Below are positions 1 through 41,428 of a stretch of 41,428 bases of DNA, in pieces. This stretch comes from a virus. Position 1 is the first letter of the stretch; each line of letters begins with the position of its first letter. The notes beneath the pieces were generated by a model, which was not told the DNA's origin, did not search any database, and saw only the letters and a list, made by a program, of their open reading frames with translations. The DNA lies in the IMG/VR virus record IMGVR_UViG_3300029319_000126, positions 1 to 41,428 of that record; one strand, written 5' to 3'. Position numbers and translations under genes: made by a program.

Positions 1-573
1 GGTTTGCTTACTGTTAACGCTGGAGCCACCATTGTCGGGGCTTTACAGCAGTCGCAAGGAACAATAGTTGCTGCACCAAACGGAGCATCATCTATCAGCA
101 CTTCAGCTGGAAACCTTACGCTTGATTCAGCGGCTACCCTAAATCTAGGGACATCCAATGCTTCTGCGCTTGTGCTCGGTAACACTGGAAACACGACTGC
201 AATCTCTGCAGCACCTGCCACAACCTTAGACGTATCAAATACTACAAGGCTTACCTTTCCCAAGTATGCGTTTAACAGGGTTGGTGCAACATACGCTGGT
301 GCAGCACAAACAGCTTTTACCCTTTTTGAAGGTCAAATTGCTGGGCAAATTGTTGGAAATACTACTTTCCAGATTACGGGCTCTGGGAACATGCACGTAA
401 GAAGAGGATCATTAGAGGTCTACCTCAATGGGCTTCTCTTGCATTCCGGATCCGGCAACGACTACACTATGGGTATCGTCGGGGGCGGAAGCACCTGCAT
501 CTCGGGAACTCTAAATTCAGGACTAATCTCAGGTGACGTCTTGACAGTTAAGCTCGGTTTGCATCAAAACTAA
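1..573 (+). CDS. Tail fibre / receptor-binding-type virion protein, 3' part only
   Basis: The reading frame is open from the first base of the window, so the gene begins upstream and only about 190 C-terminal residues are visible. The first half is a low-complexity Ala/Ser/Thr/Asn/Gly run with short repeats of the type 'SAATLNLGTSNAS' and 'LVLGNTGNTTAIS', as in trimeric beta-structured phage fibre shafts. The end carries the pattern 'LEVYLNGLLL..G..DYT' followed by 'L..GDVLTVKL', which I know from the C-terminal tips of many phage fibre and whisker proteins. I infer an exposed fibre or appendage protein; the exact role (long fibre, whisker, receptor binding) cannot be decided from this piece. 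It ends with TAA, directly followed by a small hairpin and then a strong terminator, so it closes a transcription unit. Confidence 0.6.
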   Translation, partial: GLLTVNAGATIVGALQQSQGTIVAAPNGASSISTSAGNLTLDSAATLNLGTSNASALVLGNTGNTTAISAAPATTLDVSNTTRLTFPKYAFNRVGATYAGAAQTAFTLFEGQIAGQIVGNTTFQITGSGNMHVRRGSLEVYLNGLLLHSGSGNDYTMGIVGGGSTCISGTLNSGLISGDVLTVKLGLHQN

Positions 574-574
574 T

Positions 575-592
575 AGCTAAGTTTTCTTAGCT
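575..592 (+). other. Small perfect hairpin just after the fibre stop codon
   Basis: AGCTAAG (575-581), loop TTTT, CTTAGCT (586-592): a 7-bp perfect stem starting two bases after the stop codon and about 20 bases before the terminator. It has no U-tract of its own. It could stabilise the mRNA 3' end or serve as a processing site; this is inference. Confidence 0.45.
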
Positions 593-612
593 GCGGCGAA
601 ATTCCGTTTGAG

Positions 613-644
613 GGGCACCCCTTCGGGGGTGCCCTTCTTTTTTT
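613..644 (+). terminator. Rho-independent terminator after the fibre gene
   Basis: GGGCACCCC (613-621), tetraloop TTCG, GGGGTGCCC (626-634): a perfect 9-bp GC-rich stem with the very stable UUCG loop, followed by a T-rich tract to 644. It separates the fibre gene from the structural operon starting at 701. Confidence 0.93.
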
Positions 645-661
645 ATAACTTCAGGTGCGTG

Positions 662-670
662 ATATTTACT
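662..670 (+). promoter_or_regulatory. Candidate phage promoter box (ATATTTACT), variant
   Basis: ATATTTACT lies 39 bases before the ATG at 701 and just after a terminator, where a new transcription unit must begin. It is a one-mismatch form of the ATATTTAAT box repeated elsewhere in the intergenic gaps of this window. Function is inferred from position and recurrence only. Confidence 0.35.
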
Positions 671-700
671 ACACACCAGATATAGCAGTAGTATTACCTA

Positions 701-1621
701 ATGGCAGGAATCTTAGACTCAAAGACCAGAACTATGGATACCCTTATAACAGATGAGGGGCGTAGGCAGCTTGCATCTGGTGACTTCCAGATTAAATTTG
801 TTACTCTAACTGATGGTCACACATTCTATGAGGCAGATGTAGCTTCTGGGTCATCTGATGCAGGCGCAAGAATATATTTTGAAGCTACTTCTTCACCTAA
901 AGATTCTGTGATCGTTGAAAAAGACGCTAATGGAGCTCTTTCTTTTTTCGATGGAAGCGGAATAAAAGTTTTAGATGGAAGAATACTGTCAGGGTCTACA
1001 GTTCTAACTGGTTCTGAATTTGAGTCACAAAGAATGAAGATCATTGAAAGCACGCCCAAGCACTTTGAGCAGCTTTATAGCCTTGGAACTAAAGAGCCTT
1101 TTTTAGATGATGGTCAATTTAGCGTGTCCATGCTTACAGCAAGTTTTTCAGTTACCAAAAATTCCCCTTTGAAATCATACGAGATAAAAAAGATCTCAGT
1201 AGATCAAGTAGAAAGTGTTTTTCAAGACAAGAGAACGTCACACGTAAAGAATTTTCTCTACCTGCCGCCTGTCAATAAACGAACTGCAAATGTTGACGTT
1301 GATATTCCGCTAGCAGATCTTAAGAATCTGAGCCAAGAACCTATTTTAAGCGTCGAAGATCTTGAGAGAGAACTATCAGAAAAACCCTTCAAAGAACTGA
1401 CGTTTTTAAATACATCAGTTGCCAATAACCTTGTTGGACAATTTTTTGATTCAAGGTCCGGGAAGCTTGACAAATTAGACATAATTGACTTTGGCACTTT
1501 TGAAGTAGATGATAATCCTGAAATATTTAGAAAGCACGTCTTTTTTCTAGGTAAGAATTTTGTTGATGAAAACGGCGCGCTAACTTATGTCAATCTTTTC
1601 ACGCTGGTGTTTGAGTCATGA
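701..1621 (+). CDS. Virion structural protein with N-terminal LTD-x-GR motif
   Basis: A 306-residue protein, first gene after a terminator and candidate promoter. Its N-terminus (MAGILDSKTRTMDTLITDEG, then RRQLASGDFQIKFVTLTDG) matches in layout the N-terminus of the 242-residue protein at 9839 (LTDLGREFLARNDGSFAIDQ): both begin 'M(A/G)(G/F)(I/L)LD', then a Leu-Thr-Asp-x-Gly-Arg motif near residue 17-21 and an F/LxLxD/GD segment. I have seen this N-terminal pattern in uncharacterised structural proteins of environmental phages. No enzymatic motif is visible. It overlaps the next gene by ATGA (1618-1621), so the two are probably translationally coupled. Location among virion proteins suggests a baseplate or tail-periphery part; the function is not known. 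Confidence 0.6.
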   Translation: MAGILDSKTRTMDTLITDEGRRQLASGDFQIKFVTLTDGHTFYEADVASGSSDAGARIYFEATSSPKDSVIVEKDANGALSFFDGSGIKVLDGRILSGSTVLTGSEFESQRMKIIESTPKHFEQLYSLGTKEPFLDDGQFSVSMLTASFSVTKNSPLKSYEIKKISVDQVESVFQDKRTSHVKNFLYLPPVNKRTANVDVDIPLADLKNLSQEPILSVEDLERELSEKPFKELTFLNTSVANNLVGQFFDSRSGKLDKLDIIDFGTFEVDDNPEIFRKHVFFLGKNFVDENGALTYVNLFTLVFES

Positions 1622-4107
1622 AGTTTACAACGCTTGTTCAAAATGCTGATATCTTCTCAGTGCCGAAAAACTTTGACCAGCTTCTTAGAGTCTCAGAAAA
1701 AAAGCTGCTATATTCATTTAATTTTGAATTTGATGTAGCTAACGCATCTAGAAGAAAAGTTCGCCGCTTGGACTTAAAGTTCTCTACAGAAAAACCCGAA
1801 AAGGATTTTAATCCGATAGTCTCAACTAGAAGGAATTCTATCAATAGTTTTTTTGAGCAATACATGAGCAATAGCTTTATCGATCTTGTTCTCAAACAGA
1901 ACAAAGAAGATTTAGACATTAAAATCAGAAACGATAAGAAGTATTTTCATAAATCTCAAGTTTCTTTTTCCGCTAGAGAAAATCCTTCAATCTATAGGCT
2001 TCTTAATAGACGCCTTGACAGAAAGTCAATTGTAGCCGCGCTCCCCCCGGTTCGAACTTATTCTTTGCAGAGAGCAGGCAAGCTAACTAATAGCCCAAAA
2101 AGAGTTCCTGTAATGGGAGGCCAAAAAAGAGGAAGAAGGTCAAGAAAGTCATCAAAAACATCAAGCTTGAGATCAATTCTAAAATTCGGCGCACACTCTT
2201 CAGAGGCATATCGCTCTTCAAAAACTCCCGTATTCGGAAGAAAAGTAGCAGGTGCATTTAGATCTAAAAAAACCTCCAAGTCGTCAGGAGCTGGATCTCG
2301 CGGAAAGTCTTTGAGGAACTCTAGAATGGGAGAAAATCTAAGGTCTAGAAGTTTAGGAAATTTTGCCTTCTCAAGAAATGTATTTTCAACTAATAACTTG
2401 CCTCCATCTTCCTTAGTCCAGACTTATAATTTTGTAAGAACTCCAAAAAGAAAAATCTCTAAGAAAGTTGTAATGCCTAGATCTGTTCTAAAAAAAGTCG
2501 GAAGGTTTTTTATAACCATCAATGCAGTTGACGATCGAGGGATAACAATACAGACAGAGTTTTTAGAAGTCAATCATGCTAAAAATATGATAACATTCAC
2601 TAAGCCCCTTCTTGCCCCCGACATCAGAAGCACTGCAACAAGACAGCCTGGAAGAAACATTGTAAAGATAACACAAAAAGACGAACGCGCAACAGGTTTT
2701 ACTCTTCTCAAGAGATCCATAGGCAACTCAGACTTTGATATTAGTCGACCATACGAGGTGGTGGGAAGATTTCCTCTCAAGTTTGGGCAAGGAACTCGGA
2801 CAGTTAGGGACAAAACTAATAATGCTAAGACTGTTATCTATAGAGCAATTCCTTATCTGGGAAGAAGTAGCCTTACATCTACGTTTAGTATGCTGGTTGT
2901 AAAGGGATTAGACAAAGTCATCCACAAGAGGGGCACTCGCCTTAACAATGCAAGTATCTTTGCTGAAAATGAAATAAGTTCTGTCCGAGTGGAAATAAGT
3001 CATATTTTAGATGATCCGGTGGCCCTTCAGTTAGTGAGAAGAGACTTAACAAAACACCAGAAAGTGTATTCAAATGTCAAAGAAGGATTCATGAAAATAA
3101 GAAATGCTAATAATGGGGCAACTTATGAGTTTACGGATACTACGACAAAAAACAATCACATATACGAATACGGGTGTTTTATGATCTTTTCTAATGGTGA
3201 GAGAGTTTTTACAAATGACACGTCTGTTGTGGAACGACGCCCCCGAAATCCAAAATCAGCATCTATTATTATATCTAATTTTTCCGTAGATGAAGAAGAA
3301 AGAAATGTGACTTTCGATGTTGAGTCTGAAATTTCAAAGCAGACTCCTGATGAACTCCAAGATCTTTTAGAAAACCAGGGATTATCATCTATTTTTAACG
3401 ATGTTTTGAGTTCTAATAGAGATGATCTCAAAGGCTTAATTGCACACGAAATCAAAAGAATAGACAAAAACTCAGGTGCTGAGGAGTATTTCGGAGTTCT
3501 CACAGGAAAGACTTTTGATGATGAAAAGCTAGGGAAGATAATGGGAGTTTCACCAATTCAAGAAGGGCACACATACAGATATCAAATCTCAACTCTTCTA
3601 AGAAAGCCCCAGCAGCTAGTTCCAGGTTACACACAAGTTAAAGACGGGCCCAACGGAAAGTACCTGCTATCTCCTGCAAAATACTTTAATCCCTATACGT
3701 TAAGAACTGGAGTTGGTGTTGAAGGGGGCAATCCTTCAAGCGTTGCAACGAGCCCTCTAGCATTAGGATCTTTAGATAACTTTGAAGAAATTGATGTAAG
3801 CTTTCCAATAATTAATCCAGAGGTTACCAGTATTCAAGCACAGCGCTACACTAGAAATTTTGTTAAAATAGACTGGGAAATATCAGGAGAACCTGCAAAA
3901 ATAGATTACTTTGTTCTAGTAGAAAGCCAGTTCGGAGTTCAAAAGATTGTTGACTTAATTCATGCTAACACTGATAACAGCTCTTTTCAATATCTTCATG
4001 AGATTGATCCAGAAAACCCAGGTGAATTTTCATATCAAGTCATTCCAAAGTTAATTAACGGTGATGATGGTTTAGCGGCTACAAGCCCTAGTTTGGTAAT
4101 TCAATGA
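1618..4107 (+). CDS. Large virion protein with basic Ser/Arg/Lys-rich segment and C-terminal FN3-like domain
   Basis: An 829-residue protein with no recognised enzymatic motif. Residues about 159-247 are a striking low-complexity stretch very rich in Lys, Arg, Ser and Gly (for example KRGRRSRKSSKTSS), strongly basic and probably disordered. The last ~100 residues (about 730-829) have the alternating pattern of a fibronectin type III domain: 'PEVTSIQAQRY', 'VKIDWEISG', 'IDYFVLVES', then 'YQVIPKL'. Such domains are common surface or adhesion modules in phage tail proteins. The start codon overlaps the upstream stop (ATGA at 1618) and its own stop overlaps the next ATG (ATGA at 4104), so it is the middle of a translationally coupled trio. 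I infer a baseplate or tail-surface component; the role of the basic segment is unknown. Confidence 0.65.
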   Translation: MKFTTLVQNADIFSVPKNFDQLLRVSEKKLLYSFNFEFDVANASRRKVRRLDLKFSTEKPEKDFNPIVSTRRNSINSFFEQYMSNSFIDLVLKQNKEDLDIKIRNDKKYFHKSQVSFSARENPSIYRLLNRRLDRKSIVAALPPVRTYSLQRAGKLTNSPKRVPVMGGQKRGRRSRKSSKTSSLRSILKFGAHSSEAYRSSKTPVFGRKVAGAFRSKKTSKSSGAGSRGKSLRNSRMGENLRSRSLGNFAFSRNVFSTNNLPPSSLVQTYNFVRTPKRKISKKVVMPRSVLKKVGRFFITINAVDDRGITIQTEFLEVNHAKNMITFTKPLLAPDIRSTATRQPGRNIVKITQKDERATGFTLLKRSIGNSDFDISRPYEVVGRFPLKFGQGTRTVRDKTNNAKTVIYRAIPYLGRSSLTSTFSMLVVKGLDKVIHKRGTRLNNASIFAENEISSVRVEISHILDDPVALQLVRRDLTKHQKVYSNVKEGFMKIRNANNGATYEFTDTTTKNNHIYEYGCFMIFSNGERVFTNDTSVVERRPRNPKSASIIISNFSVDEEERNVTFDVESEISKQTPDELQDLLENQGLSSIFNDVLSSNRDDLKGLIAHEIKRIDKNSGAEEYFGVLTGKTFDDEKLGKIMGVSPIQEGHTYRYQISTLLRKPQQLVPGYTQVKDGPNGKYLLSPAKYFNPYTLRTGVGVEGGNPSSVATSPLALGSLDNFEEIDVSFPIINPEVTSIQAQRYTRNFVKIDWEISGEPAKIDYFVLVESQFGVQKIVDLIHANTDNSSFQYLHEIDPENPGEFSYQVIPKLINGDDGLAATSPSLVIQ

Positions 4108-7100
4108 CGTCGAGAAAGAGATCAAAAGCAGACGATCTAAAAGCTTTTGTAACCACAGATCCTAGTCCGGTTGTGGAGTCGAATAGAATAAGCACAGAAT
4201 TTAGAAAGCTCGTCTCTGAGATTGATAAAATATATCAAAAATCTGTTCCAGATCGAGGTGCCCAGAATTCTAGAAGAGATCTTAAGATTAGTGAGCTTTC
4301 TTCCGAGGACTTAGATGATGTGCTATCCCTAATTCAAAAAACAGTCAACAAGAGAAAAACAACTGCAAATCCCGAAAGAGCATATGCTGCAAATTCTTTT
4401 CCATCTACGAACGTTGCTTTTACGCAAGACGGCGAGGAAGACGAAGACGAAGTTCTTATAAATCCAAGCGAATTTGATGAAAGAGTTGCGAATGAAATTG
4501 CAAACCCACAGAGAGTCAGGGGAATTTCTACCTATAGGCCTGAAATTCTTATGTTGACAGATTATGAAAATTCAGTTCCCGGATCACCTGCAGCAGAGAT
4601 GATTGACCTCCAAATAAACTCTAGGTATGTAAGGGCTGATGCTATTGAAGCACTCATCAAAGAACTTGACCAGGACCCAGACTCAGAATCAGCAAAAATC
4701 TTACAGAGGCTAAGAGATAAATTCAATGAAGATCTTGACGATATTTTAAGAGAAGTAAATTTCCTAAAGTCTTTTTTTGACTCCAGAGATAACCTGAATT
4801 CTGCAATGTCGATAGTATCTGATCAAGATTCCATCACCGCAGAGTGCCAGAAACTTAGGGATCAAACCATCAAAAAGAGCAAAGTCATCCGGGAAATAGA
4901 AGAACTTCAGGAGTCTAAGTCTCTGAATGATTTCTTGGTTCAAGACTTAGGGTTTAATCCGGAAAACATAAAGACAAAGACTGGGTCTACAGCTTTCTTG
5001 CAGATACTTAGCGACCTCCACAAGAACATTGTGGAAATTTATAGGTATGACGACGCGGCAGTCGAACAAGAAGAGCTGAGATATAATCTTGATGATGACT
5101 ACGAGATTATAAGAAAAGGAAGGTCTCGTTTTAGAGCAGACTGGGCAAATAAATTTTACAAAGGCTCTGGTAGGCCGTTCATTCCTGTCAAGAAGGAAGA
5201 TATGAGCCTGTTTAGAAACAAGCGTGCTAGCTCTTATAGGACACCCGGAGATCTCGCGCTCGGAGTATCCCAATATGCTCGGTTTGTGACAAAAGAATAT
5301 ACAATATCCTCAGGGATTGATAACTCAAATATACAGACTATTTTATCTGAAGAGTTTGATGAGTCCCTAACAGGTGACGTTTTTGATGGAATAACAGGAA
5401 TACCGGGCGAAACTGCACTTTCCAGGCCTCAATATAGTAAACCAGACTCAGTAGCCGCGCTTGCTAGAAGGTTTGAGCGGGTTAATAACCGAAACATTAA
5501 AGTTTTTCCTTTTGAATCAACACCTCTTCCCAACAATTCTACAACTAGCAAGACCGGTAAGCAGTTTTATGTTGATTCGATTACTAAAACGAAGGACAAG
5601 AACATAAATTTAAATCCAGTGAGCCAATTTAAAGAGCAGGCTTTAGAAAAATCAGATGCTGCTTATGAAGTCATGAATACACTTCTCGGATATGATGGCA
5701 CCGGAGTTTTTGCGCAAGAGATGATGGATGAAATTATTAAATCTATTGCAAAGCTTTTCGATGTTCTCAATCCAACAGACAATGTAGAGACATATGATCC
5801 CAGCATGGCACTCCAGCTAGCACTTCTGACTTGGATCAGTAATTGGCAACCAGGAATTTATGTTGCCGGTGAACTAGTGCAGCAAATTTTACTGTTAAAG
5901 GCTTTAAAGAGATTTGAGAGTGGAACCTCAAACTCTATTACTTTTGAAAAGATGTCAAATCTTGATGAGCCTAGACTTCTTTCAACTCTTAAGGGGAGGC
6001 CTTGGACGCGCAATGAACTACCTGATGATGTAAAAAACGGGACAACACCACTTGGAAATTTTGCATTCCAGAACATTTATGCTCGCACACTCTCAGACTG
6101 GGTAGGTCAAAAATATCCCTATGCTGACAGCATCTCAAATCCCAATCAAGACACTACTGATGATGCATTTCAGGTGAGAATTAGATATCGAGACTCCGCG
6201 GCGACGGCATTTTTCGGAGCTTCTATCACGGCCTCAAACAGTATTTTTTCTGAAATACTGGGAGTTATTGAAAAACTCGATGAAAAAGTGAAGGAAAGAG
6301 GAAATCCCTACAGGCCTGATGATGCCGCCGGAACAAGATTTAACAATATTTCTCCAAGCTCTTTGGTAGCTGCTGTCATGTCAATTTATAGCATGATCAT
6401 CCAAAAGATGCCCAGGATAATCTTTCACCCATCATACGGTGTTAAAAATCAAGGCGATAGAGCACAGCGACAATTTTATGTCCACATTGACAAGCAAGAA
6501 ACTCTAGACTTTAAGCAATCGCTTGACCAATACATGCAAGGAGGCCTCGACGCTGTCGACCCCCAGTCGCAATTATCACAGTTTTTAAGATCACTCAATA
6601 GAATATTAGAGAAAGATATATCGATCAATTTGAACTCACTAGAAATTATGCGCTCAATTCCTGAAAATATCGCTAAGAGATATGGAAGCCTAGCTTTGCT
6701 CACAGATCCTGAAGGTCCCAGCGCAGAATCTTTAGCACAAATTTTTGGCGAGGATAATGCTAAGCAAAAGCTTACCGTAGTTGACGAACCCCAGCTGGTC
6801 TTAGGCATTAACTCTCTTGAAAATTATTTAAAATTCAAGACTGATGAAAATCCTGTATTTTTCCCCACAGACTTAATTGATTCTTCAACTCGAAAAGCTT
6901 TGAAAAAATTTGCAACAATGAATCGATCACGAGGCTCCAGCGGTCGACCTGAAATCTCTCTGAACGGGGCAAGATCCAAAAATGTTAAAATGATTACTGT
7001 GGGCCTTCCAGCAGGACTAACGAGCTTTATAACTAAAAAAACGCGTCAAGAAATTAGGCAAGGACAAGGGAACCAGAAAGATATTGTTGATATCAATGTC

Positions 7101-7976
7101 TACATGAAGAACCTTAATTATGATAAGCTTGTTTTTAAGCCTGCCACATTTTCTTTTGAGCTTTCAAGATTCTTTAAGGGGCTGAATGAAATACCAGATG
7201 ACAATACAATGAACTTTGGACAAATCATTCAAGAATTTGGAGTTACCAGAGACATTCAAGTCAATCGAGACCCTCAAGTCCTAGACACTATAGGTTTTGC
7301 CCTTCCAAACAGAGACCAGTATTCTGAGTATTCAAACGAGACAATGAATGAAGTGATTTTCAACACTGTCCAAAGTCATTTTTGCCACTTGTATTTAAAG
7401 CTTTTGACAGGCATTGATCCTTGCGAATCTTCTTTTCTGTATGTTGTAAACGACGAAGCGCAAAGCCTCCAAAGCTCAGACTTAGCAGAATTTAATGCAC
7501 TTGTTCAGGGCCATGTAAGTAATCTGGCGCCGGGGCTCACTCTCGACCAGATTGCACTTCAAAATCCACAGATGAGAGATGTCGTAAGAAGAATAAAGAC
7601 AGGAGAAAAAACCCAGGGCGTTTTAAAGGAAGTAAGCTCGGAAATAGCTAATGCCTCTAGAGATCAAAACATAAAAATATCTGAAGACCTTGTCAATCTC
7701 TCTAAGCTTGTTTCTCCCCAGTCTGCACTAACTTCTCCCGGCGTTTTAAAGAAGAAAGCTCTGACACCAAAGCTTTTTGAAAGAGTATTTACGGTGCTTG
7801 TAGATCCTGACAACTTTGAGATAGACGGAGCTAGAACATCCTATAGAGATCGCGTGAATCTTGTAAGGTCTGGTATTTTAACAGGCGATGGGCAAAGATT
7901 TACGTCATCTGCAAGATATCTCAATAAAGCAACACTTAACCAGTTTTTCGTTACTGTGTCTAGAAGGGAACAATAA
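4104..7976 (+). CDS. Giant hypothetical virion protein (1290 aa)
   Basis: I do not recognise this 1290-residue protein. It is one of the longest genes in the window. The N-terminal third is charged and looks largely helical (many Glu/Asp/Lys/Arg with heptad-like leucines, residues about 180-330). An Asp/Glu-rich patch lies near residues 110-120. No signal peptide, membrane segment, nuclease, protease or lysozyme motif stands out. Cysteines are very rare; a short cluster (F-C-H and D-P-C-E) lies near residues 1093-1107. It is coupled to the upstream gene by ATGA and followed after three bases by the next one, so it belongs to the same structural cassette. Its size and context are compatible with a baseplate wedge or hub-type protein, but this is inference. 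Confidence 0.6.
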   Translation: MTSRKRSKADDLKAFVTTDPSPVVESNRISTEFRKLVSEIDKIYQKSVPDRGAQNSRRDLKISELSSEDLDDVLSLIQKTVNKRKTTANPERAYAANSFPSTNVAFTQDGEEDEDEVLINPSEFDERVANEIANPQRVRGISTYRPEILMLTDYENSVPGSPAAEMIDLQINSRYVRADAIEALIKELDQDPDSESAKILQRLRDKFNEDLDDILREVNFLKSFFDSRDNLNSAMSIVSDQDSITAECQKLRDQTIKKSKVIREIEELQESKSLNDFLVQDLGFNPENIKTKTGSTAFLQILSDLHKNIVEIYRYDDAAVEQEELRYNLDDDYEIIRKGRSRFRADWANKFYKGSGRPFIPVKKEDMSLFRNKRASSYRTPGDLALGVSQYARFVTKEYTISSGIDNSNIQTILSEEFDESLTGDVFDGITGIPGETALSRPQYSKPDSVAALARRFERVNNRNIKVFPFESTPLPNNSTTSKTGKQFYVDSITKTKDKNINLNPVSQFKEQALEKSDAAYEVMNTLLGYDGTGVFAQEMMDEIIKSIAKLFDVLNPTDNVETYDPSMALQLALLTWISNWQPGIYVAGELVQQILLLKALKRFESGTSNSITFEKMSNLDEPRLLSTLKGRPWTRNELPDDVKNGTTPLGNFAFQNIYARTLSDWVGQKYPYADSISNPNQDTTDDAFQVRIRYRDSAATAFFGASITASNSIFSEILGVIEKLDEKVKERGNPYRPDDAAGTRFNNISPSSLVAAVMSIYSMIIQKMPRIIFHPSYGVKNQGDRAQRQFYVHIDKQETLDFKQSLDQYMQGGLDAVDPQSQLSQFLRSLNRILEKDISINLNSLEIMRSIPENIAKRYGSLALLTDPEGPSAESLAQIFGEDNAKQKLTVVDEPQLVLGINSLENYLKFKTDENPVFFPTDLIDSSTRKALKKFATMNRSRGSSGRPEISLNGARSKNVKMITVGLPAGLTSFITKKTRQEIRQGQGNQKDIVDINVYMKNLNYDKLVFKPATFSFELSRFFKGLNEIPDDNTMNFGQIIQEFGVTRDIQVNRDPQVLDTIGFALPNRDQYSEYSNETMNEVIFNTVQSHFCHLYLKLLTGIDPCESSFLYVVNDEAQSLQSSDLAEFNALVQGHVSNLAPGLTLDQIALQNPQMRDVVRRIKTGEKTQGVLKEVSSEIANASRDQNIKISEDLVNLSKLVSPQSALTSPGVLKKKALTPKLFERVFTVLVDPDNFEIDGARTSYRDRVNLVRSGILTGDGQRFTSSARYLNKATLNQFFVTVSRREQ

Positions 7977-7979
7977 GAG

Positions 7980-9809
7980 ATGACAGTTCAAAACTCAGTC
8001 CCCACACCCATTGTTCCTGTGATGGACTTTCCAGCACCAGATACCAAAAAATTTAAAGCGAAATTCTTTTACAACTATTATGTAAAAGACGAGGCTACAA
8101 ATGATCTTGGTAGGGTTCCTGATGAGTTATCTTCCATACCCGGCGAAGAGATAACAAATAAGCAGTTAAATAAATTTAGCACACAGATTCCTAGATTTGT
8201 AAGGCTTGATTTTGCTCCTGCTAGTCACACTAGTTATGAAACCTTAGCAAGAAGAACTTTAGAAAGAAGCGCAGACAAGTTTGTTAATGACTTAGGAGTG
8301 ACAAAAAACGGTTTTGTCCCGCTAGACTTGCAGGACACAAACGTGAGAGATAAGCTTTATACGCTAGTAGAAAAAGCCTACGAGAGAGAAGTCAGGCGTA
8401 ATAATGACTCTGTTGAGAAAAATATTGAAAAAGCAAAAAAAGATCTTAACGAAGTTATGGCTAAGTCACAGACCGACAAAGCAAAAGCTCTTAACAGGGT
8501 ATCTCGCGCTGACGCAAATTTCATCAGCGATGCACTTAATAATCTAGAGAGAGCAGGTCAAGCTTATGTTTCACCGGATTCTCGGGCTGACATGACCAAG
8601 AGATCATTTCAAGCTGCTCAAGAACTATCAGTGAGAACTAGAGTTAATGCCAAATTTTTAGACTCCGTAGTAAACAGCACTATTAACGACCCACTTTCTT
8701 TATTCGCGGAAGAGTTAATACCTCTAAAGAAAAGGTCCGAAGAGATCCAGGATGCTGCCATCACAAATTTCTCTAGTCTAAGGCTTGGGCCAAGAAATTT
8801 TAGACAAACTTTTCCAAGCCCGTTTAGCTTAAGAAATGTGTCTAGCAGTAACTACGATACAAACTTTAGCATTGTCGGATATGTAATCGACAAGAGAGAG
8901 CTATTAGACTCGGGTGCTTATATACAGCATGACCCTATTGTTATTCCGTTTCCCAAGGCTAGTTCTTATGTAGACTTTAAAATAAAGTATGGCACAACTT
9001 ATTCATATGCAATTCGAACTGTTATTTCTCTAAAGCTTCTCCGGACTTCTCGTGGAACTAATCAGTATGTGGTTCGAAGCATGCTAATGACAAGCCGCCC
9101 AACATCAAGACGAACATTTGTTTGTCACGAACCAGTTCCTCCACCTCCAGTTGGCGATCTTACTGTAACTTATTCTTATTCCAAGAAGGGCTCGCGCCTG
9201 ATGTGGAACATGCCAACAAATCCACAGCGAGATATCGTAAAGTTTCAAATTTTTAGAAGAAGAACCATAGAAGAATCCTTCACGCTGATAAACGTGCTCG
9301 ATTTTGATAACTCAGATGTCCGTTTTGTTGGAAGAGAAATTATCAATCCAGACGTTGTAACCAGAATCACCCAGCCTGCAACTCTTTTCATAGACCAAGA
9401 GTTTGATAAAAACGAATCTTATATTTATGCTATAGCTTGTGTTGATGCTCACGGACAGTCGTCAAATTACAGCAATCAGATACAAGTCAGTTTTGATGTA
9501 GAAAAGAACAGGATTAACTCTAGAAGAATTTCAAGATCAGGTGCCCCGAGGCAATATCCTAATTTTTATATTAAACAGACGCTCTTTAAGCAGACTATTT
9601 CAACATCAGAAGCAAAGAGAATAAAAATTTATTTTGATCCAGAATATTTAGATGTAGATCAATCTTTAAAAAGGCTTGGATCTGAATCAGTTGATGAACA
9701 AAGTTTGTTAACTAATGAAGAAAAGGGAAAGTATATTTTACAGCTTCTCAATACAGATTTACAGCAATCTAAATCTATTGATATACTTATCAAAGATCTT
9801 AGAACGTAG
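7980..9809 (+). CDS. Virion protein with FN3-like domain
   Basis: A 609-residue protein starting three bases after the previous stop, with AAGAG just upstream of the ATG. Residues about 385-505 look like a fibronectin type III domain: a proline-rich lead-in (PVPPPPVGDLTVTYSYS), 'SRLMWNMPTNP', 'IVKFQIFRR', then 'YIYAIACVDAHGQSSNYSNQ', the usual Y-x-V/I-x-A-x-D-x-x-G-x-x-S-x-x-S ending of FN3 repeats. Residues about 120-200 are charged and probably helical. No catalytic motif was seen. It shares the FN3 feature with the 829-residue neighbour, which supports a role in the same surface-exposed tail or baseplate assembly. Exact function unknown. Confidence 0.65.
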   Translation: MTVQNSVPTPIVPVMDFPAPDTKKFKAKFFYNYYVKDEATNDLGRVPDELSSIPGEEITNKQLNKFSTQIPRFVRLDFAPASHTSYETLARRTLERSADKFVNDLGVTKNGFVPLDLQDTNVRDKLYTLVEKAYEREVRRNNDSVEKNIEKAKKDLNEVMAKSQTDKAKALNRVSRADANFISDALNNLERAGQAYVSPDSRADMTKRSFQAAQELSVRTRVNAKFLDSVVNSTINDPLSLFAEELIPLKKRSEEIQDAAITNFSSLRLGPRNFRQTFPSPFSLRNVSSSNYDTNFSIVGYVIDKRELLDSGAYIQHDPIVIPFPKASSYVDFKIKYGTTYSYAIRTVISLKLLRTSRGTNQYVVRSMLMTSRPTSRRTFVCHEPVPPPPVGDLTVTYSYSKKGSRLMWNMPTNPQRDIVKFQIFRRRTIEESFTLINVLDFDNSDVRFVGREIINPDVVTRITQPATLFIDQEFDKNESYIYAIACVDAHGQSSNYSNQIQVSFDVEKNRINSRRISRSGAPRQYPNFYIKQTLFKQTISTSEAKRIKIYFDPEYLDVDQSLKRLGSESVDEQSLLTNEEKGKYILQLLNTDLQQSKSIDILIKDLRT

Positions 9810-9838
9810 CTCCCCCTCGACCGCATAGGAGAACATAG

Positions 9839-10567
9839 ATGGGTTTTCTTGACCAATCAACAAATAACATAATTTTAGATGCCGTCCTTACTGACTTAGG
9901 CAGAGAGTTTCTAGCAAGAAATGATGGAAGCTTTGCGATCGACCAATTCGCGCTCGGAGACGACGAGGTCGATTATACCATTATTCAAAAGTATGGTAGA
10001 ACAGTCGGCAAAGAGAAAATTGAAAAAAATACTCCGGTTTTTGAAGCTTTGACCAACCAGGCTTACGCATTAAAGTACAGGCTAATATCGGTCCCAGATC
10101 CAAACCTTGTCAGACTCCCGTCTTTATCATTCAGCGCAACCCAGACTACTGGGAACGTTGTCCAGCTAGGCGCTCAAGGAAATCAAGCAACTCCAAGCAC
10201 AAAGTCTGTTACTATAGAGCAGATTATTACAGGCGAAGCAGAGATCCCGTCTGATCTTAGAGATGCAGCATTTGAAGTTAAGATGAATAACAACTTTTTG
10301 AGAATTTCTTCACCTGCAGATGAGCAGCCAGAAGCTATTGACAGTCAGGGTATTGCGTCTTACCTAGTAGAGGCAGCGGATCAAGCAACTTCTCAGCAAG
10401 GTGGAAAACTTGCGTTTTCTATCTCCACACAATCAATTTCAGACGCTCAATTTACGGTGTTTGGAACTTCAACTAACAAAAATCTTATCAAGACATCTGT
10501 TCTGGTTAGAGGGACAGCATCTGGTGCTGTTAAGGAATTTGAAGTCCAAATTACAAAGCCGTCGTAA
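9839..10567 (+). CDS. Virion structural protein with N-terminal LTD-x-GR motif (second copy)
   Basis: A 242-residue protein with a clear ribosome-binding site (AGGAG, 9828-9832) before the ATG. The N-terminus runs 'MGFLDQSTNNIILDAVLTDL', 'GREFLARNDGSFAIDQFALG', 'DDEVDYTII', a motif I remember from uncharacterised structural proteins of many environmental phages. The gene at 701 has the same N-terminal layout but a longer, different body. The second half contains repeated beta-type segments, with no enzymatic signature. It sits between the FN3 protein and two proteins sharing a C-terminal domain, so tail or baseplate assembly is likely; the molecular role is unknown. Confidence 0.65.
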   Translation: MGFLDQSTNNIILDAVLTDLGREFLARNDGSFAIDQFALGDDEVDYTIIQKYGRTVGKEKIEKNTPVFEALTNQAYALKYRLISVPDPNLVRLPSLSFSATQTTGNVVQLGAQGNQATPSTKSVTIEQIITGEAEIPSDLRDAAFEVKMNNNFLRISSPADEQPEAIDSQGIASYLVEAADQATSQQGGKLAFSISTQSISDAQFTVFGTSTNKNLIKTSVLVRGTASGAVKEFEVQITKPS

Positions 10568-10582
10568 GAGTTAGGATAAGCA

Positions 10583-11836
10583 ATGGCATTCGTTTATAAA
10601 GAGTTATTTCCCGATACAGACATCAGAACAGCACGTTCGTTTTTGAACCAGTTAATTGATGTAATACAAGAAGATATATCTGGTTCAACAACTAGAAAGA
10701 AATACCAAGTATTTGTAACTGGCGGTGTTGGCCCAGGAGTGACTTCATCGCTTTTCCAGACGATTTTCGACCAAGACTTTAGTCTTCAAACTGCAAACGC
10801 AGTTTTTGACATGACGGTGGGTCTGTTTTCTTCTGGAACAACTGTGACAGGTGTAAAATCAGGCGAAGACTCAGCAGGGAAGTTTTTGTTTCCTTCTACT
10901 TCCATCATGATGAGAGAGAAAATCGATGTCTACAAGCAGTTTGCTCAAAACCTCTTAGGAAATGCTGACTCTGCCTTCTACGCACCTTTTTCATCTACTG
11001 ACACAACTTCAGTAGCAACTTCGGGCAGAGTAAACGAAGCTCTTTTCTTTAACTTCAAGCGGTTGTTTCATAGAGATGGAATTAAAAGAGAGACATTCGC
11101 TGTAAAGATGTATACTTCTGCTTCAATAGGTGACCCCGGCCAGGGAGGAGTCAATCTCACAGAAACGTCAGAATCAGGTTCAGCAATTTTTACGGACGTC
11201 GGTGCAGCATCCAATAGAGAATCCGCATTCGGGGGTCAGGTAGGAAACGTTGTTGATTCTGCAAATACTGCAAATAACGTGGGCCTGATCTTCTACGACA
11301 AGGGCATCGTAGTCCTAGATGCCTCCAAAATAATCTCAGGTACACAACACGTCTCAGGCGTTATTGACGGCATGAGCCCAGCAGCAGGGGATGGCGCAAC
11401 TGCCGCCGGCAAAGTTGTAATCGGTAATGCAGCTCATAATGCACGTGCCAAGTTTATTCCCGATCTTTTCACATCTGCATCCATCGATGATATCGTTGAT
11501 CATTTTGCGACTACGCGTTTTTCTTCTGGGACTTTGACAGCTGCAACTTTCCAGAATCAGACAAACATAAACTCAACATTGTTTTTCTGTCGAGCTACTG
11601 CAGATGAGTTCAACTACTCTTCTAACCCGACTTATATCAATTCTGACAACAGAATCAGAGCAATTGATACAGGGGAAGGAATTTCTGAAGGGGGATCACA
11701 GCTTTCATTTACAATGGTAACTACCGTAGGCTTATATGATAGCCAAAATAATTTATTGGCTGTGGCAAAGCTTAGTAGGCCAGTTGAGAAGAATTACGAG
11801 AAGGATATCACGTTTAGAGTTCGGTTAGACTTCTAG
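10583..11836 (+). CDS. Virion structural protein with 'IFYD-GIVV ... RLDF' C-terminal domain
   Basis: A 417-residue protein. The N-terminal part (PDTDIRTARSFLNQLIDVIQ, FVTGGVGPG) is not recognised. The C-terminal ~185 residues form a module that recurs in the next gene: 'VGLIFYDKGIVVLDAS' (about 232-248), 'EFNYSSNPTYI' (about 345-355), 'TTVGLYDSQNNLLAVAKLSR' with 'PVEK', and the extreme end 'RVRLDF'. I recall this combination (GNIFY..GI..IT, FN.S.NP, TTIGLY...LLAVAKL..P, final R-D) from long structural proteins of marine phages, where it has no settled function. The gap to the upstream gene is 15 bases and to the downstream gene 18 bases. It is probably part of the same appendage or baseplate complex as its neighbour. 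Confidence 0.65.
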   Translation: MAFVYKELFPDTDIRTARSFLNQLIDVIQEDISGSTTRKKYQVFVTGGVGPGVTSSLFQTIFDQDFSLQTANAVFDMTVGLFSSGTTVTGVKSGEDSAGKFLFPSTSIMMREKIDVYKQFAQNLLGNADSAFYAPFSSTDTTSVATSGRVNEALFFNFKRLFHRDGIKRETFAVKMYTSASIGDPGQGGVNLTETSESGSAIFTDVGAASNRESAFGGQVGNVVDSANTANNVGLIFYDKGIVVLDASKIISGTQHVSGVIDGMSPAAGDGATAAGKVVIGNAAHNARAKFIPDLFTSASIDDIVDHFATTRFSSGTLTAATFQNQTNINSTLFFCRATADEFNYSSNPTYINSDNRIRAIDTGEGISEGGSQLSFTMVTTVGLYDSQNNLLAVAKLSRPVEKNYEKDITFRVRLDF

Positions 11837-11854
11837 TATCGCTAGAGAAGTGCA

Positions 11855-14233
11855 ATGTCAATTTACAGGACTAATCGTGACAATTTTGAATTCTTCACTT
11901 TAAAAGCTTCTCCAAAGAGAACTTTCTCATCCAGTTCATCCGGCGTAACAGGATCCGTCAACGTTTTTGCGAGAAGATCTGAATTTGAAAAAGAGGTAAA
12001 GCCTCTTGATTCTTTCAACGATTCAAAATTTAATGACGCAAATATCGAAGGAATGCTTCGATCAATCCAGCAGACAGCGGGCACCACAAACATTCAGAAT
12101 AAAATGTCAAATTACTTGACAGAAGTCAATCGCCAGGGCGTTTCTGCTAGAAAAAATAAGTCAATCGAAATAACACGATTCGAGCCGTCAGTAACTTACA
12201 CGACTAACACTACTAAAAAGAACATAATAAGAAACATACTTTATCCTTATTATCGATCCCGTGGCTCAAACTATAACTGGTCTTACACAAATTATCATTC
12301 GATGAATTTTATGACCGCATCGTCATTTTCACCCTCTGCAGCCCTCTTATTCCCAAATTCATCCTCATTGGCATCAACATCAGCTGCCTCAGGTTCGTAT
12401 GTGCTTCCTAAGGCATTTACTTTTGATTTCTATATCAAACCTAACCAGACAAATAAAAATACAATAGGGTTTAAAGCAGGGACTATTCTGCATCTTAGTT
12501 CTTCTTATGCTATCTCACTAGTATCAGGCTCAAGAGTTGATGAAGACGGGAACGTATCGGGTTATCGTCTTAAGTTGCAGCTTAGTCATAGCGCAGACTT
12601 TCCTCCTTCCCACGCAGCGAAGGGAAATTATCCCAAAGATCTAATATTCATGTCAGATGATAATTCTCTTGCTAAAGACAAATGGCATCACGTGGCAATT
12701 AGATGGGGAACTTCTGAAATAGCAGCGGGATCAGGATCCTTCTTTATTGATGGTGCGCAGAAAGGAATCTTTGTTATCCCTTCAAGCACTTTAGCTCCCG
12801 CTCCTTTCACATTGTCAGGAAATCCTGATGTTTTGACAGTTGGAAATTATTTTGAGGGCATCAACAGGGGAACCAGTGCTCAAGCGCTGTTCTTTGCATC
12901 AAGGTCAGCAACTAGAGATGGCCTAGTTAATCTCGTCCCAGCTGACACTGCAAGAACTGAGCCTGCAACATTTAGTATGCGTCACCCACTATCAGCTGAA
13001 ATACATGATCTAAAAATATTCGGACAGTATAGAACAGACAACCAAATACTGACACAGTCTCAGACAGCACCCACCACCCTGGATGGACTCAAGTTTTATC
13101 TTCCTCCGTTCTTTCAAAAGAAGTCACCGCGAAGAGTAGTAGTTGACAGCGCGGGTGGAGTTCTTCAAACACCGTTTTTTGCAATTAGTGCAACTACGGA
13201 TGATCCTTTTAACGTAGCATTATCTTTTGGAATCGGCGGCCACTATCTCAATCTTGAAAACTTTACACAAGACATAGCTTCTAAGCTGTATCCGCGCCAC
13301 TACCATCTCACTGCTTCTGAAATAACTTTTAATGCAGCACAGGCTTTGTCTGCAAATGAATATTTGTATTCCACTGGGTCAAATCGATATAGAAATATTT
13401 TTATGCTTCCTTGTGATAACGGTCGATTTGTCCCTAACTTTGATTTCGTAGCGTCTGGATCCACTGCTAGAGACATAAAGTCAGGGTCAGTTGACGACAA
13501 ATACACTAATGATCTTGGCGTTTTTGATCCTACGCTTATTTCTCTGACAGAGCTTGTTCCGTCGTCCACTCTTTTTGATGGGCTGCTAAGAGAATCCGGA
13601 TCAATTGTAGATGAGGTCATGGGGCCATCTCCTGAAAATCCAGGTGTTAATCCCAAAGAAGTTTTAACAATATTCCAGAGGACTAGAGACAGTTCTTCCA
13701 ATGAAGTCGTCTTCTTCAATATAAGCAACTTGTTTTATGGAAAAAGAATCGAGCCCGGAACATTCGAGATAACAGACAGCTCAGTGACTGGGTCGAAAGG
13801 ACACCTTTCCATAAAGATACGAGACGATGGATACGGAAGCCTTTATCGTGCAGATTCGAAGACAGAGCATGCAAAATGGAACTCAATTGGCAATATCTTT
13901 TATGACGAGGGAATAGTTGTCATAAAGACTCCAAACATTCCCTTGTTTGGAAAAGATCAATTTGAAGTTTCTTTCAATGCTGAGCAGAACTTGCATACAT
14001 TGAAAATGAGTATACCCGCTCGAGCTGGATTATTTAACTCATCTTCAAATCCTGCGTTTAAAATAGTATCAGCTTCTCTTGACGCAAATGACAAAGATCC
14101 AGAATTTGTGTATATTACAGGTATAAACTACCATGATGAGAACTTGAACGTTGTTATGAAAACTAATTTGGCACAGCCTGTGATTAAGCGAAACTCAGAC
14201 AAGTATCTCTTTAGGACAAAGATCGACTTTTAG
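11855..14233 (+). CDS. Virion protein with LamG/concanavalin-like lectin domain
   Basis: A 792-residue protein. Residues about 185-400 read as a LamG-type beta-sandwich: 'FTFDFYIKP' at the start, a long strand-rich body, the diagnostic 'DKWHHVAIRW', 'GSFFIDGAQKG', 'LTVGNYF' and a closing 'AEIHDLKIFGQYRTDNQI'. In this fold family these segments form a carbohydrate- or surface-binding jelly roll. The C-terminus repeats the module of the preceding gene: 'IGNIFYDEGIVVI' (about 679-691), 'LFNSSSNPAF', 'YITGINYHDENLNVVMKTNL', ending 'TKIDF'. A host- or particle-binding role on the virion surface is inferred. It is the last gene of the structural block; the resolvase gene starts one base after its TAG. 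Confidence 0.75.
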   Translation: MSIYRTNRDNFEFFTLKASPKRTFSSSSSGVTGSVNVFARRSEFEKEVKPLDSFNDSKFNDANIEGMLRSIQQTAGTTNIQNKMSNYLTEVNRQGVSARKNKSIEITRFEPSVTYTTNTTKKNIIRNILYPYYRSRGSNYNWSYTNYHSMNFMTASSFSPSAALLFPNSSSLASTSAASGSYVLPKAFTFDFYIKPNQTNKNTIGFKAGTILHLSSSYAISLVSGSRVDEDGNVSGYRLKLQLSHSADFPPSHAAKGNYPKDLIFMSDDNSLAKDKWHHVAIRWGTSEIAAGSGSFFIDGAQKGIFVIPSSTLAPAPFTLSGNPDVLTVGNYFEGINRGTSAQALFFASRSATRDGLVNLVPADTARTEPATFSMRHPLSAEIHDLKIFGQYRTDNQILTQSQTAPTTLDGLKFYLPPFFQKKSPRRVVVDSAGGVLQTPFFAISATTDDPFNVALSFGIGGHYLNLENFTQDIASKLYPRHYHLTASEITFNAAQALSANEYLYSTGSNRYRNIFMLPCDNGRFVPNFDFVASGSTARDIKSGSVDDKYTNDLGVFDPTLISLTELVPSSTLFDGLLRESGSIVDEVMGPSPENPGVNPKEVLTIFQRTRDSSSNEVVFFNISNLFYGKRIEPGTFEITDSSVTGSKGHLSIKIRDDGYGSLYRADSKTEHAKWNSIGNIFYDEGIVVIKTPNIPLFGKDQFEVSFNAEQNLHTLKMSIPARAGLFNSSSNPAFKIVSASLDANDKDPEFVYITGINYHDENLNVVMKTNLAQPVIKRNSDKYLFRTKIDF

Positions 14234-14234
14234 A

Positions 14235-14798
14235 ATGCTTTTATTGGGACTCGATATCTCTACATCTTGCACAGGATTTTGTGTGCTAAACAAGTCAGGT
14301 GATGTAGTCCTTTTGGACTATGAAGACTTTAAGGGCTGCAAAGACTTTTGGGAAAAAGCCGACCGAGTTGAAGAAAAAATTAAGAATATTTTAGGCAAGC
14401 TTAAATCACTGGGTAGGATTGAGAAAGTTTTTGTTGAAGAAAGCCTCCAAAAGTTCCGCCCCGGATTATCGTCAGCTAAGACCCTTACTACGTTGTCAAA
14501 GTTCAATGGTATTACCTGCTATCTTGTGAGGTCCCACTCTGAATGTTCTCCTGAATACTTGAATGTAAATACTGCTCGAAAGCTTGTAGGCCTCAAGGTG
14601 ATAAGAGGCAAAGACACAAAAGAGCAGGTTTTTGAGTGGGTAAAGGAAGATAAGCCGCTTAGTTCTTACGATTGGCCTAAAAAGATTTTAAAGTCAGGAC
14701 CTAGAAAGGGATCTGAGATAGTTCATCCTTCGTGTTATGATATGGCCGATGCCTATGTTATTGCAAAAGCAGGACTTGTAAATTTGTCAAAAAACTAG
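14235..14798 (+). CDS. ruvC: RuvC-like Holliday junction resolvase
   Basis: A 187-residue RNase H-fold nuclease of the RuvC type, expected to cut branched DNA (Holliday junctions). The four acidic residues of the family are visible: D7 in 'LLLGLDISTSCTG', E68 in 'KVFVEES', and D169/D172 in 'YDMADAYVIA'. The spacing and the total length are usual for RuvC-like enzymes. In T4 the unrelated endonuclease VII (gp49) clears branched DNA before packaging; this protein could fill that role here, which fits its place upstream of primase, Mre11-Rad50 and terminase. It starts one base after the stop of the LamG protein, so it is likely co-transcribed with virion genes. Confidence 0.88.
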   Translation: MLLLGLDISTSCTGFCVLNKSGDVVLLDYEDFKGCKDFWEKADRVEEKIKNILGKLKSLGRIEKVFVEESLQKFRPGLSSAKTLTTLSKFNGITCYLVRSHSECSPEYLNVNTARKLVGLKVIRGKDTKEQVFEWVKEDKPLSSYDWPKKILKSGPRKGSEIVHPSCYDMADAYVIAKAGLVNLSKN

Positions 14799-14810
14799 TT
14801 ATGCTTATGG

Positions 14811-15779
14811 GTGAAGCATATACACACGACTGAAGAAAAGCTTGTATTTATAAAGCAGGTTTTTGGACCAGCACACTTAATGTCAGACGGTGTTAATGCA
14901 CATGTAATGTGCCCTTCTTGCGGCAAGTCTCATAAAAAGAAAAAGTTTGTAATTAGGTTAGACAATGATCTTTGCCATTGCTTTGTATGCGGTCTTAAGT
15001 CCAAAAACCTAACACCTATTTTAAGAAGATTTTTTGGTAGAGAGGTTGCTTTAAAGTATAGCAAGACATTCTTAGGTAGTGATAATACACTTGAAGAATT
15101 CGCCGGCGAAGAACGCCTGGTTTTGCCAACAGATTTTCGCCTGATATCTGAGTCTCTGTCTTCTAATGATCCTGACTTTCGAGCTGCTATCAAATATTTG
15201 AAAGAAAGAGGTATTCCTAAGAAAGATTTCTGGTATTATAAGTTTGGCCTATCTTTTGAAGGCGCCTTTAAGCGCAGAATCATTATGCCATCTTTTGATG
15301 ATGAGGGTGGTTTAAATTTTTTTACTGCAAGGTCTTACGACAACAGTCACTACATGAAATATCATAATGCAAAGGTCAACAAAACGCAGATTATCTTCAA
15401 CGACATTAACATAGACTGGACTCAGAAGCTAACGTTAGTAGAGGGACCATTTGATCTTGTTAAAGCCAATCCTAACTCTACGTGCCTTCTAGGTTCTTCT
15501 CTTTCGCGCGAATCTTTACTGTTTGAAAAAATAACTAAAAACAAGACGCCGATAGTTTTAGCTCTCGATGCAGACGCTCAATTAAAAATGATAAAAATTG
15601 CAAACTTGCTGTATGATTATAATATCCAGGTGGAAATCATGAGCCTGGGAGGAAAAGAAGACGTCGGTGAGATGTCGAGGAAAGAATTCAATGAGGCATA
15701 TAAAGATGCAAAGCTCTGGTCACCTCAAGATTCGCTAACAGCTAAAATTAAGTCTTTAAGAACGGGTTCACTTCTCTAA
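14811..15779 (+). CDS. DnaG-type DNA primase
   Basis: A 322-residue primase that would make RNA primers for lagging-strand synthesis. An N-terminal zinc-binding element is seen: C34-x2-C37 ('CPSCGK') paired with C57-x2-C60 ('CFVC'). A middle segment, 'RRIIMPSFDDEGGLNFF' (about 155-171), is typical of the DnaG catalytic core. A TOPRIM domain follows with 'LVEGPFD' (E211) and 'LALDADA' (D253, D255). The length is close to T4 gp61. The start is GTG: an in-frame TAG lies 15 bases upstream and no in-frame ATG comes before the conserved zinc motif. The ribosome-binding site is weak. The stop TAA shares one base with the next ATG (TAATG at 15777-15781), implying translational coupling with the Mre11-Rad50 fusion. 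No replicative helicase is visible in the window. Confidence 0.87.
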   Translation: MKHIHTTEEKLVFIKQVFGPAHLMSDGVNAHVMCPSCGKSHKKKKFVIRLDNDLCHCFVCGLKSKNLTPILRRFFGREVALKYSKTFLGSDNTLEEFAGEERLVLPTDFRLISESLSSNDPDFRAAIKYLKERGIPKKDFWYYKFGLSFEGAFKRRIIMPSFDDEGGLNFFTARSYDNSHYMKYHNAKVNKTQIIFNDINIDWTQKLTLVEGPFDLVKANPNSTCLLGSSLSRESLLFEKITKNKTPIVLALDADAQLKMIKIANLLYDYNIQVEIMSLGGKEDVGEMSRKEFNEAYKDAKLWSPQDSLTAKIKSLRTGSLL

Positions 15780-18700
15780 TGTCAGTTAGAATCGCACACA
15801 TAGCAGATGTTCACTTTCGCCCTTTGTCGAGGCATGATGAACAGCGGCTTATTTTTGAATACTTCTTTGAAAAAGCCAAAGAGCTTAAGGTTGATCTTAT
15901 TTATGTCGGGGGCGACATATATCACACCAAGACACAAGGGATAACGCCAGAAGTCATTGATCATATGGCGTGGTGGTTTACTGAGCTTTCTAAGGTTGCA
16001 CCCACACACGTCATTCTGGGCAACCACGATGGCAACATGGTAAATCTGGACAGGCAAGATGCAATTAGCCCGATTGTAAAGGCTCTCGATAATAAAAGGC
16101 TTTTTCTCTACAAGCAATCAGGAACTTACCCTACGGGAATACCGGGCTATAACTGGTCGGTCTTTTCTTGCTTCGATGAGGAGGGGTGGAAAGACGTCAA
16201 GCCCGTAGAGGGCGAGATCAATATCGCTACTTTCCACGGTTGTGTGGTAGGCTCTAAGACAGACCAGAATTGGGAGCTTGAAGGTGATGTTCCCCTTAGC
16301 TTCTTTGACCCTTACGACTTTACGATGCTGGGAGATATTCATAAGCAGCAGTTCTTAACGCCTGACAAAAGAGTAGCTTACTCTGGTTCCACTTCGCAAG
16401 GAAACTACGGAGAAGACATTGATAAGGGTTTTCTAGTCTGGGATATTAGATCTCGAGACGACTTTGATGTTAATTTTCACCCTTTGCCAAACCCGCACCC
16501 GTTCGTAACTGTTGATTGGAAAGGGACAGTTCAAAACACTTTAAAAGAAGCGCAAAAACAGCCAGATGGTTCAAGGTTTCGAATCAGAACATCTGAGACA
16601 ATACCTCAGATTGAGATCAAGCAGATTCATACTGAGCTAAAAGAGCAGAAACAAGCAAAAGAAGTAGTTTGGAAATTTGAAACTTTTCAAGAGGGTAGTG
16701 ACATAGAAGGAGATGCGTCTCTTCTCGGAAGAGAAGATTTAAGAGACGCAAAGACCCAGATGGACTTACTTAAGTCATACAACGGTGAAAGCAGGTTTGA
16801 AGAAAAAAGATGGGAAGAAATAGAAGATCTCGTAACAAAATGCGTCAATAAAGTTGCGCGCACAGATCCATCTATTAGAAATAGAAAATGGGAAATTAAA
16901 GAGCTAGAATTTGACAACGTTTTTTCTTACGGAAAAGGTAACAAAATAAACTTTAAAAACCTGTCGGGAATAACGGGTATTTTAGGTCCCAACAGATGCG
17001 GAAAGTCTTCGATTGTCGGGACTATTGTATATACGCTTTTTAATTCCACTGACAGGGGGTCAATAAAGAATCTTCATGTTATTAATTCTAGGAAAGGCCA
17101 CTGTCTTTCAAAAGCAACAATCGGAATCGGATCTGAAGACTATGTTATCGAGAGACAGTCTGTTAAAAAAGAAGACAAGTGGGGCAAAGAGTCTGCAATA
17201 ACTTCTCTAAACTTTTCCAAAGTTGACCCAATGGGCAACGTAGTGCAAGATCTTAACGGTGAGCAAAGAACTCAGACAGAAAAAGCTATTCGTGGAATGC
17301 TGGGCAACGCAGAAGACTTTCTTCTGACATCCCTGGCTACCCAGGGAAATATGAACGAGTTTATCAACCAGGGATCATCAGCTAGAAAGAAAATACTGTC
17401 TAGGTTTTTGGACCTTGACATGTTTGACACAATGTCAGGTTTTCTCAAAGAAAGCGCTGCCGAAATTAAAGGAAAGCTAAGTAGCTATCCTGAGAGGGAC
17501 TGGAGTGCTTCCATAGTTATGCTCCAGCAAAAAAAGAAAGAATACAATCGCTCGATCCAGAAAATAGAGAAAGACCTGATAGCACTTAGGGACGATCAAA
17601 GAAGAATTCAGATTGAGCTTGCTGGGTTTAGTGAAGAAGATTTAATCACTGAGTCTGACGTAAAGAAGCAGCAGGAAATAGTCAAGGATTTGTCTGAGAA
17701 GAGAGACGCCCTAAGAGGTAAATTTGAAAAATGTGCAGAAGAGCTCTCTAATTTAAATGCTATTGCAGTTAAGATACTTGAAGTCAAAAAGCAGTTTCCG
17801 ATCTCCGAGATTCGAGAAGAACACGAAAACCTTCAAGATCTTGAGCGATCGCTAACAAGCCTTGAGCACGCTCGCGAGCTAGAAAAGCAAATTTTATCCA
17901 GCGCCAGAAAGCTGGCCAAAAAGCTTGAGCCCTGTGATTGCTTTGAGCACAAGCCGACGTGTCAGTATGTCAAGAAGTCCGACAAGCAAAACAAGCTTAT
18001 TATCAAGCACAAAGAAGTGATAGACGAACAGTCATCTGAGCTTCGAGCAATACGAAGAACTGTAAAGAAATTACAAGATCAGAACCTTAAAGAAAAGATA
18101 GACAAGCACAATAAGCTCACCCTAAAACTATCAGAAAATACTGTTCATATAACGCAGAAAAAAAGCAATAAAGACAGGATCTACAGAGACTTAAAGGCAG
18201 TCGAAGATGCCTTATCCACTGAAGAAAAACTTTATGATGAAATGGTAGAAAAGTCGGGAACTACTGATGTATCTGAAGTTGTGGTTCGACTTAAAAACAA
18301 GCTCTCTGAAATTGTTCAAGACATTCAAGAGCTTGACTCCAAGAAAATGTCTTCTGCAGAGTTAAAGGGAAATGCTGATAGTCAAATTAAGAAATTAAGA
18401 ACTGAAAAGAATGAATACCAGAAGCTTAGAAAACAATGGGAAAACTATGATTTCCTTTTGAAGTCGTGGTCTAAAAAAGGTATTCCGGCCAAGATCATAG
18501 AATCACAACTGCCTACGATCAATCAGGAGATATCAAAGATCCTTGCAGGAGTTACTAATTTTACTGTAAGTCTCGAGACTGATCCTGAAACTAATGCAGC
18601 TGAAGTTTACATTGATTACGGAGACAGTAGAAGAATTATAGAGCTGGCATCTGGAATGGAAAAAATGATATCTTCTCTTGCAATACGAGTCGCGCTTCTT

Positions 18701-18922
18701 AATATTTGTTCTTTGCCCAAGACGAACATGCTTATTATTGATGAGGGTTTTGGAACTCTGGATGAATCTAACGTTGAGGCATGCAACAGGCTTTTATCGT
18801 CTCTCAAGAAATGGTTTAAGAACATACTTGTAATTACTCATGTAGACTCTGTCAAAGATGCGGTTGACAATACGCTGGAAATAACTACTTCTAAGAAAAA
18901 TTCTAAGATAAATTATGACTAA
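15779..18922 (+). CDS. Single-chain Mre11-Rad50 (SbcD-SbcC) recombination nuclease
   Basis: A 1047-residue protein that joins two normally separate subunits (SbcD/SbcC, T4 gp47/gp46), which process DNA ends and branched DNA in recombination-dependent replication. Residues 1-250 are the Mre11-type metallophosphoesterase: D10-x-H12 ('IADVHF'), 'GGDIYH' (44-49), 'GNHD' (81-84), 'FHG' (152-154) and 'GDIH' (185-188). From about 370 the Rad50-type ATPase begins: Walker A 'GPNRCGKS' (403-410), long coiled-coil arms (about 570-900) broken by a cysteine cluster C719-x-C721-x6-C728 at the zinc-hook position, the signature 'ELASGMEKM' (955-963), Walker B 'MLIIDEGFGTLDE' (984-996, D988/E989). No stop or frameshift separates the halves. 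Upstream overlap is one base (TAATG); downstream overlap with the zinc-ribbon gene is eight bases. Confidence 0.92.
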   Translation: MSVRIAHIADVHFRPLSRHDEQRLIFEYFFEKAKELKVDLIYVGGDIYHTKTQGITPEVIDHMAWWFTELSKVAPTHVILGNHDGNMVNLDRQDAISPIVKALDNKRLFLYKQSGTYPTGIPGYNWSVFSCFDEEGWKDVKPVEGEINIATFHGCVVGSKTDQNWELEGDVPLSFFDPYDFTMLGDIHKQQFLTPDKRVAYSGSTSQGNYGEDIDKGFLVWDIRSRDDFDVNFHPLPNPHPFVTVDWKGTVQNTLKEAQKQPDGSRFRIRTSETIPQIEIKQIHTELKEQKQAKEVVWKFETFQEGSDIEGDASLLGREDLRDAKTQMDLLKSYNGESRFEEKRWEEIEDLVTKCVNKVARTDPSIRNRKWEIKELEFDNVFSYGKGNKINFKNLSGITGILGPNRCGKSSIVGTIVYTLFNSTDRGSIKNLHVINSRKGHCLSKATIGIGSEDYVIERQSVKKEDKWGKESAITSLNFSKVDPMGNVVQDLNGEQRTQTEKAIRGMLGNAEDFLLTSLATQGNMNEFINQGSSARKKILSRFLDLDMFDTMSGFLKESAAEIKGKLSSYPERDWSASIVMLQQKKKEYNRSIQKIEKDLIALRDDQRRIQIELAGFSEEDLITESDVKKQQEIVKDLSEKRDALRGKFEKCAEELSNLNAIAVKILEVKKQFPISEIREEHENLQDLERSLTSLEHARELEKQILSSARKLAKKLEPCDCFEHKPTCQYVKKSDKQNKLIIKHKEVIDEQSSELRAIRRTVKKLQDQNLKEKIDKHNKLTLKLSENTVHITQKKSNKDRIYRDLKAVEDALSTEEKLYDEMVEKSGTTDVSEVVVRLKNKLSEIVQDIQELDSKKMSSAELKGNADSQIKKLRTEKNEYQKLRKQWENYDFLLKSWSKKGIPAKIIESQLPTINQEISKILAGVTNFTVSLETDPETNAAEVYIDYGDSRRIIELASGMEKMISSLAIRVALLNICSLPKTNMLIIDEGFGTLDESNVEACNRLLSSLKKWFKNILVITHVDSVKDAVDNTLEITTSKKNSKINYD

Positions 18923-19196
18923 GATAACAGAGCACAAGAACGGATTTGTAATATTTGATAATTCCGTCGAAGACGATTTTGTCCCAGTCGATTGCCCAGT
19001 GTGCGGATTTCTTATGAAAAATACTAGTGATTCTTTTTATTACAGAAAATACGGTGCATGCTTTGACTGTAGCTTAAAATGGGCAGAGCCTAATAGAAAG
19101 AAGTGGAAAGAGGGCTGGCGACCTTCAAGATCTGAAGTAAAAGAAGAAGCTGAAGTTCGGTCAAAAATAATTCCGAAAATCACGTTTGATCTATAG
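18915..19196 (+). CDS. Small zinc-ribbon protein
   Basis: A 93-residue protein with two Cys pairs, C27-x2-C30 ('CPVCGF') and C49-x2-C52 ('CFDC'), followed by 'WAEPNRKKWKEGWRPS'. Two CxxC knuckles 18 residues apart fit a zinc ribbon, a fold that binds nucleic acid or other proteins. The tail is Lys/Glu rich. It overlaps the end of the Mre11-Rad50 gene by eight bases and is followed by a new candidate promoter, so it closes the DNA-processing island. Similar short proteins occur in other large environmental phages as far as I recall, without an assigned function. Confidence 0.65.
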   Translation: MTKITEHKNGFVIFDNSVEDDFVPVDCPVCGFLMKNTSDSFYYRKYGACFDCSLKWAEPNRKKWKEGWRPSRSEVKEEAEVRSKIIPKITFDL

Positions 19197-19204
19197 CGTG
19201 ATAC

Positions 19205-19213
19205 ATATTTAAT
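19205..19213 (+). promoter_or_regulatory. Candidate phage promoter box (ATATTTAAT)
   Basis: An exact ATATTTAAT, 27 bases before the ATG at 19232 and 9 bases after the stop of the zinc-ribbon gene. The same 9-mer recurs in other intergenic gaps of this window. Resemblance to the AT-only T4 late promoter box is suggestive, but the sequence is not the T4 consensus TATAAATA. Confidence 0.4.
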
Positions 19214-19231
19214 GACGTCGAGGAGTATCTG

Positions 19232-19633
19232 ATGCTGTCATTTGATAAAATAAACAAGCTAGGACAAGTTTTAAATTCAACTTTTGGCGAAGGTTCCACA
19301 GAATCAGGGCCAAAAGCTTACGATACCTTTAATGGTAGAGCATGTTCAGGAAAAATAATTGAGGGAGATCAGCTTAAGGTATCATACATTACGATTGTTA
19401 ATATGCCAGTTAATCCCGACCCAAACTTTGAAAGAAGACTATCAGAGGAGTCAATGAAGATTATCTCTGACTTCGTTGATAAAACTAAGAAGCAATACAA
19501 GGAATATGCAGATGAGACTCTTCGTCTAAAAGAAGAGAATAGTGTTGACAGCATTGAGCTAATTGCGCTCAATCAATACAGTCCTGTTAAGAGGGCTTAT
19601 TATAGGCGAAACACAGTATACAGCATTTCATAG
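19232..19633 (+). CDS. Hypothetical protein preceding terminase
   Basis: A 133-residue protein with ribosome-binding site GAGGAG (19220-19225) and ATG at 19232. I cannot assign a function. The middle has a helix-rich, charged segment (residues about 68-105: 'RRLSEESMKIISDFVDKTKK', 'YKEYADETLRLKEE'), framed by beta-type stretches, and it ends with 'PVKRAYYRRNTVYSIS'. I recall similar 'YYRRKT' endings in small proteins of marine T4-like phages. The gene sits where T4 carries the small terminase subunit gp16, directly before the large subunit and eight bases from its ATG. No DNA-binding helix-turn-helix is obvious, so the small-terminase idea rests on position and helical content only. Confidence 0.55.
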   Translation: MLSFDKINKLGQVLNSTFGEGSTESGPKAYDTFNGRACSGKIIEGDQLKVSYITIVNMPVNPDPNFERRLSEESMKIISDFVDKTKKQYKEYADETLRLKEENSVDSIELIALNQYSPVKRAYYRRNTVYSIS

Positions 19634-19640
19634 CGCTAAT

Positions 19641-21248
19641 ATGGCTGCAGTTAATAAGAAAAAGCAAATTGCAGAAATTGTAAAGTCGGGAAAAGACCCC
19701 GGCTATTTCATGAAAAAATATGTAAGCATCCAGCATCCTAATCGAGGGATGATAAAGTTTCAGCTGTATCCTTTTCAAGAAGAAAGCTTAACAGAATTTA
19801 AAGATAATAGATTTAACGTAGTTTTAAAATCGCGCCAATTAGGGCTTTCTACGCTAGTTGCAGCTTATGCCCTCTGGATGGCTATCTTTAAAAAAGACAA
19901 AAACATTTTAGTTATCGCGACAAAACTTTCAGTTGCAGTAAACTTTATTAGAAAAGTAAAGACAATGCTTAGGTCTTTACCTGGCTGGCTAGTTTTACCC
20001 CAGATAGTAGCAGATAATCGCCAGACAATAGAGTTTAATAACGGCTCTATAATAAAAGCTGTTCCTACCTCTGATGACGCAGGTCGATCAGAAGCACTCT
20101 CTCTTTTGATTGTTGACGAGGCAGCATTTGTTAAGAACTTTGACACGCTGTGGATGGGTTTGTATCCTACACTATCAACGGGTGGAGAAGCAATTATTTT
20201 GTCAACTCCCAACGGAGTGGGTGGTCAATATCACAAGCTCTACACAGATGCAGTTCTAGGAGAAAATGAATTTAATGCTATAAAGCTACCCTGGGATGTC
20301 CATCCGGAAAGAGGGGAAGATTGGTTTTCTACTGAAACTAAGAACATGTCTAAGCGCCAAATTGCGCAAGAGCTTCTATGCGACTTTGTGGCGTCAGGTG
20401 AAACTTTTCTACAGTCAGAAAATCTTGAGTGGATAAGAGATATGGTTCGAGAACCCCAGGACCGATGGGGAGATGACAATAATATCTGGGTATGGCAATA
20501 CCCTATGTCTTCTCACAAGTATATTATATCTGCTGACGTTTCTCGTGGAGATGCAAAGGATTTTTCCACTTTTCACGTGATAGACGTTGACACAGATGAA
20601 GTTGTAGCTGAATATAAGGGCAAGATCCCTCCCGATAGATTCGGTGAGCTTCTTGAGTGGACAGGAAAGAAGTATTATAACGCTCTTATATGCCCAGAAA
20701 ATAATACTTTTGGTTACACGACGGTAATGAAATTAAAAGACATGGGATATCCTAACCTCTATTATGAATCAAGTAGAGGCTTTCTCATTGGAAACTATAC
20801 AGCTTCACAAGACAACAAAGTCCCAGGCTTCAGCACACAGGGTAAGTCAAGAGTTCAGATACTTTCGAAGCTTGAAGAAGTAATAAGAAACAGATCAATC
20901 AGAATATATTCGAGCCGCTTATATGATGAGCTTAAGACCTTTATATGGAAAGGCCACAAAGCCCAGGCACAAAAAAGCGCAAATGATGATCTTGTTATGG
21001 CACTGGCGATAGGGGTTTGGCTTTATGATGCCGGGGGCAACTACAGCAAAGATTCAGATACGCTCAACAAGTCGATGCTGGCAGGAATGTCAGTAACTAA
21101 CAGAACATACGAGCAGCCAAAGATGTCGTCTAACACGCCCATGAAATCCATCAATCCCTTCTCAGCTGTCAAAGATGAAGATTACCAAAAGCTTAGAAAT
21201 AACAACCCGCGTCTTCCTAACACTAATTTTGACTGGTTGAATAAATGA
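19641..21248 (+). CDS. terL: Terminase large subunit (gp17-like)
   Basis: A DNA-packaging motor with ATPase and headful nuclease, 535 residues from the ATG at 19641. Visible motifs, numbered from that start: deviant Walker A 'SRQLGLST' (64-71), Walker B 'LLIVDEAAF' (D159, E160), coupling motif 'LSTPNG' (187-192), and the RNase H-like nuclease triad D299 ('ISADVSRGD'), E353 ('CPEN') and D449/D450 ('NDDLVMALA'). The frame stays open upstream to a TTG at 19563, but that start would overlap the previous gene by 71 bases. The ATG lies eight bases after that stop and leaves the family-typical N-terminus ('YFMKKYVSI', 'FQLYPFQE') intact, so I chose it; its ribosome-binding site is weak. The portal gene follows after 63 bases. 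Confidence 0.93.
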   Translation: MAAVNKKKQIAEIVKSGKDPGYFMKKYVSIQHPNRGMIKFQLYPFQEESLTEFKDNRFNVVLKSRQLGLSTLVAAYALWMAIFKKDKNILVIATKLSVAVNFIRKVKTMLRSLPGWLVLPQIVADNRQTIEFNNGSIIKAVPTSDDAGRSEALSLLIVDEAAFVKNFDTLWMGLYPTLSTGGEAIILSTPNGVGGQYHKLYTDAVLGENEFNAIKLPWDVHPERGEDWFSTETKNMSKRQIAQELLCDFVASGETFLQSENLEWIRDMVREPQDRWGDDNNIWVWQYPMSSHKYIISADVSRGDAKDFSTFHVIDVDTDEVVAEYKGKIPPDRFGELLEWTGKKYYNALICPENNTFGYTTVMKLKDMGYPNLYYESSRGFLIGNYTASQDNKVPGFSTQGKSRVQILSKLEEVIRNRSIRIYSSRLYDELKTFIWKGHKAQAQKSANDDLVMALAIGVWLYDAGGNYSKDSDTLNKSMLAGMSVTNRTYEQPKMSSNTPMKSINPFSAVKDEDYQKLRNNNPRLPNTNFDWLNK

Positions 21249-21311
21249 TTTACCTTAGCTGACTGTGACATATAATAATGATATGTATGTTTAATCACTA
21301 CGAGAGCAAGC

Positions 21312-23249
21312 ATGGCTAACCCTAACGAAAATCTTTTTAGTAGGCTAACCCGACTTTTTAGGTCGGGGCCTATCGTCAAGCGTAAAGTAAGAGGCTTTAA
21401 GCCGACAGTAACAACGTCAACAATAGAGCTTTTTAAAAAGTCGCAAAACAGCGCGTTTACCAACGCCATCAGTGCGTATGGAATGTATGATAGAATGAGT
21501 CGATACGCAGACTTTTCAGAAATGGAACACACGCCTGAGATCGCTGCAGCGCTAGATATCTACTCTGACGAGACAGTTGCCACTGATGAAAAAGGCCGAT
21601 CTTTACACATTTATTCTAATAATGTGAAGATTAAGAACACCCTAGAAGATCTTTTCTATGAAACTCTTAATGTTGAGTTTAATTTAAGCCCGTGGACAAG
21701 AAACTTGTGCAAATATGGAGATTTCTTTCTGTTTCTCGATGTATCTCCTGAATACGGCCTCCAGAATGCTTTCCCCATCCCTGTTAACGAAATTGAAAGA
21801 GAAGAGGGTTACGATCCCGAAGATCCAATGGCGGTCAGATTTAGATGGGTAACACAGGGAAATAAAGTTTTAGAGAATTGGCAAGTCGCTCATTTTAGGC
21901 TTCTGGGCAATGATGCTTTCTTACCCTACGGTTCATCTGTAATTGAGCCTGCACGAAGAGTATGGAGGCAATTAATACTCATAGAAGATGCAATGCTTGT
22001 TTATAGGGTTGTTCGCTCTCCTGAACGTCGTCTTTTCTATATTGATGTGGGCAACGTTCCACCCGAAGAGATTCCAAACTATATGGAGCAAGCTAAGGCT
22101 GCTTTGAAGAGTGCTCAAGTAGTAGATAAAACAACAGGAAGAGTAGATCTTCGTTATAACCCGCTATCTGTTGATGAGGACTATTTTATTCCTGTCCGAG
22201 GCGGCGAGTCGGGAACCAAGATCGATACACTGGCTGGGGGCCAAAACACGACTGCAATTGAAGATGTTGAATACATCCAGAAAAAGCTATTTGCTGCACT
22301 TAAAATTCCAAAAGCATATCTTGGTTATGATGAAGCTCTTTCTTCCAAGGCAACACTGGCGCAGGAAGATATCAGGTTCTCGAGAACTATCAATAAGATA
22401 CAAAGAGTTATGATTGCAGAGCTTAATAAAATCGCAGCTATTCATCTTTATGCTCATGGTTGGGAAGGAGATGACCTCTTAGATTTTCAAATTTACCTCT
22501 CTAACCCGTCTACTATTGCACAGCAACAAAAACTAGAGCTATTCAGGTCTAAATTTGAGATCGCAGGTCAAGCGCCAGAGGGTATGCTTTCAAAAGACTA
22601 TATTAGAAAGACAGTTTTAGGCCTTACTTCTGATGAGATAGAATTAATAGATCAACAGCGCGAAGAAGAAAAATTACAGGATCTCGAGCTCGATGCAATA
22701 ACCTTGCCTACTGAAGATCAACCTGATGCAGGTGAGGAAGACGTTGATCTTGGCGCAGAGGAAGCGGAAGAAGAGCCTGAAGGTGAAGGTGCCGGCCTTG
22801 AAGTCACAGGAGAAAAGAGGCCAGGAAATCTAATCAAAGCTCTTGATGAAGACGAAGAAGAAGGCACAAAAAAATCTTCTGGAACAATGATAAAACCAAG
22901 CCCCAAGTCTAAGTCTAGAAAGAAGACTTTAGCAACAATGACATTAGACGGAAGAAGCGCTCCAAACCCAATCAATGCCAAAAAGCGATTGCACGCATCT
23001 GACCCTTATATTTCTGGAAAAGATCTTCATCGTCAAGCTAACTACTCGGCTCCTTCCCTGCCTCGAGTGTCAAAACTAACCGAGATCGATTTGGTTAACC
23101 GCCAGGAGGCGGTTCATAACAATATGACTGCACAGCTTAAATCTACGCTCAAAAGACTTGGGAACGAAATAGATATTAAAAGAAACAATGTCAGGTCATC
23201 TCTGATTACAGAGACGGGCTTGGGAGAAAACGAAGATGACGAAGCATAA
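21312..23249 (+). CDS. 20: Portal protein (gp20-like) with charged C-terminal extension
   Basis: A 645-residue portal that forms the dodecameric DNA channel at the head vertex and docks the terminase. T4-type portal features are clear: 'YGMYDRMSRYADFSEME', 'TPEIAAALDIYSDE', 'YGSSVIEPARR', 'EDAMLVYRVVRSPERR', 'FYIDVGNVPP', 'PKAYLGYDEA' and 'KATLAQEDIRFSRTI'. T4 gp20 has 524 residues; the surplus here is at the C-terminus. From about residue 456 comes a Glu/Asp-rich stretch (456-520), then a Lys/Ser-rich stretch (520-540) and a helical tail. The gene overlaps the next one by 14 bases. The leader contains a small hairpin (ACATAT at 21268-21273 with ATATGT at 21281-21286) and a GTTTAATC segment weakly like the promoter box. 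Confidence 0.92.
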   Translation: MANPNENLFSRLTRLFRSGPIVKRKVRGFKPTVTTSTIELFKKSQNSAFTNAISAYGMYDRMSRYADFSEMEHTPEIAAALDIYSDETVATDEKGRSLHIYSNNVKIKNTLEDLFYETLNVEFNLSPWTRNLCKYGDFFLFLDVSPEYGLQNAFPIPVNEIEREEGYDPEDPMAVRFRWVTQGNKVLENWQVAHFRLLGNDAFLPYGSSVIEPARRVWRQLILIEDAMLVYRVVRSPERRLFYIDVGNVPPEEIPNYMEQAKAALKSAQVVDKTTGRVDLRYNPLSVDEDYFIPVRGGESGTKIDTLAGGQNTTAIEDVEYIQKKLFAALKIPKAYLGYDEALSSKATLAQEDIRFSRTINKIQRVMIAELNKIAAIHLYAHGWEGDDLLDFQIYLSNPSTIAQQQKLELFRSKFEIAGQAPEGMLSKDYIRKTVLGLTSDEIELIDQQREEEKLQDLELDAITLPTEDQPDAGEEDVDLGAEEAEEEPEGEGAGLEVTGEKRPGNLIKALDEDEEEGTKKSSGTMIKPSPKSKSRKKTLATMTLDGRSAPNPINAKKRLHASDPYISGKDLHRQANYSAPSLPRVSKLTEIDLVNRQEAVHNNMTAQLKSTLKRLGNEIDIKRNNVRSSLITETGLGENEDDEA

Positions 23250-24063
23250 CAAGCGAAGTAATGTCGGCCTAATTTACGAATTCCTTTTGAGAAACATGTC
23301 AAAGAGCTTGACTGAGAATAAACCCGAAACATTCAATAAGTCAAAAGAGATAATTCAGAAATTTTTCAATAGAGAAACAGAGATTCATAAAGAATTTCGC
23401 TTGATTAACGCCCTTGTTAATGAATCAGTAGGTTCTCCGGAGCATGCTACTCTTATTCTAGAAGAAGTTAGAAAGACAGCATCGGGCTTTAACGGAGACA
23501 TGCTGGTTAAAGAAAAATTTCTTTTAGTTAAAGAAATTAATGAATCCCTTGGTGGTAATTCTTTTTATGATTTTCAAATTCAAAACTATAAGCTTTACGC
23601 TACGGCAGCCACTATGGTGAAATACTGGCGAGGAGAAAAATCTCTTGACGTTTCTACTGCCATCAAATACCAGAAAATTCTTGCAGAGAATCTTTCTAAA
23701 GAGCACGTTGCACCCGAAGTTGAATCTGATAGTAGCATTGATCCCCTTGTTGTAAAAATAATGACTGAGAAAGTGAACCAAAAATACGGATCTAATTTGA
23801 CGCTTGAACAGAAAGAAATACTACAGTCCTACATGCTTCAAGAAGGATCTGAAGACTTTGAGGAAAAATTAAGCAGCATTAAAGAGGAGACCCTAAATCT
23901 TCTCCGAGAATATGAATCTAATGCTTCAAGTGAAGTTGTGAAAGAAAACATCACTAATGTCGAAGAAAAAATTAAAAACTTAAATACGAGCGAACTAAGC
24001 GATGAAACTGTAAAGAGGTTTTTAGAAGTTTCAAAGCTAAAGCACGAATTAATGGGAGAATAA
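23236..24063 (+). CDS. Hypothetical head-region protein, prohead-core position
   Basis: A 275-residue protein, mostly helical and charged, beginning 'MTKHNKRSNVGLIYEFLLRN'. I do not recognise a domain. It overlaps the 3' end of the portal gene by 14 bases and is followed one base later by the protease start, so the three are tightly coupled. In T4 the genes between portal (20) and protease (21) encode the small prohead core proteins gp67 and gp68. This one is longer and not visibly similar, but location suggests a prohead core or portal-associated assembly protein. This is inference from synteny. Confidence 0.6.
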   Translation: MTKHNKRSNVGLIYEFLLRNMSKSLTENKPETFNKSKEIIQKFFNRETEIHKEFRLINALVNESVGSPEHATLILEEVRKTASGFNGDMLVKEKFLLVKEINESLGGNSFYDFQIQNYKLYATAATMVKYWRGEKSLDVSTAIKYQKILAENLSKEHVAPEVESDSSIDPLVVKIMTEKVNQKYGSNLTLEQKEILQSYMLQEGSEDFEEKLSSIKEETLNLLREYESNASSEVVKENITNVEEKIKNLNTSELSDETVKRFLEVSKLKHELMGE

Positions 24064-24064
24064 A

Positions 24065-24679
24065 TTGAAGTTACTTACAGAATACATCAACTTTGATTAT
24101 GACGCTGATGACTCGAGCGTGATTCTCGAAGCAAAGCAAGAAGACGGCAAGCTTCTCCTTTCCGGCCCTTTGCAAAAAGCAAACACTTTAAATCAAAACG
24201 GGCGAATTTATCCTTTTGATGTTCTTAAGCGAGAAGTTGGAAATTATCAAAAATTTATAAATGAAGGAAGAGCACTTGGAGAGCTAGACCACCCAGACTC
24301 TTCCGTGGTTTCTTTAGCTAACGTTTCTCACTGTGTAAGAAAAGCCTACATGGATGGAGACACTGTATACGGAACCATAGAGGTTTTAAATACTCCGAAA
24401 GGCATGATTCTTAAGAGCTTAATTGAAAGCGGAATTAAGATCGGGATCTCATCAAGAGGTGTAGGATCCACCCGGAGAAGGGGTGAACACCAGGAGGTCC
24501 AGGATGATTTCCAGCTTATTTGCTGGGATATTGTGAGCGAACCATCAACTCCAGGCGCATTTGTTATGAAAGAAGCTCGAGATCTTACCCAAGCTGAAAT
24601 TACTGAACTTAACAACTACTTTTCCAGAGATGACAAGATTCATCGCGAGCTAAATAATATTTTGAGATGGGATGATTAA
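24065..24679 (+). CDS. 21: Prohead maturation protease (gp21-like), TTG start
   Basis: A 204-residue serine protease of the phage prohead-protease family (herpesvirus-protease-like fold), which cleaves scaffold and capsid proteins during maturation. Seen: 'LSGPLQKANTLNQNGRIYP' (33-50), the catalytic His in 'LGELDHPDS' (H76), and the Ser region 'IGISSRGVGS' (S129/S130), followed by 'DDFQLICWDIVSEPSTPGA'. The start is TTG at 24065, one base after the upstream TAA, with GGGAGA about five bases before it. The encoded N-terminus 'KLLTEYI' is the usual beginning of the family, and the first in-frame ATG (at about 24350) would remove the catalytic His. Likely targets here are the scaffold (27034), the major capsid protein and perhaps portal-associated proteins. 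Confidence 0.9.
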   Translation: MKLLTEYINFDYDADDSSVILEAKQEDGKLLLSGPLQKANTLNQNGRIYPFDVLKREVGNYQKFINEGRALGELDHPDSSVVSLANVSHCVRKAYMDGDTVYGTIEVLNTPKGMILKSLIESGIKIGISSRGVGSTRRRGEHQEVQDDFQLICWDIVSEPSTPGAFVMKEARDLTQAEITELNNYFSRDDKIHRELNNILRWDD

Positions 24680-24681
24680 AA

Positions 24682-25092
24682 ATGACGTTAGATAATTTTC
24701 AAATAGGTGCTAACGATGTTCCCTCCTACCAGTTGTCTGGTGTGCCTTTCGTAACGGGTTCATCTGGAGACACAATTCCGGCAAGCAGCGGAACTCCTAT
24801 AAGGGTTGCTTTCCCTAATCCTACACGATTCTTTGTTGTTCACAATACATCTGCACATCCGCTAAGAGTCGGTTTTACTGAAAATGGGGTGAAATATCCT
24901 GCTAACTTAACAGCAAACTATTTTATTCTTTCCGGAAACCAGACCACCGGAAGGCTAGAACTTCGCTGCAAAGAGCTGTTTCTACTATCAGACTCTTCTA
25001 AGAAAGCCGGCTATACCCTCCTCGCGGGACTTACTCCCGTTAATTTCTTTCCGACGCTTACTGGCTCTGATGGATACAAGGGAGTGGGATAA
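24682..25092 (+). CDS. Small beta-rich hypothetical head protein
   Basis: A 136-residue protein with a beta-strand-rich pattern: 'SGVPFVTGSSGDTIPASSG', 'IRVAFPNPTRFFVVHNTSAH', 'LRVGFTENGVK', 'GRLELRCKELFLL', 'YTLLAGLT'. I recall small proteins of this type from marine T4-like phages near the head genes, without function. The size, the Gly/Ser/Thr content and the place between protease and scaffold fit a virion decoration or head-vertex protein, but this is inference. It starts two bases after the protease stop, and its stop TAA shares one base with the next ATG (TAATG at 25090-25094). Confidence 0.55.
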   Translation: MTLDNFQIGANDVPSYQLSGVPFVTGSSGDTIPASSGTPIRVAFPNPTRFFVVHNTSAHPLRVGFTENGVKYPANLTANYFILSGNQTTGRLELRCKELFLLSDSSKKAGYTLLAGLTPVNFFPTLTGSDGYKGVG

Positions 25093-25514
25093 TGTCAAAG
25101 CTCTCTCGTGAAAAGCTTAAAAAAATCATGGCACCCTTGGTGAAAGAGTGCTTGGTAGAAATTCTTCAAGAGGGAATATCGGGAAATGAATTATTAAAAC
25201 CTTCCCAAGGCCGAATTGAAGAGGCACGATCAAGAAGCACGAAACAGCGACGTAAAACTGCAAGTGATCACATAAAGTTTGAAAAGGCCGTTCAAAGCTC
25301 TGCTGAAAGCCTCTCAGCTGATCCAGTTATGCAGTCAATTTTTGCTGATACTGCAAAAACTACGTTGCAAGAACAGTATTCAGCCGGCCCCCGAAGCACA
25401 CCACCGGTTGCCACAGCCGGAACAAGAGGACCATCTGTTGCTAGTCCTGAAGAAGTTTTTCCAGGTGCACAAAATTGGTCTGAGCTTGCTTTTTCTCCTC
25501 CAAGGCAAAAATAA
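25092..25514 (+). CDS. Hypothetical protein, head operon
   Basis: A 140-residue protein, not recognised. The N-terminal ~100 residues are charged and probably helical ('MSKLSREKLKKIMAPLVKEC', 'LVEILQEG', then a Lys/Arg/Ser-rich stretch). The C-terminal ~40 residues are rich in Pro, Gly, Ala and Ser and end 'EVFPGAQNWSELAFSPPRQK', which looks like a flexible tail with a short conserved peptide at its end. GGGAGTGGGA before the ATG can serve as ribosome-binding site. Translational coupling with the upstream gene is likely. Confidence 0.5.
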   Translation: MSKLSREKLKKIMAPLVKECLVEILQEGISGNELLKPSQGRIEEARSRSTKQRRKTASDHIKFEKAVQSSAESLSADPVMQSIFADTAKTTLQEQYSAGPRSTPPVATAGTRGPSVASPEEVFPGAQNWSELAFSPPRQK

Positions 25515-25557
25515 TCTAAGCTCATACTTATAATGTGCTTTCAAACAGGAGACGCTA

Positions 25558-26067
25558 ATGTCTACAAAGATGGGTAATATTATAGAAGTCGCTGATCCCG
25601 CGAATCCGGGACTGCCGGGCAATAGAAGTTCAGAAACTTTAAGAGCTGCTTTTCCGCAGTCACCCCTTTATTCCGGTGAAAAGTCCAGAGCGTATAAGGG
25701 CCAGGATGAAGCAGTAAGAAAACTTTTTAGGGCGTCAATAGAGGGCACAATCCTCAACGGATTTGGCTTTACAGAATACAATACAGACTACAGCAACGCC
25801 GGCGGACCGCCGGACATCCCCTCCGTAGAAGAGGACAATGCAGGCAATCCAATAGTTAGCCCCTATGCACCAAACATAGCTTCAGCTCCTGCAGGTGCAA
25901 TCGGACAAGAAAATGAAGTCCATCCGGTTAAGGGCGGAGGATCTGCTTTTGCAGGGAACAATCTCGCCAACCCTGTCAGCACGACAGATCAAATATCCGG
26001 ACAGCGTCCCGCAACTATCGGCGCTTACGGTTTAGGATCTAGTAAGCCTGCCACAGACAATGGCTAG
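25558..26067 (+). CDS. Hypothetical Gly/Pro/Ala/Asn-rich protein, head operon
   Basis: A 169-residue protein with a good ribosome-binding site (CAGGAG, eight bases before the ATG). The first 60 residues include a short helical segment with 'KGQDEAVRKLFRASIEGTIL'. The remainder is a low-complexity Gly/Pro/Ala/Asn/Ser region without hydrophobic core and probably disordered ('GGPPDIPSVEEDNAGNP', 'GGGSAFAGNNLANP'). No domain is recognised. The 43-base gap upstream contains TACTTATAATGTG, an AT-rich stretch that could hold a promoter but is not the ATATTTAAT box. Confidence 0.5.
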   Translation: MSTKMGNIIEVADPANPGLPGNRSSETLRAAFPQSPLYSGEKSRAYKGQDEAVRKLFRASIEGTILNGFGFTEYNTDYSNAGGPPDIPSVEEDNAGNPIVSPYAPNIASAPAGAIGQENEVHPVKGGGSAFAGNNLANPVSTTDQISGQRPATIGAYGLGSSKPATDNG

Positions 26068-26088
26068 TTTTTGCTTACTGCTTAGATA

Positions 26089-26736
26089 ATGAAAAAGATA
26101 TCTGAGAGAATAAACTATTTTCTTCCCTTGCCCGATGCAAGAAAAGGGTATGGTTACGGTGCTGTTAACCCGGTGTCAAAAGCAGGCATCGGCGCACCTA
26201 CCAAAATGACATCAACTTATCCGTATGACGTTGATTCGGAATTAGAAAAAGACGCGAAGGATTACGAGGATGAAGAGCTTGGTCTTACCCATACCCAAGC
26301 TAAAAAGCTTTCTAATAAGGTTAGGGGCGGCTCTCCTGTTTCTGACCCCTTCCCGCCAAAATACGGTGCAAGACAGGCATATGTCAATGGTGCAACCCGA
26401 CTTGACCTAGGGCTAAGTGAAAATATGTCATTGTTTGATGCTGAGCATTTACTAGAGTACATGAACAATAATGGTGCACTTTCTCCTATATTGATGATGG
26501 GTAATGGCGCAGGCATTTTTAAGACAGCATCAGGCAAAACTATCGGCGGGGTAGGCTGGGCCAGCCCAAGATATTCAGAAAAAGATAGAAGAGACAAAGT
26601 TTACGCATCACTAAAAGATTTGTTTGATAAAGACGAAGACCCAGTTCAAAACGCGGAATATGACAAAAAAGAAATTCAAGCAAAAGACAAAGATGAGTCT
26701 GAACAGAAGGACATTAAAAATGTCAAATCGACGTAG
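26089..26736 (+). CDS. Hypothetical protein, head operon
   Basis: A 215-residue protein, not recognised. It opens 'MKKISERINYFLPLPDARKG', 'YGYGAVNPVSKAG', has a central Gly-rich segment ('SPILMMGNGAGIFKTASGKT'), and closes with about 35 highly charged Lys/Asp/Glu residues that are probably disordered. The ribosome-binding site before ATG 26089 is weak. Its last 17 bases overlap the start of the bS21 gene, so the two are probably translated together. Confidence 0.5.
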   Translation: MKKISERINYFLPLPDARKGYGYGAVNPVSKAGIGAPTKMTSTYPYDVDSELEKDAKDYEDEELGLTHTQAKKLSNKVRGGSPVSDPFPPKYGARQAYVNGATRLDLGLSENMSLFDAEHLLEYMNNNGALSPILMMGNGAGIFKTASGKTIGGVGWASPRYSEKDRRDKVYASLKDLFDKDEDPVQNAEYDKKEIQAKDKDESEQKDIKNVKST

Positions 26737-26956
26737 AAGATTTTTGAAAGAGCCCAAAGGGGTAATTGAGGTCAAGCCCAGAAAAAATGAGTCAGGGGAA
26801 GCCCTTGTCAGAAGATTTAAAAGGACATGCAAACAGTCAGGTTTGCAAGACGACATAAGAAAGTCAACGCTGAGATTTAAGTCAAAGTCTGAAAAAAGAA
26901 GAGAAAAACATTTGAGGGCAGTAAGAAGAGCCAAGAAAAATCAAATGAAACTTTAG
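26720..26956 (+). CDS. rpsU: Phage-encoded ribosomal protein bS21
   Basis: A 78-residue, strongly basic protein that matches bacterial small-subunit protein S21: 'VIEVKPRKNESGEALVRRFK', then 'RTCKQSGLQDDIRK', and the Arg/Lys-rich end 'EKRREKHLRAVRRAKKNQ'. The family core 'E..E.ALRRFKR....G' is at residues 24-41. Length is close to cellular bS21 (about 70). I chose the ATG at 26720: AAGGA lies eight bases upstream and the bS21 homology begins about 14 residues after it, while the longer open frame to 26624 runs inside the previous gene and adds a non-family stretch. bS21 sits near the anti-Shine-Dalgarno end of 16S rRNA in the 30S subunit and exchanges readily, so a phage copy could replace the host one and bias initiation. 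Phage bS21 genes are known from aquatic phages. Confidence 0.88.
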   Translation: MSNRRRRFLKEPKGVIEVKPRKNESGEALVRRFKRTCKQSGLQDDIRKSTLRFKSKSEKRREKHLRAVRRAKKNQMKL

Positions 26957-26966
26957 TTTGAAACGA

Positions 26967-26975
26967 ATATTTAAT
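26967..26975 (+). promoter_or_regulatory. Candidate phage promoter box (ATATTTAAT), first of a pair
   Basis: ATATTTAAT, 11 bases after the bS21 stop and 67 bases before the scaffold ATG. It is the first of two identical boxes in this 77-base gap. Function is inferred from recurrence. Confidence 0.35.
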
Positions 26976-27000
26976 CTTGTAACATTTCTTTCGGGAAATC

Positions 27001-27009
27001 ATATTTAAT
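27001..27009 (+). promoter_or_regulatory. Candidate phage promoter box (ATATTTAAT), second of a pair
   Basis: A second ATATTTAAT, 33 bases before the scaffold ATG at 27034, preceding the ribosome-binding site GGAAGGG. The repeat of the box in front of the scaffold/capsid genes would fit a need for strong late expression; this is inference. Confidence 0.42.
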
Positions 27010-27033
27010 ATGTGAAAATGTGGAAGGGTAGCT

Positions 27034-28587
27034 ATGACATCTTCATTACTTGACGAAGCACTGGCAGATGCGAAGAGCCTAAGAGAGGCTGCAGAGCAAA
27101 ACGCCAAAAACGCTATTATAGAGTCAATAACACCTAAAATTCGAGCTTTAATTGACAAGCAGATTTTAGGCGAAGATGTTGACGATGGAGACTTTTTTGA
27201 AGGGATCCAGCATGACTTGCAGGAAGATGCTGCATCTCTTTTATCACAAGTTACGCCCCAAGAAGGTTCTTTGTTTGAAAGATCTGAAGAACTTAAAGAT
27301 AATTTTTCTATCAATGAAGAATCACTTGAGGGGCTTATTAATATTGCAAACGAATGGTCCCATGAGTCCAAAAAGCTTTCAGAAGATCACGCGCGCGCAC
27401 GAGATGAAATAAACCAAACGGTTGATTTTATTCCCACATTTAAAAAAATTCAAGAACGAATTATTGCTCTTAATGAGCATTTTGCTATTTTACAATCTAA
27501 AAACCCCGCAATTCTGCGTGGAGATAATCTCAAAGTTTATCTAGCTGAATTCGGCATCGCCGAGCAAGCCGTGAAAGCATTTGAGGAAATCATTAACAGT
27601 AATCATCAAAACTCTGGATACTTTGGAACTGAGATCCAGAACATGCATGACAACTTGAGGAATAAGAAAAGGGAGATAAACGAAATGAAGAAATCCTTAA
27701 GAGAGCTTTTGTCCGAAGAAGTTGTTGATCTGCGCGTTCGTGTGGATCTCGGCGACGTTGAAGTTCCTGACTTGGCTGCTGACGATGTCACCATCGAGCT
27801 AAGTGAGGAATTACCTGCAGAATCTGAAGAAGGCGAAGAAGCCGGCGAAGAAGGCGGGGAAGAAGAAGTAGCCATCGAAGTTGAAGACGAAGAGGTCGAG
27901 GTCGAGGCTGATGAAGCAGTAATGCTTGAGGTCTCTGCTGATGAGCTAAGAGAGCAGATTCGAAACATGGTCCAAGAGGCTATGGGTCCTGAAGATGTTG
28001 CCGAAGGTGAGCTTGAAGAAATTCTGGCTGAGCTTGAAGAAGGCGAAGATGAAGGTGCCCATGAGCCGATGGAAGAAGAAATGGATGCTTTGGAAGAAGA
28101 TTACATGAGCGAAGGACTTGATGACGACACAGTCCTTGAAATTTCTGAAACCATGCTTCGTGATGAACTAGCCAAGATGCTATCTGAATCAAGCGATGAA
28201 GAAGCAGAAGAACTAGTTGAAGCTGCACAAGAACCTACACAAGAAATAGAAAATGAGTATGCAACTACCATCAATGAGTTACAAAGTCAGTTGTCTGAAA
28301 TGAATCTGTTCAACGCTAAGTTACTCTACACCAATAAGCTATTACTCAGCGACGAGCTTACGAAGAACCAGAAGGTTCGAGCAATCGAGTCACTAGATGA
28401 GGCAAAGAGCTTGAGGGAAGTTAAGCTACTTTATAAGGGGCTGACATCGTCTGCTCCTAAGAAGACCGTCAATGAGTCGGCTTCTAGAATAGCGGGATCC
28501 GCTAGCCGAGCAACAAAGCCTTCCAGCACACTCCTAAATGAGTCTGCAGAATCGAAACGTTGGTCAATCCTAGCAGGTCTAAACTAA
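27034..28587 (+). CDS. 22: Prohead scaffold / core protein (gp22-like)
   Basis: A 517-residue acidic, helical protein directly before the capsid gene, expected to form the internal prohead core that the protease destroys. The N-terminus ('LLDEALADAKSLREAAEQNA') and the first 240 residues are helical. Residues about 255-410 are extremely Glu/Asp rich (for example 'EEGEEAGEEGGEEEVAIEVE'). The C-terminal part, 'EMNLFNAKLLYTNKLLLSDE' followed by 'LTKNQKVRAIESLDEAKSLR', is the recognisable end of T4-type gp22 scaffolds. T4 gp22 is about 269 residues; this one is nearly twice that, mainly because of the acidic middle. Several (I/L)-x-E sites for the gp21-type protease are present. Confidence 0.83.
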   Translation: MTSSLLDEALADAKSLREAAEQNAKNAIIESITPKIRALIDKQILGEDVDDGDFFEGIQHDLQEDAASLLSQVTPQEGSLFERSEELKDNFSINEESLEGLINIANEWSHESKKLSEDHARARDEINQTVDFIPTFKKIQERIIALNEHFAILQSKNPAILRGDNLKVYLAEFGIAEQAVKAFEEIINSNHQNSGYFGTEIQNMHDNLRNKKREINEMKKSLRELLSEEVVDLRVRVDLGDVEVPDLAADDVTIELSEELPAESEEGEEAGEEGGEEEVAIEVEDEEVEVEADEAVMLEVSADELREQIRNMVQEAMGPEDVAEGELEEILAELEEGEDEGAHEPMEEEMDALEEDYMSEGLDDDTVLEISETMLRDELAKMLSESSDEEAEELVEAAQEPTQEIENEYATTINELQSQLSEMNLFNAKLLYTNKLLLSDELTKNQKVRAIESLDEAKSLREVKLLYKGLTSSAPKKTVNESASRIAGSASRATKPSSTLLNESAESKRWSILAGLN

Positions 28588-28634
28588 CTTAACCATTAAC
28601 CTAAAGACGTATCTTTTTTTGAAAGGAAAGAAAC

Positions 28635-30566
28635 ATGAGTAAATTTTCGCTTGAAACTCTTGCGGAAGGCATTCGTGAGCGTCACTTGGGTCAAGAAAGC
28701 GAACGTCTAGTTGAGAAGTGGGGTCGTACTGGCCTTCTTCGCGGACTAGATGGAACTCGCAGAGAAAACATGGCGCGCCTACTGGAAAACCAGTGCGCTG
28801 AAGTTCTCCGTGAGCAAAGCTCGATTTCAACCGGTGCTGGTGGTCTCACCTCATCCGGCGACCTTCGTGGTTTCTCTAACATTGCTTTCCCAATCGTTCG
28901 TCGAGTTTTCGGTGGCTTAGTTGCCAACGAACTCGTCTCCATCCAGCCCATGAGCTTGCCTTCCGGCCTGCTCTTCTATCTGGATTACACCTACGGATCT
29001 GACATTGGTGGTGATTCCCCGCTCGACTTGAGCTCGGATGCTGCTACCGCTTCTACATATGAGAAGGGTCAATCCATTTATAACAACCCAGCAGGTAAAG
29101 CCGTAAGAACCGGCTCTGATGCTACAGGTGGTCAATACGACTTGGTTGGAACAACCTACTCCAAGGTTCACTCCTCCTCAAACGGTCTTGTCCTCCGCGC
29201 TTCTGGTGCTTTCGGTGGATCTGCTGGCTTCACCACAGGCGGTAAGGCTGTTGCCACCGGAACTGATGGTAAGCTACTCCAGTTTGACCCGCAAGTTACA
29301 AACTTGATCGAAGAAGACTCAGGTCTTGACGGCCTAGGTCAGTTCTCGTTCTTGATGGTTGACATCACAAATGACAACTTTGCTGGCATGGACATGACGC
29401 AAGTCAAGGATATCTCACTGTTCAGTGCTGTACAGGGATCATCCACTGCGGCAATTAACCCAGGACTTGCAGTTCCCGGAACCTCAATTCAGGGTGGTAA
29501 CAACGTCCTTAACATTCGTCGCCTAAACCAGTTTGGTACATGGGACGGATCAAACTTCACCGCCAATCCTTTGATTGGTCGTACAGACACAAATGCTACG
29601 CTTCTTTGCGTTGTAACAGGTGTGTTCTCAGGTGATGCTGGTAACACCGGCGTTGGTGGCGCAGCATTGTCTGCTTCATACGCTATTGCTGATTCACTGA
29701 ATGTTGAGTCGGGTGTAGGATCGACCTTGGTCATTCCTTCCTTCGAATCAAACTTCAGCACTTCTGCTCCTTCACCCGCGATCCCCGAGATCGACATCAA
29801 GGTGGAGTCAATCGCAGTTACGGCAACCACACGTAAGCTGAGAGCTCGTTGGTCACCAGAATTGGCACAGGATCTTAACGCATACCACAGCCTTGACGCT
29901 GAGGTTGAGTTGACACAGATCCTTTCCGAGCAAGTTGCTCTGGAAATCGATCGTGAAATCCTGAACGACCTTCTTACAGAAGCTCGTGGTGCTAACCTTT
30001 ACTGGTCACGTGCTCCTGGTAAGTTCGTGAACAAGGAAACAGCTGCAGAAGTTAAGCTTAGCGATTCTCTCTCTGCTGGTCCTCGCTTTACGGGCACCGT
30101 CCGCGAATGGTATGAGACTTTGGTCGAAACCATTATCGACGTTGCTAACCAGATTCACCGCAAGACGCTTCGCGGTTCGGCTAACTTCATTGTTACCGGT
30201 CCCGATGTTGCCACAATTCTTGAGGCTTCGGTGATGTATCGTCCGGCTTATAGCTTGGATGGTGATGGCCAAGTAAGCAACCCCTTCAGCTTGGGTGCAG
30301 AAAGAGTTGGAACTCTGAGCAACCGCTTCCAGGTTTACAAGGACCCCTACTTCCCACGCAACAAGATTCTTGTTGGTTATAAGGGCGGTAGCTACCTTGA
30401 AACTGGTTACGTATATGCTCCTTACGTGCCGCTCATCGTCACCCCGACGATCTTCCAGCCAGAAGACTTCACACCCCGCAAGGGCGTGATGACTCGCTAC
30501 GGCAAGAAGATGGTTCGAGCTGACTTCTACGGAACCGTTACCTGCATGGATATGAACATTATCTAA
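28635..30566 (+). CDS. 23: Major capsid protein (gp23-like)
   Basis: A 643-residue HK97-fold capsid protein of the T4 type. Recognisable segments are 'ENMARLLENQ', 'FSNIAFPIVRRVFGGLVANE', 'SIQPMSLPSGLLFYLDYTYG', 'TRKLRARWSPELAQDLNAYH', 'LDAEVELTQILSEQVALEID' and the closing 'FYGTVTCMDMNII'. T4 gp23 has 521 residues; the surplus lies in the middle. A gp21-type cleavage site (L-x-E) falls at 'VLRE|QSSI', after residue 60, which would remove a helical propeptide. The ribosome-binding site is AAAGGAAAG. Codon choice differs from most neighbours: Arg is mainly CGT/CGC instead of AGA and Phe/Asn/Thr favour C-ending codons, as expected for the most abundant protein. A hairpin and strong terminator follow. 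Confidence 0.95.
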   Translation: MSKFSLETLAEGIRERHLGQESERLVEKWGRTGLLRGLDGTRRENMARLLENQCAEVLREQSSISTGAGGLTSSGDLRGFSNIAFPIVRRVFGGLVANELVSIQPMSLPSGLLFYLDYTYGSDIGGDSPLDLSSDAATASTYEKGQSIYNNPAGKAVRTGSDATGGQYDLVGTTYSKVHSSSNGLVLRASGAFGGSAGFTTGGKAVATGTDGKLLQFDPQVTNLIEEDSGLDGLGQFSFLMVDITNDNFAGMDMTQVKDISLFSAVQGSSTAAINPGLAVPGTSIQGGNNVLNIRRLNQFGTWDGSNFTANPLIGRTDTNATLLCVVTGVFSGDAGNTGVGGAALSASYAIADSLNVESGVGSTLVIPSFESNFSTSAPSPAIPEIDIKVESIAVTATTRKLRARWSPELAQDLNAYHSLDAEVELTQILSEQVALEIDREILNDLLTEARGANLYWSRAPGKFVNKETAAEVKLSDSLSAGPRFTGTVREWYETLVETIIDVANQIHRKTLRGSANFIVTGPDVATILEASVMYRPAYSLDGDGQVSNPFSLGAERVGTLSNRFQVYKDPYFPRNKILVGYKGGSYLETGYVYAPYVPLIVTPTIFQPEDFTPRKGVMTRYGKKMVRADFYGTVTCMDMNII

Positions 30567-30573
30567 TTCTTGC

Positions 30574-30586
30574 AGAACACAGTTCT
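30574..30586 (+). other. Small hairpin after the capsid gene stop
   Basis: AGAAC (30574-30578), loop ACA, GTTCT (30582-30586): a 5-bp stem between the capsid stop codon and the terminator. Weak alone, but the same hairpin-plus-terminator arrangement is seen at all three terminators of the window. Confidence 0.35.
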
Positions 30587-30593
30587 ACTTAAA

Positions 30594-30621
30594 AGGGACT
30601 CCTTCGGGGGTCCCTTTTTTT
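30594..30621 (+). terminator. Rho-independent terminator after the major capsid gene
   Basis: AGGGACTCC (30594-30602), loop TTCG, GGGGTCCCT (30607-30615): a 9-bp stem with one T-G pair, closed by the stable UUCG loop and followed by a run of T residues to 30621. It limits capsid mRNA read-through into the small genes downstream. Confidence 0.92.
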
Positions 30622-30633
30622 ATCTTCAACTCG

Positions 30634-30642
30634 ATATTTAAT
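30634..30642 (+). promoter_or_regulatory. Candidate phage promoter box (ATATTTAAT)
   Basis: ATATTTAAT between the capsid terminator and the next gene, 20 bases before ATG 30654. If it acts as a -10 type box, the 5' leader would be only a few bases and the GGAGGG ribosome-binding site (30644-30649) would lie inside or at the edge of the promoter. This fits poorly with standard initiation, and the case is the weakest of the set. Confidence 0.28.
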
Positions 30643-30653
30643 TGGAGGGCACT

Positions 30654-31094
30654 ATGAAAAGCTCGTATAAAATCTGCTCTGAGAACTTTGTTAAAATCGG
30701 TGTTACTTTGTCTGACTATCTAGGGGAAGAAAAATCTTCCAAGGACAAGCCTGTTGTTCACAAGCTAAAGCCTTCTGATCCTACTGTTGTGGATGAAGTA
30801 AGAGTCTATATAGAGATGGGAAAACCTGATAAGTACGGAGTTGATGTTCGATGGGATATGGAGATAGACCACGATGACGACGTTGCTCTTGACCAGTGTT
30901 TAATTGACCACATGAGTTTACTGGTTGATAATGTAATTTTTGAGCTTGAAGACAACCTGTCTGGTGTTGCTACACCTTACTTGACCGGATTAGTAAAAAT
31001 TAAAAAAAATAACGGTATTTGGCTCTCTTCTTCTAGGCTGGGAATTTTAAAGGGGCAGCTGCTAAGAATCTATCGATGGGCTTTCAAAAGATAG
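30654..31094 (+). CDS. Hypothetical protein after the capsid gene
   Basis: A 146-residue protein, not recognised. The start is the ATG at 30654, six bases after an excellent GGAGG; a TTG 12 bases earlier opens the same frame but would destroy the ribosome-binding site. The middle carries acidic patches ('VRWDMEIDHDDDVALDQCLI'), and the end is basic ('GILKGQLLRIYRWAFKR'). No membrane span or catalytic motif was noticed. It lies between two terminator-bounded units next to capsid and a putative decoration gene, so a head-related role is possible. Confidence 0.5.
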   Translation: MKSSYKICSENFVKIGVTLSDYLGEEKSSKDKPVVHKLKPSDPTVVDEVRVYIEMGKPDKYGVDVRWDMEIDHDDDVALDQCLIDHMSLLVDNVIFELEDNLSGVATPYLTGLVKIKKNNGIWLSSSRLGILKGQLLRIYRWAFKR

Positions 31095-31196
31095 AAAAAT
31101 TATTTTTTCAAGGGATACCTAGTATTAAGCCCGGTACATTCCATAAAGGCGAACTCACCGTCGTTCCGGAAGCATGTGAACAAAAGGAGATTAATT

Positions 31197-31643
31197 ATGG
31201 TAAAAGTAGTAGTGGATGATGTCAAAGGCCTTGTCCAAAAAGGTGGAACCGGCCTGGAGATTAAAAATAGTTTTGCGATGACTAGTGGGCACACGATAGA
31301 GGCTCCGGCCGCTGCCGCTGCAGTCGCGGCTTCCACAATTAGCACACAAGCTAGTTTTGTCTCAGTAACAAATGCAAATAATTCCAATGATAGGATTTAT
31401 TTGCCCAGCCCAACTGATGTCCCCCTTGGTCATATGGTTGTTATTAGTGCACTCGAAGCATTCGAGCTTAGCTCCAAAGGTGATGGTACAACAGCTACCA
31501 CAATCAACGGCGTAGCAGTAACAAATGCTGCAGGTGTCTACTCAAAAGAGCTAGCTGTTGCAGCAGGTGCTGCTCTTGTTGTTACTAAGATAGGTGATAA
31601 CGCATGGAGCGTAATTCTCTCGGGCGACGGAACGCCAGACTGA
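31197..31643 (+). CDS. Putative head decoration / surface protein
   Basis: A 148-residue protein, start ATG at 31197 behind a strong AAAGGAGA; a GTG 21 bases earlier would place that ribosome-binding site inside the gene. The sequence is Ala/Gly/Ser/Thr/Val rich: an Ala run ('EAPAAAAAVAAS', about 38-49), then beta-type segments ('RIYLPSPTDVPLGHMVVISA', 'GVYSKELAVAAGAALVVTKI', 'NAWSVILSGDG') with a short 'GTTATTINGVAVTNAAG' repeat-like stretch. This pattern is common in small trimeric phage surface proteins. Being a short, apparently well-translated gene between capsid and neck genes with its own terminator fits a decoration protein, by inference. No homologue is recognised. The 102-base leader upstream shows no clear promoter box. 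Confidence 0.5.
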   Translation: MVKVVVDDVKGLVQKGGTGLEIKNSFAMTSGHTIEAPAAAAAVAASTISTQASFVSVTNANNSNDRIYLPSPTDVPLGHMVVISALEAFELSSKGDGTTATTINGVAVTNAAGVYSKELAVAAGAALVVTKIGDNAWSVILSGDGTPD

Positions 31644-31652
31644 CACTTTTAT

Positions 31653-31672
31653 AAAAATTTAACTAAATTTTT
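31653..31672 (+). other. AT-rich hairpin before terminator
   Basis: AAAAATTT (31653-31660), loop AACT, AAATTTTT (31665-31672): an 8-bp perfect A/T stem 9 bases after the stop codon and 4 bases before the terminator stem. Thermodynamically weak, but in the same position as the hairpins before the other two terminators. Confidence 0.35.
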
Positions 31673-31676
31673 GAAG

Positions 31677-31703
31677 GAGGCACCTTATGGTGCCTCTTTT
31701 TTT
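31677..31703 (+). terminator. Rho-independent terminator after the putative decoration gene
   Basis: GAGGCACC (31677-31684), loop TTAT, GGTGCCTC (31689-31696), then a T run to 31703: a perfect 8-bp stem. It separates the small head genes from the neck/tail operon. Confidence 0.92.
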
Positions 31704-31759
31704 ATTGCTGCTTTTCGCATGTCCCTTTTAAACCTTTGAAAACTATCTCATCTCCGAAC

Positions 31760-31768
31760 ATATTTAAT
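31760..31768 (+). promoter_or_regulatory. Candidate phage promoter box (ATATTTAAT) of the neck/tail operon
   Basis: ATATTTAAT, 35 bases before ATG 31795 and 57 bases after the end of the terminator, in a gap that must contain a promoter if the terminator is efficient. The ribosome-binding site TAGGAG lies between box and start. This is the best-placed copy of the motif. Confidence 0.48.
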
Positions 31769-31794
31769 AGCAGGAAAGTGACTAGGAGCTGTGC

Positions 31795-32967
31795 ATGCCC
31801 ACATTTGCAAATACAACTAATCCCACACCATTTGGATTTTTTGACACAGATACCAACTTCCAGACAGAAGCCGATGCAATGATTACTTTTGTCAAGAGAA
31901 AGCTCGGGGATGATATCCTGAGTGTTGAATTGACAAAGAAGCAAATCTGGGCTTGCTTCGAAGAGTCTTTTTTGCAATACGGCTCGATTATTAACGAATA
32001 CCAAGCAAAGTCACAACTAACAGATTTTTTAGGAACAGCAACGGGAAGCATGTCAGGGTCGGAGCAACTCTACCCTAGAGAAACTCTGGAGTTTTTAAAT
32101 CGTCAAGCAGAGCCCTATGCTTTTGAAGCAGGAATAGGGGGATCTTATGAGTCAATATCCGGGTCTATTCAGCTAATAAAAGATCAGCAAGACTACGATA
32201 TTTACGACAACTTAAAGGATGCCGCCGGCAATCTTCTATTTTCATCTTCTCTTAATAGAAATAACACGAGAATGAAAATACAAGAAGTTTTTCACTTTAA
32301 TCCCACAGCTGCATATAGATTTTTTGATACAACATCGGCAATTAACTACCTTAACAATGAGTTTTCTTTTGAATCTTTCACACCCGAAACAATATTTTAC
32401 GTGCTTCCTGTTTTTGAAGATATTCTCCGCGCCGGGCAAATGAATGTTTCGCACCGAGTCCGAAGATCAAATTATTCTTACAAGATAACTGGAACAAAAA
32501 TAAGAATATTTCCTATGCCTACTGGAAATCAGATTAACAAAAAGCTTTTTATTAGAGTTTCTTTTGCACCCGACCCATTAAAACCTGCGTTTAAAGATGA
32601 TTCAATTTATGGGGTGAGTAATTTATCTAACGTTCCTTTCGGAAGACTTAACTTTTCAAAAGTAAACTCAGTGGGCAGGCAATGGACGCGCCAGTATGCA
32701 CTGGCTTTGGCTACAGAGCTTTTAGGTCTAGTAAGATCAAAGTTCTCAACCGTCCCTATTCCCCAGGGTGATCTCACTCTAAATGGCGGAAATCTTGTAA
32801 CTCAAGGCAGAGAAGATAAGACAAAATTAGTAGAACAAATCAGAACTATGCTTGAGTCGATGACTTATGACAAATTTATTGAGATCAATGCAAACAAAGC
32901 TGAGAACATCCAGAAGCAACTTAAGACTATACCCGTTCCTAATGGCGGGGCTATTACAATGGGTTAG
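31795..32967 (+). CDS. 13: Neck protein (gp13-like)
   Basis: A 390-residue protein, first gene of the neck/tail unit. 'EADAMITFVKRKLGDDILSV', 'ELTKKQIWACFEESFLQYGS' and 'NEYQAKSQLTDFLGTATGS' are segments I associate with proteins annotated as gp13-like neck proteins in marine T4-like phages. A second half with mixed alpha/beta character ends in a helical segment and 'TIPVPNGGAITMG'. In T4, gp13 and gp14 close the filled head and bind the tail; T4 gp13 is shorter (309). The following genes look like gp14 and gp15, which supports the call. The sequence match to T4 itself is not obvious by eye, so the number is tentative. Confidence 0.65.
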   Translation: MPTFANTTNPTPFGFFDTDTNFQTEADAMITFVKRKLGDDILSVELTKKQIWACFEESFLQYGSIINEYQAKSQLTDFLGTATGSMSGSEQLYPRETLEFLNRQAEPYAFEAGIGGSYESISGSIQLIKDQQDYDIYDNLKDAAGNLLFSSSLNRNNTRMKIQEVFHFNPTAAYRFFDTTSAINYLNNEFSFESFTPETIFYVLPVFEDILRAGQMNVSHRVRRSNYSYKITGTKIRIFPMPTGNQINKKLFIRVSFAPDPLKPAFKDDSIYGVSNLSNVPFGRLNFSKVNSVGRQWTRQYALALATELLGLVRSKFSTVPIPQGDLTLNGGNLVTQGREDKTKLVEQIRTMLESMTYDKFIEINANKAENIQKQLKTIPVPNGGAITMG

Positions 32968-32971
32968 ATAA

Positions 32972-33643
32972 ATGCCTAGGCTTTTTATTACTGGAAGAGA
33001 AATTGACCTGATATCTGACTTGACAAAAGAAGTCAACAAAGACGTTATCGGGACAAAGATCTACTATTATTCAATCTCAGCTACTAAGACTCGCATTCAT
33101 GATGTCTACTCAGAGGCTCCTGAGAAGATCTTTGAAAACCCGGTCGAAGTAACCGCAGTCGTTGAATACTCAGAAACTGATCAAAGCACTACCAAGTTCG
33201 GAATAGATAAAAACTATACTGTCAAGGCTTTTCTTCATGCAAGAGACTTGCTTGATATCGGTCTTGATGTTCAGGTGGGTGACTTCTTTAGCTACGGCGA
33301 TGTTTTTTATGAAATTGCTGCAAGAAAAGTTGAAAAGACTCTTTTTGGACAAATCGAGCATTACGCAGGCATAACTTTAACTGCTGTTCCTGCAAGAAAG
33401 AACAATTTTGTCACTCAGGTTCTTGGGCCGACAGATTTTACATACTCAGATGCAGATGCAGTTCAGACTACCTACAATCAAACTCGAGGCTTTAAGGAAA
33501 ATGATGATGGAGTTACGGGCGACGTAAGAGCACTTCGCGAGAAAGGTGTCCTAAGTGACCCGATTACAGGTCCGAAGCAAGTTTCTCCTAGGGGTAGTGA
33601 AGTTCCTGATGACTATTCTTTCTATGATGAAGGCGAAGGATAA
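32972..33643 (+). CDS. 14: Neck protein (gp14-like)
   Basis: A 223-residue protein starting four bases after the gp13-like stop. The order of elements recalls gp14: an N-terminal helical part with 'DVIGTKIYYYSISATKTRIH', 'DVYSEAPEKIFENPVEVTAV', a strand with 'TKFGIDKNYTVKAF', then 'VQVGDFFSYGDVFYEI', comparable to the 'GD-I-Y-FEI' segment of T4-type gp14. The C-terminal part ('TDFTYSDADAVQTTYNQTRG', 'GVTGDVRALREKGVLSDPIT') is a motif I know from neck-region proteins of marine phages. It would form part of the collar that seals the head. The gp14 number is inference from order and this partial pattern. Confidence 0.6.
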   Translation: MPRLFITGREIDLISDLTKEVNKDVIGTKIYYYSISATKTRIHDVYSEAPEKIFENPVEVTAVVEYSETDQSTTKFGIDKNYTVKAFLHARDLLDIGLDVQVGDFFSYGDVFYEIAARKVEKTLFGQIEHYAGITLTAVPARKNNFVTQVLGPTDFTYSDADAVQTTYNQTRGFKENDDGVTGDVRALREKGVLSDPITGPKQVSPRGSEVPDDYSFYDEGEG

Positions 33644-33646
33644 TTT

Positions 33647-34882
33647 ATGCCTACAAGAAAAAACATAGGGGATCCTAACGGGGGCTCAATACACCAGCCA
33701 GATAGGTTGCAAACAGGATATCAGGGGTCAAACATACCAGATGATTTTCATATTCCTGCTTGCGGTATAGGCGACGTTGACAGGGCATTTTTCAACCTTT
33801 TTGACAAAGACATAAATTTTACCATTGTTAATCGAGGGACTTCTGAAAAAGTTCCAGTAATTTTCGCCACCGGTGAGAGATTCGCAATTATTAAAAAAGA
33901 GCAACCTGTCCGCGACGACGCTGGTCGCGTCATCATTCCCTTGATTTCAATTAGAAGAACATCGATCGACCAGTCAACAGCAGCCACAGTTCCAGGCCCT
34001 AGAGCTGACGTTGGTGAAGTCACTATCAAAAGAAGGCTAAGTTCAAAAGATCCAAGATACCAGTCTTTGGTAAACAAGACCCGCCTAAGAAATCAGGATA
34101 ATGTTGCATCTCCAGAAAATGTAGAATCGAGAAATCCTGCTCGAAACGCTCGTGCCGGGAAGGTGGGCTCTAGAAGGCCAGAGGCAGAATTTGTAGGTGA
34201 TACATACCCGGGCTACTCCCTCAAGCCTGATCTTGGAAAAAATATTTTTGAAATTATTACCGTTCCTAACCCTACTTTTTTCTCAATTAGTTATGAAGTA
34301 GTTTTTTGGACAAATTATGTAACGCACATGAACCAGCTTATAGAGACTCTGATGTCTTCATACAGCCCGTCAGGTTCTGCAAGGCACGAATTCAAGATAA
34401 CTAGTGACAAAGGCTATTATTTTATTGCGTTCGTTGACAATACCCTGACCAATGCAGATAATTTTGATGATTTCACAGACCAAGAGCGAATTGTAAGATA
34501 CACCTTAAACTTTACAGTGACGGGCTACTTAATTGCACCTCAAAATCCAGGTGATCCATCGCCTTTTAGAAAGTTTTTATCTGCTCCTGATGTATCTTTT
34601 GAAATGTTCCAGGTAAATGCCCCTCTTGTAGGAGAAGAGAGAAATAAACCTCCAGTTTCTGGAGATGTCGATGACTTTATTTTACAGGACATTGAGGATA
34701 TCGGGCGCGACGGAAATGTAGTCGATTCTGATAGAAGAACTGTAGAAAAAGTAAGAAATATTATTAAAAATCCCGTAACGGGAGAGAACGAAGTTGAGAT
34801 TTTAAAAGTCTTGTCTCGAAACGAAAGAAAGGGTGAGTCAGTTGTTAAAGCGAGAATCATCAAGAAACTGGGGGACATTTAA
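33647..34882 (+). CDS. 15: Tail terminator / sheath stabiliser (gp15-like)
   Basis: A 411-residue protein beginning three bases after the previous stop. The region 'ITVPNPTFFSISYEVVFWTN', 'YVTHMNQLIETLMSSYSPSG', then 'EFKITSDKGYYFIAFVD' and 'QERIVRYTLNFTVTGYLIAP' matches T4-type gp15, where a tyrosine-rich 'YELSFWT.Y..HM.QL.E' helix and a 'RRI.YT..F.V.GY..P' strand are typical. gp15 caps the tail tube and sheath and connects to the neck. T4 gp15 has 272 residues; here an N-terminal extension and a C-terminal ~110-residue charged tail are extra. It directly precedes the sheath genes, in keeping with its function. Confidence 0.75.
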   Translation: MPTRKNIGDPNGGSIHQPDRLQTGYQGSNIPDDFHIPACGIGDVDRAFFNLFDKDINFTIVNRGTSEKVPVIFATGERFAIIKKEQPVRDDAGRVIIPLISIRRTSIDQSTAATVPGPRADVGEVTIKRRLSSKDPRYQSLVNKTRLRNQDNVASPENVESRNPARNARAGKVGSRRPEAEFVGDTYPGYSLKPDLGKNIFEIITVPNPTFFSISYEVVFWTNYVTHMNQLIETLMSSYSPSGSARHEFKITSDKGYYFIAFVDNTLTNADNFDDFTDQERIVRYTLNFTVTGYLIAPQNPGDPSPFRKFLSAPDVSFEMFQVNAPLVGEERNKPPVSGDVDDFILQDIEDIGRDGNVVDSDRRTVEKVRNIIKNPVTGENEVEILKVLSRNERKGESVVKARIIKKLGDI

Positions 34883-34904
34883 GGGACTTTTGATCTTAAT
34901 CCCA

Positions 34905-34913
34905 ATATTTATA
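34905..34913 (+). promoter_or_regulatory. Candidate phage promoter box (ATATTTATA), variant
   Basis: ATATTTATA, 37 bases before the ATG of the first sheath gene, in a 59-base gap, with TAGGAG between box and start. A near match to the ATATTTAAT box. The sheath genes need high expression, which fits an internal promoter. Confidence 0.38.
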
Positions 34914-34941
34914 GATAGTTATGTGCTAGGAGACCGTTTCA

Positions 34942-37900
34942 ATGGCCGAACAAACATTTAGATCTCCCGGTTTTTTTGATCAAGAGGTAGACTTAACCCA
35001 GCGTGAAAATCCTCCTATAGGAACCCCCGCTGGCGTTATTGGAACCGCTGAAAAAGGACCTGCTTTTGTCCCAGTGACTGTGGGCTCTTTTGCTGACTTT
35101 CAAACTAAGTTTGGAGGTCTTAATTCAAAAAGATTTGGCCCCTATGCAGTCCGGGAATTTCTTAAGAACAGAGACGCTGTAACATATGTGAGAGTGCTTG
35201 GCGCTGGTTCCAACACTTCCGTTTCTGATATAAATACAACTAGAGCCCAGGGCACGGTTAAAAATGCCGGATTTAGCCTGGCTTCAACCGCAGTCGCTGC
35301 AAACATCCAGCCACTCGGGCACATGGGGACAGTGCAGTTTCTAACAGCAAAGCATGTTGTATCTGCATCTGAAGCATTTGGCTTTCCAGTTTTCACTGAT
35401 AATTCTACCATTGGAAACGCCGACGCCAATCTTGTAAGAGCAGTTTTGTTTACAACAAATGATGCAAGGCTTGGGGTTCTTAATCACAACCAGACCGGTG
35501 CAACCATTAAAACCGCATTCAATGAGTTTGCGACAGTTGGTGGAAAAACCGCAGTCCTAAAAGATGAATTCAAGCTTTTTGTGTCTACTTCCGCAGGAAC
35601 ATCATACGGTAATGATGACAACATCGCCGGAGTAAGAATTTTTACTGCTTCACTAAATCCAAGAAGTATAAACTACGTTAGAAATACGCTCAATACAGAT
35701 CCTGATCGATTTGCGGCAGAAAAGCATCTTCTTTATGCTGCTTTTGATGTTGAGCCAGAATTAGCTACGGTGGCTAGAGCAACCAATTCAGTTGCCATGC
35801 TCTCAGGTTCAGCCCATTCTTCGAGTGATAACCCAGCAGCACAAGCTTTTAGAGTTGCATTCGGTAGATTTGATACTAGGTACCAGACGCCTCGAACTAC
35901 AGAGTTTATATCTCAGCCTTTCGGTGACACAGAATTCGATCTCTTTCACTTTGAAACAATATCAGACGGCGAATATGCCAACCGCAAATTCAAAGTCTCT
36001 ATTAAGGCAATTCGAGGATCATCGGATCCCGCACAAGAAAGAGGAACATTTACAGTTCAAGTTAGATCTTACGGCGATTCTGACTTCGCGCCACAAGTGC
36101 TAGAAGAATATCCTGGGTGTAATCTGGATCCCACGTCTGAAACTTATGTTGCCCGCATGATAGGTGATATGAAGGCGTTCTTTAATTTTGATGCAGATGA
36201 TCCTGATGAACGTCGTGTAATGGTTCAGGGCAAGTTTCCCAATAAGTCTAAATACGTTCGCATAGTTATGCACTCTAACGTAGCTGACGATATAGTTCCT
36301 GCGACTGCCCTACCATTTGGCTTCCGAGGTCTTCCTGCATTGAAGACTAATGATCTAAACTCAGATCAGCAGCCCAATAAAAGCCAAGCCCGACTCGCAG
36401 GATACAGCGCAATTGATGCCCTTACGGGCTCGGTTGTTCCTCCAGTTCCCTTGACATTTAAAGCAACCAGGGGCGCAGTTTCCACAACTGCAGGCCTCGT
36501 TGGAAAAGCCGGATCAACTGAAGTTGTTGACAACAGAGTTTACTTTGGAGTAAAGACAACTGCGCTGGCTTCCACGGGAACAGTTGGCAATGCCAACCTG
36601 AATGCTAACGTTGGGACTTCGGTAAATAAGGGGCTTCAAGATCAGCTCATGTTCTTGGGCTTGAAGAAGATGGATAATCTTCACACAGGCTCTGGAGCAG
36701 ATAACTTTAATGACAACAAGTTTACCCTAGCAAGAGTTGCCCTTCCCAACCAAGCAGGCGGCAGCTCAACAGGCGTTTACAACGATACAGAGCTTACGGG
36801 AACAGTTTCTGAGCATATGCTGGATGCCGCATACATTAGAAACGGAATACCAGACTCAACTCAATACACTATTACAGTGGGGTCAGACCTTTCTAATAGA
36901 ATTACTTTTGGAACCCTTCTTGCCCAGACTTCTTCTGTAACTTTCAACAGATTTACAGACTTTATGAAGTTTACCAATGTATTCTTCGGCGGCTTTGACG
37001 GCGTCAATACAATGGATAAAAACGCTCGCCGCTTAAATGATAAGTCAGTATCTCTCGATTCCGGCGGAGGAGCAGCTTCGGGTTATGTCCCGGCCGGATT
37101 CGCGGCCAATCAGAACGGAGCGGGCAAAGATAACAGCGGCGTTAGATCATACCAAGCAGCCGCAGATATAATGACTGATCCATTCGCTGTAAGCACTAAT
37201 ATTCTAGCAATTCCTGGAATTAGAGAAAGCTTTGTAACTGATCATGCTATGAGTCGAAACAAGGATTATGGCATGTCCATCTACTTGCTGGACATTCCAC
37301 AGTTTGATGACTCAGACAATAGAATCTACGACGATTCTTCTGAACGCCCCTCAGTATCAAAGACTTCAACTCAGTTTGAAGGAAGAAGAATTGATAACAA
37401 CACTGCGGCTGCATACTTCCCAGATGTTGTAATCGAAGATGACATAAATAACGAACGCGTCAAAGTCCCACCCTCAGTTGCAGCAATCGCCGCGCTAGGA
37501 TTTAATGATGCAGTTTCATTCCCGTGGTTTGCTCCAGCTGGCTTCAATCGCGGCTCCCTAGATTTTGTCAAGAACACAGGAGTTCGATTAACTGCTGGTG
37601 ACAGGGATACACTTTACGATGCAAGGGTTAACCCGATCGCGAACTTCCCACAACAGGGATTTGTGATTTTTGGACAAAAGACCTTGCAGGCTGCTCAATC
37701 TGCACTGGATCGCGTCAACGTAAGAAGATTGATGCTTGAGGTCAAGAGAGCAGTTTCGGACGTAGCTAATAGAATATTGTTTGAGCAAAACACTCCAGCA
37801 ACTCGCGCGAGATTTATTTCTCAAGTAACGCCTATTCTAGCTACGATACAAGCTCAGAGCGGAATTGAGAACTTTAAGGTTGTAATGGATGATACTAACA

Positions 37901-38022
37901 ACACTACAGACGATGTTCTCTCAAATCGACTAAATGGTAAAATTGTGCTGGTTCCAACTCGTGCAATTGAGTTTATTTCACTAGACTTCGTAATTACCAA
38001 TTCAGGAGTTAGCTTTGAGTAA
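34942..38022 (+). CDS. 18: Contractile tail sheath protein, copy 1 (gp18-like)
   Basis: A 1026-residue sheath subunit. The N-terminus shows the family pattern 'FRSPGFFDQEVDLT', 'GTPAGVIGTAEKGPAFVPV', 'FGPYAVREFLKNRDAVTYVR', 'VLGAG'. The C-terminal domain has 'FPWFAPAGFNRGSL', 'LYDARVNPIANFP', 'IFGQKTLQAAQSALDRVNVR', 'RAIEFISLDFVITNSG'. These ends make the inner layer and linker contacts in contractile sheaths. T4 gp18 has 659 residues; about 350 more here lie in the middle and should form larger outward-facing domains. The gene at 38059 is a clear paralogue with matching blocks along its whole length, including the middle ('GCNLDPTSETYVARMIGD'). The upstream ribosome-binding site is TAGGAG. 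Confidence 0.93.
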   Translation: MAEQTFRSPGFFDQEVDLTQRENPPIGTPAGVIGTAEKGPAFVPVTVGSFADFQTKFGGLNSKRFGPYAVREFLKNRDAVTYVRVLGAGSNTSVSDINTTRAQGTVKNAGFSLASTAVAANIQPLGHMGTVQFLTAKHVVSASEAFGFPVFTDNSTIGNADANLVRAVLFTTNDARLGVLNHNQTGATIKTAFNEFATVGGKTAVLKDEFKLFVSTSAGTSYGNDDNIAGVRIFTASLNPRSINYVRNTLNTDPDRFAAEKHLLYAAFDVEPELATVARATNSVAMLSGSAHSSSDNPAAQAFRVAFGRFDTRYQTPRTTEFISQPFGDTEFDLFHFETISDGEYANRKFKVSIKAIRGSSDPAQERGTFTVQVRSYGDSDFAPQVLEEYPGCNLDPTSETYVARMIGDMKAFFNFDADDPDERRVMVQGKFPNKSKYVRIVMHSNVADDIVPATALPFGFRGLPALKTNDLNSDQQPNKSQARLAGYSAIDALTGSVVPPVPLTFKATRGAVSTTAGLVGKAGSTEVVDNRVYFGVKTTALASTGTVGNANLNANVGTSVNKGLQDQLMFLGLKKMDNLHTGSGADNFNDNKFTLARVALPNQAGGSSTGVYNDTELTGTVSEHMLDAAYIRNGIPDSTQYTITVGSDLSNRITFGTLLAQTSSVTFNRFTDFMKFTNVFFGGFDGVNTMDKNARRLNDKSVSLDSGGGAASGYVPAGFAANQNGAGKDNSGVRSYQAAADIMTDPFAVSTNILAIPGIRESFVTDHAMSRNKDYGMSIYLLDIPQFDDSDNRIYDDSSERPSVSKTSTQFEGRRIDNNTAAAYFPDVVIEDDINNERVKVPPSVAAIAALGFNDAVSFPWFAPAGFNRGSLDFVKNTGVRLTAGDRDTLYDARVNPIANFPQQGFVIFGQKTLQAAQSALDRVNVRRLMLEVKRAVSDVANRILFEQNTPATRARFISQVTPILATIQAQSGIENFKVVMDDTNNTTDDVLSNRLNGKIVLVPTRAIEFISLDFVITNSGVSFE

Positions 38023-38058
38023 TAGATATATTTTGAGCATATTCAGGAGAAAAGTCTG

Positions 38059-41040
38059 ATGGCAGAGTTAACCTTTAAGAGTCCAGGTGTCAGCACAAGA
38101 GAAATTGATATCTCCGCTCCCAGCAAGTCCGGTCCTTCCGGTGTTCCTGCAGGTGTAGTTGGAACAGCTGATGAAGGGCGTGCCTTTGTTCCTGTTCTGG
38201 TTGCAGATACCCAGGAATTTCAAAACAAGTTTGGCGCCATTAAAGGTGACAAATTCGGACCTTTAGCAGCCCAGCAGTGGCTGAACAACGCACGAGCTTT
38301 AACGTATGTTCGAGTTTTGGGTGCGGGTGATGGCAAGCAAAGAAGCTCAACTGATGGATCCGTCACAAATGCAGGATTCGTTGTTGGTCAAAGAGAGCCT
38401 TTAGGTTCCGGACTGATAGGTCACAATCCTAACGCAGTTCAGAACGGCCCACTAGGAAGAACTTTCTTCTTAGGTTGTTTCATGTCGCAGTCGGTAGGAT
38501 CAACAATATTCAGTGATGCAGGAATTCAAGTTCTTGGAGATGAGAGGGCACGCCCAATTCTTCGAGGCGTGGTTTTTGCAGCCTCCGGTGTGGTTCCCAC
38601 GCTTTCATCCTCTAATAAGGTTGCAGGAAGAAATTCCGCTGCACCTTCTCCTGTAGTTGATAGTAGAACTCTTAAGGGTGGCCTGACCGGAACAGTTAAT
38701 ATCGGTTCCGGAAAGCAAGAATTTGTTATGTTGCTGAACGGCCACAGAAATACTCCTTTCAAGAATGTTGTTACTGCTTCTTTTGATCCGCTGGCAACAA
38801 ATTACTTTGGAAATGTTTTTAATAGGGATCCAGAGGCAATACAGGATCACGGTTACGTTCTTTATACGCAGTATGATGTTTACCCAGCATTTGCAGCGGT
38901 CACAGGAACTCAATGCTTACCTGTAACAGGAACAGCGCAGCCAGCAAACCACGAAAATGTTGCTTTCTTGACAACTTCTTCTTTAGGAAGAAATGCAGGA
39001 TCAGCGGCTGTTCCTAATTACGAAAACTTTAAAGAGCGCTACGCAGCTCCTCATGCTCCCTTTGTTATTTCTCAAACAATCGGCGGAAAGAGAAGAAACC
39101 TCTTTAGAGTTCACGCTATTTCTGATGGTGCAGTTGCAAACCAAAGATACAAGATATCCATTGAAAACGTCGCCAAGTCGAGCGATCCTAATAACGACTT
39201 TGGATCATTTGATCTTGTAGTAAGAGATTTTAGTGATCGAGATGAAGAGAAGGTTGTTCTGGAAGCTTACCGCGGACTAAACTTAGATCCTACTTCTGAC
39301 AACTTTATTGCTCGTCGAATCGGGGACCAGCATATCTTCTACGATTTCGACCGCGCACAAGGATCACAAAAAATAGTAGTCCAGGGCAACTTCCCCAACG
39401 TGTCAAGCAGGATCAGGATTTCTCTTGATGCCGCTGTAGCCAACGGTGATGTTTCTGAGTCTGCTCTTCCGCTAGGTTTCCGAGGCATCGACCATCTAAT
39501 AACTTCAGGTGCAAATATTTTAACTGCCGGAAAGTTCAATGCAAATTTGCAACAGACAGTTGAGCCTCCTGTCCCGCTTAGAATAGACATAAATGATGGA
39601 CTCTCTCCCAAGAAGATCGCAAACAAGGCGTATTACTGGGGTGTCCAGTTTGAGAGAAGAACATCTACGTCTCTTCCCAACAAGGAGCGAATTGCTGACG
39701 CAACTATTGCTTCTTTTACGAAATTCTTCCCTAACTTCATAGGGGTTTCAAACCAGAACTTTGTAACAGGAAACAACCCCAATCAGGCAGATTCCGGAGG
39801 AGTTATCCTTGATTGTGACCGATTTAACAACAACGTTTTCTCTTTCGAGAACGTCAAGGTTGTTACAGGTTCCGACGGCCTTATGTCCTCCCTGGATTCC
39901 GATCTCACAGGTGCGGTATACGTCAGAAAAGGTAATATTGCTGCCAATGCTTCAGCAAAGACAAGAGCCTTCTCCGTAGACGATACAGCCAAGCCAGCCA
40001 TTAAGCGCCTTACGAAGTTTAGCTTCTTCCTACAGGGTGGATTTGATGGGACTGATATCTTCAATAAAGAATCATCCAAGCTTTCCAATACTGCAGTGAA
40101 GGGTGAGGCAGATGACGCAAGTAGAGGCCTTACAGCAGGATCAGCTACTGCAGCATATCGAAAAGCCGCTGATATTATGGGCGAAAAAGCAGACGTAGAG
40201 ATACAGTTGCTAGCAATACCAGGAATTAGACACTCTAATGTTACTGACCATGTCATAGATGTGGTTGAGGACCGCTTCGATGCACTTTACCTAATGGACA
40301 TTGAAGAGAGAGACGAAGTTAATTCTGTTGTAACGTCGTCCCTCCAGCGAGTTCATGTTGGAAACACAGTCTCTGCATTCGGCGACAGAGCCCTCGACAC
40401 CTCCTTCGCCGCTGCATACTTCCCAGATGTGAATGTTAATGCAACAGTTGAGACAGCCGCCGGAACTGGAAACATCATTGTCCAGGTCCCGCCATCAGTT
40501 GCAGTTCTAGGAGCTTTCTCCTTTAACGACGCTGTTGCCTTCCCGTGGTTTGCTCCAGCAGGATTCGCCCGCGGCGCACTCAACTCGTTGTCAACAGCCG
40601 TTGCTCTTAACAGAAGTAACTTGGATGACCTCTACGATAAGGATATTAATCCTATCGTGAAGTTCCCGGCGACAGGCCCGGTAATTTACGGCCAAAAAAC
40701 ACTTCAGGCAGCTCAAAGTGCTCTTGATAGAGTCAACGTAAGACGCCTTCTAATCGACATTAGAAGAAATGTCAAGCGAGTTGCAGAATCGCTTCTGTTC
40801 GAACCAAACCGAGAATCTACCCTTGAAAGATTTACAGCCCTGGTTACCCCTCTACTACAGAGAGTCCAGCAGGAACAAGGGATTGACAGGTTTAAGGTTC
40901 TAATCGATACCACCACCACAACGCAAGCTGATATTGAGAATAATACTGTTCGAGGAAAGATCTTCTTGCAACCCACACGTTCAATTGAGTTTGTCTCCAT
41001 CGACTTCGTCGTGACCAACGCAGGCGCTGAAGGATTATGA
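38059..41040 (+). CDS. 18: Contractile tail sheath protein, copy 2 (gp18-like)
   Basis: A 993-residue paralogue of the preceding gene. Matching blocks: 'FKSPGVSTREIDIS', 'GVPAGVVGTADEGRAFVPV', 'FGPLAAQQWLNNARALTYVR', 'GLNLDPTSDNFIARRIGD', 'FPWFAPAGFARGAL', 'IYGQKTLQAAQSALDRVNVR', 'RSIEFVSIDFVVTNAG'. The C-terminal 200 residues are best conserved and the segment about 110-330 most divergent, so the two copies probably share the inner sheath fold but expose different surfaces. The gap to copy 1 is 36 bases with CAGGAG and a TATATTTTG stretch. Both copies are intact. Whether both build the tail or one is specialised cannot be told from the sequence. Confidence 0.93.
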   Translation: MAELTFKSPGVSTREIDISAPSKSGPSGVPAGVVGTADEGRAFVPVLVADTQEFQNKFGAIKGDKFGPLAAQQWLNNARALTYVRVLGAGDGKQRSSTDGSVTNAGFVVGQREPLGSGLIGHNPNAVQNGPLGRTFFLGCFMSQSVGSTIFSDAGIQVLGDERARPILRGVVFAASGVVPTLSSSNKVAGRNSAAPSPVVDSRTLKGGLTGTVNIGSGKQEFVMLLNGHRNTPFKNVVTASFDPLATNYFGNVFNRDPEAIQDHGYVLYTQYDVYPAFAAVTGTQCLPVTGTAQPANHENVAFLTTSSLGRNAGSAAVPNYENFKERYAAPHAPFVISQTIGGKRRNLFRVHAISDGAVANQRYKISIENVAKSSDPNNDFGSFDLVVRDFSDRDEEKVVLEAYRGLNLDPTSDNFIARRIGDQHIFYDFDRAQGSQKIVVQGNFPNVSSRIRISLDAAVANGDVSESALPLGFRGIDHLITSGANILTAGKFNANLQQTVEPPVPLRIDINDGLSPKKIANKAYYWGVQFERRTSTSLPNKERIADATIASFTKFFPNFIGVSNQNFVTGNNPNQADSGGVILDCDRFNNNVFSFENVKVVTGSDGLMSSLDSDLTGAVYVRKGNIAANASAKTRAFSVDDTAKPAIKRLTKFSFFLQGGFDGTDIFNKESSKLSNTAVKGEADDASRGLTAGSATAAYRKAADIMGEKADVEIQLLAIPGIRHSNVTDHVIDVVEDRFDALYLMDIEERDEVNSVVTSSLQRVHVGNTVSAFGDRALDTSFAAAYFPDVNVNATVETAAGTGNIIVQVPPSVAVLGAFSFNDAVAFPWFAPAGFARGALNSLSTAVALNRSNLDDLYDKDINPIVKFPATGPVIYGQKTLQAAQSALDRVNVRRLLIDIRRNVKRVAESLLFEPNRESTLERFTALVTPLLQRVQQEQGIDRFKVLIDTTTTTQADIENNTVRGKIFLQPTRSIEFVSIDFVVTNAGAEGL

Positions 41041-41091
41041 GATAAAAAATGAATAAAGCAAATACATATATAAGACTGCTAGGAGTTAATA

Positions 41092-41428
41092 ATGGCTGAA
41101 ACACTGTCCGTAACTGAGATGCTTCCTAATAAGTTTGAGCCAAAGCGAAAGTACCGATGGGTCTTCGCTATTGAGGGCATCGACGCTTTCTTGATGAAGA
41201 CCGCAAACAGACCTCAAATTCAAACACAAGAAGTTGAGCTTGGTTTTATTAATCACACACGCTACTTGGCTGGAAAGACTAAGTTTGCAACCTTGGGTGT
41301 TACTCTTTATGACCCAATCGCTCCCTCGGGTGCGCAACAAGTTATGGAGTGGATCAGAACTCACTTTGAATCCGTTTCAGGTCGCTCTGGCTACGCTGAT
41401 TTTTACAAGCGTGACTGCCAGATCAAGC
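41092..41428 (+). CDS. 19: Tail tube protein (gp19-like), 5' part only
   Basis: Starts with ATG at 41092 behind TAGGAG and runs off the window after 112 residues. The visible part, 'LPNKFEPKRKYRWVFAIEGI', 'DAFLMKTANRPQIQTQEVEL', 'INHTRYLAGKTKFATLGVTL', 'YDPIAPSGAQQVMEWIRTHF', is typical of T4-type gp19, the subunit of the inner tail tube, which stacks as hexamers inside the sheath. Its place straight after the sheath genes is the usual order for contractile tails. The 51-base gap upstream contains ATACATATATAAG, an AT-rich stretch that could hold a promoter but does not match the repeated ATATTTAAT box. Confidence 0.9.
   Translation, partial: MAETLSVTEMLPNKFEPKRKYRWVFAIEGIDAFLMKTANRPQIQTQEVELGFINHTRYLAGKTKFATLGVTLYDPIAPSGAQQVMEWIRTHFESVSGRSGYADFYKRDCQIK

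Follow-up and report, generated by a model that had tools for sequence, protein, structure and literature searches.

The stretch of DNA analyzed here (hereafter the window; positions 1 to 41,428 of the IMG/VR virus record IMGVR_UViG_3300029319_000126, 41,428 nucleotides in all) encodes, between a primase gene and a small cysteine-rich open reading frame, a single long protein with the sequence features of both Mre11 (SbcD) and Rad50 (SbcC) (Table 1). The reading frame (15779-18922, plus strand) contains no internal stop among its 1047 codons. In Pfam, the protein matches PF00149 (Metallophos; residues 4-189, E 5.5e-11) and SMC_N (residues 373-1040) and, in PHROGs, the SbcC family phrog_77 (residues 254-1046, E 2e-59); the profile of the fusion family matches the solved SbcD/Mre11 and Rad50/SbcC chains, each on the corresponding half. 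The sequence-only reading of the locus as an Mre11-Rad50 fusion in one uninterrupted frame is thus borne out by the open reading frame, by both domain searches and by the relatives described below, and the phage protein is confirmed to be a genuine SbcD-SbcC fusion in which the Rad50 ATPase is complete.

Table 1. The fusion gene, its parts and the adjacent genes (nucleotide positions in the window; residue numbers of the fusion protein)
Feature	Position	Strand	Evidence and remarks
RuvC-like Holliday junction resolvase	14235..14798	+	phrog_159, E 2.6e-13
DnaG-like primase	14811..15779	+	phrog_47, E 1e-37
Mre11-Rad50 (SbcD-SbcC) fusion gene	15779..18922	+	1047 aa, ATG start
Mre11 calcineurin-like phosphoesterase domain, residues 1-235	15779..16483	+	PF00149, conservation, model, structural match to SbcD 7dog
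Mre11 capping domain, residues 236-300	16484..16678	+	AlphaFold2 model; 7dog is a structure of nuclease and capping domain
Junction, residues 301-369: loop, helix-loop-helix (324-335, 342-362), linker of ~7 residues	16679..16885	+	Model; indel-free in two other contigs; pN/pS
Rad50 N-lobe, residues 370-546, with Walker A (403-410) and Q-loop (Q522)	16886..17416	+	Profile match, alignment, model
Ascending coiled-coil arm, residues 547-715	17417..17923	+	Model
Apex (hook), residues 716-728: C721-X6-C728 plus C719, H724	17924..17962	+	Alignment, model
Descending coiled-coil arm, residues 729-896	17963..18466	+	Model
Rad50 C-lobe, stop codon included: signature 955-963, Walker B/D-loop 984-996, H-loop H1021	18467..18922	+	Pfam, profile match, alignment
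93-aa cysteine-rich ORF	18915..19196	+	Overlaps the end of the fusion gene; directly downstream in 80/80 relatives
T4-type terminase large subunit	19563..21248	+	PF03237, phrog_2; downstream in 80/80 relatives

The order of the genes for the resolvase, the primase, the fusion protein, the 93-aa protein and the terminase is conserved among the relatives. The primase gene, the stop codon of which overlaps the ATG of the fusion gene (TAATG), is directly upstream in 61 of the 68 relatives with enough upstream sequence, and the resolvase gene is found upstream in 61 relatives.

The motif positions proposed from the sequence alone (Mre11 motifs within residues 10-188, Walker A at 403-410, signature at 955-963 and Walker B at 984-996) are all correct according to the alignment. 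The Mre11 half contains D10/H12, G45-D46, G81-N82-H83-D84, H153 and D186-I-H188; in the Rad50 half, the Walker A motif is GPNRCGKS, the signature is ELASGMEKM, and the Walker B/D-loop reads 984-MLIIDEGFGTLDE-996. The full Rad50 series (Walker A, Q-loop, signature, Walker B, D-loop and H-loop) is present and is split by the coiled coil. The motifs of both halves are highly conserved in the alignment of 85 relatives, and both active-site sets are maintained under purifying selection. The assertion that the Mre11 set is complete holds for the DxH, GDxxH/D, GNHD and single-histidine metal ligands, which are conserved, but not for GHxH, which reads GDIH, with aspartate in place of histidine at position 186, in every fused relative. 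Metal binding could differ as a result of this replacement. The identical substitution has been reported in Mimivirus R555 (PMC3175470). The nucleases of T4, the cyanophages and Herelleviridae have GHxH; the split nuclease of a T5-like phage has GDLH, so GDxH is not tied to the fusion.

A scan of IMG/VR, with a query that favors fused proteins, detected at least 587 relatives, and among the best 80 of these, the two domains are fused in one frame in all 80. The fetched relatives that are not cut by a contig end are 1036-1082 aa long. In each of 11 large contigs (123-289 kb), there is exactly one copy, and no separate second SbcCD was found in these large, possibly incomplete contigs with a search profile of the fused form. 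A second IMG/VR scan with the hook sequence alone yielded 80 loci, some of them on contigs common to both scans, and the Mre11 domain is encoded in the same frame in all 49 loci in which the 5' side of the frame is uncut. Several fused frames of nearly full length that are found on bacterial or archaeal MAG contigs probably belong to phages whose contigs were binned into MAGs.

Among GenBank phage records, 514 match the fusion protein, with at least 80% of its length covered only in Microcystis phage Mel-JY01 and in the uncultured phage LR756508; the duplicate records LR756501 and LR756503 encode a fusion as well. Together with Mel-JY01, Tenacibaculum phages pT24 and PTm1, in which the single frames are longer, represent cultured examples. 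The split-type GenBank phage records that were opened contain two separate genes, and among plasmids, only the C-terminal part, that of Rad50, is matched, and weakly so. The fusion is therefore the ordinary state in a large, mostly uncultured clade of phages and is rare among phage isolates. Accordingly, the impression that such a fusion is unusual is not supported: fusions of this kind were published in 2011, they are known from cultured phages, and they are the norm in a clade of which at least 587 relatives were detected. The complementary statement, that T4 and bacteria encode the nuclease and the ATPase in two genes, is accurate for T4 and E. coli and for the majority of the phage isolates that have a matching Rad50. 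By terminase and capsid, Flavobacterium phage immuto is a close cultured relative; neither an Mre11-Rad50 fusion nor Rad50 was detectable in its genome.

We constructed a maximum-likelihood tree from the concatenated halves of 40 sequences, which included 32 fused proteins (among them LR756508, in which the gene is interrupted) and 8 split pairs, from T4, two cyanophages, two Herelleviridae, a T5-like phage, phage G and E. coli. All 32 fused sequences form a single group with 100/100 support, apart from the 8 split ones, and the same division is seen in the trees of the individual halves (SH-aLRT of 85 for Mre11 and 99 for Rad50). Given the long branches in the tree, a single origin of these 32 fusions is favored rather than proven. 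The fusion encoded in a Deferribacter plasmid, which is barely similar to these proteins, probably arose separately.

The contigs of the fusion clade are presumably mainly marine, as expected from the usual sources of such contigs. The published GOS/BIOME data also point to a marine origin of fusion-bearing phage sequences (PMC3175470). In the same work, Yoshida, Claverie and Ogata reported proteins in which Mre11 and Rad50 are fused from Mimivirus, a phage, plasmids and eukaryotes, with Bacillus phage 0305phi8-36 and a C. kluyveri plasmid among those named, and inferred abundant marine phage copies adjoining primases (PMC3175470). The fusion in the window is thus of a known kind, and it confirms and extends the published pattern. 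Like Mimivirus R555, it consists of an N-terminal Mre11 and a C-terminal Rad50 part in one open frame, with the same domain order, overall architecture and GDxH motif, and like the marine phage homologs of R555, it adjoins a primase gene (PMC3175470). It is shorter than R555 (1047 vs 1351 aa), for which the zinc hook was not discussed (PMC3175470).

Among the other fusions, that of Mel-JY01 (PP395634) is full-length, 29% identical to the protein in the window and preceded by a primase gene but, unlike the latter, has a CxxC hook, and the same difference distinguishes the fusions of the uncultured phages LR756508 and LR756501, with their canonical CxxC. In LR756508, an endonuclease-like ORF interrupts the gene inside the Mre11 domain; a group I intron was considered for this locus and rejected since no Rfam match reached the gathering threshold and, up to an E value of 5, the only hit was a chance match to a snoRNA. 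The megaplasmid of Deferribacter desulfuricans (NC_013940) also encodes Mre11 and Rad50 parts in one frame (1204 aa) but this protein is only weakly similar to that in the window (E 9e-7) and contains a GHYH motif and a CNTC hook. The T4-type tailed phage T4 shares the two activities and the catalytic motifs, but there the SbcD/SbcC-like proteins gp47 and gp46 (560 aa), also known as T4 Mre11-Rad50, are encoded by two separate genes rather than in a single frame, with a GHFH motif and a CPTC hook. E. coli SbcCD contains the same domains, forms the same functional pair, and its solved heads match the model of the fusion protein described below; however, it is a two-subunit assembly encoded by two genes, and SbcC alone, with its longer coiled coils, is as long as the entire fusion.

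The apex of the coiled coil lacks the CxxC zinc hook of Rad50/SbcC, which is nearly universal in Rad50 proteins. Instead, C-X6-C is found in 82 of the 85 aligned members of the clade (consensus VPCGDxFPTCKFIKDS), the exceptions being L001, L003 and L076, the last apparently with a longer spacer; C719 and H724 are additions in the subgroup to which the window belongs. CxxC is present in each of the seven split Rad50s from phages that were examined and is also retained in the deeper fused branches (Mel-JY01, LR756508, LR756501, L123 and L124) as well as in pT24 and PTm1. One change of hook state is required on the Rad50 tree and two on the Mre11 tree. A literature search largely confined to openly accessible papers found no paper on a CX6C hook in Rad50, and this tip is, apparently, the only new detail of the fusion. 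It is probably a modified zinc hook. Because both sequence and structure firmly relate the protein to Rad50, it is assigned to the Rad50-type ATPases, but as a form with a variant hook and not among the canonical zinc-hook Rad50s. With the changed hook, the apex could fail to dimerize in the usual way. Tentatively, and with the odds rather against it, the CX6C tip of this clade might bind metal and dimerize differently, altering the apex-to-apex bridging of the fused Mre11-Rad50; in the subgroup of the window, C719, C721, H724 and C728 might do so within one chain.

An AlphaFold2 model of the single chain was built from 49 sequences (mean pLDDT 84.8; pTM 0.53, a value at which the relative placement of the domains is not fixed). 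It comprises the nuclease, the cap, two helices, the Rad50 N-lobe starting at residue 370, coiled-coil arms of equal length (547-715 and 729-896) and the C-lobe. Both the Mre11 capping domain and the C-terminal helix-loop-helix are recognizable, the docking of the latter being itself a prediction. Between the end of the last Mre11-side helix (residue 362) and the first Rad50 strand (residue 370), a linker of only about 7 residues remains. Fold searches with the model retrieved E. coli SbcCD, S. aureus SbcD and Mre11-Rad50 complexes; the top viral matches are repair proteins of 1200-1390 aa from giant viruses (Tupanvirus, Yasminevirus and Harvfovirus).

On the strength of the domains, the conserved neighborhood and the role of T4 gp46/gp47, the fusion, the only Mre11-Rad50 complex detected in this phage, most likely (with a probability of about 0.9) functions as a single-chain enzyme, probably with a modified hook, in recombination-dependent replication and end processing. 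By analogy with the family, two chains would pair via the Rad50 ATPase heads, which would clamp a DNA end upon ATP binding, and the tethered nuclease would then trim or nick the clamped end. As with T4 gp46/gp47, such trimming may feed recombination-dependent replication and the processing of the ends of the linear phage genome, and the protein may also contribute to the degradation of host DNA. The fusion itself would guarantee that two proteins that work in a 2:2 complex are synthesized and transferred together, without adding a new activity.

Several alternatives to this interpretation were considered. Given that the two genes are adjacent but separate in T4 and in the majority of isolate phages, the loss of a stop codon through a sequencing or assembly error would yield the same picture as a real fusion. 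However, two other IMG/VR contigs (L006 and L007) encode the fusion at 88% identity with the junction likewise open and align with the window across it with no indels. Between the window and L006, pN/pS is about 0.22 at the junction (residues 301-371) compared to 0.03-0.14 elsewhere and, with synonymous sites near saturation, this value indicates selection on the junction as a protein-coding region; the missed stop or frameshift for which positions 16700-16950 were to be checked is thereby excluded. The junction is likewise open in all 80 further IMG/VR contigs, in several frames of nearly full length on MAG contigs and in isolate genomes. An artificial merger of two genes is thus refuted by independent contigs, and we assign it a negligible probability. 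Accepting the fusion as real, the sequence-only reading held that the geometry of the M2R2 complex must differ from that of the two-subunit form, and a tether could indeed change the mechanism, either in this manner or by keeping the nuclease permanently engaged, resulting in an enzyme unlike SbcCD. In split complexes, the helix-loop-helix docks Mre11 onto the Rad50 coil, and the model of the fusion retains this element. In the structure from T. maritima, the C-terminus of Mre11 lies ~28 A from the N-terminus of Rad50, a distance that a tether of 9-12 residues could span (PMC3175470), and the Mre11-then-Rad50 order suits this proximity of the termini. The linker in the fusion is somewhat shorter than that estimate, so a small geometric adjustment is possible, and the presence of GDIH throughout the fused relatives could also speak for a changed enzyme but for the occurrence of GDxH in the split T5-like nuclease. 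Furthermore, no change in stoichiometry has to follow from the fusion, the split complexes being 2:2 themselves. The view that the geometry must differ is therefore not supported, and a changed mechanism appears improbable.

Still less probable, indeed very much so, is that the protein is a nuclease for phage defense or host takeover, akin to SMC-like anti-DNA systems, rather than an enzyme of replication and recombination. SMC-type ATPases act together with nucleases in Lamassu and Wadjet/JetABCD, and such systems are among the weaker entries in the fold search, but the best matches are Mre11-Rad50/SbcCD. The maintained linkage to the primase, resolvase and terminase genes and the presence of a copy in every large contig examined suit a core gene. 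The fused Mre11-Rad50, apparently the sole complex of this type on which the phages of the clade rely, is a single-chain version of a central DNA-repair machine with fixed stoichiometry and, as such, is useful for structural and single-molecule work.

The coiled-coil apex of the fused Rad50 carries a conserved CX6C tip (VPCGDxFPTC) that replaces the CxxC zinc hook; the loci listed for this tip are the window and the relatives L006-L087 and L117-L121, the latter on MAG contigs. The CxxC motif is retained by the split phage Rad50s as well as by the deeper fused branches, in contrast to the CX6C of the clade that includes the window. A cysteine-rich ORF that overlaps the end of the fusion gene is kept at the same place in all 80 relatives (the best IMG/VR loci fetched out of at least 587) and matched no known family.

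In the 484-kb uncultured phage LR756508 (L002), which represents a deeper fused branch, the Mre11-Rad50 gene is broken inside the Mre11 domain, directly after GDIHKRQ, by a stretch of ~1 kb containing a 305-aa ORF that matches a TnsA-like endonuclease (PF08722). An Rfam search of this stretch detected no intron, so the protein may have been split by the insertion of an endonuclease gene.

Coordinates of the features discussed
Feature	Record	Positions
CX6C tip	window	17924-17962
Cysteine-rich ORF, 93 aa	window	18915-19196
T4-type major capsid protein, 643 aa	window	28635-30566
Tail-sheath protein, 1026 aa	window	34942-38022
Tail-sheath protein, 993 aa	window	38059-41040
Interrupted Mre11-Rad50 gene	LR756508	3944-8169

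The fused phage gene was also found in MAGs classed as bacterial or archaeal (L117-L124), where it probably lies on mistakenly binned phage contigs or in prophages. Judged by the terminase and capsid, Flavobacterium phage immuto (NC_055915, L091) is a close cultured relative, and no Mre11-Rad50 relative was detected in its complete genome.

The best Gp23 stretch in the major capsid protein is C-terminal (residues 378-635) and the relatives of this protein align to it as two pieces, which suggests a large insertion. The two tail-sheath genes of the window, compared to one in T4, are adjacent and paralogous, their products being 35% identical.
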